A stretch of 64,000 bases of DNA from Sneathiella chungangensis. Its GTDB lineage: Bacteria > Pseudomonadota > Alphaproteobacteria > Sneathiellales > Sneathiellaceae. Of this stretch, positions 1 through 64,000 are shown piece by piece (the first letter of the stretch is position 1; every line of letters starts with the position of its first letter). Where the stretch lies: positions 691,108 to 755,107 of the forward strand of contig NZ_WTVA01000015.1 of assembly GCF_009882935.1 (NCBI RefSeq), given 5' to 3'. A program made the position numbers and the translations under genes. Under the pieces are notes generated by a model. The model was not told the origin of the DNA, made no database searches, and saw nothing but the letters and a program-made list of their open reading frames with translations.

Positions 1-604
1 ATGAGCCCAGCCCCGTCTCGCCCCGTACCGATGCATCAAGCATTGCCGCTTGCGCTACCGCACTCGGATCAGGGTTGGGCGGATTGATCTTGTAGCTGCA
101 CCCGGCCGGTGCGCCGGAGAGAATGACGGGATTTTCCGTTTCGGCATGAAGCATTTCGACATAATAGGTTGGATCGAAAATGGCATAGGAAAAATTATTA
201 CCTTTCGGGGAGACTGGGTTTTCAAACGGAGATGTGAAGGTCATTTCCAGTCGCTTGCCCAGCATCCTTGTGGATTTCCCGGTTAAGGGTTGCAGCTTTA
301 GGATTTTTTCATTTTCCCGCGCCTCGGTGAAATAGCCATATTCCTTCAAATGCTCCAAATTCACCTGCATGATTTCATTCAGGTTTTCCGGATCCGGATT
401 GCCATCCCCGTCCAAATCCATCCCTTCGACCGCGTAAGCCGTATAGTAATCATCGAACAGCCAGGTTTGGCGTAGACCCGTGACCATGCCATCATCGTTA
501 AACAGGATCTCTATGGTCATATCCGTCCAGACATGGGGATGGGCTTGCGCGGGCTGAAACGGGGTAAGCAGAAAAAGACTGCAAGCAATAAAAAAAGAAC
601 GCAT
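1..604 (-). CDS. DUF1007 family periplasmic protein, C-terminus cut off by the window edge
   Basis: The reverse strand is open from an ATG at 604 to base 1 with no stop, giving about 201 residues of an incomplete protein. It begins with a clear signal peptide (MRSFFIACSLFLLTPFQPAQA), and the mature end HPHVWTD is the hallmark of DUF1007, a periplasmic family usually found beside zinc or nickel transport genes. An acidic D-x-D-x-N-x-D-like patch (DLDGDGNPDPEN) lies near residue 55. It is in tandem with the porin gene to its right, so it may be the second gene of a Zur-controlled unit; what lies further left cannot be seen. Its biochemical role is not established; a periplasmic metal-handling role is inferred from context. 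Confidence 0.75.
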   Translation of the reverse strand, partial: MRSFFIACSLFLLTPFQPAQAHPHVWTDMTIEILFNDDGMVTGLRQTWLFDDYYTAYAVEGMDLDGDGNPDPENLNEIMQVNLEHLKEYGYFTEARENEKILKLQPLTGKSTRMLGKRLEMTFTSPFENPVSPKGNNFSYAIFDPTYYVEMLHAETENPVILSGAPAGCSYKINPPNPDPSAVAQAAMLDASVRGETGLGS

Positions 605-748
605 AAACTGTTCCCGAGATGAAGGCGGTTGACCTGTCCCACAGGACATCTCTTTAGATAAAGCAGCAAACCGCTTTCTACAATAGACGGCTTGTGAATC
701 CGGGGAAATGCCTATGCGTTGCGCTCAATAAGGGTTGTTTCAGGAAAG

Positions 749-1894
749 CTAGAAGGTCAGGGAATAACCGACCATCGCGCCGATGCGGTGGTTCTTCTCC
801 CCCTCTTCCTCCTGATATTTATAACCTGCACCAACTGCTATGCCGTTTTCAAAGACATATCCCAATGACGCTTGAAAGACTTCTCCGTTCTGCGCCTCAT
901 CCGCGTCTTCGGGATTTTTATTGTTGATATAGGTATAGGTCGACCCCAGAACCCATTGTTGGTATCTAAGCTCAGCCCCAACAGTGTTATAGGTCCGGTC
1001 ATGCGGTGCCTCACCGCCGAGATGGTTGATATGGACGATCTCGCCCAGAATCCGGCCCCTTAGGTCAGAAGTGAAGACATGCTCATACTGACCGGACAAG
1101 GTGTATCGGTCCTCGCTTGTCTCGTCTCCCTCTCCGGCAGCCTGGTGCGCAAAACCGATGCGGTAGGAAAGTCCCTCCGGAATATCGCTTCTCAGGGAGT
1201 AAAAATCCGAGCCGCCCAGCGAAACCGCAAAGGATGAAAAATCTTCCGTGTTGGAAACGCCGCCGTCGCTTTTGTGATTAACGCCCCGTTCATACAGGAT
1301 GGAGTTGCTGAGAAAGGTCGTATCGGCAAAGAAGGTGCTCACATCAAGCCGGTGAGTGCCGAAATCTCCGGCTTTCAACTTGGCATATCCACCAAAGCCG
1401 ATTTTTTCCCGGACGGTATATTCATCGACAATCTGATATCCGTAAATACCCGGCATGATATGCTGATCGAAGCTGATAACGGGGTCGAACTTACCCGCGT
1501 AGGCGCCAAAATAATCCTTGTCGTAATTCGCTGTGAGGGCGCGTACGAACAGCGGTTCATCCTCGAAATATCGGTTACTGCCATCCAATGTGGCGCCGCC
1601 CCCGCCGTGATCGTGACCGGCGGGCTCGCCTTCCAGTTCGATATTTGTATTGACTGAAAACCCGTTACCAAACCCGTATCCCATTTCAAGATGGGAGTGG
1701 GTATAGGCCTCGTCTATTTCCTCATCGGCCTCTTCCGCCTTATAGACATGGTCATAGAGAATTTTGACATGCAGGTGACCGTAAAAACCGCTCGTCCCGT
1801 GGTCATGATTATGCTCGTGATTATGATCTTCCGCAGCAGCAACGGCAGGAAGAACGAAAAGGGTAAGTGAGGGAAGTAGGGTTTTAAGTCTCAT
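749..1894 (-). CDS. His-rich outer-membrane porin-like protein, probably zinc related
   Basis: 381 residues. A signal peptide (MRLKTLLPSLTLFVLPAVAAA) is followed at once by a His-rich mature N-terminus (EDHNHEHNHDHG) and a second His/Gly stretch (AGHDHGGGG) near residue 93. The rest alternates polar and aromatic residues like a beta barrel and ends GYSLTF; a terminal phenylalanine is the usual outer-membrane assembly signal. It is divergent from znuA across a Zur-like palindrome and is followed by the DUF1007 gene. I infer that it helps zinc cross the outer membrane under limitation. The exact porin family cannot be fixed by eye; a metal-binding barrel without transport activity is possible. 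Confidence 0.6.
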   Translation of the reverse strand: MRLKTLLPSLTLFVLPAVAAAEDHNHEHNHDHGTSGFYGHLHVKILYDHVYKAEEADEEIDEAYTHSHLEMGYGFGNGFSVNTNIELEGEPAGHDHGGGGATLDGSNRYFEDEPLFVRALTANYDKDYFGAYAGKFDPVISFDQHIMPGIYGYQIVDEYTVREKIGFGGYAKLKAGDFGTHRLDVSTFFADTTFLSNSILYERGVNHKSDGGVSNTEDFSSFAVSLGGSDFYSLRSDIPEGLSYRIGFAHQAAGEGDETSEDRYTLSGQYEHVFTSDLRGRILGEIVHINHLGGEAPHDRTYNTVGAELRYQQWVLGSTYTYINNKNPEDADEAQNGEVFQASLGYVFENGIAVGAGYKYQEEEGEKNHRIGAMVGYSLTF

Positions 1895-1914
1895 TCGTCA
1901 TTGCTTTCCTAAAT

Positions 1915-1934
1915 TGTAATGTTATAACATAACA
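1915..1934. promoter_or_regulatory. Zur-like operator between the porin gene and znuA
   Basis: TGTAATGTTATAACATAACA is a 20-bp near-perfect palindrome (one mismatched pair) with the perfect core ATGTTATAACAT. This form matches the ATGTTATA/TATAACAT half-sites known for Zur. It sits about 20 bp upstream of the porin start and 120 bp upstream of znuA, so it could repress both. No zur gene is in the window. Confidence 0.65.
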
Positions 1935-2055
1935 ATATTAAAAAATGAGGCCTGTCAAGTGGCTTGCGGGGCGACGGAAATCTCGCGCTGGAAAATGCCA
2001 AGGCAGGTCGCTTTATTGATGGCGATGGACGAACAAAAGGACGAATGGTGATCCT

Positions 2056-2997
2056 ATGAAGACGTATATTTTGGCTATCGGGTTGGTGCTGGCAATTGTT
2101 GCGCGGGGAAATGCGGCGCCCGCTCCCGAGGTCGTGGTGACGATTGCCCCCCTGCATTCCCTCGTTCAGGGCGTTATGGGGGAGACCGGAACGGCCGAGC
2201 TATTGTTGCGGGGCACGGCAAGCCCTCATGACTTCCAATTAAAACCTTCCCAGATGAAAATGATGCAGCGGGCGCGGGTCGTATTCTATATCGGCGAAAA
2301 TCTCGAAACATTCTTGGTGCGAGCCTTGGAAGCCCTTCCTGAGAATGTCGATAAAGTTGCCATGATGGACCAACCGGGAATGACGATCCTCGACGTAAGA
2401 GAAGGCGGTAATTGGGAAGAGCACGACCATTCGGCGCACGGCCATCAAGACGGGGATGCGCATCACCACCATGATCATGAAGCGGTGAATCCTCATATCT
2501 GGCTGGATCCCGCAAATGCAATTGTGATGATCAAGACGATTGCCAAAGAGCTATCGGCGGTGCATCCGGAGAACCGGTCTGCCTATAAAGCAAATGCACT
2601 ATCAATGATCTCAGAAATAGAGGCGAGTGATGAACAGGTGAAGGCCATGCTCACCCCTGTTAAGAACGTGCCGTTTATCGTCTTTCATGATGCCTATCCT
2701 TATTATGAAAAGCGCTACGGCCTGACGGCTGTTGGATCGATTGTCCTTGAGTCTGGAGAGGCGGCGTCTGCGAAGCGGATAGCGGATTTGCGACAAAAGG
2801 TGAAGGATAGCGGAGCCGTTTGTATCTTCCGCGAGCCACAGTTTTCGGACAAATTGTCTCTTGTCGTCGCTGAAGGAACAGAGGCAAAGATCGGAACCCT
2901 CGATCCGATAGGCGCCAATCTGACGCCGGGACCCGGCCTCTATTCAGCCCTACTAAAAGACATCGCCGACGGTATGGTTGCCTGTCTGAATCAGTGA
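2056..2997 (+). CDS. znuA: ZnuA, zinc ABC transporter substrate-binding protein
   Basis: 313 residues. A signal peptide ends at about ARGNA-AP. The mature protein has the cluster A-I solute-binding fold with the expected zinc ligands: His in APLHSLV, His in NPHIWLDP and His in FHDAYPYYEKRYG. A His/Asp-rich loop (EHDHSAHGHQDGDAHHHHDH) at about residues 122-141 is typical of ZnuA and absent from manganese-binding relatives. It would capture zinc in the periplasm for a ZnuBC importer. No znuB or znuC lies downstream: the next 700 bases hold only a hairpin and a relic gene, so the permease and ATPase must be elsewhere. Control by the Zur-like box upstream is likely. Confidence 0.93.
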   Translation: MKTYILAIGLVLAIVARGNAAPAPEVVVTIAPLHSLVQGVMGETGTAELLLRGTASPHDFQLKPSQMKMMQRARVVFYIGENLETFLVRALEALPENVDKVAMMDQPGMTILDVREGGNWEEHDHSAHGHQDGDAHHHHDHEAVNPHIWLDPANAIVMIKTIAKELSAVHPENRSAYKANALSMISEIEASDEQVKAMLTPVKNVPFIVFHDAYPYYEKRYGLTAVGSIVLESGEAASAKRIADLRQKVKDSGAVCIFREPQFSDKLSLVVAEGTEAKIGTLDPIGANLTPGPGLYSALLKDIADGMVACLNQ

Positions 2998-3166
2998 GTA
3001 GAAAATAGACACAGGATTCAGCATTGCAAGGAGGCAGAGTATCTCTAACTCCTTGATATAATTACATCAAAACAACGCGGCGGTTTCTCCCCGACCCTCC
3101 TCCACCTCAAGGGGTATGGGGGAACTGCTGAATGCCGCTGAATACATATGCCCGCAGAAATCCTAT

Positions 3167-3213
3167 GGGTTTCCATGTTTCCACCCTAGTAGAGTAAAGA
3201 AACATGGAAACTC
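3167..3213. repeat. Long inverted repeat downstream of znuA
   Basis: GTTTCCATGTTTC at 3169-3181 is repeated in exact inverted form at 3199-3211, with a 17-base loop and two more pairs (one G-T) at the base. It lies between znuA and the relic gene. No T-run follows on either strand, so it is not a standard terminator. It could be an operator, a site of an old mobile element or an RNA processing stem. Confidence 0.5.
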
Positions 3214-3254
3214 CCGTTACGGATTAAGCCTCGTAGCACCATCGTTGAGCGATA

Positions 3255-3618
3255 CTAGAAGTCATCGTCGTCATCCAAATCATCCACCAAGCTTCTAGCA
3301 TCCTCAAAACACTGATGATCTTCTTCATGTGAAAGGATACCTGCTGCATAGGCCTTTTTAAGTTGTTTGGAGACCTCTCCCTTGGACCACCCCAAGCCCG
3401 TCCGCGACGGCCGTTTGGTTTACATAATCTCGAGATCGGATAGCCTTTACAACTTCATAGGCCTTACCAGCCTCGTGGACATCAAACTCCCACTGGCCCG
3501 CCTCATTGAGCGTTGCCGGAATTGTTGCTGATTGCTCCGAAAGGGAGGCACCCAAAAAAGAACAAGGCTTTTGAACGTTCTGCCTAGTTGGTGCGGACTG
3601 GTGAAACGGCTTGCCCAT
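3255..3618 (-). pseudogene. Frameshifted C-terminal relic of a plasmid-type replication or regulatory protein
   Basis: The frame starting at 3618 reads through an AIRSRDYVNQTAVADGLG segment. It then shifts at a run of four G near 3390, where one extra G is present. Removing that base restores a winged-helix-like sequence, WSKGEVSKQLKKAYAAGILS, and an acidic tail ending DDLDDDDDF and a stop at 3255-3257. The segment resembles the C-terminal winged helix of RepA-type plasmid or phage replication helicases, but I am not certain of the family. The N-terminal part of any such protein is missing. It lies on the chromosomal side of the tRNA fragment at 3722, so it is probably left from an older element at the same site. 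Confidence 0.45.
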
Positions 3619-4542
3619 TGGGCGCAGTCACAGCGGCATACGAAATATTAAATTGCGTGTGCCTAGGGTGTCCCCAAGCATCGCATGGGGAGGGGAACAA
3701 TCGTTAAGTTATTGGAAAAAATGGTGCCGCTGGGGTGACTCGAACACCCGACCTACGCATTACGAATTATATTCCATGTCATTTAATATGAGGCCGTTCC
3801 GCTTAATACTAATCAATTTAATATCTTGAAATATAAGGAATTTTTAGCTCATTGGAAGCAGAATATATCGGTTGTTTGCTGCCTGATTTAATACCCATTA
3901 GTTTCCTGCAACCTTATTATAGCCTTTTTTTAAAGAACGCTCGGCAGTGTCTGACAGTCTTGGTTATACAAATCGCTAAACCAACTTCATAACCCGCATT
4001 TGTAGGTTACATAGAGACGATGCGTTATTTTGAAACTGAAAGATGTGGAATTAGAGGCCATGGCACTATTGAGAAACCTTTTGTGTCAGAATGGAAACTC
4101 GGTCAACACGGCGGACCCGGTTTCTTTATGAAATATTAGGAAGTAATTTACTCCGGGTTCACCACCGAGTTACTCCTCGCCGCCGGGTCGGGCAATCAGA
4201 ATGCATTGCCAATGCACGGTAATGTACCGCAACCCGCGAGAACCTAATCCACCATCCACCTGCGCGCCCGCGCGTAGAGTGACAAATATGATAATCGAGA
4301 GTCGAGGAATTACCATCCCGTGAGATCAATCCGCAATTAAAAAACCCAGTCCGTAGGGCTCTGGCAAAAAATGTCACCACAAATTCGGTCTCGTTTGGAA
4401 AAGCCAGCTTACGCATCGCTACGATGCAAAGAGTCAAATATACATTTATATGACGTCACGGCGCTGGCAAAATTAATCTCGTGAGTTCCCAGCCGCCGTT
4501 TTGAAACTGCAACAGCATCCCAACAGTTGTAAAGCCCACTTG
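3619..4542. other. Non-coding left end of the integrated element
   Basis: No convincing gene is seen here. It holds the tRNA-Thr 3' fragment (3722-3767), then AT-rich element DNA. A copy of a repeat (GGCGGACCCGG followed by TTTCTTTATG, 4110-4130) that recurs at 20953-20976 follows, then sequence running into the insertion sequence. A reverse frame at 4159-4437 is open but has no family resemblance and looks like chance. Confidence 0.5.
3722..3767 (-). repeat. attL: 3' half of the disrupted host tRNA-Thr(CGT) gene
   Basis: These 46 bases are identical to the 3' end, including the encoded CCA, of the complete tRNA-Thr at 30442-30517. Identity stops at the anticodon loop: it ends with ATTACGAAT at 3759-3767 and continues as TATATTCC instead of the 5' half of a tRNA. 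It cannot form a tRNA. With the 5' half at 30613-30651 it makes one complete gene overlapping only by ATTACGAAT, which marks this as the left junction of the inserted element. Confidence 0.88.
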
Positions 4543-5349
4543 CTATGTACCATTATTTGATAGAGTTTCGGGAACGGGCGGTTTCATGTTGACGGCTTGA
4601 TGAGGTCTGATGTGACTATACTGCCTGCGCCATTTGTTGATGACAGTTTTGGCCTGATCAATAGTTAAGAACCACTCAGCATTGAGCACTTCTCTGCGGA
4701 GCGTTCTATTGAAGCGTTCGTTGTAGCCATTCTCCCAAGGACTGCCCGGATAGATACGGATTGGTTTAATTCCCACTTTGGTGAGCCATGTCTGAAATGC
4801 CTTTGCAACGAACTCCGGTCCATTGTCGGAGCGGAGGAACTCCGGCTTTCCATGAGTGAGAAAAATCGGGTACAGGGCATCGAGTACATTTTGGTTCCCC
4901 ATTCGGGGCTTCACGGCAACACAAAGAGCCTCCCGAGTATATTCATCCAGCACCGTCAGCATCTTGTAAGGCCGACCATTGCTAAGCTTGTCATGGACAA
5001 ATTCAATACTCCAGATATGGTTGGGGTATCTGGGGCGTAACCGGATAATGGAACTGTCTTTATGATACAGGCGTTTGCGCTTCTTGTGGCGCTGTAGGAG
5101 TTGCAGGCCTTCTTCTCTCCACAGACGCTCAACCTTCTTGTGATTGACCCTCCATCCTTCCATACGCAGCAACTCGGCAATCTTCCGATATCCATAACGG
5201 CCATAGGCCTTAGCCAATCTAATCAAAGCCAGTCGAAGGCTATCATCTTCTTTGGGAGTTGCTTTGAACCGGTGGGTGGAGCGGGCTATGCCGATCGTTC
5301 TGCAGGTGCGCCGCTCAGAAGACCTGAGTTTCTGGCGCACATGGATCAC
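4543..5349 (-). CDS. IS3-family transposase OrfB, catalytic part
   Basis: 268 residues from a GTG at 5349; it is probably made mainly as a fusion with OrfA through the frameshift at 5385-5391. It has the HTH_21 region (AYGRYGYRKIAELLRMEGW) and an rve integrase core. The DDE triad reads IWSIEF, SDNGPEF and WENGYNERFN. The first acid is Glu where IS3 transposases normally have Asp (W-x-x-D-F/T), so activity is doubtful. The remaining signature LSNGRPYKMLTVLDEYTRE is intact. It is the main evidence that the left part of the element has been visited by transposons. Confidence 0.88.
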   Translation of the reverse strand: MIHVRQKLRSSERRTCRTIGIARSTHRFKATPKEDDSLRLALIRLAKAYGRYGYRKIAELLRMEGWRVNHKKVERLWREEGLQLLQRHKKRKRLYHKDSSIIRLRPRYPNHIWSIEFVHDKLSNGRPYKMLTVLDEYTREALCVAVKPRMGNQNVLDALYPIFLTHGKPEFLRSDNGPEFVAKAFQTWLTKVGIKPIRIYPGSPWENGYNERFNRTLRREVLNAEWFLTIDQAKTVINKWRRQYSHIRPHQAVNMKPPVPETLSNNGT

Positions 5350-5372
5350 AGCCTGACGCAGATCAGCAGCCG

Positions 5373-5660
5373 TCAGGCCTTGGGTTTTAAATAATCAAGA
5401 CTCTCTTTGAGAATGAGTTTGTCTAACTCAAGTTCTGCGACAATCCGTTTCAACTGGGCATTCTCCTTCTCCAGTCCCTTGAGCTCAGAGAGCTGAGATC
5501 GCCCCATCCCGCCATAACGCTCGCGCCAATTATAATAGGTTGCATCACTCACACCAGCTGACCGACAGGCTGTCTGAACATCACTTCCTGATGACAAACT
5601 CAGCTCAATCTGACGCAACAAATTTATTATATCCTCATCCGTATACCGTTTCCTCGCCAT
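5373..5660 (-). CDS. IS3-family transposase OrfA, DNA-binding part
   Basis: 95 residues. An N-terminal helix-turn-helix (DIINLLRQIELSLSSGSDVQTACRSAGVSDATYYNWRERYGG, shown here only to place residues 10-52) is described by its key residues: the recognition helix is GVSDATYYNWR. It is followed by a leucine-zipper-like coiled coil (LKGLEKENAQLKRIVAELEL). It ends YLKPKA and a TGA. The last codons carry the slippery heptamer T TTA AAA, after which a -1 shift enters OrfB. Function: recognition of the IS ends and, as OrfAB, transposition. Confidence 0.85.
   Translation of the reverse strand: MARKRYTDEDIINLLRQIELSLSSGSDVQTACRSAGVSDATYYNWRERYGGMGRSQLSELKGLEKENAQLKRIVAELELDKLILKESLDYLKPKA
5385..5391 (-). 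promoter_or_regulatory. Programmed -1 frameshift heptamer TTTAAAA
   Basis: Read on the minus strand in the OrfA frame the sequence is TA-T TTA AAA-CCC, a canonical X-XXY-YYZ slippery site. A -1 slip gives TQGLTAADLRQA and then the OrfB sequence without an intervening stop. This is the standard way IS3 elements make OrfAB. Confidence 0.75.
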
Positions 5661-5871
5661 CCAAATAACCCCCAGCAGTTTCGTAGAATATTACAAATAT
5701 CCGTGGCTCAGTTATAGGGGGAAGGACAAATTCCTAAACCGAATACAATTGATTGAGCCAGAATATTACTAACCGCTGATGACAAAAATCGTGAATCTAT
5801 CAACTCGAATTCCAAATAAGTAATTGATTTTTGGGCATAACGACTGGACGATACATTTTCTCTAAATAGTC

Positions 5872-5905
5872 GAACGGCTCCATCAAGAAATAGATAGAGC
5901 CGTTC
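5872..5905. terminator. Hairpin downstream of the DUF1330 gene
   Basis: GAACGGCTC at 5872-5880 pairs exactly with GAGCCGTTC at 5897-5905 across a 16-base loop. It lies 29 bases beyond the last gene of the importer operon, which is read on the minus strand, but lacks a proper T-run. It is probably a weak terminator or an mRNA 3'-end stabiliser. Confidence 0.4.
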
Positions 5906-5933
5906 ACAGGGAGGTAATAATACAAACTACCAC

Positions 5934-6383
5934 TTACCCATTTACAACGAGAACCTTTTGCCGCGCGCAGGCTGCGGTTCTGTGATGAAATACCTTCTGG
6001 TATTCGCCATCCTCAAATAACGCGAATAGCGCTCTTGTATTGGGATAAGAACCCAGGACAACTAAATCCCAGTCTTCTTCTTGACCCGCAAACATGCCAG
6101 CAAATGGCGCTGCAAGAAGAAATTTTCCTCCTACTCGTTCCATAGTTGGCATGCTGACAGCGGCATATCGATCGAAGGCTTCTTGACCAGTACCGGTGGT
6201 ACCGTCCCTATAGGCAGCTTTATCATTTAGTTTGAAGAAATTGACGAGGGTGAGCGGCGCGTCTTGATCACGGCCGAGTATGCGCTGCCATTGTTGGCTT
6301 GTGGGGGCACTTCCATCCAGGCCATCTCCAAGTGCGTCAAGAAGGGCAGAAACACGTGTATTTGATTGTGTTTGATTACTCAT
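5934..6383 (-). CDS. DUF1330 family protein
   Basis: 149 residues, no signal peptide. It has the ferredoxin-like DUF1330 pattern: LVNFFKLND near residue 45, EAFDRYAAVSMPTMERVGGKFL in the middle, then WDLVVLGSYPNTRALFALFEDGEYQKV and a basic R-x-x-A-C-A-R end. The family has no firmly established reaction; members occur in catabolic gene clusters and resemble EthD/monooxygenase-type dimeric alpha-beta barrels. It is the last gene of the operon ATPase-permease-binding protein-DUF1330, 98 bases after the binding protein. It is likely cytoplasmic and acts on the imported compound or a derivative. Confidence 0.65.
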   Translation of the reverse strand: MSNQTQSNTRVSALLDALGDGLDGSAPTSQQWQRILGRDQDAPLTLVNFFKLNDKAAYRDGTTGTGQEAFDRYAAVSMPTMERVGGKFLLAAPFAGMFAGQEEDWDLVVLGSYPNTRALFALFEDGEYQKVFHHRTAACARQKVLVVNG

Positions 6384-6481
6384 AATTTGGCTCTCTAGTT
6401 TTTTAATAGGAACGGTCGAATGACATTAGCATTCGCATACTTCGTTAAGGGTTTAGGGTGAATATTCCCAAAGGTTTACCA

Positions 6482-7453
6482 CTAATCAGAACCCTCTGGG
6501 ACCGCTTGCCCTGAAAGGTCCACTGATGCAATAGTTGCGGCAGTCACTACACTTGGAAGAGTTAGGGTTTCTTTAGCAATTTGTTTGCCTTCTGCGGCAT
6601 CAACCGCCATGCGTATTGCAATTCGGGCCATTTCAACAGGCTGGCTTATTACCGTCGCTTGAATCCAACCGTCTTCGATCATGCGTTTCGTTTCTGGTTC
6701 TAGGTCAGCAGTCAAAACCACAACATCGCCTGGATTTCTCCCAGAAATTCGAAGTGCTTGCACGACACCTACTGCCATTGATCCAGTAAACGTATACACC
6801 GCACTGATATCTGGGTTGGCCTGGAGAAAATCCTGCATGGTATTCATGGCTACGTTAGAGCTGACTTGTGTGGCCTTTTCAGCCACCACATGCATATTCG
6901 TGAACTTGGAAATATAGTCTTTGAAACCCGCGGTGCGAACATCTGTTAAATCGAGCCCTCCCGGCCCGGTCAACATTGCAATTTTCCCATTTGCAGCCAA
7001 CTTTTCTGCTGCGTAGGCGCCAAGCAATTGGGACATAACATAGGACGGTTCACCAACAAACCCTGACACCTTATCACTTGTTGTTGCTATACCATCATTA
7101 ACTACTGGTATCCCCGCTTTTGCCGCTTTTTCTACAACATGTGCCGTGCCGTCTGAGCTAGCCGGGACAAGTACTATGGCAGAAACACCGCGGGTGATAG
7201 CGTCTTCTATCTGTGTGATCTGTTGCTGCAGATTTCCAAAGCCACCCGCATCATAAATACTGACTTTATAACCCAGCTTTTTCCCTTCATTTAGGTAGCC
7301 ATAAGTCTTTAGTTTAAAATATGGCGCGCCTGCGGCCGGCAACATAACAACAACTTCCTTGTCCTGTGCCGCGACAGGCAGCATGGTCGCTCCTTGCAAA
7401 CCTATGGCGAGCGACACTATGGCAAATGTCTTTTTCAATAAATGTAATTTCAT
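6482..7453 (-). CDS. Ribose-type ABC transporter substrate-binding protein
   Basis: 323 residues. A signal peptide ends at about LPVAA-QD. The mature part is a periplasmic-binding protein type 1 (Peripla_BP_4, RbsB/TorT-like): VVVMLPAAGAPYFKLKTYG at the start, then QQITQIEDAITRGVSAIVLVPAS, then PVVNDGIAT, and DISAVYTFTGSMAVGVVQAL in the second lobe. It would deliver a small polar compound to the permease encoded just upstream. The ligand cannot be read from sequence; sugars are commonest for this class, but autoinducers and aromatic-derived acids also occur. It belongs to the regulon governed by the palindrome at 10056-10083. Confidence 0.85.
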   Translation of the reverse strand: MKLHLLKKTFAIVSLAIGLQGATMLPVAAQDKEVVVMLPAAGAPYFKLKTYGYLNEGKKLGYKVSIYDAGGFGNLQQQITQIEDAITRGVSAIVLVPASSDGTAHVVEKAAKAGIPVVNDGIATTSDKVSGFVGEPSYVMSQLLGAYAAEKLAANGKIAMLTGPGGLDLTDVRTAGFKDYISKFTNMHVVAEKATQVSSNVAMNTMQDFLQANPDISAVYTFTGSMAVGVVQALRISGRNPGDVVVLTADLEPETKRMIEDGWIQATVISQPVEMARIAIRMAVDAAEGKQIAKETLTLPSVVTAATIASVDLSGQAVPEGSD

Positions 7454-7489
7454 TACGTATTCCTTTCGTTGTTGATAAAGTTCCGCCGA

Positions 7490-8467
7490 CTAGTTCCGAC
7501 GGTGAATGGCATTTAGCCAAGCTGAAGCGACGATGATCGCCCCAACAATGACCTGCTGGGTAAATGTCGAAATCGCAAGGAGATTGAGGCCGTTGATCAT
7601 GAAGGCAATAACAAGAACGCCTAGCAAAGAACGCAGAACACCACCACTCCCGCCAAATATGCTTGTTCCGCCGATAATTACTGCTCCAATGGACTGAAGA
7701 AGTAGGTCACCTGCACCTAGAAGAGGTTGCCCCGAAATAACCCGGCCACTGAGAAGGAAACCACCCATAGCAGCTAAGCTTCCCGAGAAAATAAAGACGG
7801 TCATCTTTATTCGTTCAACCTTAATGCCCGAGACGTGAGCGACACGTTCATTGCTCCCTACCGCGTAAATATAGCGGCCAAGCGGCCTGTACTGCAGGAC
7901 GTAGTGAGCGATGCCGACAGTTAGTACTGCGATAAGCAGGGGCACCGGTATGGGACCTAGGCGCCCTCCTCCAAACCAAAAGAACAAATCGACATCTGGA
8001 CGAGGTAAGCCAAAAATGGATGAGCCGTCTGAAATGACCATGGCCAGCCCAGCTGCCATGTACAACATTCCCAGTGTCACAATAAATGACTGAATGCGCG
8101 CCCACCCGACGAGCAGTCCATTTGCCACACCAATCAATATACCAGATCCGATCCCAACGAAGGCACCGATTTCGATCCCAAAAGCCATCATGGTTGATGC
8201 AGTAACAACGCTCACCACACTGACAATTGATCCCTGAGAAAGGTCTAAACCACCAATTAGAAGAACAAAAGTTTGACCAACTGCAAGTATGATGAGAGGT
8301 GCCGATTGCACCAGGACGTTTGTGATATTCTCAACCGTTAGAAAGTGGGGACTTGCAATTGAATATCCCGCGAACATGATTAGTAAAATTGCCACCGGGC
8401 CGAATACTGCGGGCTCAAATGGAATTCTTGAAGAAAAGGAAGCTGCCTGTGGTGCAATCGTACTCAT
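7490..8467 (-). CDS. Ribose-type ABC transporter permease
   Basis: 325 residues with about ten hydrophobic segments, of the BPD_transp_2 (RbsC) family. Diagnostic stretches are VGQTFVLLIGGLDLSQGS near residue 65, the conserved cytoplasmic loop YAVGSNERVAHVSGIKVERIK near residue 205 and GAVIIGGTSIFGGSGGVLRSLLG near residue 265. It sits between the ATPase gene (2 bases upstream) and the binding-protein gene, so the three are co-translated. It forms the membrane channel of the importer as a homodimer. Confidence 0.9.
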   Translation of the reverse strand: MSTIAPQAASFSSRIPFEPAVFGPVAILLIMFAGYSIASPHFLTVENITNVLVQSAPLIILAVGQTFVLLIGGLDLSQGSIVSVVSVVTASTMMAFGIEIGAFVGIGSGILIGVANGLLVGWARIQSFIVTLGMLYMAAGLAMVISDGSSIFGLPRPDVDLFFWFGGGRLGPIPVPLLIAVLTVGIAHYVLQYRPLGRYIYAVGSNERVAHVSGIKVERIKMTVFIFSGSLAAMGGFLLSGRVISGQPLLGAGDLLLQSIGAVIIGGTSIFGGSGGVLRSLLGVLVIAFMINGLNLLAISTFTQQVIVGAIIVASAWLNAIHRRN

Positions 8468-8469
8468 GC

Positions 8470-10005
8470 TTAGACCCCGTGTGTGATAGCGGCAACGATT
8501 TGTTCGGCCGACATTGTGGAACGATCAAATGATCCGGTTATTGACCCATTCTTTAAGGTCAAAACTCGGTCTGCGATGTGAAGAACTTCCTCGAGGTCAG
8601 ATGACACGACGAGAACCGCGCAGCCTTTCTGCTTCAAGCGCTCGATCAACGCGTAGATTTCAGCCTTTCCGCCAACGTCTATGCCCTGTGTTGGCTCGTC
8701 AAACAGGAATATTTGCGTATTAGTAGTCAGGCATTTAGCCAAGACTACTTTTTGCTGATTTCCGCCAGACAATGATCCGGTCCGGTCTTTTTCGCTGATC
8801 GCACGAATGGAGAGATCACTCATTTTTTGAACTGAGTGCGCTTTCTGCTTTGAAGCTGACAGCCCCATGTAACCAAGAAAACGCTTAAGACTGGGAAGCG
8901 TGATATTATCGTTAATAGAAAGATTTAGTGCTACCCCTTGACCCGGGCGATCTTCAGGGATTAATGCCAAGCCCGCCGCAATGGCGTCTGAAGGAGTAGC
9001 AATCTTAAGCGCTCGACCGTCTATGCCGATTACACCAGAACTTGCCTCTCTCAAGCCGAAAATTGTCTCCAGTATCTCTGTTCGGCCGGAACCGATAAGT
9101 CCGGTTAATACGAGAGTTTCACCGCGATGCACACTGAAAGACACATCGTCAAAAATGTTCACGCAGCTTAAGCCCTTTATCTCAAGCAAACGTTCACCTT
9201 GTTTGGCCAGCTCACTCATTTCTGTCATGCTAATATTGCCCGAAATCAGGCTAACTAAGCGTGCACGATCAAGTTCTTCCGTTGGAAAAGTTCCGATAGA
9301 ATGCCCATCTCGTAAAACCGTTGCGCGCGAACACAAAGGCGCGATCTCGTCTAGGCGATGACTCACGTAAATCACACCTACATTTTGCTCCACCATACTT
9401 TTAAGTAGAGAGAACAACTTCGTGGACTCGGATTCACTTAAGGCCGATGTTGGCTCGTCCAGAATTAGAACACGTGGGCTTTCGAGAATGGCTTTCGCAA
9501 TTTCGACCAACTGTCGTTGCCCAAAACCAAGACTTGCAACCAAGATATCCAAATCAAATTCTACATCCAGCTTGGAAAATGCTTCAGAAGCCGCTACTTT
9601 CTCAGCTTTTCGATCTATTTCCCCTGAACGAGTGCGTATTTCACGCCCTAGAAAAATGTTGTCGAGCACACTTAAGTCTGGGGCCAGTGCCGGCTCTTGA
9701 TGAATGACATGAATCCCTGCCGCTAATGCTTCTAAGGGGGAGCGAAATGCGATCAATTCTCCATTTATAGTAATACAGCCAGCTTCAGGAACAACGGCAC
9801 CGGACATAACATTTATCAGCGTGCTTTTTCCAGCACCGTTCGATCCCAGCAAAGCATGAATCTCGCCTTCCATCAAATCGAAACTGACATCATCCAAGGC
9901 AACAACACCAGGATATTCCTTCCGAATGTCGTTCAATGCTAGCAGCGCCTGACAGGAGGTATTTATTTCCCTCTGCGGGCCTTCTTGTGGGCTCTCCGGA
10001 AACAT
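8470..10005 (-). CDS. Ribose-type ABC transporter ATPase, two nucleotide-binding domains
   Basis: 511 residues with two fused ATPase domains. Domain 1 has Walker A GSNGAGKST, signature LGFGQRQLVEIAKA and Walker B VLILDEPTSAL. Domain 2 has the degenerate Walker A GLIGSGRTE usual for RbsA-type proteins, signature LSGGNQQKVVLAK and Walker B IFLFDEPTQGID. The start at 10005 is 51 bases from the operator palindrome, and it is the first gene of a four-gene operon. It energises uptake through the permease at 7490-8467. Confidence 0.92.
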   Translation of the reverse strand: MFPESPQEGPQREINTSCQALLALNDIRKEYPGVVALDDVSFDLMEGEIHALLGSNGAGKSTLINVMSGAVVPEAGCITINGELIAFRSPLEALAAGIHVIHQEPALAPDLSVLDNIFLGREIRTRSGEIDRKAEKVAASEAFSKLDVEFDLDILVASLGFGQRQLVEIAKAILESPRVLILDEPTSALSESESTKLFSLLKSMVEQNVGVIYVSHRLDEIAPLCSRATVLRDGHSIGTFPTEELDRARLVSLISGNISMTEMSELAKQGERLLEIKGLSCVNIFDDVSFSVHRGETLVLTGLIGSGRTEILETIFGLREASSGVIGIDGRALKIATPSDAIAAGLALIPEDRPGQGVALNLSINDNITLPSLKRFLGYMGLSASKQKAHSVQKMSDLSIRAISEKDRTGSLSGGNQQKVVLAKCLTTNTQIFLFDEPTQGIDVGGKAEIYALIERLKQKGCAVLVVSSDLEEVLHIADRVLTLKNGSITGSFDRSTMSAEQIVAAITHGV

Positions 10006-10034
10006 TTCTACTCATCTCTAAATGTATTTACGAC

Positions 10035-10062
10035 TTGACCAATATCGGGTTGTTAATATACG
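10035..10062 (+). promoter_or_regulatory. Predicted promoter of the DUF1326 operon
   Basis: TTGACC (10035-10040) and TATACG (10057-10062) are spaced by 16 bases. The -10 element lies inside the palindrome at 10056-10083, so a bound repressor would block RNA polymerase. Transcription would begin shortly before the ATG at 10109. Confidence 0.5.
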
Positions 10063-10083
10063 TTACATTAATGTAACGTATAT
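10056..10083. promoter_or_regulatory. Operator palindrome 1 of the TetR regulon
   Basis: A 28-bp perfect palindrome with the core ACGTTACATTAATGTAACGT lies between the divergent importer and DUF1326 operons. The same ACGTTACAT/ATGTAACGT half-sites recur in the second divergent region at 15562-15601. The TetR-family gene at 13440-14024 is the only regulator between them and is the obvious candidate ligand. Confidence 0.8.
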
Positions 10084-10108
10084 AGTCAATAACAATTTGG
10101 AGAGACTG

Positions 10109-10774
10109 ATGACAAATGTAAAAGACTGGTGGATGAAAGGTGACTGGTTCGATAGTTGCAGCTGCGATATCCCTTGCCCTTGCGAATTTGCGCAAGCACC
10201 CTCAGACAATCGATGCGAAGGTTTTGTGGCCTATAACATCAAGGAAGGTGCTTACGGCGGTATTAGAATTGACGGGCTATCAGTGCTTATTCCTGGGATA
10301 TTCTACGGAAACCTGTGGGCCGGTGAGTGCAAAATGTCTGTGACAATGCTAGTGGACGAGCGAGCTACTTCTGAACAACGCGAGGCACTTGGCGTTATAT
10401 TCTCCGAAGACGCAGGAGGATTTATGTCCCATATTTTCTCAACGATCGCTGAGATAGTTGCGGTTGAGTATGTCCCTATCACATTTGAAATTGCTGATGA
10501 TCTGACTTGGTGGAAAGCCGAGAGCCCAGGGCGTGCAAAAGCGCATGTTGAAGCCTTAGGCGGCCCAACCACAAGACCGGGCACTCTTGTACAGACAACC
10601 AATCCGCCGGGATCAGAAGTTGGTGCAGATGCATTAGCAACTTGGGGCAAATCAAAAGTAAGTCAGGTTAGTACGCAAGGATTTAACTGGGACTGGGAGG
10701 GCCAAAGTTCAAAGCATATGCCATTTGATCTCAAGGGCCCCGCACCAGCAGAAGTCTGGTTTGAAGAAGCGTGA
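10109..10774 (+). CDS. DUF1326 domain protein with a Cys-rich motif
   Basis: 221 residues. I start it at the ATG at 10109 because it follows a GGAGAG and because the longer reading would run through the operator. The N-terminal motif DSCSCDIPCPCEFAQ (about residues 15-29) has four close cysteines and is the conserved signature of DUF1326; it suggests metal or thiol chemistry, not proven. There is no signal peptide. The gene is followed by a DUF2182 membrane protein, a pairing seen widely in bacteria, so the two probably work together. It is first in the operon DUF1326-DUF2182-hydrolase-enolase-like-TetR. Confidence 0.8.
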   Translation: MTNVKDWWMKGDWFDSCSCDIPCPCEFAQAPSDNRCEGFVAYNIKEGAYGGIRIDGLSVLIPGIFYGNLWAGECKMSVTMLVDERATSEQREALGVIFSEDAGGFMSHIFSTIAEIVAVEYVPITFEIADDLTWWKAESPGRAKAHVEALGGPTTRPGTLVQTTNPPGSEVGADALATWGKSKVSQVSTQGFNWDWEGQSSKHMPFDLKGPAPAEVWFEEA

Positions 10775-10784
10775 GGTAATAAAC

Positions 10785-11639
10785 ATGTACTATCAAAATA
10801 CCCTTTATCGTGATCGCATGATCATAATGTCGTCACTCATAGTGGTAAGCATATTGGCATGGTCATACACAATATATCTGAGCCTAGATATGCAGGGAAT
10901 GAAAATGGAACCCATGGCGACTATGCATGGTTCGGAAAGCCAGGGTGACATGCAAAAAAACACGATGCCCATGAGTGGAATGCCAAAAGACTCAATGCCC
11001 ATTAACGGGATGAGCGTTGGCGCAGTTATGTCTATGATCGTAATGTGGATTGCCATGATGGTCGGCATGATGGTTCCGAGTTTTTCGGCGATGATCCTGG
11101 CATTCTCTGGGATTAACCTCCAGAAGCGGCTGCAAGGCCGCGCGTATGTAAGAACACCAGTATTTCTCTCTGGATATTTGGTCGTCTGGAGTGGTTTTGG
11201 TGTCGCGGCGGCAGGATTGCAGCTTGCGTTGCAGTCGCTCTCTATCATGAAAGAAATGGCGATCGCTGATCCCATCTTAGCGGCTACTATTCTTCTCATT
11301 GCGGGTGCCTATCAGTTTACGGTCTACAAGCATGCTTGTTTATCTCATTGCCGTTCACCTATGAGCCATATAATGAACCAATGGAGAGAAGGAAAGTGGG
11401 GCGCCTTTTTGATGGGTCTGAGCCACGGTATGTATTGTATCGGATGCTGCTGGGCACTCATGCTCATAATGTTTGCTATCGGTACGATGAACCTGGTCGT
11501 CATGGCAAGTTTAACACTCTACCTACTTGTCGAAAAAATTCTTCCTTTCGGGCATATAACAGCGCGCGCGACAGGTGGGATATTGATTTTGTTGGGTATT
11601 GCTACAATCAGTGGCCAAATCACTTGGGGGGGCATGTGA
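10785..11639 (+). CDS. DUF2182 membrane protein, Met-rich
   Basis: 284 residues from the ATG at 10785, preceded by GTGAGGTAA. One N-terminal helix leads to a periplasmic-looking loop very rich in Met, His and Asp (MQGMKMEPMATMHGSE, then MPMSGMPKDSMPINGMS). About six more membrane helices follow, with the DUF2182 motifs MMVGMMVPSFSAMIL, YQFTVYKHACLSHCRSP and LSHGMYCIGCCWALM. Met-rich loops are typical of copper-handling proteins, and the Cys/His pairs near the membrane support metal binding; function is otherwise unknown. Its stop overlaps the next start (ATGTGATG), so it is translationally coupled to the hydrolase gene. Confidence 0.8.
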   Translation: MYYQNTLYRDRMIIMSSLIVVSILAWSYTIYLSLDMQGMKMEPMATMHGSESQGDMQKNTMPMSGMPKDSMPINGMSVGAVMSMIVMWIAMMVGMMVPSFSAMILAFSGINLQKRLQGRAYVRTPVFLSGYLVVWSGFGVAAAGLQLALQSLSIMKEMAIADPILAATILLIAGAYQFTVYKHACLSHCRSPMSHIMNQWREGKWGAFLMGLSHGMYCIGCCWALMLIMFAIGTMNLVVMASLTLYLLVEKILPFGHITARATGGILILLGIATISGQITWGGM

Positions 11640-12409
11640 TGAGTTATGCAGAACGCGACATTCCAATCTATTATACTGAATTGGGAGAATCTGACCCCAT
11701 TTTGTTTTGTCACGGAGCAGGTGGTAATAGCACAATTTGGTGGCAACAATTTGCCCATTTCAGTAGACAATACCATTGTATTGCCATGGATCATCGCGGC
11801 TTCGGCCGCTCATCTTGCAGTTCAGAGTATTTTGATGTCAGTAAATTTGGTGAGGATGCCCTCGCTGTACTTGATGCAGCCAAGGTTGAGAGAGCGCATA
11901 TCGTCTGCCAATCTATGGGCGGCTGGACCGGAGTCCAACTCGCTCTTAAACATCCAGAAAGAGTGCGTTCGCTTACCCTTGGGGACACTATCGGTGGATT
12001 TGATATTCCCAGCGGGGTCTCAGAAATAGGGCCTGTCATCGAGCGCCTAAAGGAAGTCGGAGGCTCAAATGTTGCTCTTGGGGCAGCTTTCCGCCAAAAT
12101 CAACACTCGGATGCACATCTGTATCGCGAAATTTCCGCATTTAATGTGGCCATACGCTCGCTAGATTTATATGGTCAGATGTTTCATCCAGACGTGTTAG
12201 TACCGCTTGAACGAGCTACTAATTTGAACGCCCCGGTCTTAGTCATTGCTGGAAATGAAGATGAATTTTGGCCGCCTGAGGTTCTCAAAGAACTAAGTCA
12301 ACACATACCAAACGCACGCATTGTAGAACTTGAATCTGGGCACTCACCCTATTATGAGGTCCCAGAGGTTTTCAATGAAACTCTGCAAGCATTTCTGGAA
12401 ACAATCTAG
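11639..12409 (+). CDS. Alpha/beta hydrolase
   Basis: 256 residues, starting at the ATG that overlaps the DUF2182 stop. It has the oxyanion region LFCHGAGGN, the segment MDHRGFGRSS, the nucleophile elbow VCQSMGGW with Ser near residue 94, the acid in IAGNEDEFWPP and the catalytic His in ESGHSPYYE. The arrangement fits enol-lactone hydrolases and related esterases of catabolic pathways. The first Gly of the elbow is Cys here. The substrate is not predictable; being in the same regulon as an aldehyde dehydrogenase and a RidA-like protein, it probably opens a ring lactone, ester or C-C bond in the imported compound's breakdown. Confidence 0.88.
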   Translation: MSYAERDIPIYYTELGESDPILFCHGAGGNSTIWWQQFAHFSRQYHCIAMDHRGFGRSSCSSEYFDVSKFGEDALAVLDAAKVERAHIVCQSMGGWTGVQLALKHPERVRSLTLGDTIGGFDIPSGVSEIGPVIERLKEVGGSNVALGAAFRQNQHSDAHLYREISAFNVAIRSLDLYGQMFHPDVLVPLERATNLNAPVLVIAGNEDEFWPPEVLKELSQHIPNARIVELESGHSPYYEVPEVFNETLQAFLETI

Positions 12410-12449
12410 TATCTTCTTATTCCCGTATACGGTTGAAAGTTAGAAATAT

Positions 12450-13430
12450 ATGAAGTCAACAACAGTATTCGCCGAATCCCGAAAATGGACGTTAGCTGAT
12501 GGCGAATCCTTACATTCAGTCGCCGTAAAAATTCAATTGGGTCAAACTGTTGGGCATGCCGAATGTGTTCCTATTCCTCAGTTGGGGGAGGACATTGCCT
12601 CGACAATGGATGAAATCGCTGAGATAAGCCCTCTAATTGAGCGCGGGCTTACTAGAAGTGAACTCAATGAAATATTTCCTGCAGATTCTGCGCGTAACGC
12701 TCTGGATTGCGCGCTGTGGGATTTGGAGTCACGCCAGTCCAAAAAAACAGTTTGGGAAATCCTAAATGTGGAAAAACCACCCACCGTGCCACTGGTTACA
12801 CACCTGTCATCCGTTGAAGATCTTGAAAAGGGGCAGTTTGAGAATGTCTCGTCCATACGGCTTTCAGCTCTCCCAGAAGAGATTGAGTCTCGCTTAATAG
12901 CTATACGGTCACAATCACCAAACGCCGAACTGATCGTTGATGGCCGGAAGCAGTGGACGAAGAAGAACTTGATTTCTCTTGATACACTTCTTAGTGAATT
13001 CGGAGTAAAACTGCTTTTGAGACCATTTTCACACTATGAAGACGAGCAATTAACCAATTTAACTTTGACGACGCCAGTTTGCGCATATGAAGCTTGCAAT
13101 ACCAGGGCTGACTTGGCGTCAATCGGAAATAAATATCAAGGAGTAGTAATTTCACTTGATAAGGCGGGTGGCCTTACTGAAGCATTTGCTACCGTTTCCT
13201 TAGCAAATAAAATGGGATTGAAAATCGTCCTTGAAGCCGCTGCAGCTAGTTCTCGAGCAGCTGCACCACTCTTACCATTGGCCCCGTTTGCGGATTTTGT
13301 CGACCTTAGTTGCGTTCAAGCATTGACCAACGATCTGCCCAACGGTTTAAAATTCAGTCCACCAAATCATGTTAGTTGTATAACAAATGGACTTTGGGCC
13401 GATCACATCGCACCCGCAAATAAAGAGTAA
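12450..13430 (+). CDS. Enolase-superfamily protein related to dipeptide epimerases, active site apparently lost
   Basis: 326 residues. The fold is recognisable from SARNALDCALWDLESRQ (residues 80-96, the start of the MR/MLE barrel), SLDKAGGLTEA (near 234) and the N-terminal GHAECVPIPQLGE. In active epimerases the barrel carries K-x-K, D-A-N, L-E-Q-P, A-D-E-S and N-I-K-L. Here the matching places read S-I-R, V-D-G-R, L-L-R-P, A-Y-E-A and V-I-S-L. Thus both catalytic lysines and two of three metal-binding acids look replaced. It may be a non-catalytic binding or sensing protein, or a very different enzyme. It is followed 9 bases later by the TetR gene. Confidence 0.6.
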   Translation: MKSTTVFAESRKWTLADGESLHSVAVKIQLGQTVGHAECVPIPQLGEDIASTMDEIAEISPLIERGLTRSELNEIFPADSARNALDCALWDLESRQSKKTVWEILNVEKPPTVPLVTHLSSVEDLEKGQFENVSSIRLSALPEEIESRLIAIRSQSPNAELIVDGRKQWTKKNLISLDTLLSEFGVKLLLRPFSHYEDEQLTNLTLTTPVCAYEACNTRADLASIGNKYQGVVISLDKAGGLTEAFATVSLANKMGLKIVLEAAAASSRAAAPLLPLAPFADFVDLSCVQALTNDLPNGLKFSPPNHVSCITNGLWADHIAPANKE

Positions 13431-13439
13431 CGAGCCAGC

Positions 13440-14024
13440 ATGAGCAATTCAACTAAATCAAAGGTACGCCCTAGGGGCCGTCCAAGAAGTGAAAAGCTTG
13501 AGCTCGAGATAATTCGAGCCACCATTAGCATTTTAGCAAGTGTTGGATATCATGAAATGACAATGGAGCTCGTTGCAACTGAAGCCGGGTCAAGTCGGCC
13601 AGCCATTTACCGAAGATGGAAATCTAAGCAAGAATTAGTGGTTGCGGCTCTCGCAAAGCGATTCAATGACGTCATTCCAATTGTTGTGGATACAGGTAGC
13701 ACGCAAAAGGATGTAGCAACCATGCTTAAAAGCTTTTTAAGCCTTCTACGAAAAGATGGCATGGATCAGGCTATTCTCAGTATCATCCCGGAGATTCGCC
13801 GCGACGACGAATTAGGGTTATTGTTCAAAAAAATTGAAATAGGGCGTCGATTGTTTTTGGCAAAAGCAATCATGCGAGGAAAGATGAGGGGAGATATTGA
13901 CCCCAACATTAATGTCAATTTGGCTATCGATCAGCTGTTAGGCGGAATATATTTCCGTCTAATTTTCAGAGACGGCATCCCTGCTGACAAGGATGTTGAG
14001 GATATGGTCAACGCGCTGTTGTGA
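13440..14024 (+). CDS. TetR/AcrR-family transcriptional regulator
   Basis: 194 residues. An Arg-rich N-terminus (RPRGRPRSEKLE) leads into a TetR_N helix-turn-helix (IIRATISILASVGYHEMTMELVATEAG, recognition helix SSRPAIYRRWKSKQEL). The C-terminal half is a ligand-binding dimer domain of the TetR_C_11 kind (NLAIDQLLGGIYFRLIF). It is last in the DUF1326 operon, so it would control its own synthesis. The two matching palindromes at 10056-10083 and 15562-15601 are its likely operators; the inducer is presumably the imported compound or a breakdown product. No other regulator is present in this stretch. Confidence 0.9.
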   Translation: MSNSTKSKVRPRGRPRSEKLELEIIRATISILASVGYHEMTMELVATEAGSSRPAIYRRWKSKQELVVAALAKRFNDVIPIVVDTGSTQKDVATMLKSFLSLLRKDGMDQAILSIIPEIRRDDELGLLFKKIEIGRRLFLAKAIMRGKMRGDIDPNINVNLAIDQLLGGIYFRLIFRDGIPADKDVEDMVNALL

Positions 14025-14057
14025 GCTTTCTTTATTCGCACGTCGACCCATCTCCAT

Positions 14058-15542
14058 TCAGGCTGATACTGGAAAGCTTACGTTTGGATTGCCGCTAAAA
14101 TTGATCTGGTTAACTTTGAGTTTTGAGAATGTTTTTATACATTCAACCCCGAGATCTTCACCCATTCCGCTCACACCATGGCCCTCGTAAGGAATATTCC
14201 AACGTATTCGGTTAATGCAATTTGTCCAGATGATTCCTGCTGTAAGCTGTTCTGCAATTCGATGTGCACGGGCGATGTCTTGTGTCCAGATTGCCGCGGC
14301 CAGACCAAATTGTGTAGAATTAGCTATTTCAACTGCTTCTGATTCTGACGAAAATGTCATTGCCACTGTAACCGGACCAAAAATTTCCTCCTGAGCGACT
14401 CGCATTTTAGGGGAAGCATTTTTAAACAATGTTGGATTGATAAAAAATCCGTCTTCGCAGTCTTTTATTGTTGGCGTATTCCCCCCAAAGACCAACTCAG
14501 CCCCTTCTTCTACAGCCAGAGAAATGTAGCTTTGCACCTTCTCAAATTGACGCTTCGAAATCACCGGCCCAATTTGGGTTGTCGTCAAAGACGGATCCCC
14601 CACCAAATCTGCATCACGTAGCCGTACACTTAGCCGTTTGATAAACTCATCCGCAATTTCATCTGCAAGAAGCAGTCTTGTTCCGGATGTGCATATTTGC
14701 CCCGTGTTCCAATAACTACTGAATAGAGTTGCCTCTACAGCCTTATCAAGATCGGCATCAGCAAAAACAATATTGGCAGATTTACCACCTAATTCAAGAT
14801 GTACACCCTTAAGTCGGGATGAGGCGGCCTGAAGTATTTTTCGGCCAACATAGGTACTCCCAGTGAAAGAAATCATCTCAACCTTAGGATGATCGACCAG
14901 TGCCGCACCTGTTTTGCCGTCACCTAGCACGACATTGACAACACCCGGAGGCAATCCAGCATCTATACAAATTCGCGCGAATTCAATTGCAGAGGCTGAT
15001 GTTTCCTCAGACGGTTTCAATACAACGGAGCTGCCCAGTGCTATTGCCGGGGCAGATTTCCAGGCTGCAAACAAAAACGGTAAATTCCAGGGGACAATCG
15101 AGCCGACCACACTAAAAGGAACTCTGGTTGAGTAGGAGTGATAGCCCGGCTCTTCACTGAAGTTTGCCCCAATTGCAATTTCTGGGAGCGTTGCGAAATA
15201 CTTCATCAAACTTGAAGCACGCATCACATCACGGCGTGCATTAATTATTGGTTTTCCACTATCGCGACTTTCAAGCAATGCCAGAAAGTTAATTCTTGTT
15301 AAAATGATGTCACCAATTTTGCTAAGAACAGCAGACCGTTCGGCAGGGGGCATCTTGGACCAGGCCCCTTCTGCAAATGTTTGGGCACAATTGGCAACAG
15401 CAGTATCTACATCCGAAGCATCACCATGTGCAACACTTGCATAAGCCTTCCCATTGGATGGATTAATAGTTTCAAAGCGCGAAGTAGCATCCACCCCGAC
15501 CTCTTGTCCTCCTATAAAGTGGTTGATTTGAACCAAATCCAT
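14058..15542 (-). CDS. NAD(P)-dependent aldehyde dehydrogenase
   Basis: 494 residues. The ATG at 15542 is chosen because AAGGAG lies 6 bases before it; an ATG five codons further up would start inside that ribosome-binding site. It shows the cofactor stretch IVPWNLPFLFAAWKSAPAIALG, SFTGSTYVG, the general base in LELGGKSAN and the catalytic Cys in GQICTSGTR. It resembles the 2-hydroxymuconic/2-aminomuconic semialdehyde dehydrogenase branch in size and motif spacing, but that cannot be proven by eye. It is convergent with the TetR gene (33-base gap) and divergent from the RidA-like gene across the 40-bp operator, so the same signal should switch it on. Confidence 0.93.
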   Translation of the reverse strand: MDLVQINHFIGGQEVGVDATSRFETINPSNGKAYASVAHGDASDVDTAVANCAQTFAEGAWSKMPPAERSAVLSKIGDIILTRINFLALLESRDSGKPIINARRDVMRASSLMKYFATLPEIAIGANFSEEPGYHSYSTRVPFSVVGSIVPWNLPFLFAAWKSAPAIALGSSVVLKPSEETSASAIEFARICIDAGLPPGVVNVVLGDGKTGAALVDHPKVEMISFTGSTYVGRKILQAASSRLKGVHLELGGKSANIVFADADLDKAVEATLFSSYWNTGQICTSGTRLLLADEIADEFIKRLSVRLRDADLVGDPSLTTTQIGPVISKRQFEKVQSYISLAVEEGAELVFGGNTPTIKDCEDGFFINPTLFKNASPKMRVAQEEIFGPVTVAMTFSSESEAVEIANSTQFGLAAAIWTQDIARAHRIAEQLTAGIIWTNCINRIRWNIPYEGHGVSGMGEDLGVECIKTFSKLKVNQINFSGNPNVSFPVSA

Positions 15543-15558
15543 AAGTCTCTCCTTCACA

Positions 15559-15587
15559 TTGATATTTATTTACGTTACATATATGTA
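15559..15587 (+). promoter_or_regulatory. Predicted promoter of the RidA-like gene
   Basis: TTGATA (15559-15564) and TATGTA (15582-15587) are separated by 17 bases. The -10 element lies in the right half of the operator palindrome, so repressor binding and transcription should exclude each other. Confidence 0.5.
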
Positions 15588-15601
15588 ACGTAAATAAATA
15601 T
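15562..15601. promoter_or_regulatory. Operator palindrome 2 of the TetR regulon, 40 bp perfect
   Basis: Every base from 15562 pairs with its partner up to 15601; the centre is TACGTTACATATATGTAACG. The inner half-sites ACGTTACAT/ATGTAACGT are the same as in operator 1. It fills most of the space between the ALDH start (15542) and the RidA-like start (15633) and overlaps the predicted promoters of both. Confidence 0.82.
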
Positions 15602-15608
15602 ATGTCAA
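15580..15608 (-). promoter_or_regulatory. Predicted promoter of the aldehyde dehydrogenase gene
   Basis: On the minus strand a perfect TTGACA (15608-15603) is followed after 17 bases by CATATA (15585-15580). The -10 element lies at the centre of the 40-bp palindrome. Confidence 0.55.
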
Positions 15609-15632
15609 GTAAGCTAGATTCAAGGAGATACC

Positions 15633-16118
15633 ATGTCGACAACCAAAACTATATGCACCGTTGAAACCCGCCTTCATACTCTAGGGTTTGTACTGCCTGC
15701 GCCACCTCAGGCGCATGGAAACTATCGTCCTTGGATTGTTGAAAATGGGATATTATATACTGCGGGCCAACTTTCCAGGGATGGGCATCAAACCATTGTC
15801 GGCAAGGCTTCTGAAAGTGATACCCTCAAAGATGCTCGAGCAGCTGCGCAGCTATCTATTCTACGTTGTCTGTCAATTTTCAAGGAGGCTGCAGGTAATC
15901 TGGAGAACATTTCCCAAGTGCTTACTCTTCGAGGATACGTCTGTGCTTCTCCCAACTTCACCAAACACTCTCACGTGTTGGACGCTGCATCCAACATTTT
16001 GGTCGATATTTTTGGTGATAGAGGCCGTCATGTTCGCAGCGCTATCGGCGTTTGTAGTTTACCCTCAGGTGGTTTAGTGGAAATCGAAGCCACCGCTCGC
16101 CTTTCGGATCTCCCATAA
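15633..16118 (+). CDS. RidA/YjgF-family protein
   Basis: 161 residues with a strong ribosome-binding site (AAGGAG). It has the family landmarks ILYTAGQLSRDG, ARAAAQLSILRCLSIFKEAAGNLENISQVLTLRGYV (its conserved parts being AAQLSILRCL and LRGYV) and the C-terminal VRSAIGVCSLPSGGLVEIEATA. Arg in HVRSAIG corresponds to the Arg that contacts the substrate carboxylate in RidA. Classical RidA hydrolyses enamines or imines; relatives act as 2-aminomuconate deaminases. Paired with an aldehyde dehydrogenase under one operator it could deaminate an amino-semialdehyde-derived acid. That pathway is inferred, not shown. Confidence 0.88.
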   Translation: MSTTKTICTVETRLHTLGFVLPAPPQAHGNYRPWIVENGILYTAGQLSRDGHQTIVGKASESDTLKDARAAAQLSILRCLSIFKEAAGNLENISQVLTLRGYVCASPNFTKHSHVLDAASNILVDIFGDRGRHVRSAIGVCSLPSGGLVEIEATARLSDLP

Positions 16119-16680
16119 TTTCTCCACCTACTTGTCGAGATGACCTGATACTTCTGAATAGGCTTTTTAAATGGATAAAAAGGGAGCTTCTATTAGAAAT
16201 AGTGAATTCGTGTATTGATTGTCCGTCGTCATATAATATGAGCTTAGTGTTGGCTTAAGCTAAGAGAGGTATGGCTCTTCAGTTTGTTGATATTATGCGG
16301 CGGTCTTGCCGTATTGCAAGCACCGTTGTTTGAATGTTGTCAGTTTGATCCTTTCGCTTTGTTTCAAGATTGATTGTCCCCGCCCCAAGTAGACATCTGG
16401 CTTAAGCCGTGATCTAGTCAAAACCTTGATGCTGGACTACCTGAGTAAAAAGCTCCGTATTTTCCAGATAGGAAATCGGCTATTGCCGAATCGTTATTTA
16501 TTCAACCTTCAGTATATTTGGCCATTCCAGACAATCACCCTCAGTTTTCGAATAGTACCGAGTAATTCTATCTAAGACGAAATCATACAAACCATTGATA
16601 TTATTGATTTTATGTTGTCTTTTGCAACGAATGAGTTTTATAGAACCGCCTGATCCAAATCAGGAAAGGGTAATTCTCAT
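16119..16680. other. Intergenic DNA with a transposase relic, before the integrase
   Basis: It contains the IS3-type relic at 16293-16402 and then about 280 AT-rich bases with no gene. The short inverted repeat CCTGATCCAAATCAGG at about 16649-16664 lies just ahead of the integrase ATG at 16681, and AGGAAAGG within that stretch can serve as its ribosome-binding site. No tRNA fragment matching the junction core was found here. Confidence 0.45.
16293..16402 (-). pseudogene. C-terminal relic of an IS3-type transposase
   Basis: The minus strand translates as PDVYLGRGQSILKQSERIKL, then TTFKQRCLQYGKTAA and a stop at 16293-16295. This matches the typical tail of IS3-family OrfB proteins (T-P-A-D-V-Y-F-G-R...K-x-R-E-R-I-K). 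The rest of the transposase is absent. It is a different subgroup from the insertion sequence at 4543-5660; together they bracket the catabolic regulon. Confidence 0.7.
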
Positions 16681-17874
16681 ATGCCAAAGCTCAAACTTAC
16701 GCAGACAACAATCAATGCATTGCCATACACCGAAAAAGGGCAAGTTTTGTACAGCGATCGAGATTTACCGGGCTTCTATCTGATTGTCGGCAATCAATCC
16801 AAAACCTTCGTTGCCCAGAAAGACATTCGAGGAAAGACTGTGCGTTATTCCATTGGTAAAAATGGACAGGTCACACATGACAATGCCCGCAAGATCGCCA
16901 AGGACAAGCTTTACATGATGTCGCAAGGCATCAATCCCAACGCGGAACAAAAGCAGAAGGCTAAAGAAGCCATTTCGTTAGAAGAAACCCTAAAAGAATA
17001 TCTGATCGCCCGACGCAACCTGAAGCCCCGAACGAAATCCGATTATCAATACATCCTTGATCGATATCTTGCTGATTGGAAAATTAAAGCAATGACCGGC
17101 ATTACCAAGGATATGATCGGATTGCGTCACGAAAAAATTGCGCGCGAGAACGGCCCTTCGACGGCCAATAAGGTAATGAGGGTGCTCCGGGCCCTATTTA
17201 ACTATGTGCATGCCACCCACGACATCTGCCCCACAAATCCGGTCATGTATCTAACTCATGTCAGGGGGTGGTATAAGGAGACAAGAAGACGGACCCATAT
17301 TAAGCCGAGTGACCTTAAGGCATGGTGGAATGCCGTCCACAGATTGGAAAACGATACCTATCGCGACTTTCTCTTGTTCCTGCTATTCACCGGACTGCGG
17401 CGGAACGAAGGCGCAAAGCTTAAATGGAGCGATATTCGGTTCAGCGAAAAAACATTCACTATCGAAAACACGAAAAATGGCGATCCACTAACTTTGCCGC
17501 TGAGCGATTACCTTATTGGCCTATTGATGTCCCGGCGAAAGCGATATGGCAATTACGAGTATGTGTTTCCCGGTCCCGGCAAGCTGGGATATCTGGCTGA
17601 ACCCAAAAAGGGCGTTTACAAGGTTATTAATAATTCCGGGGTACAATTCACCTGTCATGACCTGCGGCGAACCTTCATTACCATCGCCGAGGGACTGGAT
17701 ATAAGCGCCTATGCCTTAAAGCGCCTGATCAATCATCGGGTAACGGATATCACGGGCGGCTATATCATTCTGGATGTGGAGCGCTTGCGGGATCCGGTTG
17801 AAAGGATTGCGGAGTTTATTTTAGGGAAAGTTAATGGCGACGAAGATCGTAAAATCGTGGACGGTACTATGTGA
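16681..17874 (+). CDS. Tyrosine recombinase (integrase)
   Basis: 397 residues. An N-terminal arm-binding region of DUF4102 type (LPYTEKGQVLYSDRDLPGFYLIV) is followed by a SAM-like core-binding domain and the catalytic domain. The active-site residues are visible: Arg in TGLRRNEG, His-x-x-Arg in CHDLRRTF, His in LINHRVT and the Tyr nucleophile in GGYIILDVERLRDPVE. It should catalyse integration and excision at the tRNA-Thr anticodon loop, whose 7-base loop fits the 7-base stagger of this enzyme class. It is unusual in lying 13-14 kb from both junctions, which suggests that DNA was added between it and the left end. Confidence 0.95.
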   Translation: MPKLKLTQTTINALPYTEKGQVLYSDRDLPGFYLIVGNQSKTFVAQKDIRGKTVRYSIGKNGQVTHDNARKIAKDKLYMMSQGINPNAEQKQKAKEAISLEETLKEYLIARRNLKPRTKSDYQYILDRYLADWKIKAMTGITKDMIGLRHEKIARENGPSTANKVMRVLRALFNYVHATHDICPTNPVMYLTHVRGWYKETRRRTHIKPSDLKAWWNAVHRLENDTYRDFLLFLLFTGLRRNEGAKLKWSDIRFSEKTFTIENTKNGDPLTLPLSDYLIGLLMSRRKRYGNYEYVFPGPGKLGYLAEPKKGVYKVINNSGVQFTCHDLRRTFITIAEGLDISAYALKRLINHRVTDITGGYIILDVERLRDPVERIAEFILGKVNGDEDRKIVDGTM

Positions 17875-18367
17875 CTTGATTGAGTATCTTGTGGGATATA
17901 GCGAAACTCTTCAAGAGTTGCCTTATGGCGCCGAGAAATTTCCTGGGGATGAGAAAAAAGCAGTCAGCCGAAAATTTCCCCTCTACACACCACAACAGAA
18001 ATCCGATGCCATTATCGCAATATTGTTTGGCGAAGAAACAGTTCGCAAAAGACGCGGGAACAGAAGTTTTAGGGCCAACGATGAAAAGCTTATGTTTCAG
18101 ATGAAAGCAGAAATGAAAGCAACCGGAAAAACCCGGGAAGCTCTTCTGGATAAGTATGTCGAAAAAGCGGAGAAAAGAAAATACGATACTGACCATGAGA
18201 GCGTTCGCGAAAGAATAATTTCCGTATACCAAAGCCTGCCTGACATAAATCCCGCAGATTATGATTATGGTGATGATGCTGGTCTAGGTTTTGAAGATAT
18301 GTATGACGACGAATTATCTCTAATTCGCAATTGGCTTGCAAAATATGAAAAAGAACGCTCCAGTTAA
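17834..18367 (+). CDS. Hypothetical protein of the satellite-like module
   Basis: 177 residues, no recognisable domain. The start at 17834 overlaps the last 41 bases of the integrase gene in another frame. An internal start is possible. The middle is strongly charged and helical (KLMFQMKAEMKATGKTREALLDKYVEKAEKRKY), and the end is acidic (YDYGDDAGLGFEDMYDDE). There is no signal peptide or membrane segment. The tight coupling to the integrase and the AlpA gene 86 bases downstream suggest a role in excision, replication control or regulation of the element. Confidence 0.6.
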   Translation: MATKIVKSWTVLCDLIEYLVGYSETLQELPYGAEKFPGDEKKAVSRKFPLYTPQQKSDAIIAILFGEETVRKRRGNRSFRANDEKLMFQMKAEMKATGKTREALLDKYVEKAEKRKYDTDHESVRERIISVYQSLPDINPADYDYGDDAGLGFEDMYDDELSLIRNWLAKYEKERSS

Positions 18368-18453
18368 TTAACCTTTTAGGCATCCATTTAGCTCCCTTCC
18401 GCTACGAAATTCCATGAATAAAGTAGGTATCTTTCCAATTATGGAGAGAGCAA

Positions 18454-18663
18454 ATGAGTACTTTATTAAATGAAAAAGAAGCAGCCCTGCGTTTAGGCTG
18501 TAGCATATACAAGCTTCAAAAGGACCGCCGCATTGGCAGTCCAATCCCATTCTTAAAAATCGGCCGCAGTGTCCGCTATCAGATCGAAGATATTGACGCT
18601 TATATGGAACGGCAGCGATTCACCTCCACGATGGAATATGTCGGAGGGCGTGATGACGGATAA
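18454..18663 (+). CDS. AlpA-like helix-turn-helix protein (excisionase/regulator)
   Basis: 69 residues. It has the MerR-like winged helix of the HTH_17/AlpA type: LLNEKEAALRLGCSIYKLQKDRR, then IPFLKIGRSVRYQIEDIDAYMERQ. A ribosome-binding site GGAGAG is present 8 bases ahead. Such proteins act as recombination directionality factors or activate the integrase gene in P4-like satellites. Its last 11 bases overlap the primase-helicase start at 18653, so the two are translationally coupled. Confidence 0.85.
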   Translation: MSTLLNEKEAALRLGCSIYKLQKDRRIGSPIPFLKIGRSVRYQIEDIDAYMERQRFTSTMEYVGGRDDG

Positions 18664-20809
18664 ACACGCAAAGCTGATCGAAGAATATATCCAGCAGGGT
18701 TGGCAAGTGTTTCCGCTTCGCCCGAATTCGAAAGAACCCACTGGAAAATGGAAGGATCAAAAAGCAACACTAGAAACGCTGCCGACCTTGTTTAAGCCGG
18801 ACAGTAACATTGGTGTTGCCTTGGGTACCGCAAGCGGTGGCCTTATCGATCTTGATTTCGATAGTTCGGAAGCCTCTGCAATAGGAAACATTCTTTTCGA
18901 TATGCTTCCCGGCTTCGGCAGAAAGTCATCCCCCTGCAGCCATCGTATCGCATTATGCGACGATCCAGGCAAAACAACGCAGTTCGGATTAACACCAGAA
19001 GAGGCCGCTCTTACCGGTCTTCATGGCGATGATAAAGCCATGATCCTGGAGTTGCGCTCTACTGGTGGATATACGATGTTTCCGGGGTCGATACATCCGA
19101 CCGGAGAGTCGATTGAATGGCTGAGTGAACTGCCGAAACAAATCCCATCAGTCAAATGGGCGGATATGGAGAAAAAGGCCGGTATCTGCGCATTCCTCGC
19201 TATCGTCCTGAAAAAATACCCGGCACAAGCGGGAAACAGGGACAACATATGCCTGGCATTGGCCGGCACCCTGTTGCGAATGGGTATGCCGCCCGAGCAG
19301 GTCGATAGGCTGATTGTCTTTATCGCTGAAAGCAAGGGTGATGAGGAAGCGCAAGCTCGTCTCAAGGCGGAAAGTACCAAGGGAAAACTGGATGCTGGCG
19401 AGGACGTGACCGGATTGCCGACGTTGTGCGATTTGTTGGGCATTGCAGAACTAGAGCCAAAATTACAAAAGTGGCTAAAAAGCACTTCCCATAGAAAATC
19501 ACCAGATGAAATGGTAGCCGAGCTAAATGAAAAGTACTTCGTCGTCGGCAATGACGGCGGAAGTTGCCGCGTCGTATTCTTTGAAAAGCGGCATTTTGAA
19601 AACGATCAGGTTCGAGAAATTATGGTTTATCAATCATTCTCGGACTTCAAAAACTTCATGATGAATAAACGGGTCACCGTTGGCGAATTTGAATCAGGAA
19701 TACCAAAAACAGTCCCGCTCGGCAAATTCTGGTTGGAACATTCTGACCGCCGGGAATATGATCAGATTGATTTCCTTCCCGGAAAAACGCCACCGCCGAC
19801 CATCTTTAATCTATGGAGGGGATTTCAATACCCTTCTGTGCAGGGCGGCTGGTGCAAAATGCGACGGCATATCTGGACGGTCCTGGCAGATGAAGATTCC
19901 GAAGCGTTCAGATACATTATTAAGTGGTCTGCCTGGGCTGTTCAAAACCCTGATCGTCCCGCAGAGGTGGCGCTGGTGTTCAAGGGCGGCAAAGGGACCG
20001 GCAAAGGAACATTCGCTCGCTGGCTGACCGATCTATTCGGTTCACACGGATTGCAGATATTTTCTTCAAAACATGTATCTGGTCGGTTCAACGCACATCT
20101 TCGCGCACTCGTACTTCTTTTTGCCGACGAAGCGGTAGCTCCCCAGGATCATGACGCGGAAAGTGTGTTGAAAGGGCTAATAACGGAACACATCCTGCCG
20201 ATTGAAGCCAAGGGTCGAGATTTGATTCAAGCGCGAAATCATCTGCATGTCGTTATGGCTTCAAATAATTCGTGGGTTGTTCCGGCCTCAGCCGACGAAC
20301 GTCGTTACGCAGTTTTCGATGTCTCGGGCAAAGTTTCGGGTAACAAGGACTGGTTCAAAGGGATCAACGATGAAATGCGACATGGCGGCGCTGAAGCGAT
20401 GATGCATTTTCTTCAGAATCTAGATTTAAAAAAATGGCATCCACGTGAAGATATCCCAGCAAACAGCGCCCTCAATGGACAACGGATTGAATCATTAAAA
20501 GGACTCGACCTGCTGTGGTTTGGCTATCTGTCAACTGGTGACGTTCCTATCGGCGAGCCCTGCGATGATGGCTTCCGTATTCCGACGCGGGAATTTGCGA
20601 AGGAAGCCAACACACATCACCCGAACGACACAAAGGCCGGTAAAATTCTAAAAGAAATGGGCTGCCGGCAGGATCGCAATCGCCGACCGTCCGGATGGAT
20701 AACGCCGAGTTTAAAAGAAGCGCGGCGGATATGGGACAGTAAAAGATTCCGTGCGGAATGGAACGCGGATATCACAGCCTGGATCCGTGATTTGGAACCA
20801 CCGTTCTAA
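18653..20809 (+). CDS. Primase-polymerase / SF3-type helicase fusion
   Basis: 718 residues; I choose the ATG at 18653 (MTDKHAKL) because AGGG precedes it and the Prim-Pol domain starts there. The N-terminus has WQVFPLRPNSKEPTGKW, the catalytic acids in GGLIDLDFDSS and PCSHRIALCD, as in bifunctional primase/polymerases. The C-terminal half is a DUF5906-type helicase with Walker A FKGGKGTGKGTF near residue 445, Walker B LVLLFADEA near 485 and motif C VMASNNSWVVP. It would prime and unwind at the element's own origin. The same arrangement (integrase, AlpA, alpha-like primase-helicase) is the replication core of P4-type phage satellites. Confidence 0.88.
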   Translation: MTDKHAKLIEEYIQQGWQVFPLRPNSKEPTGKWKDQKATLETLPTLFKPDSNIGVALGTASGGLIDLDFDSSEASAIGNILFDMLPGFGRKSSPCSHRIALCDDPGKTTQFGLTPEEAALTGLHGDDKAMILELRSTGGYTMFPGSIHPTGESIEWLSELPKQIPSVKWADMEKKAGICAFLAIVLKKYPAQAGNRDNICLALAGTLLRMGMPPEQVDRLIVFIAESKGDEEAQARLKAESTKGKLDAGEDVTGLPTLCDLLGIAELEPKLQKWLKSTSHRKSPDEMVAELNEKYFVVGNDGGSCRVVFFEKRHFENDQVREIMVYQSFSDFKNFMMNKRVTVGEFESGIPKTVPLGKFWLEHSDRREYDQIDFLPGKTPPPTIFNLWRGFQYPSVQGGWCKMRRHIWTVLADEDSEAFRYIIKWSAWAVQNPDRPAEVALVFKGGKGTGKGTFARWLTDLFGSHGLQIFSSKHVSGRFNAHLRALVLLFADEAVAPQDHDAESVLKGLITEHILPIEAKGRDLIQARNHLHVVMASNNSWVVPASADERRYAVFDVSGKVSGNKDWFKGINDEMRHGGAEAMMHFLQNLDLKKWHPREDIPANSALNGQRIESLKGLDLLWFGYLSTGDVPIGEPCDDGFRIPTREFAKEANTHHPNDTKAGKILKEMGCRQDRNRRPSGWITPSLKEARRIWDSKRFRAEWNADITAWIRDLEPPF

Positions 20810-20882
20810 TTCCGAAAAGAAACCGGGTTAAAGCCGAGTCGAGATTCACTAAATAACTTTGTTTTATATCTTTTTCCGGGAT

Positions 20883-20976
20883 AACCGGGTCCACCGCCTC
20901 GATCACGCAATAACATTTCCGATTAGTTTTAAGGAAGTGAAAGACCGATCAAGGCGGTGGGCCCGGTTTCTTTATG
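20883..20976 (+). terminator. Long inverted repeat with T-rich tail, possible terminator of the primase gene
   Basis: The arm at 20883-20904 (AACCGGGTCCACCGCCTCGATC is 22 bases; its core is CGGGTCCACCGCCTCGATC) pairs with 20947-20968 with two mismatches over a 42-base loop. The sequence then runs on as TTTCTTTATG. It lies 74 bases after the primase stop. The right arm plus tail (20953-20976) recurs near the left end of the element at 4110-4130. The long loop is unusual for a terminator; an origin or recombination site is an alternative. Confidence 0.4.
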
Positions 20977-20984
20977 GTATTTTA

Positions 20985-21195
20985 CAAAGCTATCGGGCAC
21001 AATAAGCCCCATCCGTATGACGCCGATGACTAACGCATCGGCAGCCTCTTCACTCATCATCGAAATTACTACCGAAAAGGCCGAGAGATGCCCCAGGATC
21101 GTCAAAAAAGGGCCTGTGGATAAACTTTCCCTTACAATATCCTGATATGGGCCTACTGCGCTCCTCTGGCGTTTTTTCAACTTCACCTGATAAAT
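20985..21195 (-). pseudogene. Relic of a second Mrr-like nuclease gene, C-terminal part
   Basis: The minus strand reads EEAADALVIGVIRMGLIVPDSF, which lines up with the end of the adjacent nuclease (VASLADSAIRTGLVDWLIDR). The DNA also aligns loosely over about 200 bases: the CCGTATG, TCATCA and CTGGCGTTTTTT...CTTCACCTG positions match the nuclease gene's 3' end. The relic is in tandem with and downstream of the intact gene. It keeps an open frame of 85 codons but has no domain of its own. Confidence 0.5.
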
Positions 21196-21221
21196 ATGAA
21201 AATCAAAGATCCAAGGAATTG

Positions 21222-22184
21222 TTATCCAGCGCGGTCAATCAGCCAATCAACAAGCCCTGTCCGTATGGCGCTGTCAGCTAGCGATGCGACGTCCATTACC
21301 ATCACATCAGAATTATCGCTGGAAAGGCCCTGCGAAGCCGTATGGTAGGCAAAAAAAGCCCGGTCGGCGCGATACCCTGCCAGAGCCTCAATATAGACCT
21401 CCAGCTCCGCCTGGCTCGTTTCTGACTTTACCTGCACAACAGCTGTTTCATTGGTTAAGGGAAGAACCAATTCAAGATCAATGGTCTTTTGCGCGCCGCC
21501 GGTTGCGGATACTCGTCGCCATCCACTATTGCTAAAAACGAGTTCGACAAACAATTCGAAATCTTTCCATTGAAGAAGCTTGATAAGATCAACAACAGCT
21601 TGCCATAAATCATTTCGTATCGCCTGCGCCGTTTCAACTTCCGGCAGGTTTCGATCATTGATTTTGCGGAGCAGGTAATCAAAAGCCACGCCCTTGACAT
21701 CGCATATGGTCTGGCGATAGCCAACGACCCGAGTCAAGCGTCCGCTCAGATTATTCATTACGAGCGGTTTTCCTTCCAAGGAGGTCCCGCTCCAGCCCGC
21801 CATGGTTCGTCTAGCTCGGCTGCCATCCGGAAATTGTTCCCTGTCGCTTCCCTGAAAATCGACGGGCGATGCCGTTTGACACCACCATAGCTGACCGTTG
21901 CAAAACGTTAACCAGATAGTTTCGGGACCCGCTTGGTAGAAATCCAGGACTTGACGCGCATGGCCCCGCGCCGACATTGCGGAAACACCCCTTGCCACAA
22001 AAAGGTCCCTGATTGCGTCTCCGTCGCCTGCCAGCGCCATTTCATGGGGCACCTCATAGTAACCCAACCGGAGCACGCCTTCCTCGATACAAGAAGCTTC
22101 CCAACTCCCTTTTTCGCCAAGCTTAATGTATTTTGCTGTTTTGGCTTCAATCGAATTTCCTGTAATCATGCCCTGTAACTCCAC
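21222..22184 (-). CDS. Mrr-like restriction endonuclease, probably modification-dependent
   Basis: 320 residues. The C-terminal part is a PD-(D/E)XK nuclease of the Mrr/REase type: FELFVELVFSNSGW, then KTIDLELVLP and AVVQVKSE give the catalytic D, E-like position and Q-x-K. The N-terminal half (residues 15-130) contains ETIWLTFCNGQLWWC and resembles the small reader domains found on type IV restriction enzymes. No methyltransferase is next to it, which fits an enzyme that cuts modified foreign DNA. It is divergent from a 72-residue controller-like HTH gene across C-box-like repeats. An alternative is a type II enzyme that has lost its methylase. Confidence 0.72.
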   Translation of the reverse strand: MELQGMITGNSIEAKTAKYIKLGEKGSWEASCIEEGVLRLGYYEVPHEMALAGDGDAIRDLFVARGVSAMSARGHARQVLDFYQAGPETIWLTFCNGQLWWCQTASPVDFQGSDREQFPDGSRARRTMAGWSGTSLEGKPLVMNNLSGRLTRVVGYRQTICDVKGVAFDYLLRKINDRNLPEVETAQAIRNDLWQAVVDLIKLLQWKDFELFVELVFSNSGWRRVSATGGAQKTIDLELVLPLTNETAVVQVKSETSQAELEVYIEALAGYRADRAFFAYHTASQGLSSDNSDVMVMDVASLADSAIRTGLVDWLIDRAG

Positions 22185-22194
22185 TGACTTTCAC

Positions 22195-22261
22195 TGTTAC
22201 AGATGGTATACAGAAATACCGCAGCACTATCCAGCGGATTGTTACAGATAGTCTATAGACT
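22195..22261. promoter_or_regulatory. C-box-like operators between nuclease and controller genes
   Basis: Two related boxes occur: TGTTACAGATGGTATACAG at 22195-22213 and TGTTACAGATAGTCTATAG at 22240-22258. The second continues into the perfect 12-bp palindrome AGTCTATAGACT at 22250-22261, which has the GACT/AGTC halves known from controller-protein sites. The second box is 30 bases before the HTH start, the first 10 bases before the nuclease start; this suits one protein timing both genes. Confidence 0.6.
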
Positions 22262-22290
22262 GTTCGTCTACATATCATCCTACTTTCCGG

Positions 22291-22509
22291 ATGAATGTTT
22301 ATGAGCAACTGGCGACAAGAATTCGCAAACTACGGCATGAGAAAAACTGGTCGCAAGAGGAGCTTGCTGATCGCGCGGGGCTGCATCGCACTTACATCAG
22401 CCATATTGAAAATGCCAAGCGGGAGATTTCAGTGGAGACTCTTTGCAAGATTGCGAGGGGGTTCGAAATTAAACCGTCTGAATTAATGATGGGAATAGAA
22501 TCTGGCTAA
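22291..22509 (+). CDS. XRE-family controller-like protein (C protein)
   Basis: 72 residues, a single Cro/C1-type helix-turn-helix: RIRKLRHEKNWSQEELADRAG, recognition helix LHRTYISHIENAKR, then ISVETLCKIARGFEIKPSELM. Size and sequence are those of restriction-modification controller proteins, which first activate themselves and then the nuclease through C-boxes; matching boxes lie upstream. It is divergent from the nuclease gene. A simple autorepressor role is the alternative. Confidence 0.85.
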   Translation: MNVYEQLATRIRKLRHEKNWSQEELADRAGLHRTYISHIENAKREISVETLCKIARGFEIKPSELMMGIESG

Positions 22510-22965
22510 TATGTTCCCCGTCAGCGCTTATGGTCTTAAATAACGAAATTGCATAATGGCACTGTCGGCAAGCGATGCGACATCTATCCCCATCATATCG
22601 GAAAAGGGCCCAAAAGGCCCAGAAACGCCGCAGGATCGGCAATTAGGGAAAAACATGGCCTCACCCCCCCAGATTTGTCCAGATATAGGCCTCTGGCGCC
22701 CGCTAAGTCGTTTCCGTCTTTACCTTAACAACGGCTGCTTTTCTTAAAGATGAATTAGTTCTGGTCCGCATCCGTCAAGATCGCCGCAAATTGCACGACT
22801 TGGTCGCCTGTCGTGTCTGTGCCTGAGGTTTCTATGTCATAAAAAAACACAGTACATTTTGCAGCCCTTAGTCGAGATCGACTCCCAGGACAAGCCTAAG
22901 TTTCGGCTGGAAAAATTCAACTTAACCGCTACTATGACCGAAATTCAATTAAAGACTAATCCGAA
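22510..22965. other. Intergenic DNA between controller and hsdR, with a nuclease-gene relic
   Basis: The first part carries the relic at 22545-22740; the rest (22745-22965) shows no gene. The hsdR promoter should lie here but no convincing -35/-10 pair stands out. Confidence 0.5.
22545..22740 (-). pseudogene. Relic of a third Mrr-like nuclease C-terminus
   Basis: The minus strand reads DMMGIDVASLADSAIM, nearly the same as VMVMDVASLADSAIR near the end of the intact nuclease (21222-22184). Further DNA similarity includes ATATAGGCCTCTGG against ATATAGACCTCCAG and TTTACCTTAACAACGGCTG against TTTACCTGCACAACAGCTG. Several indels and stops show it is dead. It has the same orientation as the intact gene but lies on the other side of the controller gene. 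Confidence 0.65.
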
Positions 22966-25329
22966 ATGACCGCCATCATGGACGACAGCGAAAAAAAGAA
23001 ACTAAGCGAAAGCGACATTTGCGACCTCTTTATTTCGCCTGCAATTCGTGATGCCGGTTGGGATCCTATGACCCAAATCCGACGTGAGGTCACGCTGACG
23101 CCAGGGCCAGTTATCGTCCGTGGCAACATGTCATCGCGCAACAAGAAAAAGAAGAAGTTTGCAGACTATGTGCTTTTCCAGGAACCCTCAGTCCCTGTCG
23201 GAGTCATCGAAGCAAAAGACAACAATGTCGGTGTCAGTCACGGAATTCAACAGGCGCTGGGCTACGCAGACATACTCGAAGTCCCCAGCGCCTTTAGCTC
23301 CAACGGGGACGCATTTGCTAGTCATAATAAGGTGCCAGAAACAGGAGAAGACATTGAAACGGAATTCTCGTTATCGGAATTCCCCTCTCCAAATTCCCTT
23401 TGGGAACGCTACAAAAAGTTTCGCGGGATCAAGGATGAAGACGAACGCCTGATTCTTCAGCCATACTACGAAGATCCCTCTGGCAAAGAAGCTCGTTACT
23501 ATCAGGTCGAGGCCATCAACCGCACTATCGAGGCCGTCGCGAATGGTCAGAAACGCGCTCTTCTGGTGATGGCAACCGGGACGGGAAAGACATACACCAC
23601 ATTTCAGATTATCTGGCGACTTTGGAAGGCCGGTGAAGCGAAACGCATTCTCTTCTTGGCTGATCGCAACATTCTCGTGGACCAAACTCTAGTAAATGAT
23701 TTCAAGCCGTTTGGCGCAGTTATGACAAAAGTACGGAATCGGAAGATTGATCCTTCTTACGAGATACATCTCGGTCTATACCAAGCCCTAACTGGCCCAG
23801 ACGAAAGCGACAAGATTTTTAAATCGGTCTCAAGAGATTTCTTCGACCTGATTGTCATTGACGAGTGCCATCGGGGCAGTGCTGCCGCGGACGCGGCATG
23901 GCGTGAAATCCTTGAGTATTTCTCGGATGCCATACAGATTGGTTTGACCGCTACTCCAAAGGAAACCAAATACGTCTCAAGCACTGAGTACTTTGGGGAA
24001 CCGGTTTATACCTACAGTCTGAAGCAAGGTATCGACGATGGATTCCTAGCGCCTTACAAGGTGGTCAAGATCGATATCGACCGGGACGTGGAAGGGTGGA
24101 CACCCCCGCCTGGCATGACGGACGACCTGGGTGCAGAGATCGACGAGCGCGAGTACAATCGGCAGGATATGGACAGGATTCTGGTCTTGAACCAGCGGAC
24201 GAAACTCGTTGCCACCCGAGTCATGCAACTACTTAAAGCTACCGATCCATTCTCCAAAACGATCATTTTCTGCGAGGACATCGACCATGCTGAACGCATG
24301 CGTAAAGCCATCGTCAATGCTGCAGGTCCACTAGCTCTTAAGAATCCAAAGTACGTTATGAGAATTACGGGTGATAGCGTCGAAGGTAAAGCTGAACTCG
24401 ACAATTTCATCGACCCGGAAAGCAAATTCCCCGTCATTGCGACGACGTCCGAGCTTTTGACGACCGGTGTGGACGCCAAGACCTGCAAAGTCATAGTGCT
24501 GGATAAAACCATTTCTTCAATGACCACATTCAAGCAAATCATTGGTCGAGGTACTCGGATCGATGAAGAGCACAACAAGTATTTCTTTACGATCATGGAT
24601 TTCAAGGGCGCGACAGATTTGTTTCGGGATCCAGACTTCGATGGAAACCCAGTCGTCATCTATGCACCTGACATTGATGATGATCCGGTTCCACCCGATC
24701 CACCCGATGATCCTGACGGTGATGGTGACGGACCTGATGATGAAGGCCCGGTGGGCATCACGAAAATTCGCGTTAGCGGCGTAGACGCAAACATCATTGC
24801 AGAGCGGATCGAGTACCTTGGCCCAGACGGAACACTGATCACAGAGTCCTACAAAGATTTCGCCAAGAAGCAGGTCCTTTCGGAATATGCCTCATTGGAC
24901 GAATTTATCCGCAATTGGAACGAAACTGATAAAAAACGAGCAATAATCGAGGAACTCGAAGAGTACGGAGTGCTTCTGGAAAACCTGGCAGCAGAGGTCG
25001 GCAAAGACTTTGGTGACTTCGATCTCCTATGTCACATCGCCTACGAACAGCCGCCACTGACGCGAAAGGAACGTGCCAACAATGTTAAGAAGCGGGACTA
25101 CTTCACGAAATATGGCGATCAAGCGAGAGCAGTTCTGTCGGCCTTGTTGGAAAAGTACGCGGACGAAGGGATCATGACCATCGAAAGCGCTAAGGTACTG
25201 CGCCTTCAGCCCTTCAACTCAATTGGTACCCCAATGGAGATCATCAACGATGTGTTCGGTGGTAAAGACCAGTATGAACAAGCTATAAAAGAGCTTGAAG
25301 AACAAATATACAAACAGGCAGACGCATAA
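22966..25329 (+). CDS. hsdR: Type I restriction enzyme R subunit (EcoEI-like)
   Basis: 787 residues. The N-terminal nuclease has the PD-(D/E)XK residues in KFADYVLF and VGVIEAKDN (about 60-85). The SF2 translocase follows: Walker A MATGTGKTYT, DECH box VIDECHRG, motif III IGLTATPKE, and QIIGRGTRIDE as motif VI. A low-complexity Asp/Pro linker (DDDPVPPDPPDDPDGDGDG) at about residues 568-586 precedes the EcoEI R C-terminal domain that docks on the methylase. A later start at 22978 (MDDSEKKK) is possible. Its stop overlaps the hsdM start (TAATG). With HsdM and HsdS it would cut DNA lacking the cognate methylation. Confidence 0.95.
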   Translation: MTAIMDDSEKKKLSESDICDLFISPAIRDAGWDPMTQIRREVTLTPGPVIVRGNMSSRNKKKKKFADYVLFQEPSVPVGVIEAKDNNVGVSHGIQQALGYADILEVPSAFSSNGDAFASHNKVPETGEDIETEFSLSEFPSPNSLWERYKKFRGIKDEDERLILQPYYEDPSGKEARYYQVEAINRTIEAVANGQKRALLVMATGTGKTYTTFQIIWRLWKAGEAKRILFLADRNILVDQTLVNDFKPFGAVMTKVRNRKIDPSYEIHLGLYQALTGPDESDKIFKSVSRDFFDLIVIDECHRGSAAADAAWREILEYFSDAIQIGLTATPKETKYVSSTEYFGEPVYTYSLKQGIDDGFLAPYKVVKIDIDRDVEGWTPPPGMTDDLGAEIDEREYNRQDMDRILVLNQRTKLVATRVMQLLKATDPFSKTIIFCEDIDHAERMRKAIVNAAGPLALKNPKYVMRITGDSVEGKAELDNFIDPESKFPVIATTSELLTTGVDAKTCKVIVLDKTISSMTTFKQIIGRGTRIDEEHNKYFFTIMDFKGATDLFRDPDFDGNPVVIYAPDIDDDPVPPDPPDDPDGDGDGPDDEGPVGITKIRVSGVDANIIAERIEYLGPDGTLITESYKDFAKKQVLSEYASLDEFIRNWNETDKKRAIIEELEEYGVLLENLAAEVGKDFGDFDLLCHIAYEQPPLTRKERANNVKKRDYFTKYGDQARAVLSALLEKYADEGIMTIESAKVLRLQPFNSIGTPMEIINDVFGGKDQYEQAIKELEEQIYKQADA

Positions 25330-26807
25330 TGAGCGACATTTCGGGCATCATCAAATCCATCCAAGACATCATGCGCAAAGACGTTGGTGTCGACGGCGAT
25401 GCGCAGCGTATCGGCCAGATGGTTTGGATGTTCTTTCTGAAGATCTTTGATGATCGGGAAGCTGAAATGGAGCTCCTGGAGGATGATTACCAATCTCCGT
25501 TGCCAGAACATATCCGGTGGCGCTCTTGGGCAAAGGACCCGGAGGGCATCACCGGCGATGCGATGTCAGACTTTGTAAACCTTCAGCTGTTCCCAACATT
25601 AAAACAAAAATTACCTACTTATGGACCGCAGGCTGCACGCGCGCAGGTGATCCGCGGCGTTTTCGAAGATGCCTACAACTACATGAAGTCTGGCACACTG
25701 ATGCGTCAGGTCATCAACAAAATTTGCGAGATAAATTTTAACAATACGGCCGACCGGCACACGTTCGGCAGCATCTATGAGCAAATCCTAAGAGACCTGC
25801 AAAGCGCGGGGAATGCTGGCGAATTCTATACACCTCGTGCCGTAACGCGATTCATCGTAAACCGCGTTGATCCCAAGCTTGATGAGACTGTACTCGACCC
25901 GGCATGCGGTACAGGTGGCTTCCTAGCTTGTGTCGTGGACCACAAGAGAGAAAAATACGTCAATTCGGGTGCTGATGAAAAAGTTCTTCAAAGATCAATC
26001 AAGGGCGTGGAGAAGAAGGCGCTCCCACATATGCTCTGCGTTACAAACATGATCCTGCACGGGATCGACACACCTTCATCTATCATCCATGGCAACACCT
26101 TGGAGCGACCCTATAAGGACTATAGCGAGAAGGACCGCGTAAACATCATCGTCACCAACCCGCCTTTCGGCGGAATGGAAGAAGATGGGATCGAGAATAA
26201 CTTTCCGTCTCAATATCGAACACGTGAGACAGCCGATTTGTTTCTGGCTTTGATCTTGCGACTGCTGAAGCAGAACGGACGTGCGGCCGTGGTCCTTCCA
26301 GACGGGTTCCTTTTTGGCGAAGGTATGAAGACTCGCTTAAAGGAAGCGATCCTGACGGAAGCCAACCTTCACACCATCGTCCGTCTGCCGAACGGCGTCT
26401 TCGCTCCCTATACCGGCATCAAGACCAACATTCTGTTTTTCACCAAAGGCGAGCCGACCAAGGATGTCTGGTTCTACGAACATCCCTATCCAGAGGGTGT
26501 GAAGAACTACAACAAAGGCCGCCCCATGCAGTTTGAGGAGTTCCAAACCGAGATCGACTGGTGGGGAGAAGAGGCAGACGGGTTCAAAGCGCGCCTAGAG
26601 ACCCCGCAGGCTTGGAAAGTCAGCGCCGAAGAACTCGCCGCGCGCGGCTATAACTTCGACCTCAAGAACCCCCATGTGGAAGAAGGAGTTAGCCACGATC
26701 CGGACGAATTGCTGGCCGACTATGCTATTACGCAACGAGAAATCCAGGTGTTGCGCGACCAGTTGAAAGCGATCCTATCTGAGGCACTAGCTGGAGATCG
26801 AAAGTGA
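25329..26807 (+). CDS. hsdM: Type I restriction-modification DNA adenine methyltransferase subunit M
   Basis: 492 residues. An N-terminal helical HsdM domain (residues 1-150) leads into the N6-adenine methylase with motif I DPACGTGGFL near residue 190 and motif IV TNPPFGG near 277. A helical C-terminus follows. It modifies host DNA as M2S and is part of the R2M2S nuclease. It overlaps hsdR by one base and hsdS by four (GTGA), so the three are translated as a unit. Confidence 0.97.
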   Translation: MSDISGIIKSIQDIMRKDVGVDGDAQRIGQMVWMFFLKIFDDREAEMELLEDDYQSPLPEHIRWRSWAKDPEGITGDAMSDFVNLQLFPTLKQKLPTYGPQAARAQVIRGVFEDAYNYMKSGTLMRQVINKICEINFNNTADRHTFGSIYEQILRDLQSAGNAGEFYTPRAVTRFIVNRVDPKLDETVLDPACGTGGFLACVVDHKREKYVNSGADEKVLQRSIKGVEKKALPHMLCVTNMILHGIDTPSSIIHGNTLERPYKDYSEKDRVNIIVTNPPFGGMEEDGIENNFPSQYRTRETADLFLALILRLLKQNGRAAVVLPDGFLFGEGMKTRLKEAILTEANLHTIVRLPNGVFAPYTGIKTNILFFTKGEPTKDVWFYEHPYPEGVKNYNKGRPMQFEEFQTEIDWWGEEADGFKARLETPQAWKVSAEELAARGYNFDLKNPHVEEGVSHDPDELLADYAITQREIQVLRDQLKAILSEALAGDRK

Positions 26808-28531
26808 CGGATGTAAACCAGCTTATCACCGAGCATCTGGATATCTGGACTTCGGCGACTGAGAAGAAATCTAGCGCGGGTCGCGGAAATGGTGGCGCGG
26901 TCAGCCTCTATGGAATCAAGAAGCTTCGTGAGTTGATCTTAGAGCTTGCTGTACGCGGGAAGTTGGTGGAGGCTAAAGAGCTTTCGAGTGAAGAATCATC
27001 CGCGTACGTTTCGCAACTGTTGGATAAAAAGAATGACCTCTATAAGCAAGGAAAAATCCGTAAGCCCAAAAAATACTCTGACGTGTCTCACGCGGAAATT
27101 GGTTTCGCGGTACCAACGAATTGGTCGAGCGTTCGACTTGGAAAAATAGCTACAAAGATAACTGACGGCTCCCACAATCCTCCTAAGAATGTTGGTTCCG
27201 GTATTCCAATGCTCAGCAGCCAGAATGTGAATTTTGGCCGCATCGATTTTGACAATCCTACTAGATTTGTGACCCGATCGGATTATCTTGCCGAGAATGA
27301 GCGGACTGCGATTGAAGTTGGTGATGTCTTGCTGACGATAGTTGCATCCTTAGGGCGTTCCGCTGTGGTGCCAAATAACTTCCCTGAATTTGCTCTTCAG
27401 AGAAGCGTTGCGGTTGTCCAAACCGGGTTGGAGCCCGAATTTCTCTGTTTGCTATTTCAATCACCTCTTTGTATGGACTATTTTTGGAGAAACGCAAAGG
27501 GTACAGCTCAAAAAGGAATATATTTGGGGAAGTTGGCTGAGATGCCGATAATTGTGCCTCCGCTTGCTGAACAACACCGTATCGTGGCTAAGGTAAAAGA
27601 ACTGATGGGGCTTTGCGATGCGCTGGAGACGCAGACCGAGGACAGCCTCAAGGCGCACCAAACCCTCGTCGAAACCTGCCTCGCCACCCTCACCAACAGC
27701 CAAACCCCCGAAGACCTCTCCCAAAACTGGGCCCGCATCGAGAACCACTTCGACACTCTCTTCACGACCCAGGAGAGTGTTAAACAATTAAAAAACACCG
27801 TTTTCAAACTAGCGGTCAGCGGGCACTTGGTTGAGCAGATAGAATACGAAAATCGAAGCAATCAAAAAAACCTTCGACCAGACGCGCAGGCTGAGAAATA
27901 CGACCTTTCAGCATTTGAAGAACAGGCAAAGAAGTTCCAGCTTCCCAAAGGCTGGGTAATTCAACCATTAAGTCGTGTAACTTCTCACATCGTCGACTGC
28001 CCTCACACCACCCCAAAATGGACCGATTCTGGAGAGTTGTGCGTCAAGTCTAATCAGATTTATGCGAGACACCTTGATCTTTCTGAACCTAATTTTGTGT
28101 CTTCCCAGACCTACTTGGAGCGGATCGAACGGCTAGAACCAAAAGAAGATGACATTCTTTACAAAAGAGAGGGCGGAATCCTTGGAGTAGGTGCGCGAAT
28201 TCCCAAAGGAACGCGGGTGTGCCTTGGGCAGCGCTTGATGCTTATCCGTGCCGGTGAAGCGGTCCTGGCAGAATTCCTTGAGTTAGTAATTAACTCTCCT
28301 TGGATCACAAATTTCGCGGAAGAAAAGACCACGGGTGGCGCAGCTCCAAGGGTGAATATGACGCTGGTTCGAGCCTATCCTATTCCTGTCCCCCCCATGG
28401 ACGAACAAAAGAGAATTTTGCGGCGCGTCAGAGATTTGGTTCAGCGCTGCAGTCTCATCGACGGCCATATGCAAAGTGCACGATCAATAGAGCGTGACCT
28501 GGCCGATGCTCTTACTTTAAGGATTCATTGA
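26804..28531 (+). CDS. hsdS: Type I restriction-modification specificity subunit S
   Basis: 575 residues, from a GTG overlapping the hsdM stop. It is built of two target-recognition domains, each followed by a conserved helix: LAEQHRIVAKVKELMGLCDALE after the first (about residue 252-273) and MDEQKRILRRVRDLVQRCSLID after the second (about 528-549). The first recognition domain starts at VPTNWSSVRLGKIATKITDGSH, the second at LPKGWVIQPLSRVTSHIVDCPH. The bipartite DNA target cannot be deduced. The 3' part of the first half is more GC-rich than its surroundings (27600-27770), in line with domain exchange by recombination. Confidence 0.95.
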   Translation: MTDVNQLITEHLDIWTSATEKKSSAGRGNGGAVSLYGIKKLRELILELAVRGKLVEAKELSSEESSAYVSQLLDKKNDLYKQGKIRKPKKYSDVSHAEIGFAVPTNWSSVRLGKIATKITDGSHNPPKNVGSGIPMLSSQNVNFGRIDFDNPTRFVTRSDYLAENERTAIEVGDVLLTIVASLGRSAVVPNNFPEFALQRSVAVVQTGLEPEFLCLLFQSPLCMDYFWRNAKGTAQKGIYLGKLAEMPIIVPPLAEQHRIVAKVKELMGLCDALETQTEDSLKAHQTLVETCLATLTNSQTPEDLSQNWARIENHFDTLFTTQESVKQLKNTVFKLAVSGHLVEQIEYENRSNQKNLRPDAQAEKYDLSAFEEQAKKFQLPKGWVIQPLSRVTSHIVDCPHTTPKWTDSGELCVKSNQIYARHLDLSEPNFVSSQTYLERIERLEPKEDDILYKREGGILGVGARIPKGTRVCLGQRLMLIRAGEAVLAEFLELVINSPWITNFAEEKTTGGAAPRVNMTLVRAYPIPVPPMDEQKRILRRVRDLVQRCSLIDGHMQSARSIERDLADALTLRIH

Positions 28532-28537
28532 AACTAG

Positions 28538-30385
28538 ATGCGCCTGAAATCCGTCTGGATCGGAGATTACAAGAACCTCCATAACTTCTCCCTCACTTTC
28601 GACGGGAACAGTTTTCTTGACGTCTTTGTCGGCAAAAACGGGACAGGGAAGTCAAATTTCTTCGAAGCACTCATTGAGATATTTCGCCACATTTACGACA
28701 GCACCAACGAGCTTGATGCAATCAGTTTCGACTATGAAATATCGTATGAGATTGAAGGCACGGAAACCACAATAGCCTTTCGGGGTGAAGTCTTAACGAT
28801 TAACGGTCGTGAAAGAAAGACAGTCGGGCGAACCCCCGTGCCAGACAATGTGCTCGTCTATTACTCAGGTCATAACGACACGATTGCAACGCTGATAAAA
28901 CGCTACGAAACGACCTTCCGGCGGCGTATTCGTGGCGCCGAGGTTGGTGAAAGCCGGAAGTTCATCGGAGTTGGCCCAGAGTACAAACAACTGTTGTTAT
29001 CGATACTCCTAATGCAGCCAGTTGATTGTCAGGCACGGGATTTCATCCAGGAAAAACTTAAAATTGAAATTCTGGGCACCGAGACAAATCTCGTCCTCTC
29101 CCGCCCTCGATTTGCCGAGGGGATGGAAGTCGATCCATTTGATGCCGGAACATTCCTTTGGGGCATAGAGGGGATCGTTCGCGACTTTCTGGACAAGCTT
29201 TTAGGCTGCATAAAGGATGAATACACTCCCGGATCGTTATATGATCGCGACGCCGATCAGTTTTCCATTCCGATAAATCTGGACTTGTTCCGCACCGCTT
29301 TCGAAAAGGTTGAGCCCTCAGAGTTATTCCGCAGTTTCGACAACATTCGGACCTTGGAAATGATCAAGGACATATCGGTTCCTATCACGCTGGAGGGTGG
29401 GATCAAAGCGACTACCGGTCATTTCAGTGACGGCCAATTTCAATCGATCTACATCTATTCAATTTCGGAACTTTTCAAAGATCGGAACTGCGTCAGCTTG
29501 CTCGATGAGCCGGATTCATTTCTGCACCCAGAGTGGCAGTTCGATTTTTTGAAGCAGGTCACTGAGATCACCGGGGCTGCATCACAAAGCAATCATGTTC
29601 TGTTGAGCAGTCACAGTGCGTCGACCATCGCTAGGACGAGCGAAGAAGATATCCGGATGTTCGAGTTTGATGGTGATTTTGTCACCATCCATAGCTCAAA
29701 TAGGTCTGCTATCATCCGATCTCTTTCTGCCGGCCTGATTACATTCTCGGAAACTGAAGCCAGATTGAACATTTCATTCATATTGAAGAACACGACTAGG
29801 CCTATTCTCTTCACCGAGGGCATCACAGATGAGTTGATACTTGAGACCGCATGGCAAAAATTGCGCGATGGAGTTCAACGTCCATTTGAGATACAGAACG
29901 CTTTTAGTTGCGGCTTCCTTCGCAATTTGTTGAAAGAGCAAAATCTCTATGACTCGAACCCAGGGAGGAAGTTTCTGGGCCTTTTCGACTTCGATGAAGC
30001 TTATAACGACTGGGTGCAACTGGGTGCTGATTTCGAGACCGACCCGACTAAGTGTTTGGGAAAGAAACTAAACGGCAGAGAAGGTTATGCAATGCTGCTA
30101 CCTGTTCCACAAAACCCCCATATTAGACAGCAAGTGCTGAATTCGGACACTGGCGGTCATTACGCAAACCGGTCTCTTCTGACCATCGAGCTCTTATTGT
30201 ACGGCGTTCCTGGATTAAACGCATACTTTGAAATCGATCAGTCGCGTCCAGAGCGTTTTACCCGGTTCATTGGTGACAAGGTCCACTTTGCAACCGACGT
30301 CGTGCCGACTGTTTCAGCTGAACACTTTGCAGCCTTCAAGCCGATTTTCGAGAGTATTGAAGGGATTGTCGGCCCAGCTGTCTAA
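28538..30385 (+). CDS. OLD-like AAA ATPase with TOPRIM region, linked to the type I system
   Basis: 615 residues. An SMC/ABC-like ATPase is split around a middle insertion: Walker A VGKNGTGKSNFFEA near residue 30, signature-like FSDGQFQS, Walker B SLLDEPDSFLHPEW near 328 and H-loop LLSSHSAST. The C-terminal part starts ILFTEGITDELIL and has LFDFDEAY, which look like the Glu and Asp positions of a TOPRIM nuclease, as in OLD-family proteins. It follows hsdS by 6 bases in the same operon. Relatives beside hsd genes (Rlo-type) or in Gabija-like systems act in phage defence, so a helper or independent defence role is inferred. Confidence 0.8.
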   Translation: MRLKSVWIGDYKNLHNFSLTFDGNSFLDVFVGKNGTGKSNFFEALIEIFRHIYDSTNELDAISFDYEISYEIEGTETTIAFRGEVLTINGRERKTVGRTPVPDNVLVYYSGHNDTIATLIKRYETTFRRRIRGAEVGESRKFIGVGPEYKQLLLSILLMQPVDCQARDFIQEKLKIEILGTETNLVLSRPRFAEGMEVDPFDAGTFLWGIEGIVRDFLDKLLGCIKDEYTPGSLYDRDADQFSIPINLDLFRTAFEKVEPSELFRSFDNIRTLEMIKDISVPITLEGGIKATTGHFSDGQFQSIYIYSISELFKDRNCVSLLDEPDSFLHPEWQFDFLKQVTEITGAASQSNHVLLSSHSASTIARTSEEDIRMFEFDGDFVTIHSSNRSAIIRSLSAGLITFSETEARLNISFILKNTTRPILFTEGITDELILETAWQKLRDGVQRPFEIQNAFSCGFLRNLLKEQNLYDSNPGRKFLGLFDFDEAYNDWVQLGADFETDPTKCLGKKLNGREGYAMLLPVPQNPHIRQQVLNSDTGGHYANRSLLTIELLLYGVPGLNAYFEIDQSRPERFTRFIGDKVHFATDVVPTVSAEHFAAFKPIFESIEGIVGPAV

Positions 30386-30441
30386 GCTTTATGGCGTCCG
30401 AAGCTTTAAATCATCTAAGACGTTGATTTAATTTAAGAAAA

Positions 30442-30517
30442 TGGTGCCGCTGGGGTGACTCGAACACCCGACCTACGCATTACGAATGCGGTGCTCTACC
30501 AACTGAGCTACAGCGGC
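30442..30517 (-). tRNA. tRNA-Thr(CGT), complete copy carried by the element
   Basis: 76 bases including encoded CCA. The 7-bp acceptor stem is GCCGCTG/CAGCGGC. The D arm is GCTC...GAGC, the anticodon arm CCGCA-TTCGTAA-TGCGT with anticodon CGT, and the T arm GGGTG-TTCGAGT-CACCC. One pair of the anticodon stem (27-43) is C-T. It is identical over both halves to the broken host gene at 3722-3767 and 30613-30651. No strong promoter is obvious upstream (to its right), unlike the host 5' half. Confidence 0.95.
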
Positions 30518-30612
30518 ACAAATTCATTGCCGACCTTTTTATAGCCTTTTTACAGGCTAAGGGCAGATCGTAACCCTTTAATCTTCAACCACTATCCGTA
30601 TTCGACCTTATA

Positions 30613-30651
30613 ATTACGAATGCGGTGCTCTACCAACTGAGCTACAGCGGC
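30613..30651 (-). repeat. attR: 5' half of the disrupted host tRNA-Thr(CGT) gene
   Basis: 39 bases identical to the 5' half of the tRNA at 30442-30517, from its first base to the end of the anticodon loop. Identity begins exactly with the core ATTACGAAT (30613-30621), before which the sequence is CCTTATA instead of the 3' half. The missing 3' half is at 3722-3767. Confidence 0.88.
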
Positions 30652-30670
30652 GGATCGTAAATTTCGGCAA

Positions 30671-30699
30671 CATATAGTCTGTCCCGAAATGAGAAGCAA
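30671..30699 (-). promoter_or_regulatory. Orphaned promoter of the split host tRNA-Thr gene
   Basis: On the minus strand TTGCTT (30699-30694), a 17-base spacer and TATATG (30676-30671) precede the tRNA 5' half by about 19 bases. This is a proper sigma-70 promoter. It shows that the host gene started here; it now drives a transcript into the right end of the element and could even read through to the intact tRNA copy. Confidence 0.6.
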
Positions 30700-30732
30700 G
30701 CGTTTCCTGACGTCCCGTTAATTTGTCGCGGG

Positions 30733-32085
30733 TTAACTTCCGGCGCTGATCTCGCGGACAATCTCGGCTTCGATCAGATCGGGGTTATGGGGTCCGCGGT
30801 CAGCGGTGCGCCAGGTGAAACTGTCAAAACTATCACAGGCCGGGCAATGCGCGTGCCAGTTCTCTTCCTGCCGTCCGCAGGCATTGCAGATCCAGAGCGG
30901 GTCCTGCGGCGCCACCGCGCTTTTGACAATCCATTCCCGGGCGGCGAACGCGTCGGCATTCGCCTTCTCCTCCAGCTCGGCCAGCATCCGGAGGATACTC
31001 GCCGAGGGATGATCCCCGCCGGCCTTCATCAAATGCTCCCGCGCGGGGCCCCAGTCCCGAGACGCCAGCGCCGCCTTGGCCAGCATCAGATGCGTCTCCA
31101 CATGATCGGGGTTATGCGGCGCCACGGTCTCCTTGGCCCGGCGCAGCCAGTCGGCAGGCTGCTCGCCAGAGACGGTCTTGCGGATTGCCTCCGCCAGATC
31201 GCGATGCGGCGCATGTTTCCAGGTTTCGCCGATCAGCTTGTGCAGCTTGCGCGACGAGCCCTGATCCGCCGTCAGCTTCACGGCCAGAACGGCAGCGGGC
31301 ACGAAGGTGGGGTCCAGGTCATGGGCCTGCTCGGCCAGGGAGAGCGCGTCCGCGTCCCGTTGGTTCCTGACGGCCGCCAGCGCCTGTTCGTAGGTAATGA
31401 CCGCCCGGGCGCGGCGCACGGCGTCACCCTTGGCCGCTTTGCCGCGCGCCATCCGGGTCAGGGCCTGTTCCGCCGCCTCCCAGTCGCGCAGCTTCAGCGC
31501 CAGTTCGTACAGCTCCTTGACAACCCAGGAGGTCCCGGGCCGGAGTTCATCGGCGCGGCGGGCCAGATCGCGCGCCTTTTCAAGATCGCCCTCCTTTATC
31601 GCCCTGTTGATCAGGCCGCGAAGCCCCAGAAACTCCGTATCCTGCCGCGCCATCATCCGGTCGTAGTATATGCTGGCTGCGCGATTATCCTCGTTGAGTT
31701 CCGCCGCCTGCGCGGCCAGCAGGAGGGTCATGGGCTCGCCCGAGAGATGCTTCTCCGCGGCAATGGCCTGGCGGCGCGCCTCATCCGCATCGCCGGCGGC
31801 AATCGCAACCATGCCGTTCGAAATCGCCTCAAGCCCCTTGTCCCGGCGGCGGGCGGAAAAAATGGCGCCGATACGCCCCGGGCCATGCTTGAGCCAGATC
31901 CAGAACCGGTAGGCAAGCGCGACAAGGACGGCAAACACAAGCGTCATGGCGCCGACGACGACGATCGATGTTTCGACCACATAGCCGCCCCAATTCAGAC
32001 GCACGTCACCCGGATATTCGGACAGCCAGACGGCGGCCATCGCAATGGCGACGATCAGGGCAAAGACGATGATGATGCGTAACAT
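30733..32085 (-). CDS. hemY: HemY-family membrane TPR protein of the heme cluster
   Basis: 450 residues. Two membrane helices at the N-terminus (IIIVFALIVAIAMAAVWL and AMTLVFAVLVALAYRFW) form the HemY_N domain. TPR-like helical pairs follow to about residue 380. A zinc-ribbon-like CNACG...CPACD near residues 395-415 lies at the end, close to an Arg/Trp-containing tail. It is the last gene of hemC-hemD/mic60-hemY. Despite the name its role in heme synthesis is not settled; it is thought to organise late, membrane-bound steps or the inner membrane. This is not the protoporphyrinogen oxidase HemY of Gram-positives. Confidence 0.88.
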   Translation of the reverse strand: MLRIIIVFALIVAIAMAAVWLSEYPGDVRLNWGGYVVETSIVVVGAMTLVFAVLVALAYRFWIWLKHGPGRIGAIFSARRRDKGLEAISNGMVAIAAGDADEARRQAIAAEKHLSGEPMTLLLAAQAAELNEDNRAASIYYDRMMARQDTEFLGLRGLINRAIKEGDLEKARDLARRADELRPGTSWVVKELYELALKLRDWEAAEQALTRMARGKAAKGDAVRRARAVITYEQALAAVRNQRDADALSLAEQAHDLDPTFVPAAVLAVKLTADQGSSRKLHKLIGETWKHAPHRDLAEAIRKTVSGEQPADWLRRAKETVAPHNPDHVETHLMLAKAALASRDWGPAREHLMKAGGDHPSASILRMLAELEEKANADAFAAREWIVKSAVAPQDPLWICNACGRQEENWHAHCPACDSFDSFTWRTADRGPHNPDLIEAEIVREISAGS

Positions 32086-32095
32086 GTCGGCCCCT

Positions 32096-34165
32096 CTAGT
32101 TGGACGTCGGGGCGGAAACCGCCGTTGTCGTTGCGGCCTGCAGCAATCCGTTGATGGACTGCTCGACGGTCAGGCGGGTTTTTGCTTTTTCAAGCCACGG
32201 AGCGGCGACGTCCGCCGCCGCACCAGAGAGCTTGTCGATTTCCGCGACCGCCTTGTCGAGATCGTTATTCGCAAGGCTTTGCTCCGCCCGGGCGACGATG
32301 GCGTCGACATCGTCGCCTTCATAATCATCAACCCGGCGGAATTTAATGGCGGAGGCAATGCGATGGAGCGCCTGACCATACCAGGTTTCCTCGGAGGGAA
32401 GCCGCGCCGACTGGCTGATATCCGTGGCGATGGAGGCGAAATCCCGTTGCAGAGAGGCCATGGTCGGCGCGCCGACCGGGGCGATCGGCTGCAATTGCTC
32501 AAGCAATCCGGCAAACTTGTCATTCGCAACCGCGGATACCTGTTTCAGGCCGTTTTCAAACGGTTCGTTCGTGCGGGTTTCGCGCTGAAGCTGACCGACA
32601 GCGAGAAGCATCAGCGTGCGCTGGTTCTCCGCCTCCTCCTCCGTCTTGCCGGCAATTTCCGCCTTCAACGCCCCTTCAAGGGACGAAATCTGCGACGCCT
32701 GCGCCTTCACGGTATCGCGGTCACTGGCGAGTTCCGTCTGCAGGCTGCTCATCTGCGTCTTGATATCCAGCAGCGCCGTTTTCAGATCGACAATCTGATT
32801 CTGGACTTCCGGGCTGAGGTCGGCGACCGCGGGTTCCGCTTTTTCAAGCTCGGCGATGCTGTCCTGCTGGCGGTCGAGTTTTTCAAGCGCAGCGGCGAGA
32901 TTTTCCTGCTGTTCCTCGATCTTGCCCGAAAGGCCGTTCAGCTCTTCTTTCAGCGCCCCCGATAATGTCGCGAGCTGGCCGTCATCCGTGACCGTCCCGC
33001 CCGCCGTGTTGGCAACCTTCTCCTCCAGCGCCGAAATCCGATCCGACAGCGCGGCATATTCCGTTTTCAGATTGTCCCGGACGGCTTCGATCGCGGCCGT
33101 GGCATCCGACATATCCGATGCCGTCGCCTTGCCGAATTGGCCCGAGATGATCGCCGCTGTTTCCGCCGGCAGATAGGGTTCGACCTTGGGGTACAGCAGC
33201 GGCCAGGCCGCAAGGCCGAGACAGAAGACAACGACAAGGGCGCCGACGATCAGACCTGCGCGGGATTTCGGCTTTTCCGTTGCCGCCGATTCCGTGGCGC
33301 CTTCGCTTGCGGTATTCCCGGCGGTTTTCGTTTCGCTCTTATCCGTACCGGCGACCGGCACGGCGGTTTTCGCCTCACCCTCTGTCTTGCCAGAATTTTT
33401 ATCGGACATTTTTCGCTCCCTTGGCGTCTCGTCGCTGTGTAACTTATGCTTAGCTTGGCCGACAGCCGTCAGCAAGGCAAGCAGGTTTTCCTGATTGGGC
33501 TCCGCTGCGACTTCGACGGCCTCCCAGGACAATTCGGATATCTTTTCCGCAACGGCCGCACTCAGGCAATAGGCGGTCATGTTTTTCAGATAGGGCGCCA
33601 GGCCGGAGGCGACGACCAGCCCGGCGAAAATGGCTGCTGTGCGCGGCGAATAGAAAAGAGCCGCCGGAATCGCCCCCGCCTTGATCTCCTTTACGATCCG
33701 CGTCTCGAGGGAGGTAACCGGCAGCGCCTCGTAAAGAACGACACGCTCACATTGGAATCCCTTCTCGGTGAGCATGCCGGAGAGATCCCCGGCAACTTCC
33801 GATCCCGCGACATGGATAAGCCTCCCATCTTCCGGCTTGGCGTCAGCAACGACCTTTGCGGCCAGGGAATGCACATCGCCGCCCGCCGCCGCGACGTCGT
33901 TAAAGCCTTCCTGGCGCACCGCCTCCGCCGTTGCGTCGCCAACGGCAAAGACCTTTATCTTCCTCTCTTTCAGCGCCGGACCCAGCGCCCGGGCGCCGTT
34001 CGCGCTGGTGATGAGCAACGCCTGCGCACCGTCGGCGTCAATCTTCCTGTCGCCGAAGGTTTCGATATGCATCATCGGCGCAATACGCGTTTCATGCCCC
34101 ATTTTTTTCAGGATGCGGGCAAGTCGGCTGCCATCCGGTTCCGGTCTGGTGATCAATATTTTCAT
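32096..34165 (-). CDS. hemD: Uroporphyrinogen-III synthase fused in frame to a Mic60/mitofilin-like membrane protein
   Basis: 689 residues without a stop between two usual genes. Residues 1 to about 240 are HemD: MKILITRPEPDGSRLARIL at the start, LLITSANGARAL, HVAGSEVAGDLSG and ALFYSPRTAAIF; this part closes hydroxymethylbilane to uroporphyrinogen III. After a linker, Met253 (33409) has its own AGGGAG seven bases before it and begins a Mic60-like protein. That part has a charged cytoplasmic tail, one membrane helix (AGLIVGALVVVFCLGLAAW, about 299-317), a long coiled coil and a C-terminal mitofilin signature region. Stops in another frame near 33448 mean a single indel would separate the two. 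Internal initiation may also give free Mic60. Confidence 0.85.
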   Translation of the reverse strand: MKILITRPEPDGSRLARILKKMGHETRIAPMMHIETFGDRKIDADGAQALLITSANGARALGPALKERKIKVFAVGDATAEAVRQEGFNDVAAAGGDVHSLAAKVVADAKPEDGRLIHVAGSEVAGDLSGMLTEKGFQCERVVLYEALPVTSLETRIVKEIKAGAIPAALFYSPRTAAIFAGLVVASGLAPYLKNMTAYCLSAAVAEKISELSWEAVEVAAEPNQENLLALLTAVGQAKHKLHSDETPRERKMSDKNSGKTEGEAKTAVPVAGTDKSETKTAGNTASEGATESAATEKPKSRAGLIVGALVVVFCLGLAAWPLLYPKVEPYLPAETAAIISGQFGKATASDMSDATAAIEAVRDNLKTEYAALSDRISALEEKVANTAGGTVTDDGQLATLSGALKEELNGLSGKIEEQQENLAAALEKLDRQQDSIAELEKAEPAVADLSPEVQNQIVDLKTALLDIKTQMSSLQTELASDRDTVKAQASQISSLEGALKAEIAGKTEEEAENQRTLMLLAVGQLQRETRTNEPFENGLKQVSAVANDKFAGLLEQLQPIAPVGAPTMASLQRDFASIATDISQSARLPSEETWYGQALHRIASAIKFRRVDDYEGDDVDAIVARAEQSLANNDLDKAVAEIDKLSGAAADVAAPWLEKAKTRLTVEQSINGLLQAATTTAVSAPTSN

Positions 34166-34176
34166 TGCGGCTTAGT

Positions 34177-35118
34177 TTACAGGCCAAATGACAATTTGGC
34201 ACCCCTCGCCTGCGTCTTTAACTCCGCGCCGATACGTTCGCCGAGTTTTACCGCGTTTTCGATGTCGTCGCGTCCGCTTGCATCAAGGCGGACAGAGCCG
34301 TCTTCCGCCAGCAGGCTGGCGCGGAAATAAAGAATGTTGCCCTCGACCAGTTCCGCATATCCCGCAATCGGCGTCCGGCAGGATCCGTCAAGAACCGCGA
34401 GCATGGCCCGCTCGCAGGAAATCCGGGCGAGACTGACCGAATCACTGATCGGTGCAAGCAGGGCGGCGACGTCATCGTCATCGGCGCGCCGCTCGATCCC
34501 GATGGCCCCTTGCGCCACCGCCGGCAGCATGTCATCGACATTGAGCAGCTCGGTAATAACCGCTTCATTGCCGAGGCGCTTGAGCCCGGCGAGCGCGAGC
34601 AAGGTGGCGTCCGCCTGACCTTCCGCAAGCTTACGCAGGCGTGTCTCGACGCTGCCGCGGAAAATACCGACTTTCAGATCGGGCCGCCGGTTCAGCACTT
34701 GCGCCTGCCGCCGAAGGCTCGACGTTCCAACAAGCGCACCCGCCGGCAGATCGGCCAAGCCCTTCCCGCTCGCGGAAATAAAGGCGTCCCGTGCATCCTC
34801 GCGCGGCAGGATGCAGTCAATTATCAGACCCGGCGGCAATGTCGTCTCCATATCCTTCATCGAATGAACCGCGAAATCGATACGGCCGGAGAGCAGCGCC
34901 TCCTCGATTTCCTTGACGAACAGGCCCTTGCCACCCGCCTCACTGAGAGCCCGGTCCTGAATCTGATCGCCCGTGGTCTTGATCACGACAATCTCGAGCT
35001 GATCCGCCGTGAGCGCAGTCTCATGCGCCGCGAGAAGCCGGGTGCGGGTCTCCTCCGCCTGGGCGAGCGCAAGCGGACTTCCCCGGGTGCCGATCCTGTA
35101 TTTTTTGACAAAGGCCAT
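34177..35118 (-). CDS. hemC: Porphobilinogen deaminase (hydroxymethylbilane synthase)
   Basis: 313 residues, start at the ATG at 35118 (MAFVKKYRIGTRGSPLALAQ). Motifs: GTRGSPLALAQ, KTTGDQI, FVKEIEEALL, AVHSMKDMET, and the dipyrromethane-cofactor cysteine in LDGSCRTPIAGY. It joins four porphobilinogens into hydroxymethylbilane for HemD, which is encoded 11 bases downstream. It is divergent from tsaD with 66 bases between the starts. Reading further upstream in the same frame would run antisense through tsaD and is rejected. Confidence 0.96.
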   Translation of the reverse strand: MAFVKKYRIGTRGSPLALAQAEETRTRLLAAHETALTADQLEIVVIKTTGDQIQDRALSEAGGKGLFVKEIEEALLSGRIDFAVHSMKDMETTLPPGLIIDCILPREDARDAFISASGKGLADLPAGALVGTSSLRRQAQVLNRRPDLKVGIFRGSVETRLRKLAEGQADATLLALAGLKRLGNEAVITELLNVDDMLPAVAQGAIGIERRADDDDVAALLAPISDSVSLARISCERAMLAVLDGSCRTPIAGYAELVEGNILYFRASLLAEDGSVRLDASGRDDIENAVKLGERIGAELKTQARGAKLSFGL

Positions 35119-35184
35119 GTTGCGGGATATTCCCTCAGATGTTAGTGCTTCGCGCAATTTGCATTGCTTTGTAATAGAAAACAA

Positions 35185-36255
35185 ATGCCAAACAAACAAG
35201 TAATCGTCCTCGGGCTGGAAAGCAGCTGCGATGAAACGGCGGCTGCGGTGGTGACGGCGGAACGTGAAATTCTTGCCAATGTCGTCCTCTCGCAGAATGA
35301 TGCCCATGCGCCCTTTGGCGGCGTGGTGCCGGAGATTGCCGCGCGCGCGCATGTGACCGAGATGGACCGTCTGGTCGATCAGGCGATGACGGAGGCCGGC
35401 CTTTCCTATTCCGACCTCTCGGCCGTCGCCGCGACGGCGGGGCCAGGCCTGATTGGCGGTGTCCTTGTTGGGTTGATGACGGCAAAGGCGATTGCGTCGG
35501 TCGCGGGCGTGCCGCTGATCGGCGTCAATCATCTGGAGGGACATGCGCTGACGGCGCGGCTAACCGGAAAGGCGGACTTTCCCTATCTGCTGCTGCTGGT
35601 TTCGGGCGGGCATTCGCAATTGCTGGTGGTTGAGGGCGTGGGACGGTACCGGCGTCTGGGCACGACGATCGACGATGCGGTCGGCGAGGCCTTCGATAAA
35701 ACGGCGAAGATGCTCGGCCTCGGCTTTCCGGGCGGCCCGGCGGTTGAGAAAGCGGCAAAATCCGGCGATCCGGACCGCTTCGATTTTCCGCGGCCGATGA
35801 AAGGGCGGGAGGGATGCAATTTTTCCTTTTCCGGCCTCAAGACGGCGGTGCGGCAGGCGCGCGAAGCGCTGGGCGAGACAGCCGGCGAACAGGATATAGC
35901 CGATCTGGCCGCCAGCTTTCAAAAGGCGGCGGTCGAAAGCCTGATGGATCGCGTTGGCAAGGCGCTTGATCTTTTCAACGACGAATATGGACCCGGCCGC
36001 GAGCTGGTTGTTGCCGGTGGAGTCGCCGCCAATCAATGCCTGAAGGCGGCGCTTGAAACACTGGCGCGGGATAAAGGCGTGACATTGCGGGTCCCACCGC
36101 CGAAACTCTGCACCGATAACGGGGCGATGATCGCCTGGGCGGGGATCGAACGCCTTAATGCCGGATTTACGGATACGCTTGACCTTGCGGCCCGCGCGCG
36201 CTGGCCGCTCGACCCGGATGCCGAACCGGCCCCCTTCGCCGGATATAAAGCTTGA
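35185..36255 (+). CDS. tsaD: tRNA N6-adenosine threonylcarbamoyltransferase TsaD
   Basis: 356 residues from the ATG at 35185. It shows the ASKHA ATPase fold: [14 protein letters not shown] at the start, metal ligands in [10 protein letters not shown], the nucleotide-binding VSGGHSQLL, the segment [18 protein letters not shown] and [12 protein letters not shown]. It makes t6A37 in tRNAs reading ANN codons together with TsaB and TsaE, which are not in the window. The divergence from hemC and the order tsaD-rpiA-gpsA-yciI-like are recurrent in alphaproteobacteria, apart from rpiA. Confidence 0.97.
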
Positions 36256-36274
36256 CTAGAAATGGAAAGTGACG

Positions 36275-36952
36275 ATGACCGAAGACGAACAGAAACAGGC
36301 CGCCGCCGAAAAGGCGGTTGAATATATCGAAGACGGCATGGTTGTCGGCCTCGGCACCGGATCCTGCGCCGCAAAGATGGTCGACCTGCTCGGGAAAAAG
36401 GTCGCGCATGGACTCTATGTCACCGGCGTTCCGACGTCCGAGGCGACGGCGGCCCAGGCGCGCGCGCTCGGCATTCCGGTTGTCGGTCTGGATGAAGTCG
36501 GCGTCATCGACCTTACCATCGACGGCACCGACGAGGTCGATCCGGAAGGGCGCCTGATCAAGGGCGGCGGCGGCGCGCATCTCCGCGAGAAGATCGTTGC
36601 CTCCCTCTCCGATAAAATGATTGTCATTGCCGAGGCCAAGAAAAAGGTGGCCCGACTTGGCGCCTTCAAGCTCCCCGTGGAGGTGATCCGATTTGCCGCG
36701 CCGGCGTTGAAACCGAAGCTGGAGGCCCTCGGCTCCACCCCGATATTGCGCCAGGGCAAGGACGGCAATCCCTTCGTTACGGACGAAGGCAACTATATCT
36801 ATGACTGCGATTTCGGCGTGATCGACGATCCGGAGGGGCTGGCCCTCGAGCTCAGCACCATGCCGGGCGTCGTCGAGCATGGCCTGTTTATCGGCTATGC
36901 CGATCTCGTCCTGATCGGCACGGACAGCGGTGTCGAAGTGATCGAAGTCTAG
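36275..36952 (+). CDS. rpiA: Ribose-5-phosphate isomerase A
   Basis: 225 residues. The ATG at 36275 is preferred because GGAAAG lies 5 bases before it; a GTG two codons earlier would overlap that site. RpiA motifs are VGLGTGSCA, DLTIDGTDEVD, LIKGGGGAHLREK and VIAEAKKKV. It interconverts ribose 5-phosphate and ribulose 5-phosphate. It stands 19 bases after tsaD in the same direction. Confidence 0.96.
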   Translation: MTEDEQKQAAAEKAVEYIEDGMVVGLGTGSCAAKMVDLLGKKVAHGLYVTGVPTSEATAAQARALGIPVVGLDEVGVIDLTIDGTDEVDPEGRLIKGGGGAHLREKIVASLSDKMIVIAEAKKKVARLGAFKLPVEVIRFAAPALKPKLEALGSTPILRQGKDGNPFVTDEGNYIYDCDFGVIDDPEGLALELSTMPGVVEHGLFIGYADLVLIGTDSGVEVIEV

Positions 36953-37055
36953 CGTGCCGTCACGTCGCGCCGTTTCATTCTCCACTTCTTGTTGGCGGCG
37001 GATCATGGTAATCAAGCCTATCTGAAACGCCGGAAAATCAGGACAAGCGAGGCAG

Positions 37056-38057
37056 ATGACCAAAGTAAATGTAATCGGCGCCGGTGCGTTTGGAACGGCC
37101 TTGGCAATAACGGCCAAGAAAGCCGGAAATGATGTACTCCTCTGGACCCGGCATCGCGATCATGCTGACGCGATCAATTCAGAAAAAGGCAATAGCAAAT
37201 ATCTCGATAATGTTTCTTTAACGCCCGGGGTTGAGGCAACTTCGGAACTGGCGCGGGCAGGTAATGCAAATATCCTGCTCTTGGCGGTCCCTGCGCAACA
37301 TGTCAGGGAAATCCTAGCCCAGCTCAAACCATGGCTCGCGCCGGAAACAGTGCTGGTAATGTGTGCCAAGGGGATTGAGCAGGACAGCGGATTGTTGATG
37401 AGCGAAGTCATGGCGGAGATCGCGCCTACCAATCCGATCGCGATCCTGTCAGGACCAAACTTCGCCCGGGAAATTGCTTTGGGGCTACCGACGGCGACGA
37501 CGCTCGCCTGCCGAGATCGGGAAATTGGTGAGGATATCGTGAAGGCCATTGGCCTACCGGCCTTTCGTCCGTATCTGACCGATGACGTAATAGGCGCCCA
37601 GGTCGGCGGGGCCGTAAAGAATGTGCTGGCTATTGCCTGCGGCGTCGTATCGGGCGGCAAGCTTGGGGAGAATGCCCGCGCGGCCCTGATCACCCGCGGC
37701 ATGGCGGAAATCCTGCGGCTCGGGGAAAAGCTCGGCGCGCGGGCGGAAACACTGATGGGTTTATCTGGACTGGGGGATGTTGTCCTTTCCTGCAGCTCTC
37801 CCGCTTCTCGCAACTTCTCACTCGGCGCGGCCCTTGGTCAGGGAGATATTCTCGGCGAAATATTGCAGCAACGTATCGCTGTTACCGAGGGGGTATATAC
37901 CGCCTCCGCGATCTGCCGCCTCGCGGAAAAATTCAATATCGAGATGCCGATCTGCTTTGCCGTCAACGAAATACTGAATGGCGGCGTGGCCGTTTCCAAC
38001 GCGGTTGAGGAATTGCTGGCGCGGCCGTTCAGGGACGAACGACTCGCAGGATTTTAA
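37056..38057 (+). CDS. gpsA: Glycerol-3-phosphate dehydrogenase [NAD(P)+]
   Basis: 333 residues. Rossmann motif VIGAGAFGTALA, the core SGPNFAREIALGLP and the catalytic lysine in VGGAVKNVLAIACG, with ALITRGMAE and MGLSGLGDV further on. It reduces dihydroxyacetone phosphate to sn-glycerol 3-phosphate for phospholipid synthesis. The first third of the gene is less GC-rich than its neighbours but shows no break. A YciI-like gene follows after 17 bases. Confidence 0.97.
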   Translation: MTKVNVIGAGAFGTALAITAKKAGNDVLLWTRHRDHADAINSEKGNSKYLDNVSLTPGVEATSELARAGNANILLLAVPAQHVREILAQLKPWLAPETVLVMCAKGIEQDSGLLMSEVMAEIAPTNPIAILSGPNFAREIALGLPTATTLACRDREIGEDIVKAIGLPAFRPYLTDDVIGAQVGGAVKNVLAIACGVVSGGKLGENARAALITRGMAEILRLGEKLGARAETLMGLSGLGDVVLSCSSPASRNFSLGAALGQGDILGEILQQRIAVTEGVYTASAICRLAEKFNIEMPICFAVNEILNGGVAVSNAVEELLARPFRDERLAGF

Positions 38058-38074
38058 ATTACAGGGAGACTTTT

Positions 38075-38362
38075 ATGCTGTTCATCGCTCATTGTACCGA
38101 CAAGGCTGGCCATTTGCAGGTCCGGCTCGACACCCGTCCTGACCATCTCGCCTTCCTGGCCGAAAAGGGCAGCGCGCTGAAAATCGGCGGACCGACGCTC
38201 GCTGAAGACGGCGAAACGCCGAACGGCAGCCTTCTGATATTCGAAGACACCGACCTCAAATCCGCAAAAGCCTGGGTCGCCAAAGATCCTTACGGCGCCG
38301 CCGGTCTCTTTGAAAGCGTCATTGTACAGCCCTGGAAACATGCCATCGGCGGCGGATTGTAA
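38075..38362 (+). CDS. YciI-family protein
   Basis: 95 residues: MLFIAHCTDKAGHLQVRLDTRPDHLAFL with the family's conserved His and Asp, then LIFEDTDLKSAKAWVAKDPYGAAGLF. The fold is a small ferredoxin-like dimer with a putative His-Asp active site; a general reaction is not known. It follows gpsA with GGGAG as ribosome-binding site, as in many alphaproteobacteria. Confidence 0.9.
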   Translation: MLFIAHCTDKAGHLQVRLDTRPDHLAFLAEKGSALKIGGPTLAEDGETPNGSLLIFEDTDLKSAKAWVAKDPYGAAGLFESVIVQPWKHAIGGGL

Positions 38363-38448
38363 AGGCGGCGGCCAAGATTGCCTTTCGGTTGAAATTGTGA
38401 TGTAGTACCCCCCTCCAAATAACAATAAAAACAAGAACGGGTGGTCAC

Positions 38449-39609
38449 ATGCTATTTTCAGAAGAGCATATCGCGCTCAAAAATACTGTAAACCGGATCA
38501 TTGACGAGCATATCAATCCCAATGTCGATGCATGGGAGGACGCCGGAATCTTCCCCGCGCATGAGGTGATGAAACGCCTTGCGGAGGCCGGCCTGCTCGG
38601 CATCGGAAAGCCCGAGCAATATGGCGGACTCGATCTCGATTTCTCCTATGAGATGGTCTTCGCCGAGTCCCTCGGCGGTATTCGCGCGAACGGTGTCTCG
38701 ACCTCCATCGGCGTGCAGACCACCATGTGCACGCCTGCACTCACCAAATATGGTAGCGAAGAGCTGAAACAGGAATTCCTGGTCCCGACGATCGCCGGAG
38801 ACCTTGTTGGTTGCATCGGCGTCAGCGAGGAGACCGCCGGTTCGGACGTCGCCAACACCCGGACATTCGCCCGGCGCGATGGCGACGATTATGTGATCAA
38901 CGGATCGAAGATGTGGATCACCAACGGCGTGCAGGGGGACTGGATCTGTCTTCTTGCCAACACGTCGGAGGACGGAGGGCCGCATCGCAACAAATCCCTG
39001 ATCATCGTGCCGCTGAAAACCAAGGGTGTCTCGGTTGCCCGCAAGCTCGATAAGCTGGGATTGCGATGCTCCGATACCGCGCAGCTTTTCTTCGATGACG
39101 TCCGCGTGCCGGCGCGCAACCGGATCGGCGAGGAAAACATGGGCTTCACCTATCAGATGCGGCAGTTTCAGGAGGAACGGCTGTTCGTCGCCGCCCGGGC
39201 ACTGCGCGGCATGGAGATGGCGATCGAGGATACCATCGACTATACGGGCCAGCGGAAAGTCTTCGGCGGCACCATCCTGGATAACCAGGTCGTCTATCAC
39301 AAAATGGCGGAGATGCAGAGCGAGCTGGAAGCGGCGCGGGCGCTCCTCTACCGGACGACGGAGCAATATGTCGCCGGTGAGGATGTCACCAAGCTCGCCT
39401 CCATGACCAAGTTCATGATGGGCAGCCTCGCCAATAAAATCCCGAGCGCCTGCTTGCAATATTGGGGCGGACAGGGCTTTATGTCGGAGAACTGGATTTC
39501 CCGCGCCTATCGCGACCTTCGCCTGACCGGGATCGGCGGCGGCGCCAACGAGATCATGCTGGAGATTATCGCCAAGCAGATGGGAATTTATCCGGGAAAG
39601 CGGAACTAG
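38449..39609 (+). CDS. Acyl-CoA dehydrogenase
   Basis: 386 residues with the three ACAD domains. ISEETAGSD-like binding appears as CIGVSEETAGSDVANT, FAD contacts as KMWITNGVQGDW, and the C-terminal helices include LRLTGIGGGANEIMLEIIAKQMG. The usual catalytic Glu of the Y-E-G-T motif is Gly here; QEERLF near residue 242 offers a Glu at the place used by long-chain and isovaleryl-CoA dehydrogenases. It oxidises an acyl-CoA to the 2-enoyl-CoA with electron transfer to ETF. Chain length cannot be told. Confidence 0.93.
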   Translation: MLFSEEHIALKNTVNRIIDEHINPNVDAWEDAGIFPAHEVMKRLAEAGLLGIGKPEQYGGLDLDFSYEMVFAESLGGIRANGVSTSIGVQTTMCTPALTKYGSEELKQEFLVPTIAGDLVGCIGVSEETAGSDVANTRTFARRDGDDYVINGSKMWITNGVQGDWICLLANTSEDGGPHRNKSLIIVPLKTKGVSVARKLDKLGLRCSDTAQLFFDDVRVPARNRIGEENMGFTYQMRQFQEERLFVAARALRGMEMAIEDTIDYTGQRKVFGGTILDNQVVYHKMAEMQSELEAARALLYRTTEQYVAGEDVTKLASMTKFMMGSLANKIPSACLQYWGGQGFMSENWISRAYRDLRLTGIGGGANEIMLEIIAKQMGIYPGKRN

Positions 39610-39629
39610 CCTCACTCGAAGGAGAATTG

Positions 39630-40043
39630 ATGAATTACTGGCTTGTGAAATCGGAACCCGGGACCTGGTCCTGGCAGGATCAGCTCGATGCGGGCGACAA
39701 GGGAACCTTTTGGGACGGCGTCCGGAATTACCAGGCCTCGAATAACCTCAAGGAAATGAAAATCGGCGACCTTTGTTTCTTTTATCATTCCGTCAAAGAG
39801 AAACAGATCGTCGGCATTGTCGAGGTCATCAAGGAATATTACCCCGACCCCAGCGATAAAAAGGGCCGTTTTGGCATGGTTGACGTGAAGGCGGTGAAGG
39901 CGCTGCCCAACCCTGTAACTCTCGCCGATATCAAGGCCGATCCGCGCCTTGAGAATTTCGGGCTGGTCCGTCAGAGTCGCCTGTCCGTCGTTCCCGTCGA
40001 CGAGGCAACCTGGAACCTGATCTGCAAGATGGGCGGGCTTTAG
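39630..40043 (+). CDS. EVE domain protein
   Basis: 137 residues, starting at the ATG after GGAG at 39630. The EVE/PUA-like fold is clear: MNYWLVKSEPGTWSWQDQ, GVRNYQASNNLKEMKIGDLCFFYHS and a C-terminal NFGLVRQSRLSVVPV. EVE domains bind modified bases in DNA or RNA; the role of the free-standing bacterial form is unknown. It follows the acyl-CoA dehydrogenase by 20 bases. Confidence 0.92.
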   Translation: MNYWLVKSEPGTWSWQDQLDAGDKGTFWDGVRNYQASNNLKEMKIGDLCFFYHSVKEKQIVGIVEVIKEYYPDPSDKKGRFGMVDVKAVKALPNPVTLADIKADPRLENFGLVRQSRLSVVPVDEATWNLICKMGGL

Positions 40044-40151
40044 GGCCACTTCCGGGTTCGGTTGCGGACCACCATTTCCCTATGAACTTGACGGCTATTC
40101 AGCCAATCCCTAGTATTTTCCGGGAAAAGTTCGCGCAAGTGGGGGCTTGGC

Positions 40152-41900
40152 ATGGACAAACAGATCAACGAAATAACAATTGTCGGCGGCGGAACGGCGG
40201 GATGGCTGGCCGCCGCTTTTCTTGTCCGCTTCATGAATTTGCGCAATGAGGAAAAGCCGACAAAGATTACCCTGATTGAATCGCCGAATGTGCCCACCAT
40301 CGGTGTCGGCGAGGCAACCGTGCCGACGATGCCCGCCCTCCTTCAGAGTCTGGGTATCTCGGAGAAGGAATTTTTTATCCGCTGCAACGCCTCCTTCAAG
40401 CTGGGCGTGCGGTTTTCCAACTGGAACCATGACGAAAACGGCAACAGCACGTCCTTCATTCATCCCTTCGATGCAATCGCAACCCAGCTTGGCGGACAGA
40501 ATCCGGCCTATCATTTCAATAAATATGGTGGCCCGCCGGGCCGGGAGAATATTGATGATTGCATGGCGGTAAGCGGGGCGGCGATCGCCGCAAAGGTTGG
40601 ACCGAAACTCCTGAGTCACGGAGACTACGAAAGAAAGCTCAACTATGCCTACCATCTCGATGCGGGCAAATTCGCGGAGTTCCTGCGCGAGGTGTCGATC
40701 GAGAGGGGCGTCAATCATGTCCTCGACGATGTCGAGGAAGTGGAGCAGGACGAGCGCGGCTTTATTACCGCCCTCAAACTCCAACGGCAGGGCCGGCGAC
40801 CGGTCGAGCTGGTAATTGACTGCACGGGTTTCAAGGGCGTGATCATCAATCAGGTTCTTGGCGTGCCGTTCCGCGATTACAGCAAATATCTCCTCAACAA
40901 CCGGGCGCTGGCGGTTCAGATTCCGCATCGGGATGTCCGCCAGATCGAGCCCTGCACCAATTCAACGGCGCTTGGCGCGGGATGGGTCTGGCGGGTTCCG
41001 CTTTATAACCGGATCGGCACCGGCTATGTCTTTTCCAGCCATTTCCGGTCCGACGACGAAGCGAAGGAGGAGTTCATCGCCCATCTTGGCGAAGATGGCA
41101 AGGGCGCCGACCCCCGCGTGATCCCGGTCCGTATCGGCCGGATGGAGAAGGCCTGGGAAAAGAATTGCATCGCGATCGGACTTTCCGCCGGATTTATCGA
41201 GCCCCTCGAATCGACGGCGATCTACATGATCGAGAATTTCGTGAAGCTCATCCTCATCAATTTCCCGGACAAGACCTTCGCGCCGGCCCTCGCCCGCCGG
41301 TTCAACGAGACAACCGAGAAAATGATGCAGGCCATTCGCGATTTCATCATCCTGCATTATTGCACCAACAACCGCACCGACAGCGATTACTGGCGCACCG
41401 CCCGCGAGGAAATGGAAATCCCGGACAGTGTCGAGGCGGTTCTCGAAGAATACCGCCATACGCTGCCGGTCAATACGGAATTCGACGGCGTCTATCTCTT
41501 CAATTATTTCAGCTATAACACCGTCCTGTTTTCGAAGGGCTATCTGAACGGCATCCATTACCCGGCGGAGCGGTTTATTTCGCGCCAGGACTGGGATCAG
41601 AGAATGGCGGATTTCATCAAATATGAACAACGGCAACTCTCTGGCCTGCCCAATCACTACGAATTGCTCCGGCATATGCGCGGAGAGACGGACGTCGCCG
41701 CGCCGCAACCGGGTGTCACCTTCGGCGGGTTCAGCGGTCCGGTCTTCGGCCGCCAGCAAAGCAGCCGACCTGTGGCGCAGGCGACCGTGCAGATCGGCAC
41801 GTCAAACCTGAAACCGAGCATCAGCTTCGCGCCGAAGAAGGACGGCGACCAGGCCGAAAAATCCGATACGGACGACCTCTCCGGCTCCCATATTCTCTGA
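40152..41900 (+). CDS. Flavin-dependent tryptophan halogenase family protein
   Basis: 582 residues. FAD-binding IVGGGTAGWLAAAFL at the N-terminus, GVGEATVPTMPALL, the active-site lysine in NASFKLGVRFSNW near residue 82 and the halogenase motif W-x-W-x-I-P as GWVWRVPL near 280 are all present. FIEPLESTAIYMIENF follows. This is the FADH2-dependent halogenase family; the Ile of W-x-W-x-I-P is Val, which is common. A C-terminal Gly/Ser/Asp-rich tail of about 60 residues looks disordered. A partner flavin reductase is not in the window. The substrate may be tryptophan, another indole, or something else. Confidence 0.88.
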   Translation: MDKQINEITIVGGGTAGWLAAAFLVRFMNLRNEEKPTKITLIESPNVPTIGVGEATVPTMPALLQSLGISEKEFFIRCNASFKLGVRFSNWNHDENGNSTSFIHPFDAIATQLGGQNPAYHFNKYGGPPGRENIDDCMAVSGAAIAAKVGPKLLSHGDYERKLNYAYHLDAGKFAEFLREVSIERGVNHVLDDVEEVEQDERGFITALKLQRQGRRPVELVIDCTGFKGVIINQVLGVPFRDYSKYLLNNRALAVQIPHRDVRQIEPCTNSTALGAGWVWRVPLYNRIGTGYVFSSHFRSDDEAKEEFIAHLGEDGKGADPRVIPVRIGRMEKAWEKNCIAIGLSAGFIEPLESTAIYMIENFVKLILINFPDKTFAPALARRFNETTEKMMQAIRDFIILHYCTNNRTDSDYWRTAREEMEIPDSVEAVLEEYRHTLPVNTEFDGVYLFNYFSYNTVLFSKGYLNGIHYPAERFISRQDWDQRMADFIKYEQRQLSGLPNHYELLRHMRGETDVAAPQPGVTFGGFSGPVFGRQQSSRPVAQATVQIGTSNLKPSISFAPKKDGDQAEKSDTDDLSGSHIL

Positions 41901-41986
41901 GCGCCGGATCGACAATGAAAGGGATTGGCGATTGCCGCCCGATCGCGTAAGGTCGCAGCACGGCTCCAAAAGCTCGGAAAGTTATC

Positions 41987-42904
41987 ATGTCCCCAATCCC
42001 TCCCTCGCTGAGCCAGGCCTCCAACATGCGGGCGTATATGCTCCTGACCCTGACGACGACCTGCTGGGGGATGAATGCGATTCTGGGGCGTCTTGCCGTC
42101 GGGGAAATATCGCCGATGGCGCTGGTGTGCCTGCGTTGGTTCTTTGTCGTGATCATTCTGTCGGTCATCGCGCAGCGTCCCGTCCGGCGCGATTGGCCGG
42201 TGCTGAAAAAGCATTTTTTCCATATGCTGATTATGGGCGCGTTCGGCTTTACCGCTTTCAACATGCTGTTCTATCTCGCGGCCCATTCGACGACGGCCGT
42301 CAATATCGGAATTCTTCAGGGGGCAATTCCGGTGTTCGTGCTGATCGGCGCCTTTCTGGTCTACAAAACCCGGGTTACTCTGTTGCAGTCCGTTGGCGTG
42401 ATCGTCACGATTATCGGCGTCATGATCGTCGCCTCCGGCGGCTCCTTCGCGCGTCTCGCCGGTTTCGAGATCAATGAGGGCGATGCGCTGATGCTGCTTG
42501 CCTGCGCGCTCTATGCCGGATACACGGTCGCCCTTCGCTCCCGCCCGGAGATTTCGGCCCTCTCCTTCTTCTCGATCATGGCGGCGTCGGCTTTCTTAAC
42601 CTCCGTCCCCTTCGTTTTCATCGAGATCGGGCTCGGGAAGTTCCTGCCGCCGACGCCAACGGGCTGGATCATCGTCGTCATGGTGTCGGTCTTTCCGTCC
42701 CTTATCGCGCAAATCAGCTTCATGACCGGCGTTCGCATTATCGGTCCCGGCCGGGCCGGGGTTTTCGTCAATCTGGTGCCCATATTCGCATCGATTTTCG
42801 CGGTCACCTTACTTGACGAACCCTTCGAGATATTCCAGGGCGCGGCGCTGACTCTGGTCCTTCTGGGGATCTGGCTGTCAGAGCGGGGCAAGCCGCCCGC
42901 CTAG
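41987..42904 (+). CDS. EamA/DMT-superfamily transporter
   Basis: 305 residues, ten membrane helices in two EamA repeats (LLTLTTTCWGMNAILGRLAVG and LMLLACALYAGYTVALRSRP begin the two halves; LVPIFASIFAVTLLDEPF is the typical end). Proteins of this kind usually export metabolites or amino acids. It is 86 bases downstream of the halogenase gene, so it may export a halogenated product; that link is only positional. Confidence 0.9.
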   Translation: MSPIPPSLSQASNMRAYMLLTLTTTCWGMNAILGRLAVGEISPMALVCLRWFFVVIILSVIAQRPVRRDWPVLKKHFFHMLIMGAFGFTAFNMLFYLAAHSTTAVNIGILQGAIPVFVLIGAFLVYKTRVTLLQSVGVIVTIIGVMIVASGGSFARLAGFEINEGDALMLLACALYAGYTVALRSRPEISALSFFSIMAASAFLTSVPFVFIEIGLGKFLPPTPTGWIIVVMVSVFPSLIAQISFMTGVRIIGPGRAGVFVNLVPIFASIFAVTLLDEPFEIFQGAALTLVLLGIWLSERGKPPA

Positions 42905-42916
42905 GACGTCAGCGGA

Positions 42917-43075
42917 TCAGAAATCGCTGACGATCCCCTTGCGCTCCCAATCGCCATAGCGGGTCGGCTCAAGGCCCTTCGGTCCGCCGATTTCGCCCGT
43001 CGCCTGCTTCTGTGTGATGGCCGGCTCCTTTTTCGGCTTTTTCGCCGGTTCGCTGTCCGTCTTCTTCTCGGTCAT
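42917..43075 (-). CDS. DUF1674 (SDHAF4-like) small protein
   Basis: 52 residues. A Lys/Pro-rich N-terminus ([19 protein letters not shown]) precedes the family signature [19 protein letters not shown] and a C-terminal VSDF. Mitochondrial SDHAF4 protects and helps assemble the flavinated subunit of succinate dehydrogenase; the alphaproteobacterial homologue is thought to do the same. The inverted repeat CGTCAGCG/CGCTGACG at 42907-42932 overlaps its end and may help stop convergent transcription from the EamA gene. It is divergent from rsmB. Confidence 0.92.
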
Positions 43076-43184
43076 TTGCGTAAGCTATCCTGCATTGCGG
43101 TGGTTCCGGGGCATCTCTCCCGGCGCTGACAGTATTTCCGATGCGCCTATAGACCGCAAGGCAAAATTCGGCTAGAAGCCGGAC

Positions 43185-44459
43185 ATGAAAGCACCTCCCG
43201 CAAGTTCACGCGCCGCCGCCGTTCAACTGCTGATCCGCGTCCTTCAGAAACATCAGCCGCTGGAGGATGTGCTCGATGCCGTCCTTTACGGTCTCTCGGG
43301 CCGTGACAGGGCGCTGGCACGGGCCATCGCCTCGACGACACTGCGTCATCTCGGCGTCATCGATTCCCTGATCGATATGATGCTTGACCGGCCGCTGCCC
43401 GAAAAGGCGCATGATATCCGGCATATCCTGCGCATTGGCATCACGCAGATCCTGTTCCTGAAAATACCGTCGCACGCCGCCGTTCACGATACGGTCGAAC
43501 TGGTGGCGGAGCGCAGCAAACACAAGGGGCTTGTCAACGCGCTTCTCCGGCGCTGCGACCGGCAGGGGGAAAAACTCCTTCTCAAAACCGATATACCGCG
43601 CCGCAATACCCCGGACTGGCTCTGGACCAGCTGGTCAACGCATTATGGGGAAGAGACAACGCGGAAAATCGCCACCGCGCATCTTGAGGAGGCAAAGCTC
43701 GATATCTCCGTCAAGAATGACCCGGAAAAATGGACCGCCGCGCTAGGGGCTGAAACGCTGCCGACCGGAACGCTCCGCCGCGAGACAACGGGAGACCTGA
43801 CGGAATTGCCCGGGTTTGCGGAGGGTGACTGGTGGGTGCAGGATGCCTCCGCCGCGCTGCCCGCGAAGCTGTTCGCCGATGTCCGGGGAAAACGCATCAT
43901 CGATCTTTGCGCCGCGCCGGGCGGAAAGACGGCGCAGCTTGCTGCCACTGGCGCAAATGTCATCGCGCTCGACCGGTCGAAGGGACGCCTCAAGCGGCTG
44001 ACGGAGAATATGGAACGGCTGCACTTGCCGGTGCAGATTGAGCTCGGCGATGCCGAAAATTTCGTTCCCGCCGACCCGCCGGACGGGGTTCTTCTCGACG
44101 CCCCCTGTTCCAGCACCGGGACCCTGCGCCGGCATCCCGACGTCGCGTATCTTAAATCGCAGGCGGATGTCGACAAGTTTTGCGCGCTTCAGGCACGCCT
44201 CCTCGATCATGCGGCCCGTATTCTCAAACCCGGCGGATTGCTGGTTTACAGCGTTTGTTCGTTGCAGGCGGAAGAAGGCGAAGCGCAAATCGCCAGCCTG
44301 CTCGCCCGCAATCCGACGCTCGTCCGGGAACCGGTCACGGCGGAGGAAATCGGCGGCCTGGCGGAGGTGATCAATCCCGATGGCGATCTGCGCTTTCTTC
44401 CCTTCCATCTTGGCGGAATGGACGGCTTTTATGCCGCCCGTCTTCGCAAAATGTCATAG
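43185..44459 (+). CDS. rsmB: 16S rRNA m5C methyltransferase of the RsmB/NOP2 family
   Basis: 424 residues. An N-terminal NusB-like RNA-binding domain (to about residue 140) and a Rossmann methylase: IIDLCAAPGGKTAQLA binds SAM, and the two cysteines stand in LDAPCSSTGTLRRHPDV and VYSVCSLQAEEGE. The expected target is C967 of 16S rRNA. It begins the order rsmB-rpe-heparinase-purH. Confidence 0.93.
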   Translation: MKAPPASSRAAAVQLLIRVLQKHQPLEDVLDAVLYGLSGRDRALARAIASTTLRHLGVIDSLIDMMLDRPLPEKAHDIRHILRIGITQILFLKIPSHAAVHDTVELVAERSKHKGLVNALLRRCDRQGEKLLLKTDIPRRNTPDWLWTSWSTHYGEETTRKIATAHLEEAKLDISVKNDPEKWTAALGAETLPTGTLRRETTGDLTELPGFAEGDWWVQDASAALPAKLFADVRGKRIIDLCAAPGGKTAQLAATGANVIALDRSKGRLKRLTENMERLHLPVQIELGDAENFVPADPPDGVLLDAPCSSTGTLRRHPDVAYLKSQADVDKFCALQARLLDHAARILKPGGLLVYSVCSLQAEEGEAQIASLLARNPTLVREPVTAEEIGGLAEVINPDGDLRFLPFHLGGMDGFYAARLRKMS

Positions 44460-44545
44460 CGCCGCTTGAGCCCCCCATATTGTCATGGTAAAGAATTCCC
44501 TAACCTGGCGTTGCGACAGCCATTTGGTCGATTTAAGGAAGAGTC

Positions 44546-45211
44546 ATGCGTAAACCGGTCAGAATATCTCCCTCCATTCTCGCAGCCGATTTCGCGAAGC
44601 TCGGGGAGGAAGTGGAAAATGTCGCCCGCGCCGGGGCGGATTTCATCCATGTCGACGTCATGGACGGCCATTTTGTCCCGAATATCAGCTTCGGTCCGGC
44701 GGTCACGAAATCGGTGCGCGGCTATACCGACCTGCCCTTTGACTGTCATCTGATGATTTCGCCCGTTGATCCCTATATTGCGGAATTCGCCGATGCCGGC
44801 GCGGATATCATCACCGTGCATCAGGAGGCGGGGCCGCATCTTCACCGCAGCCTGCAGCTTATCAAGTCCTTTGGCGTCAAAGCGGGCGTATCCCTGAACC
44901 CATCGACCCCGGCCTCGACGCTTGAACATGTGATGGACGAAGTTGACCTTATCCTGGTGATGAGTGTCAACCCGGGCTTTGGCGGGCAGAAATTCATCTC
45001 CTCCCAGCTTGACAAGATCCGCACGCTACGGGCGATGATCGACGCGTCGGGGCGCGACATCGATCTTGAGGTCGATGGCGGCATCAACGCCGAGACGGCG
45101 CCGCTGGTGATCGAGGCCGGCGCCGACCTTCTGGTGGCCGGCAGTGCAGTCTTCAAGGGTGGGCCGGATCAATATGCCGCCAATATCAACGCGGTGTTAG
45201 GACGGACATGA
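44546..45211 (+). CDS. rpe: Ribulose-phosphate 3-epimerase
   Basis: 221 residues. TIM barrel with [53 protein letters not shown] and DLEVDGGIN, containing the metal-binding His and Asp residues and both catalytic acids. It interconverts ribulose 5-phosphate and xylulose 5-phosphate. AAGGAAG precedes the ATG, and the stop overlaps the heparinase gene by four bases. Confidence 0.97.
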
Positions 45212-46860
45212 GTAAAGCCGCGATATCGCCTGCGAAAGGAGGCTTGCCGTCGCGGCGACTGATTTCCGATATAATCTACGCGAGCGGCGCCTATCAGGCG
45301 CTGCTGAAAAGCCGGGTGCCCAAGCGGCTGGCCCGGGCGCCGGTCGATATTTTCCCCGGCAACGGCGAACTGGCCGACAATATTTTCCAGGGACATTTCG
45401 AATTCGCCGGCTTCAGCCTCGATCAGGACAGTCAGGAGCCCTGGCAGGTCGAGGGAATGCCGCTTGTCTGGTACAAGGAATTAAACGAATTCGCCTGGCT
45501 GCGGCATTTCGTGGCGAACGGAACCGAAGCGGCGAAGCGCCACGCCCGCGGGCTTGTGCTTTCCTGGATCGACTGCTTTGACGGCTATCATCCCTACATC
45601 TGGGACGAGGATGTGCTGTCACGGCGCCTGGTCGCCTGGTTCTGTCACAGCGGCTTTCTTCTCGAGGCGGAGGAGAGCGATTTCAATTATCAGTTCCTCC
45701 GCTCGCTGCGCCGCCAATATATCCATCTCGGCCGCATTGCGAAGAGCAAGGCGCAAGGCGACGACAAGGTGTCGAGCTGGCAGGCCCTTCTCTATGGGGC
45801 GCTGGCCTTTCCGGATATGGGCAAGGCCACGGCAAAATATCTCGCAGGTCTTGAAACGGAGCTCGCCCGTGTTGTGCTCGCCGACGGCTGTCACATCTCG
45901 CGCAATCCCGAACGGCACCTTATTCTCCTTGGCAATCTGATCAGCATCCGTAATACATTGATGGCGGCGAACGAAATGGTGCCGGTCGCGATAAACAATG
46001 CCATCGACCGGCTGGCGCCGGCGATCCGGTTTTTTCAGCATGGCGACGGCTGTCTCGCGATGTTCAACGGCGGTCTCAAGCTGCCGGAAGGATATTGCGA
46101 CAACCTCCTGTCGCTCTCCGACGCGACGGGCCGCTCCCCGCAGCGCTTTCCGCAAGGCGGGTTCGAAAGATTGAAGGCCGGACGCGCGCTTGTCATTCTG
46201 GAAAGCGGCGAGGGGGGAAGAAACGCCGGAGACCAGCGTCATCATGGCTTGCTAAGTTTTGAATTCAGCTATGGCCGCGAACGGCTGATCGTCAATTGCG
46301 GTGCCGTGCGCGATGCGGACTCGGCCTGGGGCAAGGCGCTTGCGGCAACCGCCGCCCATTCAACGCTCGGCTTTGATAATATAAACGCCGTCTTCCCGGC
46401 GCGCGACACCTCCGGCGAGGAGCAGGGCCAGGTCGTCCGCAATGAGGACGAGGGGAATATATGGCTTGACCTTGAAAGCCGGGGCTATCTCGACACGATC
46501 GGCGTTCTGCACCGGCGACGGCTTTATCTCGATGCCAGCGGTCTCGCCCTGCGCGGGGAGGATCAGATCATCCCCGAACGGATGCCGGCCTCCGGCCGCT
46601 CGCATTTCAGCCTGCGCTTCCACCTGCATCCGGACTTGAGCATTTCCCGAAGCGCCAGCGGCAAGAATATCCTGATCCGAACGCCAAGCGGCACGGGCTG
46701 GAAATTCCTGACGGCGGCACCGCGCCTGTCGCTTGAGGAAAGCGTCTATTGCAGCGAGCCGGGCGAGCGGCGCCACAACCAGCAGATCGTGATCAACGGC
46801 CAGCTTATTGATCAGGAACCGATCCTGATCAAATGGGCCCTTACCCGCCTGTCCGACTAG
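45208..46860 (+). CDS. Heparinase II/III family protein
   Basis: 550 residues, no obvious signal peptide. An alpha/alpha-toroid part ([25 protein letters not shown] and the region around [19 protein letters not shown]) is followed by a heparinase II/III-like beta-sheet domain ([22 protein letters not shown], then [12 protein letters not shown]). Family members split uronic-acid-containing polysaccharides by elimination. In alphaproteobacteria this gene is very often lodged between rpe/rsmB and purH, apparently without a known dedicated substrate. Cytoplasmic location suggests action on oligomers or on a self-made polymer. Confidence 0.9.
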
Positions 46861-46863
46861 AGA

Positions 46864-48177
46864 CTAAAGCTGCCAGCGCTTGATGGCCGGAGAGAATTCC
46901 GTGTTGCGCCAGATGCCCTTGACGTCGGCGAGCAGGCCCTTGCCACCCACCATCTCTTCCAGCGCCGCCGGCGAAAGATCGCGATAGACGGAATGCGCGA
47001 CGGCGCCGACAATCGCGTCGTAGCCGTTCAGGTCCGACAGGCTTTCGATAAGGTCGATCCCGAGGAACTGCTGCGCCTCGTCCTTATCGGCGAGCGGGTC
47101 GTGCACATCCACGTCATGACCGTGATCGCGGAGCACCTTGATGATATCGACCACCTTGGTATTGCGAAGGTCCGGCACATTTTCCTTGAAGGTCACGCCG
47201 AGCACGAGAATTTTGCTTTTCTTGCCGTCGAGATTCTCATGCACGCTGTCAGCGATGAACTTGCCCATATTCTCGTTGATCCGGCGGCCGGTCAGGATCA
47301 GGTCCGCGAAATGGCCAACCTCATTGGCGCGATGCGCCAGGTAAAATGGATCGACGCCAATGCAATGGCCGCCGACAAGGCCCGGCGTAAAATTCAGGAA
47401 ATTCCACTTCGTTCCCGCGGTCTCCAGCACGTCATAGGCGGAAATGCCAAGTTTCTGGAAAATCATCGTCGCCTCGTTGACGAAGGCAATATTGATGTCG
47501 CGCTGGGCGTTCTCGATCACCTTGGCGGCCTCGGCCGTCTTGATGTTGCGGGCGCGGTAGGTGCCGCCCGTCGTCGCGGAGCCGTAGATATCCGCCAGGA
47601 TGTCGGTCACTTCCTCGGTTTGGCCCGAGACGACCTTGATGATCTTGTCGACCGTATGCACCTTGTCGCCGGGATTGATCCGCTCCGGCGAGTAGCCGAG
47701 ATAGAAATCCTCCCCCGATGTCATGCCGGAGGTTTCCTCCAGGATCGGGCCGCAGACATCTTCGGTGACGCCGGGATAGACCGTGCTTTCAACAACGACG
47801 ATCGCGCCTTTCTTGAGAACCGGTCCGACCGCCTTGCAAGCGCCCTGCAACGGGCCAAGGTCCGGCTTGTCGTCGTCATCGACCGGTGTCGGCACGGTGA
47901 CGATATGAACATCGGCATCGCGCGTGTCGTTAACATCCGTGGTGAAGCGGACACTGCTGGCACGGAGCGCCGGCGTATCGATCTCCATGGTCCGGTCATG
48001 GCCATGGCGAAGTTCCTTGACCCGGCCTTCATTCACGTCAAAACCGATCACATCGAAGCTTTTCGCGAGCGCAACCGCAAGCGGAAGCCCGACATAGCCA
48101 AGACCAACAATCGAAATTTTCGTCTTGCCGCTAACCTTGTCGCGTCCCTTGAGGGCCGCCGGTACTGATTTCACCAT
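46864..48177 (-). CDS. Nucleotide-sugar dehydrogenase, TviB/WbpA type
   Basis: 437 residues. NAD-binding ISIVGLGYVGLPLAVALAK, the middle segment VVESTVYPGVTE, YSPERINPGDK and the catalytic Cys in PGLVGGHCIGVDPFYLA. The C-terminal domain has VLGVTFKENVPDLRNTKV. The pattern ESTVYPG with GGHCIGVDP is that of UDP-N-acetylhexosamine 6-dehydrogenases, which make the uronic acid for capsule or O-antigen, although UDP-glucose is not excluded. It is transcribed against its neighbours and interrupts the usual heparinase-purH adjacency. Confidence 0.92.
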   Translation of the reverse strand: MVKSVPAALKGRDKVSGKTKISIVGLGYVGLPLAVALAKSFDVIGFDVNEGRVKELRHGHDRTMEIDTPALRASSVRFTTDVNDTRDADVHIVTVPTPVDDDDKPDLGPLQGACKAVGPVLKKGAIVVVESTVYPGVTEDVCGPILEETSGMTSGEDFYLGYSPERINPGDKVHTVDKIIKVVSGQTEEVTDILADIYGSATTGGTYRARNIKTAEAAKVIENAQRDINIAFVNEATMIFQKLGISAYDVLETAGTKWNFLNFTPGLVGGHCIGVDPFYLAHRANEVGHFADLILTGRRINENMGKFIADSVHENLDGKKSKILVLGVTFKENVPDLRNTKVVDIIKVLRDHGHDVDVHDPLADKDEAQQFLGIDLIESLSDLNGYDAIVGAVAHSVYRDLSPAALEEMVGGKGLLADVKGIWRNTEFSPAIKRWQL

Positions 48178-48334
48178 GAGATATTTTGTCCAGTTATATA
48201 TAAGCCAGTAGTTGGTAACGCCCGGATATTAGTTTGTCCAAGTTTTTTTTTCGTTAAAAGGTTCCGCAAATCCCTACTGCGTGCTATAGGGCGCATACTC
48301 CCGCAACCCATGTTCTGAAGGATAGATTCCGTCG

Positions 48335-49933
48335 ATGTCCCGCAGCGATTTGCAACCCGTTTCCCGTGCCCTTATTTCCGTCTCCGACAAGTCCGGCCTG
48401 GTCGATCTCGGCAAGGCGCTGGCCGCGCTTGATGTTGAAATTCTCTCGACCGGCGGCAGCGCAAAAATGCTGATGGAGGCGGGAATTGCCGTCACCGAAG
48501 TCGCCGATCATACCGGCTTTCCGGAAATGATGGACGGACGGGTCAAGACGCTGCATCCGACCATCCATGGCGGCATCCTGGCGCTTCGCGACAACCCGGA
48601 TCACGCCAAGGCAATGCAGGATCACGAAATCGGCGGGATCGACCTGGTGATCGTCAATCTCTATCCGTTCGAGGAGACGGTCGCCAAGGGGGCCGATTTC
48701 CATACCTGCATCGAGAATATCGATATCGGCGGCCCGGCCATGATCCGCTCCGCCGCCAAGAATTACGGCTTCGTCACGGTGGTGGTCGATGCCGGCGACT
48801 ATCAGGCAGTGATCGACGAACTTACCGAGACCGGCGGCAAGACAAGCATCGAGCTTCGCAAGAGGCTGGCCGCCAAGGCCTATGCCCGCACCGGCGCCTA
48901 TGACGCGGCGATCTCCAACTGGTACGCCGCCCAGCTTGGGGAGGATTATCCCGACCGCCTCGTCCTTGCCGGGACCCGTCAGCAGATCTTGCGGTACGGC
49001 GAAAACCCGCATCAATCCGCCGCCTTCTATGCCAATGACGAGAAACGCATCGGGGTCGCGACAGCGACGCAGGTGCAGGGAAAGGAGCTTTCCTACAACA
49101 ATTTCAACGACACCGACGCGGCCTTCGAACTGGTCGCGGAATTCGATCCGAAGGTAAGCGGGCCGGCCTGCGCCATCATCAAGCATGCCAACCCGTGCGG
49201 TGTCGCCATGGCGCCAACACTCGTGGACGCCTATAAAACGGCCTTCGCCTGCGATACGACGTCGGCCTTTGGCGGGATTATCGCGCTTAACCAGACTTTG
49301 GACGCGGCAACCGCCGAAGAGATCGTCAAGATTTTCACCGAGGTCATCATCGCGCCCGATGCCGATGACGCCGCAAAGGAAATCATTGCGGCGAAGAAAA
49401 ACCTCCGGCTGTTACTGACCGGCGGCCTGCCGGATCCGGGCGTTCCGGGTCGGCTCGTGAAATCGCTGGCAAGCGGCTATCTCATTCAGGATCGCGACAA
49501 TGCCCTGACCGCCGGTCCTGAGCTGAAAGTCGTGACCAAGCGCGCCCCGAGCGAGCAGGAGTTGAAGGATCTCAAATTCGCCTTCACCGTCGCCAAGCAT
49601 GTGAAATCAAACGCCATCGTCTATGTCCGCAATGGCGCCACGGTCGGCGTCGGCGCCGGGCAGATGAGCCGGGTCGATTCTTCGAAAATCGCCGCCAGCA
49701 AATCGCTGGAAGCCGCGCAGAATGCAGGGGACAGCGTCGCCTGGGCAAAAGGCTCCGTCGTTGCCTCTGACGCCTTCTTCCCCTTTGCGGACGGTCTTCT
49801 CGCGGCGGCGGAGGCAGGCGCGACCGCTGTAATCCAGCCCGGCGGTTCCATGCGCGATGATGAAGTAATTGCCGCCGCCGACGACGCGGGGCTTGCCATG
49901 GTCTTTACCGGCATGCGACATTTCCGTCATTGA
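48335..49933 (+). CDS. purH: Bifunctional AICAR formyltransferase/IMP cyclohydrolase
   Basis: 532 residues. The N-terminal MGS-like cyclohydrolase domain has [33 protein letters not shown] and [15 protein letters not shown]. The C-terminal transformylase has [25 protein letters not shown] with the catalytic Lys-His, and [11 protein letters not shown]. It carries out the last two steps of IMP synthesis. The upstream gap to the dehydrogenase start is 157 bases and AT-rich; no riboswitch-like structure was recognised. Confidence 0.97.
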
Positions 49934-49958
49934 GATTTGCAGGCAGGGAAGCGACGCG

Positions 49959-50273
49959 ATGATTATTACAACAACCGGGTCCGTTGAGGGCCATACCATT
50001 GCGTCCTATCTGGGCGTGGTCGGCGGCGAGGCCGTCATGGGCTCCAATTTTATCCGCGATTTCTTCGCGCGGGTGTCCGATACGCTCGGCGGGCGGTCCG
50101 GTGCCTATCAAAAGGAAATCCGCAATGCCCGCGCCCATGCGCTTTCAGATATGAAAGAGGAGGCCGCCGATATCGGCGCCGATGCCATTGTCGGGATCAG
50201 TCTCGACGTCGAGGTAATCGGCGACAGCATGCTGATGGTCACGGTCTCGGGAACGGCGGTCAAGCTGGCCTGA
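49959..50273 (+). CDS. YbjQ/UPF0145 family protein
   Basis: 104 residues. IITTTGSVEGHTIASYLGVVGGEAVMGSNFIRDFFA and the C-terminal ADAIVGISLDVEVIGDSMLMVTVSGTAV are typical of this heavy-metal-binding-like fold, which forms ring-shaped pentamers. The key residues are the TTTGSVEG start and GADAIVG. Function is unknown. It starts 26 bases after purH. Confidence 0.9.
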   Translation: MIITTTGSVEGHTIASYLGVVGGEAVMGSNFIRDFFARVSDTLGGRSGAYQKEIRNARAHALSDMKEEAADIGADAIVGISLDVEVIGDSMLMVTVSGTAVKLA

Positions 50274-50276
50274 TCG

Positions 50277-51635
50277 CTATCCGTGGTCCGGTTCGCGCAC
50301 GAAGCTCATCAGCGCCGCGCCGATCATCAGAAGTGTAAAGATCACGATCATCGCCGGGCGCTGCTGCCCGGTGGCCGAGGTCACAATCCCGATCAGAAGC
50401 GGCGCGACGAAGGCCGTCGCCTTGCCCGACAGCGCGAACAGGCCGAAAAATTCCCCGGCCTTGTCCGGCGGCGACATGCGGGCGATCAGGGTCCGGCTGG
50501 CCGCCTGGGCCGGGCCGAAGAACAGCCCCATGATAAAGGCGAACACCATGAAGACCATTTCAGCGGGGCTCGCGAACAGCGCGCCGCCCTCGACCGGCAT
50601 GGCGGCGGGCAGCCCGAACAGGACCTGGCCGTCGCTGATCGACAGCACCCCGACGGAGGCGAAGGCAAGTCCGAGGACGGAAATGACGACCGTGGGCTTG
50701 GAGCCAAGCCTGTCGTCGAGATAGCCGCCGATAAAGCATCCGGCAATGGCAAAGAAATTGATCAGGATGCCGAAAATACCAAGCTCGGTCGTTCCCCATT
50801 TGAACAGCCCGGCGGCATAAATTCCGGAAAATCCGATGAGCGCGAGAATGCCATCGTTATAAAACATCCGGGCGATCAGGAAGAACACGACATTGCGGTA
50901 ATCGCGCAGGGACCGGAGGGTATTCGCCAATGCGCCGAGGCCCTGCTTCACCGCCGCCACTTTCGAAATTCCGGTGGGCGCCCGGTCCGGCGTGAAAATC
51001 AGCATCGGGATGATGAAGACAAGGAACCAGATGGCCGACATCGGGCCGGTGATCCGGTCCGGCTCATGCATCGGCTTGCTGAGGCCGAAGAGCGGCACTT
51101 CGGGCAGCGAGAAACCGAGCAATACGATAAACAGGGCGATCAGCCCGCCGATATAGCCAAGCCCCCATCCGAAGCCGCTTAAGCGCCCCAACCGCTCCGG
51201 CGTCGTCAGGGTCGGCAGCATCGCATTATTGAAGACGATGCTGAACTCGACGCCGATGGTACCGAGAACGATCCCCGCCAATATCCAGAGGATCCCGCTT
51301 TGCTGGCCCGGCACCGCCCACCAAAGTGAAAAGGCGCCGATGGCGCAGATGATCGTGAAGAACAGGATCCAGGGTTTACGCGCACCGCCCGCATCTGCAA
51401 TGGAGCCGAACACGGGGCTTAAAATCGCGATCAGCGCGCCGGCGATCGCCTGGGTGTAGCCCCAATAGGCCTGCCCCTCCGCCGGGCTGGCGGCGACGAA
51501 GGTCGTAAAATAGGGCGCAAAGATAAAGGTGGTGACGACGGTGAAATAGGGCTGGTTCGCCCAGTCAAACAGCGCCCAGGAAAATTTCCCGAGTTTCCCC
51601 GCCGCCTGCGGAGTCCCTTCACTGATCGCACTCAT
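50277..51635 (-). CDS. MFS transporter, UMF1/Atg22-like family
   Basis: 452 residues with about twelve membrane segments. The start FSWALFDWANQPYFTVVTTFIFAPYFT is characteristic of the UMF1/Atg22 branch, as are VLGTIGVEFSIVFNNAMLP and LSGFGWGLGYIGGLIAL. Yeast Atg22 exports amino acids from the vacuole; bacterial members are uncharacterised. It is convergent with the YbjQ gene (3-base gap). Confidence 0.9.
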   Translation of the reverse strand: MSAISEGTPQAAGKLGKFSWALFDWANQPYFTVVTTFIFAPYFTTFVAASPAEGQAYWGYTQAIAGALIAILSPVFGSIADAGGARKPWILFFTIICAIGAFSLWWAVPGQQSGILWILAGIVLGTIGVEFSIVFNNAMLPTLTTPERLGRLSGFGWGLGYIGGLIALFIVLLGFSLPEVPLFGLSKPMHEPDRITGPMSAIWFLVFIIPMLIFTPDRAPTGISKVAAVKQGLGALANTLRSLRDYRNVVFFLIARMFYNDGILALIGFSGIYAAGLFKWGTTELGIFGILINFFAIAGCFIGGYLDDRLGSKPTVVISVLGLAFASVGVLSISDGQVLFGLPAAMPVEGGALFASPAEMVFMVFAFIMGLFFGPAQAASRTLIARMSPPDKAGEFFGLFALSGKATAFVAPLLIGIVTSATGQQRPAMIVIFTLLMIGAALMSFVREPDHG

Positions 51636-51699
51636 GCCGCTTCCCCCTACACGTCCCGCCAGAGACGATCACGCTACGCGAAAGATCCGGATTAGACAA

Positions 51700-54600
51700 T
51701 CACGTAATCATGGAACGGAACTGCCGGTTGGCGAAGGCGAGTTTGGAAATATCCAGCGCGCCGGTCGACTTGAATTCCTGAATAAGCTCTTTCGACCGCC
51801 GGATCGCCAGTTGGTTGTTGCCCGCCCAGAAATCGAACGCGGCGCGTCCCTTGTGACCATTCGCCCCGGCAAAGATCGAGGCCGTGATGGCGCGCTGCTG
51901 GCCGTAGAGATCGTCGATGATCGCGGTGATGGCGAGCCGGTCCCAGTTATTGGCGGGCTCGATCGTTTCTGCGGCGGTCCGCAGCCAGTCGAGATTGAGG
52001 TCCGCGCCGACGGCGAAATACACCTCGCCAACCTCGGCGATCGGGCGGCTGGCCATCTTGCCGGCCTGCACCACATCAAGGGAAGAGCGCAGGGGCCCCA
52101 GCGCCGCAACCCGGCGCGCGAGGGTTTCCGGAACGCCATCGGCGGAAAGCTGGTTCGCCCGGGCGACGAAGCGGCGGCACCCCTCCTCGCTCAACAGGTC
52201 TTCAAGACCTTTTTCGAGCTTGCGCATGTCGGCCGAAAGCCGCTTGACTTCACCGGCGATGTCATCGGACCGGCTGAGATGACGGAGACACCAGAGCGTC
52301 GCCCGCCGGGCGAGTTTCTGGGTGACGTCGATCATCCGGCCCTGGACATCCGTGCTTACCTTGTTGTCCAGCGCCTCGATCCCCGACCAGAGTTTTTCAA
52401 GATCGAAGACGGCGCAGACCAGCGCGAAGGCGCGGGCGACATCCTCTGCCCGGCACCCCTGCTCTTCCATCATCTGAAAGACGAAGGTCGGACCGGCGCG
52501 GTTGACGAGCCGGTTGATGATAATCGTCGTAATGATTTCACGGCGCAGCCGATGCCCCGCCACGTAGGCGGCGAATTTCTCGCGCAGTTGCGGCGGGAAA
52601 TAGTCGGCAAGCCAGAGGGCGTAATAGGGATCGTCCGGAAGGTCCGTTTCAAGGATATCGGAGTAAAGCGTCATCTTGGCATAGGCGAGGAGCACGGACA
52701 TTTCCGGCCGGGTCAGGCCGATATTCGCCGCCTGACGGCGGGCGATTTCCTCATCATCGGGCAGATTCTCCACCGCCCGGTCGAGCCGCCCCGCCTTCTC
52801 GAGCGACCGCATGAACAGAATATTCTCGGCGAAATTGTCGACGCTTTGCCGCTCGGCCGTGGTCAGGGCCTGAGTTTGCAGGTAATTATCCTCAAGCACA
52901 TGGGCGGCCACGTCATCGGTCATATCGACAAGCAGGCGGTCCCGCTGCTTGTCCGTCATCTCACCATCGTCGAGAACGGCGCGCAGCAAAATCTTGATAT
53001 TGACCTCATGGTCGGAGCAGTCGACACCGGCCGAATTATCGATGGCATCGGTGTTCAGCCGGCCGCCGTTCAGCGCATATTCGATGCGGCCGAGTTGCGT
53101 CACCCCGAGATTGCCGCCCTCGCCGATTACTTTCGCGCGCACTTCCTTGCCGTTGACGCGGATGGAATCATTGGCGCGGTCGCCGACCTCGGCGTTGCTC
53201 TGGTGGCTTGATTTGATATAGGTGCCGATCCCGCCGAACCACAACAGGTCAACTTTCATTTTCAGAATGGCCATGATGAGTTCGTTGGGCGTAACCTGGT
53301 CGGCCTTGATGTCCAGCAGTTTCTTGATTTCCGGCGTCACCGGAACAGCCTTCGCCTTGCGGTCGAACACGCCGCCGCCGGCCGAGATCAGCTTGGGATC
53401 GTAATCTTCCCAGGACGAGCGGGGAAGGGCAAACATCCGCTTGCGCTCCTTGAAGCTTTTCGCCGCGTCCGGCGCGGGATCGATGAAGATGTTGCGATGA
53501 TCGAACGCCGCGACAAGCCGGATTTTCTCGGACAGCAGCATGCCATTGCCGAACACGTCGCCGGACATGTCGCCGATGCCGGCCACATCGAATTCCTGGC
53601 TTTGGGTATCGATCCCCATCTCGCGGAAATGCCGTTTCACCGATTCCCAGGCGCCGCGCGCGGTAATCGCCATCTTCTTGTGATCATAGCCGGCGGCACC
53701 GCCGGAGGCGAAGGCATCCCCCAGCCAGAAGCCGTAGGAAATCGCCACTTCATTCGCGATATCGGAGAAGGTCGCCGTGCCTTTATCCGCCGCAACGACG
53801 AGATAGGGATCGTCGCCGTCATGACGGACGACATTCTCGGGCGGCACGACGTCGCTACCGACGTAATTATCGGTAATATCGAGCAGGCCGGAGATGAATA
53901 TCTTGTAGCAGTTGATCCCCTCCGCGAGGAATTCCTCCCGCGATCCGGCGCTCGGCAGGTTCTTGGGGTAGAATCCACCCTTAGAGCCGACCGGCACGAT
54001 AACCGTATTCTTGACCATCTGCGCCTTCATCAGGCCCAGAACCTCGGTGCGGAAATCCTCCCGCCGGTCGGACCAGCGCAGGCCCCCGCGCGCGACCTTG
54101 CCGCCGCGCAGATGCACGCCTTCGACCCGCGGGCTATAGACGAAGATTTCGACGAACGGCCGGGGAAGCGGCAGTTCCTCCACCTTCTGGCTGTCGAGCT
54201 TGAAGGAATAATAGGGTTTGCCCTGTTCGTCGACGCGCGCCTGGAACACATTGGTACGCAGGGTGCAGAGAATCAGGTTGACGAAGCGGCGGAGAATGCG
54301 GTCCTCATCAAGGCTGGCCACGGCGTCGAGTTGCTGCCAGATGCCTTCCAGGATACGCGCGACATTCTCATCGCGATCCTTGTCCTGCGCCGGGTCGCAA
54401 CGGGCATAGAAAAGCTCGACAAGGCGCTTGACGATTTCCGGATTGCCCGAAAGCGTGTTCATCATATAAGTCTGGCTGAAAGTGATGCCGGCCTGCCGCA
54501 GATATTTCGCATAGGCCCGCAACACGACAATATTCCGCCAGTCGAGGCCGGCGCGCATCACCAGACGGTTGAAGCCGTCATTTTCCATATTGCCGGTCCA

Positions 54601-56535
54601 GACCCGGCGGAAGGTTTCCTCGAATTTCGCCTTCAGGTCATGGAGATCGAGGGCATAGCCGCCCGGTTCGATCAGCTCGAAATCATGTATCCAGACTTTC
54701 CCCGGCATATCCTCCGAATGGACGAGATAGGGATTTTCCGCCAGCACCTTGAGCCCCATATTCTCGAGCATGGGCAGGCAATCGGAGAGGGTCAGCGGTG
54801 TTTCCTGGCTGTAGACCTTGAAACGCACCTTGTTTTCCGGGTCCTCCACCCAGCGATACAGATTGAGGCCGAGTTCCCGGGATTTAAAGACAGCCTCGAT
54901 CTTCTCGATGTCATAGAGCGCGAGGTCGGCATTGAATCTTTCTTTATACCCGGCGGGGAACGCGTCGCCGTAGCGCGTCTTCAGGCGCAGGCCCTTTTCC
55001 TCACCCCATTTTTCAAGCAACGCATCGAGAAGATCGTCCGACCAGTCCCGCGACGCTTCAACCAGCCGTCGTTCCAGGTCTTCTTCATCGACCTTCGGTT
55101 TATGCTTGCTCTTGAGGGCGATGATATAATGTATGCGCGCGAGGACATCATCGCCGACGAGGGCATAATGGGACGACAGCGAGCCGTTATGGGCGTCCGC
55201 CAGCAGATCGCCGAATTTACGCCGGATGTCCGTGTTGAACTTCTCCCGCGGGGTATAGACAATCGCCGAGACGAACCGCTCGAACCGGTCGCGACGCAGA
55301 AGCACGCCGATCCTTGGCCGTTCCTGCAGGGAAAGTATCTTGGTCCCGTTCTCATAGAGATCCTCGACGGAAATCTGGAACAGTTCATCGCGCGGATAGC
55401 TCTCCAGAATATGCGTAAAGGCCTTTTCGTCGTGACTGTTTTTGGCAAAACCGGCAAGTTCCAGCGTCTGGCTGACCTTGCGGCGAAGATAGGGGATATC
55501 GCGGGGAATCCGGTTATAGGCGGCCGAGGTGAACAGGCCGGTAAACCGGCATTCGCCGATAACCTCGCCTTTCTTGTTGAACTTCTTGACGCCGACATAA
55601 TCGAGATGGACGGCGCGGTGGACCGTGGAGCGGACATTCGCCTTGGTCACGATGATCAGTTCACGGCGGCGGAGAAAATCCTTCACTTCCGGCGATATTT
55701 CCGTGCTGCCGGTCATGATGCGGCGCGTCGGATCTCGCAGGATACCAAGGCCGGACCCTTCGACAAGGCCCCAGCGATCCAGTTTTCCCTTGCTGTCTGC
55801 GGCGAATTCGAACTCGCGATACCCGAGGAAGGTAAAATGGTTGTCGGACATCCATTGCAGCAGCGCCAGGGCTTCGTCGATTTCGCCCTTGTCCAGCGGC
55901 GGCGGATTTTTCTTCAGATTTTCGCTAATCGCATCAACATGGGCGAGAATGGGTTTCCAGTCTTCAACCGCAATCCGGACGTCATTGAGGATATCCGCAA
56001 GATTTGCCTCGACCTCGAGAAGCACTGCCGGGTCGGATTGCTCGTCGATCTCGAAATGCATGACGCTTTCGCGCACCGATTTCTGTTTGCCCGAAGGCTC
56101 CGCGTCGTAGGTCCGAAGGCGATTTCCCTTGCTGTCGCGCTCGACATACACCACCGGATGGACAACCTGATGGACCGTAAGCCCCCGCCGGTTCAGCGCC
56201 GCCGTCACGCTGTCCACGAGAAAGGGCATGTCATCATTGACGATCTCGATCACGGAATGCGTCGTTTTCCAGCCATGCTCTTCCAGATCCGGGGTAAAGA
56301 CGCGCAGCTTCGCCACGCCCGGCAGGCGCACCGCGGCGAATTTGTAGAGTGACAATGCCGATCCATAGAGATATTCCGGCGGCACGCCGAGCACATCCTC
56401 CGGCGCCGGCCGTTCATAGAACTGACGCACGAATTTTATCGCATCCGCCGCCGTCTTTTTGTCCAAGCGATTTTCTACTATAGAGAGAACTTTTTCGATC
56501 TGCTCTTGTTTTAAATCCTGCGCCTTCGCGACCAT
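51700..56535 (-). CDS. gdhB: NAD-specific glutamate dehydrogenase, 180-kDa class
   Basis: 1611 residues, the normal length of this class. N-terminal ACT-like and HM1 modules (VIEIVNDDMPFLVDSVTAAL near residue 95) precede the catalytic domain: GGLRWSDRREDFRTEVLGLMKAQMVKNTVIVPVGSKGGF (about 810-850, with substrate-binding lysines), DPYLVVAADKGTATFSDIAN and GGVFDRKAKAVPVTPEIK. A helical C-terminus completes it. It deaminates glutamate to 2-oxoglutarate for catabolism. It is a single gene with no operon partner; a long frame on the opposite strand inside it is a composition artefact. Confidence 0.96.
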   Translation of the reverse strand: MVAKAQDLKQEQIEKVLSIVENRLDKKTAADAIKFVRQFYERPAPEDVLGVPPEYLYGSALSLYKFAAVRLPGVAKLRVFTPDLEEHGWKTTHSVIEIVNDDMPFLVDSVTAALNRRGLTVHQVVHPVVYVERDSKGNRLRTYDAEPSGKQKSVRESVMHFEIDEQSDPAVLLEVEANLADILNDVRIAVEDWKPILAHVDAISENLKKNPPPLDKGEIDEALALLQWMSDNHFTFLGYREFEFAADSKGKLDRWGLVEGSGLGILRDPTRRIMTGSTEISPEVKDFLRRRELIIVTKANVRSTVHRAVHLDYVGVKKFNKKGEVIGECRFTGLFTSAAYNRIPRDIPYLRRKVSQTLELAGFAKNSHDEKAFTHILESYPRDELFQISVEDLYENGTKILSLQERPRIGVLLRRDRFERFVSAIVYTPREKFNTDIRRKFGDLLADAHNGSLSSHYALVGDDVLARIHYIIALKSKHKPKVDEEDLERRLVEASRDWSDDLLDALLEKWGEEKGLRLKTRYGDAFPAGYKERFNADLALYDIEKIEAVFKSRELGLNLYRWVEDPENKVRFKVYSQETPLTLSDCLPMLENMGLKVLAENPYLVHSEDMPGKVWIHDFELIEPGGYALDLHDLKAKFEETFRRVWTGNMENDGFNRLVMRAGLDWRNIVVLRAYAKYLRQAGITFSQTYMMNTLSGNPEIVKRLVELFYARCDPAQDKDRDENVARILEGIWQQLDAVASLDEDRILRRFVNLILCTLRTNVFQARVDEQGKPYYSFKLDSQKVEELPLPRPFVEIFVYSPRVEGVHLRGGKVARGGLRWSDRREDFRTEVLGLMKAQMVKNTVIVPVGSKGGFYPKNLPSAGSREEFLAEGINCYKIFISGLLDITDNYVGSDVVPPENVVRHDGDDPYLVVAADKGTATFSDIANEVAISYGFWLGDAFASGGAAGYDHKKMAITARGAWESVKRHFREMGIDTQSQEFDVAGIGDMSGDVFGNGMLLSEKIRLVAAFDHRNIFIDPAPDAAKSFKERKRMFALPRSSWEDYDPKLISAGGGVFDRKAKAVPVTPEIKKLLDIKADQVTPNELIMAILKMKVDLLWFGGIGTYIKSSHQSNAEVGDRANDSIRVNGKEVRAKVIGEGGNLGVTQLGRIEYALNGGRLNTDAIDNSAGVDCSDHEVNIKILLRAVLDDGEMTDKQRDRLLVDMTDDVAAHVLEDNYLQTQALTTAERQSVDNFAENILFMRSLEKAGRLDRAVENLPDDEEIARRQAANIGLTRPEMSVLLAYAKMTLYSDILETDLPDDPYYALWLADYFPPQLREKFAAYVAGHRLRREIITTIIINRLVNRAGPTFVFQMMEEQGCRAEDVARAFALVCAVFDLEKLWSGIEALDNKVSTDVQGRMIDVTQKLARRATLWCLRHLSRSDDIAGEVKRLSADMRKLEKGLEDLLSEEGCRRFVARANQLSADGVPETLARRVAALGPLRSSLDVVQAGKMASRPIAEVGEVYFAVGADLNLDWLRTAAETIEPANNWDRLAITAIIDDLYGQQRAITASIFAGANGHKGRAAFDFWAGNNQLAIRRSKELIQEFKSTGALDISKLAFANRQFRSMIT

Positions 56536-56921
56536 TTTCTGAATCCCACCCCTTCAGACATTGCATCCGTATGCAACAAGAATAGAAGAATTTGTTTAAA
56601 TTATCCTTTAAGACCAAATTTGAAAAGGATATTAACCATTAAAAATCTTATTTTTTTCAAAGCTTTATTTGTGTATCAACAAAATTTGAATTTGTTTCAT
56701 GTCCTAATAAAAGCCGCTTATCACCGCAGCGGAAATTCGTCAACCATGGCAGAGGATTAGCAAGGACGGCATCATCCGTCTGTAAGGGCGCACCCCTATA
56801 TAAGAGAATTATTCTGTATATAAAACGAACGTTTGGTAGTCGCCGATTGTCTTTTCGGGTCCGTCTTTTCAGTGGGCAGGGCGTCATGGCGCGGAGGGCC
56901 GCCGGCGAACAGCGTCCCGCG
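56536..56921. other. AT-rich intergenic region upstream of the glutamate dehydrogenase gene
   Basis: About 390 bases, markedly AT-rich against the flanking genes, especially 56570-56710. It must hold the gdhB promoter (minus strand) and the 3' end of the operon at 56922-58930. I see no gene and no clear terminator; a reverse frame at 56657-57031 only overlaps the end of the TIM-barrel gene in another frame. Confidence 0.45.
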
Positions 56922-58124
56922 CTAATGGCAGTTTTTCGTGTCGCTCCGGGGTATTTTATAAAGATGCACGGCATAGGGCTCGAATGCGTCCCGGAAGGCC
57001 CCCTTCTCAAGCGGCAGCGTCCGGTCTTCATCGAGCACCTCGACTTGCGGCATCACCGCCTCGCCGGTCAGCACGAGACGCACAGAGGCGGCAAATTTAC
57101 TGACGGAACCGGCGAAGACGTAAAGATGGCAGTCGTCTTTCTTGACGATCGCCGAGATGCTTCCCGACGGCGCCGTGGCGTCCGTCTCGATACGAATGGC
57201 GCCGGGCAGCGAGTCGCTTTTAAGGACGCGCGCCAACGACTGCAGCCGCCTGTTAATCGCCGCGACATCGGCGCTTAACGCCCGGTTCCCGAGGAGGGAG
57301 GCTTCGATAAAGCGGGGGGAAAATTGGTGGACGAAATATATGATGCCCCGCGCGCCATGGATAATGCTGAGCCAGACGAGTTTGCGCACCTCGTCTCCGG
57401 TGGGGAGAAGCTTCGGATTGGACACGCGGCTCGCCTCGATCACCGCCCAGACGGGTTTGGCGCCGCCGGTCAGACCGATCAGCCGATCGACACCCCGCGC
57501 AACGAAATCAAGGCGCCCGCGGACACCGGCATCGCGGTGGGTGACCGGATAAATATCGAACGAGAGAATATCCCCGGCCCGGACATACTCCTTATAATCT
57601 TCCGGATGGTTTGTCCGTGTTCCCCGGCCGTACCACTGATCCCAGGCGACGCCCTGACCAAGGTTAAGAAGGATCGGCCGGTCCGGATCCCGTTCCTTCA
57701 TTTTCCGGTAGAGCGCCAACAGTTCGGCCGGCGGGATGGGCGGGCCGAAACCGCCGCCATCTTTCGCCTGCGCATTGTCCGGCTCATCGGGCATGATCCA
57801 TCCGGCGATGATATCCCGATAGCGGCCGGAAAGGCCGATATCATTTTGCGGAGCGAAGACGGGCATGCGGGCCGCCTGCAACTGTTCCAGCTGCGCGACG
57901 GTCGGCCCTTCCCACAGACCGGCATAGAAATTAATCCCGATCGATTGATACGCGCGGGCATTTACCGGATCCTGAAGCCATACGCCGACCGGAAAGACAT
58001 CCTGCCGATCGAGAAACGCGGCGGGCACCTCGGCGCCGGTTTGAGAAAAAGACGGATTGAACGGAAGGGAGCAGAGGAGGGAAGCGAGGGTCAGGATAAC
58101 GCAGGCAAACGGCCGGACATTCAT
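56922..58124 (-). CDS. Secreted TIM-barrel protein, glycoside-hydrolase-like
   Basis: 400 residues. A signal peptide (VILTLASLLCSLPFNPSFS) is followed by a barrel resembling glycoside hydrolases that act on beta-linked sugars: FPVGVWLQDPVNARAYQSIGINFY, then GWIMPDEPDN with a likely acid/base Glu near residue 119, DILSFDIYPVTH, PVWAVIEAS with a second Glu, and GARGIIYFVHQF. A beta-sandwich-like C-terminus follows. I cannot assign a GH family with certainty. The start overlaps the phosphatase stop (ATGA), so the two are co-translated. Confidence 0.65.
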   Translation of the reverse strand: MNVRPFACVILTLASLLCSLPFNPSFSQTGAEVPAAFLDRQDVFPVGVWLQDPVNARAYQSIGINFYAGLWEGPTVAQLEQLQAARMPVFAPQNDIGLSGRYRDIIAGWIMPDEPDNAQAKDGGGFGPPIPPAELLALYRKMKERDPDRPILLNLGQGVAWDQWYGRGTRTNHPEDYKEYVRAGDILSFDIYPVTHRDAGVRGRLDFVARGVDRLIGLTGGAKPVWAVIEASRVSNPKLLPTGDEVRKLVWLSIIHGARGIIYFVHQFSPRFIEASLLGNRALSADVAAINRRLQSLARVLKSDSLPGAIRIETDATAPSGSISAIVKKDDCHLYVFAGSVSKFAASVRLVLTGEAVMPQVEVLDEDRTLPLEKGAFRDAFEPYAVHLYKIPRSDTKNCH

Positions 58125-58930
58125 AGGATCTCCTTGCGGTCCCCTTCCAGAACGAGACAGGTCAGAATGTTCGAATAAAATGCTCCGGTGTCGATCCCGA
58201 TCCGGTTTTCCCTGAACTCAGGCTCGGGAATAATACTATGGCCATGGACGACGACCTTCTCGTACAGGCCCTCATGGGCGAGGAAACTGTCGCGAATCCA
58301 GAGAAGATCATGCTCGCGCTGCTCGTCAATCGCTGTTCCGGGCTCGATACCGGCATGCACAAAGAAATAATCGCCCATGGAATGGCCGCTTTTCAGCGTT
58401 CCGATAAATTTAAGATGGGAATCGGGGAGATTCTTTTTAAGCCGCCGTCCCGCCTTGACGATTGTCTCTTCGGACAGACCCGCAAGGTCAATGTCCACGC
58501 CATAGCTTCGGAGTGTCGCGTCACCCCCGTAGTGCAGCCAGCGCTTGCCTTTCACCGGGTCCTGCAAAAAGGACATCATCGCCGCCTCATGATTGCCCTT
58601 GAGCGCGATGACATTCATGTCGGAGTTAACAATGTCCAGCATCTGATCGATAACGCCGGAACTCATGGGGCCGCGGTCGACATAGTCGCCCAGGAATATC
58701 AGGTGGGTCCTGACATCGTTGCTATGCGACCGGTCCCGCTCGATCCTGTCCAGCAATGGCAGCAGCAGATCCTTGCGACCATGGATGTCACCGATGACAT
58801 AGGCACGCTGCCCCTCGGGCAGGGTCGCGCTTTTGAGGGAAACCGAACCGCCGGCGAAGTCGTCGGGCTTTGCTTCGGCCAGGTTCGTCGAGCGTCTTGA
58901 AATTAACCTGTTAAGCCGGGTCAGGGGCAT
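58121..58930 (-). CDS. PPP-family metallophosphatase (serine/threonine protein phosphatase-like)
   Basis: 269 residues from the ATG at 58930, which has GGAAGAAG upstream; an earlier ATG at 59068 would add 46 residues unlike the family. The metal-site motifs are complete: VIGDIHGRKD, FLGDYVDRGP, LKGNHEAAM, then FVHAGIEPG and VHGHSII. Bacterial members include ApaH-like and PrpA-like enzymes. The tight coupling to a secreted TIM-barrel gene is unusual. It could regulate envelope polysaccharide functions, but the sequence does not show this. Confidence 0.9.
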   Translation of the reverse strand: MPLTRLNRLISRRSTNLAEAKPDDFAGGSVSLKSATLPEGQRAYVIGDIHGRKDLLLPLLDRIERDRSHSNDVRTHLIFLGDYVDRGPMSSGVIDQMLDIVNSDMNVIALKGNHEAAMMSFLQDPVKGKRWLHYGGDATLRSYGVDIDLAGLSEETIVKAGRRLKKNLPDSHLKFIGTLKSGHSMGDYFFVHAGIEPGTAIDEQREHDLLWIRDSFLAHEGLYEKVVVHGHSIIPEPEFRENRIGIDTGAFYSNILTCLVLEGDRKEIL

Positions 58931-59046
58931 TAGATGCTTCTTCCAATCTGCGCATTTGAAAGTTGTCGTCGTCTCGCAACGGCGAAGGCGCCATGTTAAC
59001 GCGGTTGATCCATATATTCTACAAACAAGATTGTGATCTTTCGAAG

Positions 59047-59082
59047 AATAAAAAAAAGTGGTGGCCAACCGGCCACCACTTT
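59047..59082 (-). terminator. Rho-independent terminator of the VPLPA-CTERM gene
   Basis: AAAGTGGTGGCC at 59055-59066 and GGCCACCACTTT at 59071-59082 form a perfect 12-bp stem with a 4-base loop. On the minus strand it ends in a run of seven T (59051-59057 as A on the plus strand). It lies about 100 bases after the stop at 59182. Confidence 0.85.
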
Positions 59083-59181
59083 ATATGGGTACTGAAATGT
59101 TACTTTTGAAGCCTCACCCGAAACGGGATCGGCGACGATAGAAAATTTACTTTGTAATATAGTCTGGCAATTTAAATTCAC

Positions 59182-59592
59182 TTATTCCCAGTTTGAATTA
59201 TCCTGCTTGCGGCGACGGCCGAGCCAAAATATGGCGCCCAGCGCCCCGCCAAAGAGCAAAACGGCCGGCGGCAAGGGCACGGAACTCATGAAACTTCCGC
59301 CTGTCGATCCCTTCTCGGCAATGTCCGTTGCCGGCTTATCCTTGAACAGGGCGAATGCGGTCGCCTGATGCGCCGACAGGGCGCCCGCTTCCGCTGTTTC
59401 CCCAACGGCAGGCTGTTGTGGCAATGTCACGCCCACGGACGCCTTCTCCACGCTCACCGGCGCGGCGGACGCGGCTACGGCGCCCATCAACAGCATCGCC
59501 AGACCTGTCACTGCAAACTTTTGAAACAGCACTTTTTTACTCCCGGATTTCCGTCCGCCCGACTTTGGAGACACGGATTTGGTATTCCTCAT
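59182..59592 (-). CDS. VPLPA-CTERM sorting-domain protein
   Basis: 136 residues. A long basic N-terminus (MRNTKSVSPKSGGRKSGSKK) precedes a signal helix, FAVTGLAMLLMGAVAASAA. The C-terminus has SSVPLPPAVLLFGGALGAIFWLGRRRKQ: a VPLP motif, one membrane helix and an Arg cluster, i.e. the sorting signal recognised by exosortases. The middle is short (about 60 residues) and without a known domain. It is likely cell-surface or matrix bound after processing. The exosortase gene is not in the window. The tail after the Arg cluster (QDNSNWE) is longer than usual. Confidence 0.8.
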   Translation of the reverse strand: MRNTKSVSPKSGGRKSGSKKVLFQKFAVTGLAMLLMGAVAASAAPVSVEKASVGVTLPQQPAVGETAEAGALSAHQATAFALFKDKPATDIAEKGSTGGSFMSSVPLPPAVLLFGGALGAIFWLGRRRKQDNSNWE

Positions 59593-60375
59593 TGCCTACA
59601 GGAATATGACGCTCGTCTCTTTCCTGCATCCCTCATATGGGTGATAGGGTCAAAAAAATGCATATTCCTATGATCTACGGCGCAAAATCCGGCTGATTTC
59701 CGGCCGACCGGAGAAAATTTTCACCTTTTTTCCGGGAAATAGGGCAGCCGCCCAATTTGGTCGAAACCCGCCGATGCCAGTCATCCGACGAAAATTTGAC
59801 CGGTCCAGGCCGTAAAAAAATTATTGTTTGACGCCCCACAGTTTATTCGGCGGGAGTTGCGAAGAATAAGCGAAATAAATTCGCAAATTAAAAAATTATT
59901 TAATTTAATATTTTTTACAATAATGCGGCGAAACCAGCATATCATTCCGAGAGTTAATAAAAAAGTAACCTTTAATTACTTCTCTTTAAATAAAACTGAT
60001 GATTTTTAAGAAATAATTTTTATATTAACAAATGATTTACAAAAAAATTGGCCGCAAAAAGTCCCTTTCCGTGCCATATTCTAGCCTTATTCGTGGACAT
60101 ACTAGTCTACACGTGAGATTTTTCGAGAAAATCGCCCGTAAATAAGGTGTCTATAACTTTGTATGTGGACGAAATCGAAGTAATCGTAAACGAATTGTTA
60201 ATATTAAGCGTGAGAGATCACAGAGGTTAAAAAATTAATTTCATGTTAACAAATATACTGTCTACTGAATGCACGTATAACAAGGTCAGTTCCTTTGAGA
60301 CCAGGCCAGTAAGTGTTGCCAGTAACCAGATTTTATTAAATAAAAACCATTCCGGTAAAAGTGAGCATAAATAAA
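59593..60375. other. Long, very AT-rich regulatory region before the beta-helix gene
   Basis: Nearly 780 bases without a convincing gene. From about 59815 to 60360 it is far richer in A and T than anything else in the chromosomal part, with many A/T tracts. A short open frame at 59824-60009 has no ribosome-binding site and a low-complexity product. Such regions often bind H-NS/MucR-like silencers and hold multiple promoters. The part near 59690-59740 has overlapping CCGG-type hairpins. Confidence 0.45.
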
Positions 60376-63192
60376 ATGGCGAATACGACAATTATAGTCT
60401 CAAACAGCTCCCAATTAAGCGCAGCACTCAAGAGCGCCACTGGCGGCGAAACCATTGTTTTGAACAGTGGTAATTACGGCAGTTTAAGTGTCAGCAATCT
60501 TAACTTCAGTTCGGAAGTTACCATTGTCTCTGCCAATCCCGACAATATGGCGGTATTTAGCACCGTTAACGTAAGCTATTCGTCGAACGTTACCTTCGAC
60601 TCCATCGAAGTGGATTACCATCCGACCGCGTCGTCCTATTCTCACGACAGCGCATTCATGGTGAACCGGTCGTCGGACATCAGCATCGTCAATTCGGTTA
60701 TCGAGGGCGAGCTGGCCTCCACGACGAGTAACGGAAATGCTGCCGGATATGCCGCGGGACGCGGTGTCACCATTCAGTATTCCGACGACGTGAAACTTGA
60801 CGGCAACGTCATTGACACGTTCGGCAAGGGCGTTGTTCTTCATGAATCCGAGCAGGTTGAAATTCTCAACGGGTCGATCGAAAATGTCCGTACATCGCAT
60901 ATCGTCGGCGCGGATGTTCATGATGTAACCGTGGACGGAAACTATTTCGGTGCGTCGAACCCCTACGGTTATGGCGGTTCCAACGACCATGGCGACAATA
61001 TTCACTTCTGGATCGACAGCAGCCAGTCGGAAGACAGCGCCAATATCACCATTACAAACAACTTCTTCGATCAGTCGGACGGCTTCCCCATCATGGGCGT
61101 CTATATCGAAGATCATGGCAATACGGCCGCCAAGTTTGAAAATGTCGTGATCGACAACAACGTGATGCATCTCGGTCATCGCCAGGCAATCCTGATTGAA
61201 GGTGCCGACGGCGTTCAGGTGACCAACAACACGATGCTTCCGAGTGTCGATGACCCGAAGAACTCTCCCGGCATTAATTTCAGCCTGGCAACGAAGAATG
61301 TCGTCGTCACCGACAACGTCATTTCGGCGCCGATTGCTGAATATACCGACGACATCGGCATCCTGAAGAATTCCAACAACTATTATGTTCAGGAATCGAA
61401 CTCGGGCGCCAGCAACTATATCGGCAAGCTGTTTGTTGATGCCATGTCCGGCAACCCGGATCTGGACGACCTGCAGCCGGTTAAAGATCTCGGCGCCGGT
61501 GCGGATCTGACGGAGGTTGGTCCCGGTACGACCCATGACAATGGCTCGGACGACAATTCGACGCCCGACGATTCCAACGAAACGCCGGACACACCGGATG
61601 ATACGACGGATTCAGATACGGAAACGCCGGACGATTCCAACGAAACACCGGATAATTCCGATGATGATACCAATACGGGCAACAACGGCAATGGTGGTGA
61701 CGACACGACCGGCTCGAACGATCCCGTGGAAACGGATGACCTGATACGGGCGAACATGAACGGAGATGCCAATAACGCCGCAGATCCGAACAGCGACGAT
61801 GAAACTGTTTCCAATTCCGTCTCGTTTGTGAAGGACGGCAATCGCGAGGCGGTGAAGCTCAATGATGGCGCCATCAGCTATGACAACACGGGGCAATTCC
61901 TGAATAACGACGCCTACACGCTCTCCTTCGACTTCAAGAAGGAAGCCGGCGCGGAGAACGCTTCTGGCTACGCCATTTACTTCTCCTCGAGCTTCGTTGT
62001 GAAGATCAACTCCGAAACCATTACGGCGATGGTCCAGACGTCAAACGGCACAAACTGGGTCAATATCGACAATATCGATATCCATAATACGGATTGGCAT
62101 CAGTTCACGCTGACCTTCTCCGGCGATAATGGCGAGGCTGTTTTCTATGTCGACGGCGTTGAAGCGGCGACGGTCACGGGTCTTGACGGCGCCGTCCAGA
62201 CCGGCAACCAGTGGCATGACTTCTTCGTTGGCGGTGAATACGGCGGCTCGTTCAACGGCCTCATCGATAATGTATCCTTTGCGCAAGGCGCCATTAACGG
62301 CGACCAGGCCGAAGAGTTGTACAAGAGCATGGTCGAGAATACCGACGGTTCGACGAATGACGATGGTCAGGGTACGGACGATACGAATGACGATGATCAG
62401 GGTACGGACGATACGACCGACGATACGACGGATGAAACCGAAACTCCGGATGAAACCGACACGACCGACGACGACACGACGCCCGATCCGCAGGATCCCG
62501 ATGAAACCGAAACCGGAAATGACGATACCGATACGGGCGACTCGGATACGGATACCGGCGATAGCAATATTCCGGATCTCGACGACGAATTGGAAATCGC
62601 CGCGCTCGACCAGGCCGCAACGGCCATCGGCGACGGTATTCTCAATCTCGGCCGGGGCGACGAATATTTCGGTCAGGATGACTTCACGGCAAGTGTCACC
62701 TTCGCACTCGACGATCTTGACGCCGGACGGGGACGTCTGCTCTGGAACCACATGAATTACGGTATTCAGGTCCAGGACGATGACCTTATGGTCTACTTCG
62801 CCGAAGACGGACAGAGGTTGCAGGTCTATACCTTCAAGGATGCCATCAAGGACACCGATTGGCACGACGTGCAGCTGGTTCTGGATGACGAGGCCGACAC
62901 CTTCTCGATCTACTTCGACGGTGAACTGCTGCAGTCGCAGAGCGGCGTGACCGGAGGGGTTGCCGATCCGAAATGGTGGGATGTCACGGTGGGCGGTACC
63001 GCCTTCCAGAATAATGACGATTTCCAGGGACGGATCGCCGACTTCTCGATCATTGACGAGTCCCTCGATATTGACTCAGGCATGTCGGTGTTCGAACGGA
63101 CCGCCTATATCGACGCGCACGACGATTTGAACAGCTCAAATCTCGATGTGATCGGCGTCGCGCTTGTGGAAGACTCGCTCGACTTCGCGTAA
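60376..63192 (+). CDS. Large extracellular beta-helix protein with two LamG-like domains
   Basis: 938 residues from the ATG at 60376 (MANTTIIVSNSSQL); a GTG five codons earlier is the alternative. There is no classical signal peptide. Residues 1-380 form a right-handed parallel beta helix (repeated N-x-(I/V)-(I/V)-D/T-N-N-x-(I/V) turns such as VVIDNNVMHL and VTNNTMLP). Two LamG/concanavalin-like domains lie at about 455-655 and 740-900 (DWHQFTLTFSGDNGEAVFYVDG and DWHDVQLVLDDEADTFSIYFDG). Each is preceded by a Thr/Asp/Glu/Pro linker. The acidic, Gly-poor end DSLDFA suits a type I secretion signal. It probably binds or trims polysaccharide outside the cell. Confidence 0.8.
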   Translation: MANTTIIVSNSSQLSAALKSATGGETIVLNSGNYGSLSVSNLNFSSEVTIVSANPDNMAVFSTVNVSYSSNVTFDSIEVDYHPTASSYSHDSAFMVNRSSDISIVNSVIEGELASTTSNGNAAGYAAGRGVTIQYSDDVKLDGNVIDTFGKGVVLHESEQVEILNGSIENVRTSHIVGADVHDVTVDGNYFGASNPYGYGGSNDHGDNIHFWIDSSQSEDSANITITNNFFDQSDGFPIMGVYIEDHGNTAAKFENVVIDNNVMHLGHRQAILIEGADGVQVTNNTMLPSVDDPKNSPGINFSLATKNVVVTDNVISAPIAEYTDDIGILKNSNNYYVQESNSGASNYIGKLFVDAMSGNPDLDDLQPVKDLGAGADLTEVGPGTTHDNGSDDNSTPDDSNETPDTPDDTTDSDTETPDDSNETPDNSDDDTNTGNNGNGGDDTTGSNDPVETDDLIRANMNGDANNAADPNSDDETVSNSVSFVKDGNREAVKLNDGAISYDNTGQFLNNDAYTLSFDFKKEAGAENASGYAIYFSSSFVVKINSETITAMVQTSNGTNWVNIDNIDIHNTDWHQFTLTFSGDNGEAVFYVDGVEAATVTGLDGAVQTGNQWHDFFVGGEYGGSFNGLIDNVSFAQGAINGDQAEELYKSMVENTDGSTNDDGQGTDDTNDDDQGTDDTTDDTTDETETPDETDTTDDDTTPDPQDPDETETGNDDTDTGDSDTDTGDSNIPDLDDELEIAALDQAATAIGDGILNLGRGDEYFGQDDFTASVTFALDDLDAGRGRLLWNHMNYGIQVQDDDLMVYFAEDGQRLQVYTFKDAIKDTDWHDVQLVLDDEADTFSIYFDGELLQSQSGVTGGVADPKWWDVTVGGTAFQNNDDFQGRIADFSIIDESLDIDSGMSVFERTAYIDAHDDLNSSNLDVIGVALVEDSLDFA
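61540..61735 (+). repeat. Tandem Asp/Thr/Pro-rich linker repeats, first block
   Basis: The coding DNA repeats GACGATTCCAACGAAAC with slight changes (61567-61583 and 61630-61646), giving TPDDSNETPD twice, plus related DDTTDSDTETPD units. The block links the beta helix to the first LamG-like domain. Confidence 0.7.
62340..62580 (+). repeat. Tandem Asp/Thr/Glu-rich linker repeats, second block
   Basis: Repeats of GGTACGGACGATACGA (for example 62371-62386 and 62401-62416) encode GTDDTNDDDQ and GTDDTTDDTTDE, then ETPDETDTTDD and DTGDSDTDTGD. It joins the two LamG-like domains. Slippage-prone repeats may vary in number between strains. Confidence 0.7.
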
Positions 63193-63213
63193 GCCGCGAA
63201 AAACGGACAAAAG

Positions 63214-63249
63214 AAAACCGGCGGTTCCGAAAGGGCCGCCGGTTTTTTT
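63214..63249 (+). terminator. Rho-independent terminator of the beta-helix gene
   Basis: AAAACCGGCGG (63214-63224) pairs with CCGCCGGTTTT (63236-63246), and the T-run continues to 63249. The stem is 11 bp with an 11-base loop, 21 bases after the stop. A-rich sequence on the left lets it also serve the convergent glycosyltransferase gene. Confidence 0.9.
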
Positions 63250-63270
63250 GTGAAAGCGCAGCGAAAACAG

Positions 63271-64000
63271 CTACTTAATTCGGCTCCCCCGCCAATCGCC
63301 CTCTTTTTGCTCCTGCTTTCGATACCGGAGCCCGAGAGCGATGAGCACGAACAAGGCCGCCGTCTTTATTCTGGGATGTGCAAAAAATTCCTTCAGGAGA
63401 ACCTTCAGAGCCGCGGATTTTTTCCCCGAAAGCGCAAGAAGCTTGCCGCAATATCTTACGGATGCCCGCTGGTTTTCCTCCAGCAATTCGACGCTTTTCT
63501 TGGCGACCGGCCGCGAGGATATGGCCTTAAGGACAGAGGTCAGACTATGAACGCGGCTTTCCCACATCGCCAACTGGTCCTGCGACAGGCTGTTCGCCCG
63601 GAGACGCCAGATCCCGCAGGGGTTTTCAATGAAAGCAAGATTGAACTGAACGAACAGCTCAAGCATGTAATTGAAGTCCGGGGTCATCCTATTTGCCGGG
63701 TCCAAAACGCATCCGTCTTTCAGGATCTGTTCTAGCGTGCTCCGCCGTGTCAGGCCGAAGTTGATCAGCGGAGAGGTTGCATCATACAGATAGGCTTGCA
63801 GAATTTCTCCGGCTTTATAAATGGTCAGTTCCGGGTTTTCCGGAATGTCACGATCGGTTATCGACGGGATCTGGTCGTCGAAGGCGCTGTGAAAGGCGCC
63901 GAAACAAAGCTGGATGTCGGGTCTTTCCGCAAGAACGCGCGATGCCGTTTCCATAAATTTCGGGAAAAGTATGTCGTCTCCGTCATGAAAGGAGATCAGG
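63271..64000 (-). CDS. Family 2-like glycosyltransferase, N-terminus beyond the window
   Basis: The frame is open from the window end to a stop at 63271, giving 242 residues of the C-terminal part. The first visible residues are LISFHDGDDILFPKFMETA; the D-G-D-D segment is the metal-binding D-x-D of GT-A transferases. A long helical C-terminus follows (VLKAISSRPVAKKSVELLEENQRAS) and a hydrophobic stretch near the end (TAALFVLIALGL). It probably transfers a sugar during surface polysaccharide synthesis. An ATG at 63954 is internal, not the true start. Confidence 0.8.
   Translation of the reverse strand, partial: LISFHDGDDILFPKFMETASRVLAERPDIQLCFGAFHSAFDDQIPSITDRDIPENPELTIYKAGEILQAYLYDATSPLINFGLTRRSTLEQILKDGCVLDPANRMTPDFNYMLELFVQFNLAFIENPCGIWRLRANSLSQDQLAMWESRVHSLTSVLKAISSRPVAKKSVELLEENQRASVRYCGKLLALSGKKSAALKVLLKEFFAHPRIKTAALFVLIALGLRYRKQEQKEGDWRGSRIK

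Follow-up and report, generated by a model that had tools for sequence, protein, structure and literature searches.

A hemD-mic60 open reading frame with a conserved internal start for Mic60 in Sneathiella

HemD and Mic60 domains in one frame of the hem operon

The marine bacterium Sneathiella chungangensis carries a hem operon in which a HemD domain and a Mic60/mitofilin protein, both intact, are joined in a single open reading frame. The operon lies on contig NZ_WTVA01000015.1 in the stretch of 64,000 nucleotides that was analysed as a whole (the window), and its features are collected in Table 1. As the original prediction had noted, no stop divides the two parts, and the Mic60 part keeps an AGGGAG and an ATG of its own.

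Table 1. Positions of the hemD-mic60 frame, its parts and its operon neighbors in the window
Feature	Positions	Strand	Basis
hemY, TPR protein	30733..32085	-	HemY_N E 9.3e-26; TIGR00540 117.1 bits, under the cut-off of 142
hemD-mic60 single open frame, 689 aa	32096..34165	-	ORF listing and Pfam matches
Mic60 reading frame from internal start, 437 aa, MSDKNSG...	32096..33409	-	
Pfam Mitofilin match, residues 359-672, coiled coil and mitofilin core	32150..33091	-	
Predicted transmembrane helix region, residues 303-331	33173..33259	-	AF2 helix and hydrophobic stretch
Linker, residues 236-302, variable, probably disordered, contains internal start	33260..33460	-	AF2, genus alignment
Internal ATG start of Mic60	33407..33409	-	Start column of 21 genus genes
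Internal Shine-Dalgarno AGGGAG, in frame, Arg249-Glu250	33416..33421	-	Genus conservation
HemD domain (candidate uroporphyrinogen-III synthase), residues 1-235	33461..34165	-	Pfam HEM4, AF2, VIA-align
hemC, 313 aa	34177..35118	-	TIGR00212 E 3.5e-100; start placed by eye

Both halves are recognized by Pfam, HEM4 (PF02602) at residues 14-229 (E 3.9e-34, 118.2 bits against a gathering score of 27.5) and Mitofilin (PF09731) at residues 359-672 (E 1.2e-20, 74.5 bits against a gathering score of 27.4), and a profile search of the genome returned a single match to each family, both of them this frame. Compared with its best NCBIfam equivalog, PRK09189, the HemD half scored 146.3 bits, under the cut-off of 223. 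In the AF2 model of the 689-aa protein (mean pLDDT 78.6, pTM 0.41), the HemD fold is confident, most of residues 1-230 having pLDDT above 90. Structural comparison by VIA-align matched the HemD half to HemD of Pseudomonas aeruginosa (4es6; Z 21.2 at residues 1-236, rmsd 3.5 over 233 residues) and to nine more HemD entries at Z 14.3-20.7; all rows concern residues 1-242, so the lack of Mic60 structures among the rows is uninformative. By profile and fold, the HemD half is thus a candidate uroporphyrinogen-III synthase. In the remainder of the model, pLDDT falls below 50 at residues 245-302, in the linker, and helices occupy residues 303-331, the place of the membrane helix, long stretches between residues 350 and 529, and a helical domain at residues 537-683. 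At the sequence level, residues 615-676 align with the solved MIC60-MIC19 fusion 7pv1 (E 7.2e-5). The Mic60 half therefore has an N-terminal membrane helix, a coiled coil and a C-terminal mitofilin domain, and may bend membranes, a property needed for intracytoplasmic membranes.

The hemC stop lies 11 nt upstream of the hemD start, and the hemY start lies 10 nt downstream of the hemD-mic60 stop. Almost no Shine-Dalgarno sequence precedes the hemD ATG (34166-34179, minus strand), and in 11 of 20 genus genes this start does not reach a pairing of -3 kcal/mol. Given the short distance from the hemC stop and the near absence of a Shine-Dalgarno sequence, translation of hemD is likely coupled to that of hemC.

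An alphaproteobacterial operon of the order hemC-hemD-mitofilin (IMMP)-hemY, head to head with tsaD-gpsA-yciI-EVE, has been described (PMC7641849). The locus studied here resembles it in hem gene order, in the adjacency of hemD and mic60 and, by eye, in the divergent tsaD, gpsA, yciI and EVE genes. It differs in that hemD and mitofilin are listed there as separate genes, and the passages describing that operon mention neither a fusion nor an internal start. Two observations concern the surroundings. On the plus strand, at 35164-40043 and divergent from the hem operon, we assigned by eye tsaD, rpiA, gpsA, yciI, an acyl-CoA dehydrogenase gene and an EVE protein gene, of which rpiA and the acyl-CoA dehydrogenase gene look inserted into the published order (PMC7641849). 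Just past hemY, at 26804-30385 and also on the plus strand, a type I restriction specificity-like ORF is followed by an AAA-type ATPase ORF, again as judged by eye.

Fused and separate genes in Sneathiella and other Alphaproteobacteria

A scan of named genomes placed the nearest relatives within the genus (S. litorea, S. sedimenti, S. chinensis and MAGs). The original prediction had proposed comparing the junction in close relatives, and this comparison favored the fusion: no separate hemD and mic60 genes were found among the 23 same-genus genomes searched (G001-G023), and all 21 aligned genus genes, the window's and 20 others, are open across the junction. The frame reads through the junction in 20 of the 23 genomes, in G009 only from residue 130 at a contig end. 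Two genomes, G008 and G018, are not part of the set of 21 aligned genes. G018 has an open junction with AGGGAG, 6 nt and GTG in place, in a frame cut by a contig end; in G008, a draft of S. glossodoripedis, the junction is open despite frame changes inside hemD, mic60 and hemY. G005, which is 66% complete, gave no match. As a separate point, the frame changes in the S. glossodoripedis JCM 23214 draft (L168 / L025) are most likely assembly errors.

Identity to the window's gene ranges from 32 to 74% for 19 of the 20 other genus genes. The partial gene L014 was omitted from the identity and motif alignments and from the simulation described below (20 rows), and was kept in the Shine-Dalgarno table (21 rows). 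The genus sequences are related rather than independent, and form 8 clusters at 50% identity.

Fusion is not restricted to Sneathiella. Among 100 alphaproteobacterial loci, 29 are fused, 63 are split and 8 have no Mic60 match beside HemD; of these last, L113 is just 900 bases long, and the genome of another (G066, locus L079) has a Mic60 match on another contig. The class search covered 192 genomes, of which 152 matched. The loci, from 100 genomes, were drawn among the matches listed and picked by hand from the HemD hits, mostly better scoring ones away from contig ends; 99 came from the class search, and one from a genome of the window's own family (G024). The fused loci span 22 GTDB family codes, this family included, and both states occur inside four GTDB families (f16, f29, f85 and f95). 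Eighty named loci, whose genomes overlap those of the 100 such that the counts are not to be added together, comprise 22 fused, 53 split (the S. glossodoripedis draft counted there), 4 without Mic60 and 1 without HemD.

On a tree of 112 HemD and Mic60 pairs (49 fused, 63 split), the states require 21 changes, compared with 36.7 for shuffled labels, and none of 500 shuffles was as low as 21. The tree is poorly resolved and its well-supported branches force just one change, and for this reason we claim recurrence only from the four families that hold both states. The same-family gene of G024 (L133) is fused, yet stands apart from Sneathiella in the tree.

Many of the fused class genes also have a possible internal start. 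In 20 of the 29, HemD is followed 5-30 codons later by an in-frame ATG, where 500 base shuffles gave a mean of 4.8 and a maximum of 12, and this ATG often opens a Mic60-like sequence (such as MSDD, MADD or MSEQ). In 14 of the 29, such an ATG is accompanied by pairing of -5 kcal/mol or better (shuffle mean 1.3, maximum 6). The shuffles preserve base composition only, and the test was devised after synonymous recoding of the whole linker, a weak test, had given p < 0.1 in 3 of the 29 class genes with a median p of 0.46. Conversely, three of the 29 (L041, L070 and L092) and Terasakiella pusilla (L161) have no ATG or GTG between HemD and the membrane helix, such that Mic60 seemingly exists only as a fusion in these four; T. 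brassicae (L155) does have one. The loci thus form a series of states, with separate genes, fused genes with two starts and fused genes with one, to which we assign no temporal order.

Selection on the junction and the internal start

We consider it probable that hemD and mic60 truly fused, long ago, into one gene with two translation starts, giving a long HemD-Mic60 and a free Mic60. The closest competitor is neutral read-through, in which the stop was lost once, Mic60 became a harmless tail on HemD, the internal start supplies all the Mic60 that is of use, and being fused serves no purpose. Neutral read-through shares the two starts with the preferred reading, so the odds of the two are not exclusive, and it is in keeping with the strong retention of the internal start. 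Moreover, fusion can be one mutation away: the HemD and Mic60 frames agree in 22 of the 63 split class loci, about as expected by chance, and in 15 of the 63 a single in-frame stop is all that separates HemD from a frame opening straight into Mic60. However, if the junction were neutral, stops should return easily. The linkers of 20 genus genes, counted from residue 235 up to the internal start, have lengths of 11, 15, 17, 18 or 20 codons and vary in sequence, and a mean of 7.1 single changes per linker would create a stop, yet none of the 20 has one in frame, while the other two frames hold 6 and 29. We simulated neutral evolution on the gene's own tree 400 times at each of four scalings of the third-position branch lengths. 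All tips stayed free of linker stops in no run at full or half length, in 4 runs at a quarter and in 50 at a tenth. Since the full branch lengths never gave this outcome, the frame appears to be held open by selection. With the rate cut to a tenth of that at third positions, open frames would be unremarkable, which counts against the preferred reading; selection would be dispensable only if the linker evolved about ten times more slowly than third positions, and the linker sequence does not suggest that. The four genes with neither ATG nor GTG before the membrane helix also speak against a tail whose useful product comes entirely from an internal start. We therefore regard neutral read-through as unlikely.

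A different possibility is that the linker is cleaved, freeing HemD and making the fusion a form of synthesis only. The length, variability and predicted disorder of the linker would suit this, but by eye there is no conserved cleavage motif beyond the residues that spell the Shine-Dalgarno sequence and the start, and cleavage would leave the internal start with nothing to add as a source of free Mic60. Such processing is improbable in our estimation.

The internal start itself bears on a simple obligate fusion, in which the 70-kDa protein alone is made and the AGGGAG-ATG pair is a relic. Fusions of other families that have no internal ATG or GTG provide a precedent, but a relic should decay like the rest of the linker, and the AGGGAG-ATG pair is instead its best conserved part. 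The start column in the 21 genus genes holds ATG in 10, GTG in 11 and nothing else, and the exchange is confined to these two codons even in genes down to 32% identity with the window's; elsewhere in the genus genes, GTG makes up 28% of Val codons. AGGGAG, separated from the ATG by 6 nt (two codons) in the window's gene, is found in 15 of the 21. A purine-rich, Shine-Dalgarno-like block is present in all 21, in the same place in 20 (L017 differs), although the patterns were picked after looking. Ranked by weighted conservation, the 6-nt Shine-Dalgarno window tops the 104 windows of the linker and comes ninth among the 778 of the gene. In all 15 genes with Arg at this position, the codon is AGG, which accounts for 12.8% of Arg codons in the genus genes.

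Predicted pairing points the same way. Only 12 of 431 other in-frame ATG or GTG codons pair as strongly with the anti-Shine-Dalgarno sequence of the 16S tail, and in 19 of 20 genus genes the internal start pairs more strongly than the hemD start (means -7.6 and -2.5 kcal/mol). Synonymous recoding before the internal start was less uniform, the observed pairing reaching p < 0.05 in 13 of the 21 genes only; the other 8 are no clear outliers, with p up to 0.5 where the residues are Gly-rich. Taken together, the conserved start and the Shine-Dalgarno-like block in 21 of 21 genes, at normal spacing, have the form of in-frame internal initiation, and since this pair is the best conserved element of the linker, we favor one frame with two products over a simple fusion. 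An obligate fusion with a relic start is therefore very improbable, and the gene would make both HemD-Mic60 and free Mic60. The original prediction had seen the AGGGAG and the ATG but drew no conclusion from the pair.

The original prediction had left a true fusion and a recent frameshift or sequence error side by side, and of these the fusion stood: separate hemD and mic60 genes hidden by an error are hardly credible, since the same open junction occurs in 20 other aligned genus genomes, several of them in 1-10 contigs. The stops in another frame near 33448 that had raised this suspicion exist (TAA GCA TAA in the -1 frame, 33452-33444), but -1 frame stops occur in 16 of the 21 genus linkers where 15.7 are expected with the linker codons shuffled, so they do not indicate a recent indel. 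A search of the 21 genus genes that began 45 codons ahead of the internal start also found no in-frame slippery heptamer X XXY YYZ. Programmed -1 frameshifting as a means to end HemD was considered as well, and was rejected on this result and on the codon-shuffle level of the -1 frame stops.

HemX, the heme metabolon and possible roles of the fusion

HemD-HemX fusions occur in other Proteobacteria, and the original prediction aptly drew a parallel with them: they likewise join HemD to a one-helix coiled-coil membrane protein encoded in the same operon slot, and the E. coli order, hemC-hemD-hemX-hemY, is that found here with hemX in the place of mic60. The partner here is Mitofilin and not HemX (PF04375): a Pfam scan of the protein, taken up to E 1, did not list HemX, and the genome has no match to it. 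The mitofilin of the operon has been termed a diverged HemX homolog (PMC7641849), and our profile comparison agrees weakly with this view. By hhalign, Mic60 and HemX gave a probability of 79.6% over 53 columns, a weak resemblance, compared with 11.8% for a Mic60-HemD control; the HemX alignment includes at least one row that is likely in the wrong frame (L220, 704 aa against a 374-aa frame) and was left in. In the 27 genomes with HemX matches, the frame is 319-528 aa long in 26, apparently unfused by size, and 622 aa long in one.

Genes with a Shine-Dalgarno sequence and a start inside one frame, which give two isoforms, are known in bacteria for CheA, IF2, ClpB and CcmM. The hemD-mic60 gene has the same arrangement; unlike in those genes, the starts here would separate an enzyme-tagged from an untagged membrane organizer. 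In our model of a fusion with two starts, ribosomes coming from hemC would make the 689-aa HemD-Mic60, with a cytosolic HemD, a flexible linker of ~65 residues, one membrane helix, and a periplasmic coiled coil and mitofilin domain, a topology that we infer from Mic60 in general. Ribosomes that bind the internal AGGGAG and initiate at the ATG at 33409 would make the free 437-aa protein, an ordinary Mic60. HemD would then never occur free and would be held at the membrane at every site of Mic60, while Mic60 would be a mixture of HemD-bearing and HemD-free forms, the two starts determining their ratio. The suggestion in the original prediction that heme synthesis is anchored to the crista-type organizer would follow from this anatomy. 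If the internal start is used, free Mic60 is overlooked in these species when each frame is annotated with a single product.

Only Alphaproteobacteria and mitochondria have Mic60 (PMC9764997), and alphaproteobacterial Mic60 acts in intracytoplasmic membranes (cited in PMC12136173 and PMC12631773). The protein described in these sources and the window's share the membrane helix, coiled coil and mitofilin domain, and differ in that the long form here bears HemD at its N-terminus. In mitochondria, MICOS proteins, MIC60 among them, interact with a heme metabolon, and Hem15 is less active when MICOS is lost (PMC9163361). That interaction lends support by analogy to our hypothesis that tethering may serve heme synthesis at membranes. 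In both cases an enzyme of heme synthesis is physically linked to Mic60; the mitochondrial link, as that source presents it, is a complex and involves the last enzyme, whereas here it is a covalent fusion and involves HemD. Tentatively, many Alphaproteobacteria may tie an early heme enzyme covalently to Mic60, with HemD placed at membrane junctions and, in Sneathiella, the internal start setting the enzyme-bearing share. On the same tentative footing, the mitochondrial link of MICOS to the heme metabolon could have a bacterial counterpart in the fusion, and perhaps a forerunner in kind.

Searches of open-licence full texts brought up no paper on a HemD-Mic60 fusion or on an internal start within it; the bacterial Mic60 papers of 2015, 2016 and 2023 are outside that scope and may mention the fusion. 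A covalent HemD-Mic60, found throughout the genus and in 22 of the sampled family codes, makes a link between heme synthesis and membrane shaping testable in culturable bacteria.

Finally, some fusions of other families carry a further domain. The carph-isopro domain NF046037 is absent from the matches of the window's protein in the profile scan, and lies between HemD and the membrane helix in L048, L068, L102 and L110. All four of the proteins scanned matched it, at E values from 8e-15 to 8e-18, along with weak Cro/HTH matches. This would place a DNA-binding-like module on a membrane organizer, presumably on the cytosolic side of Mic60.
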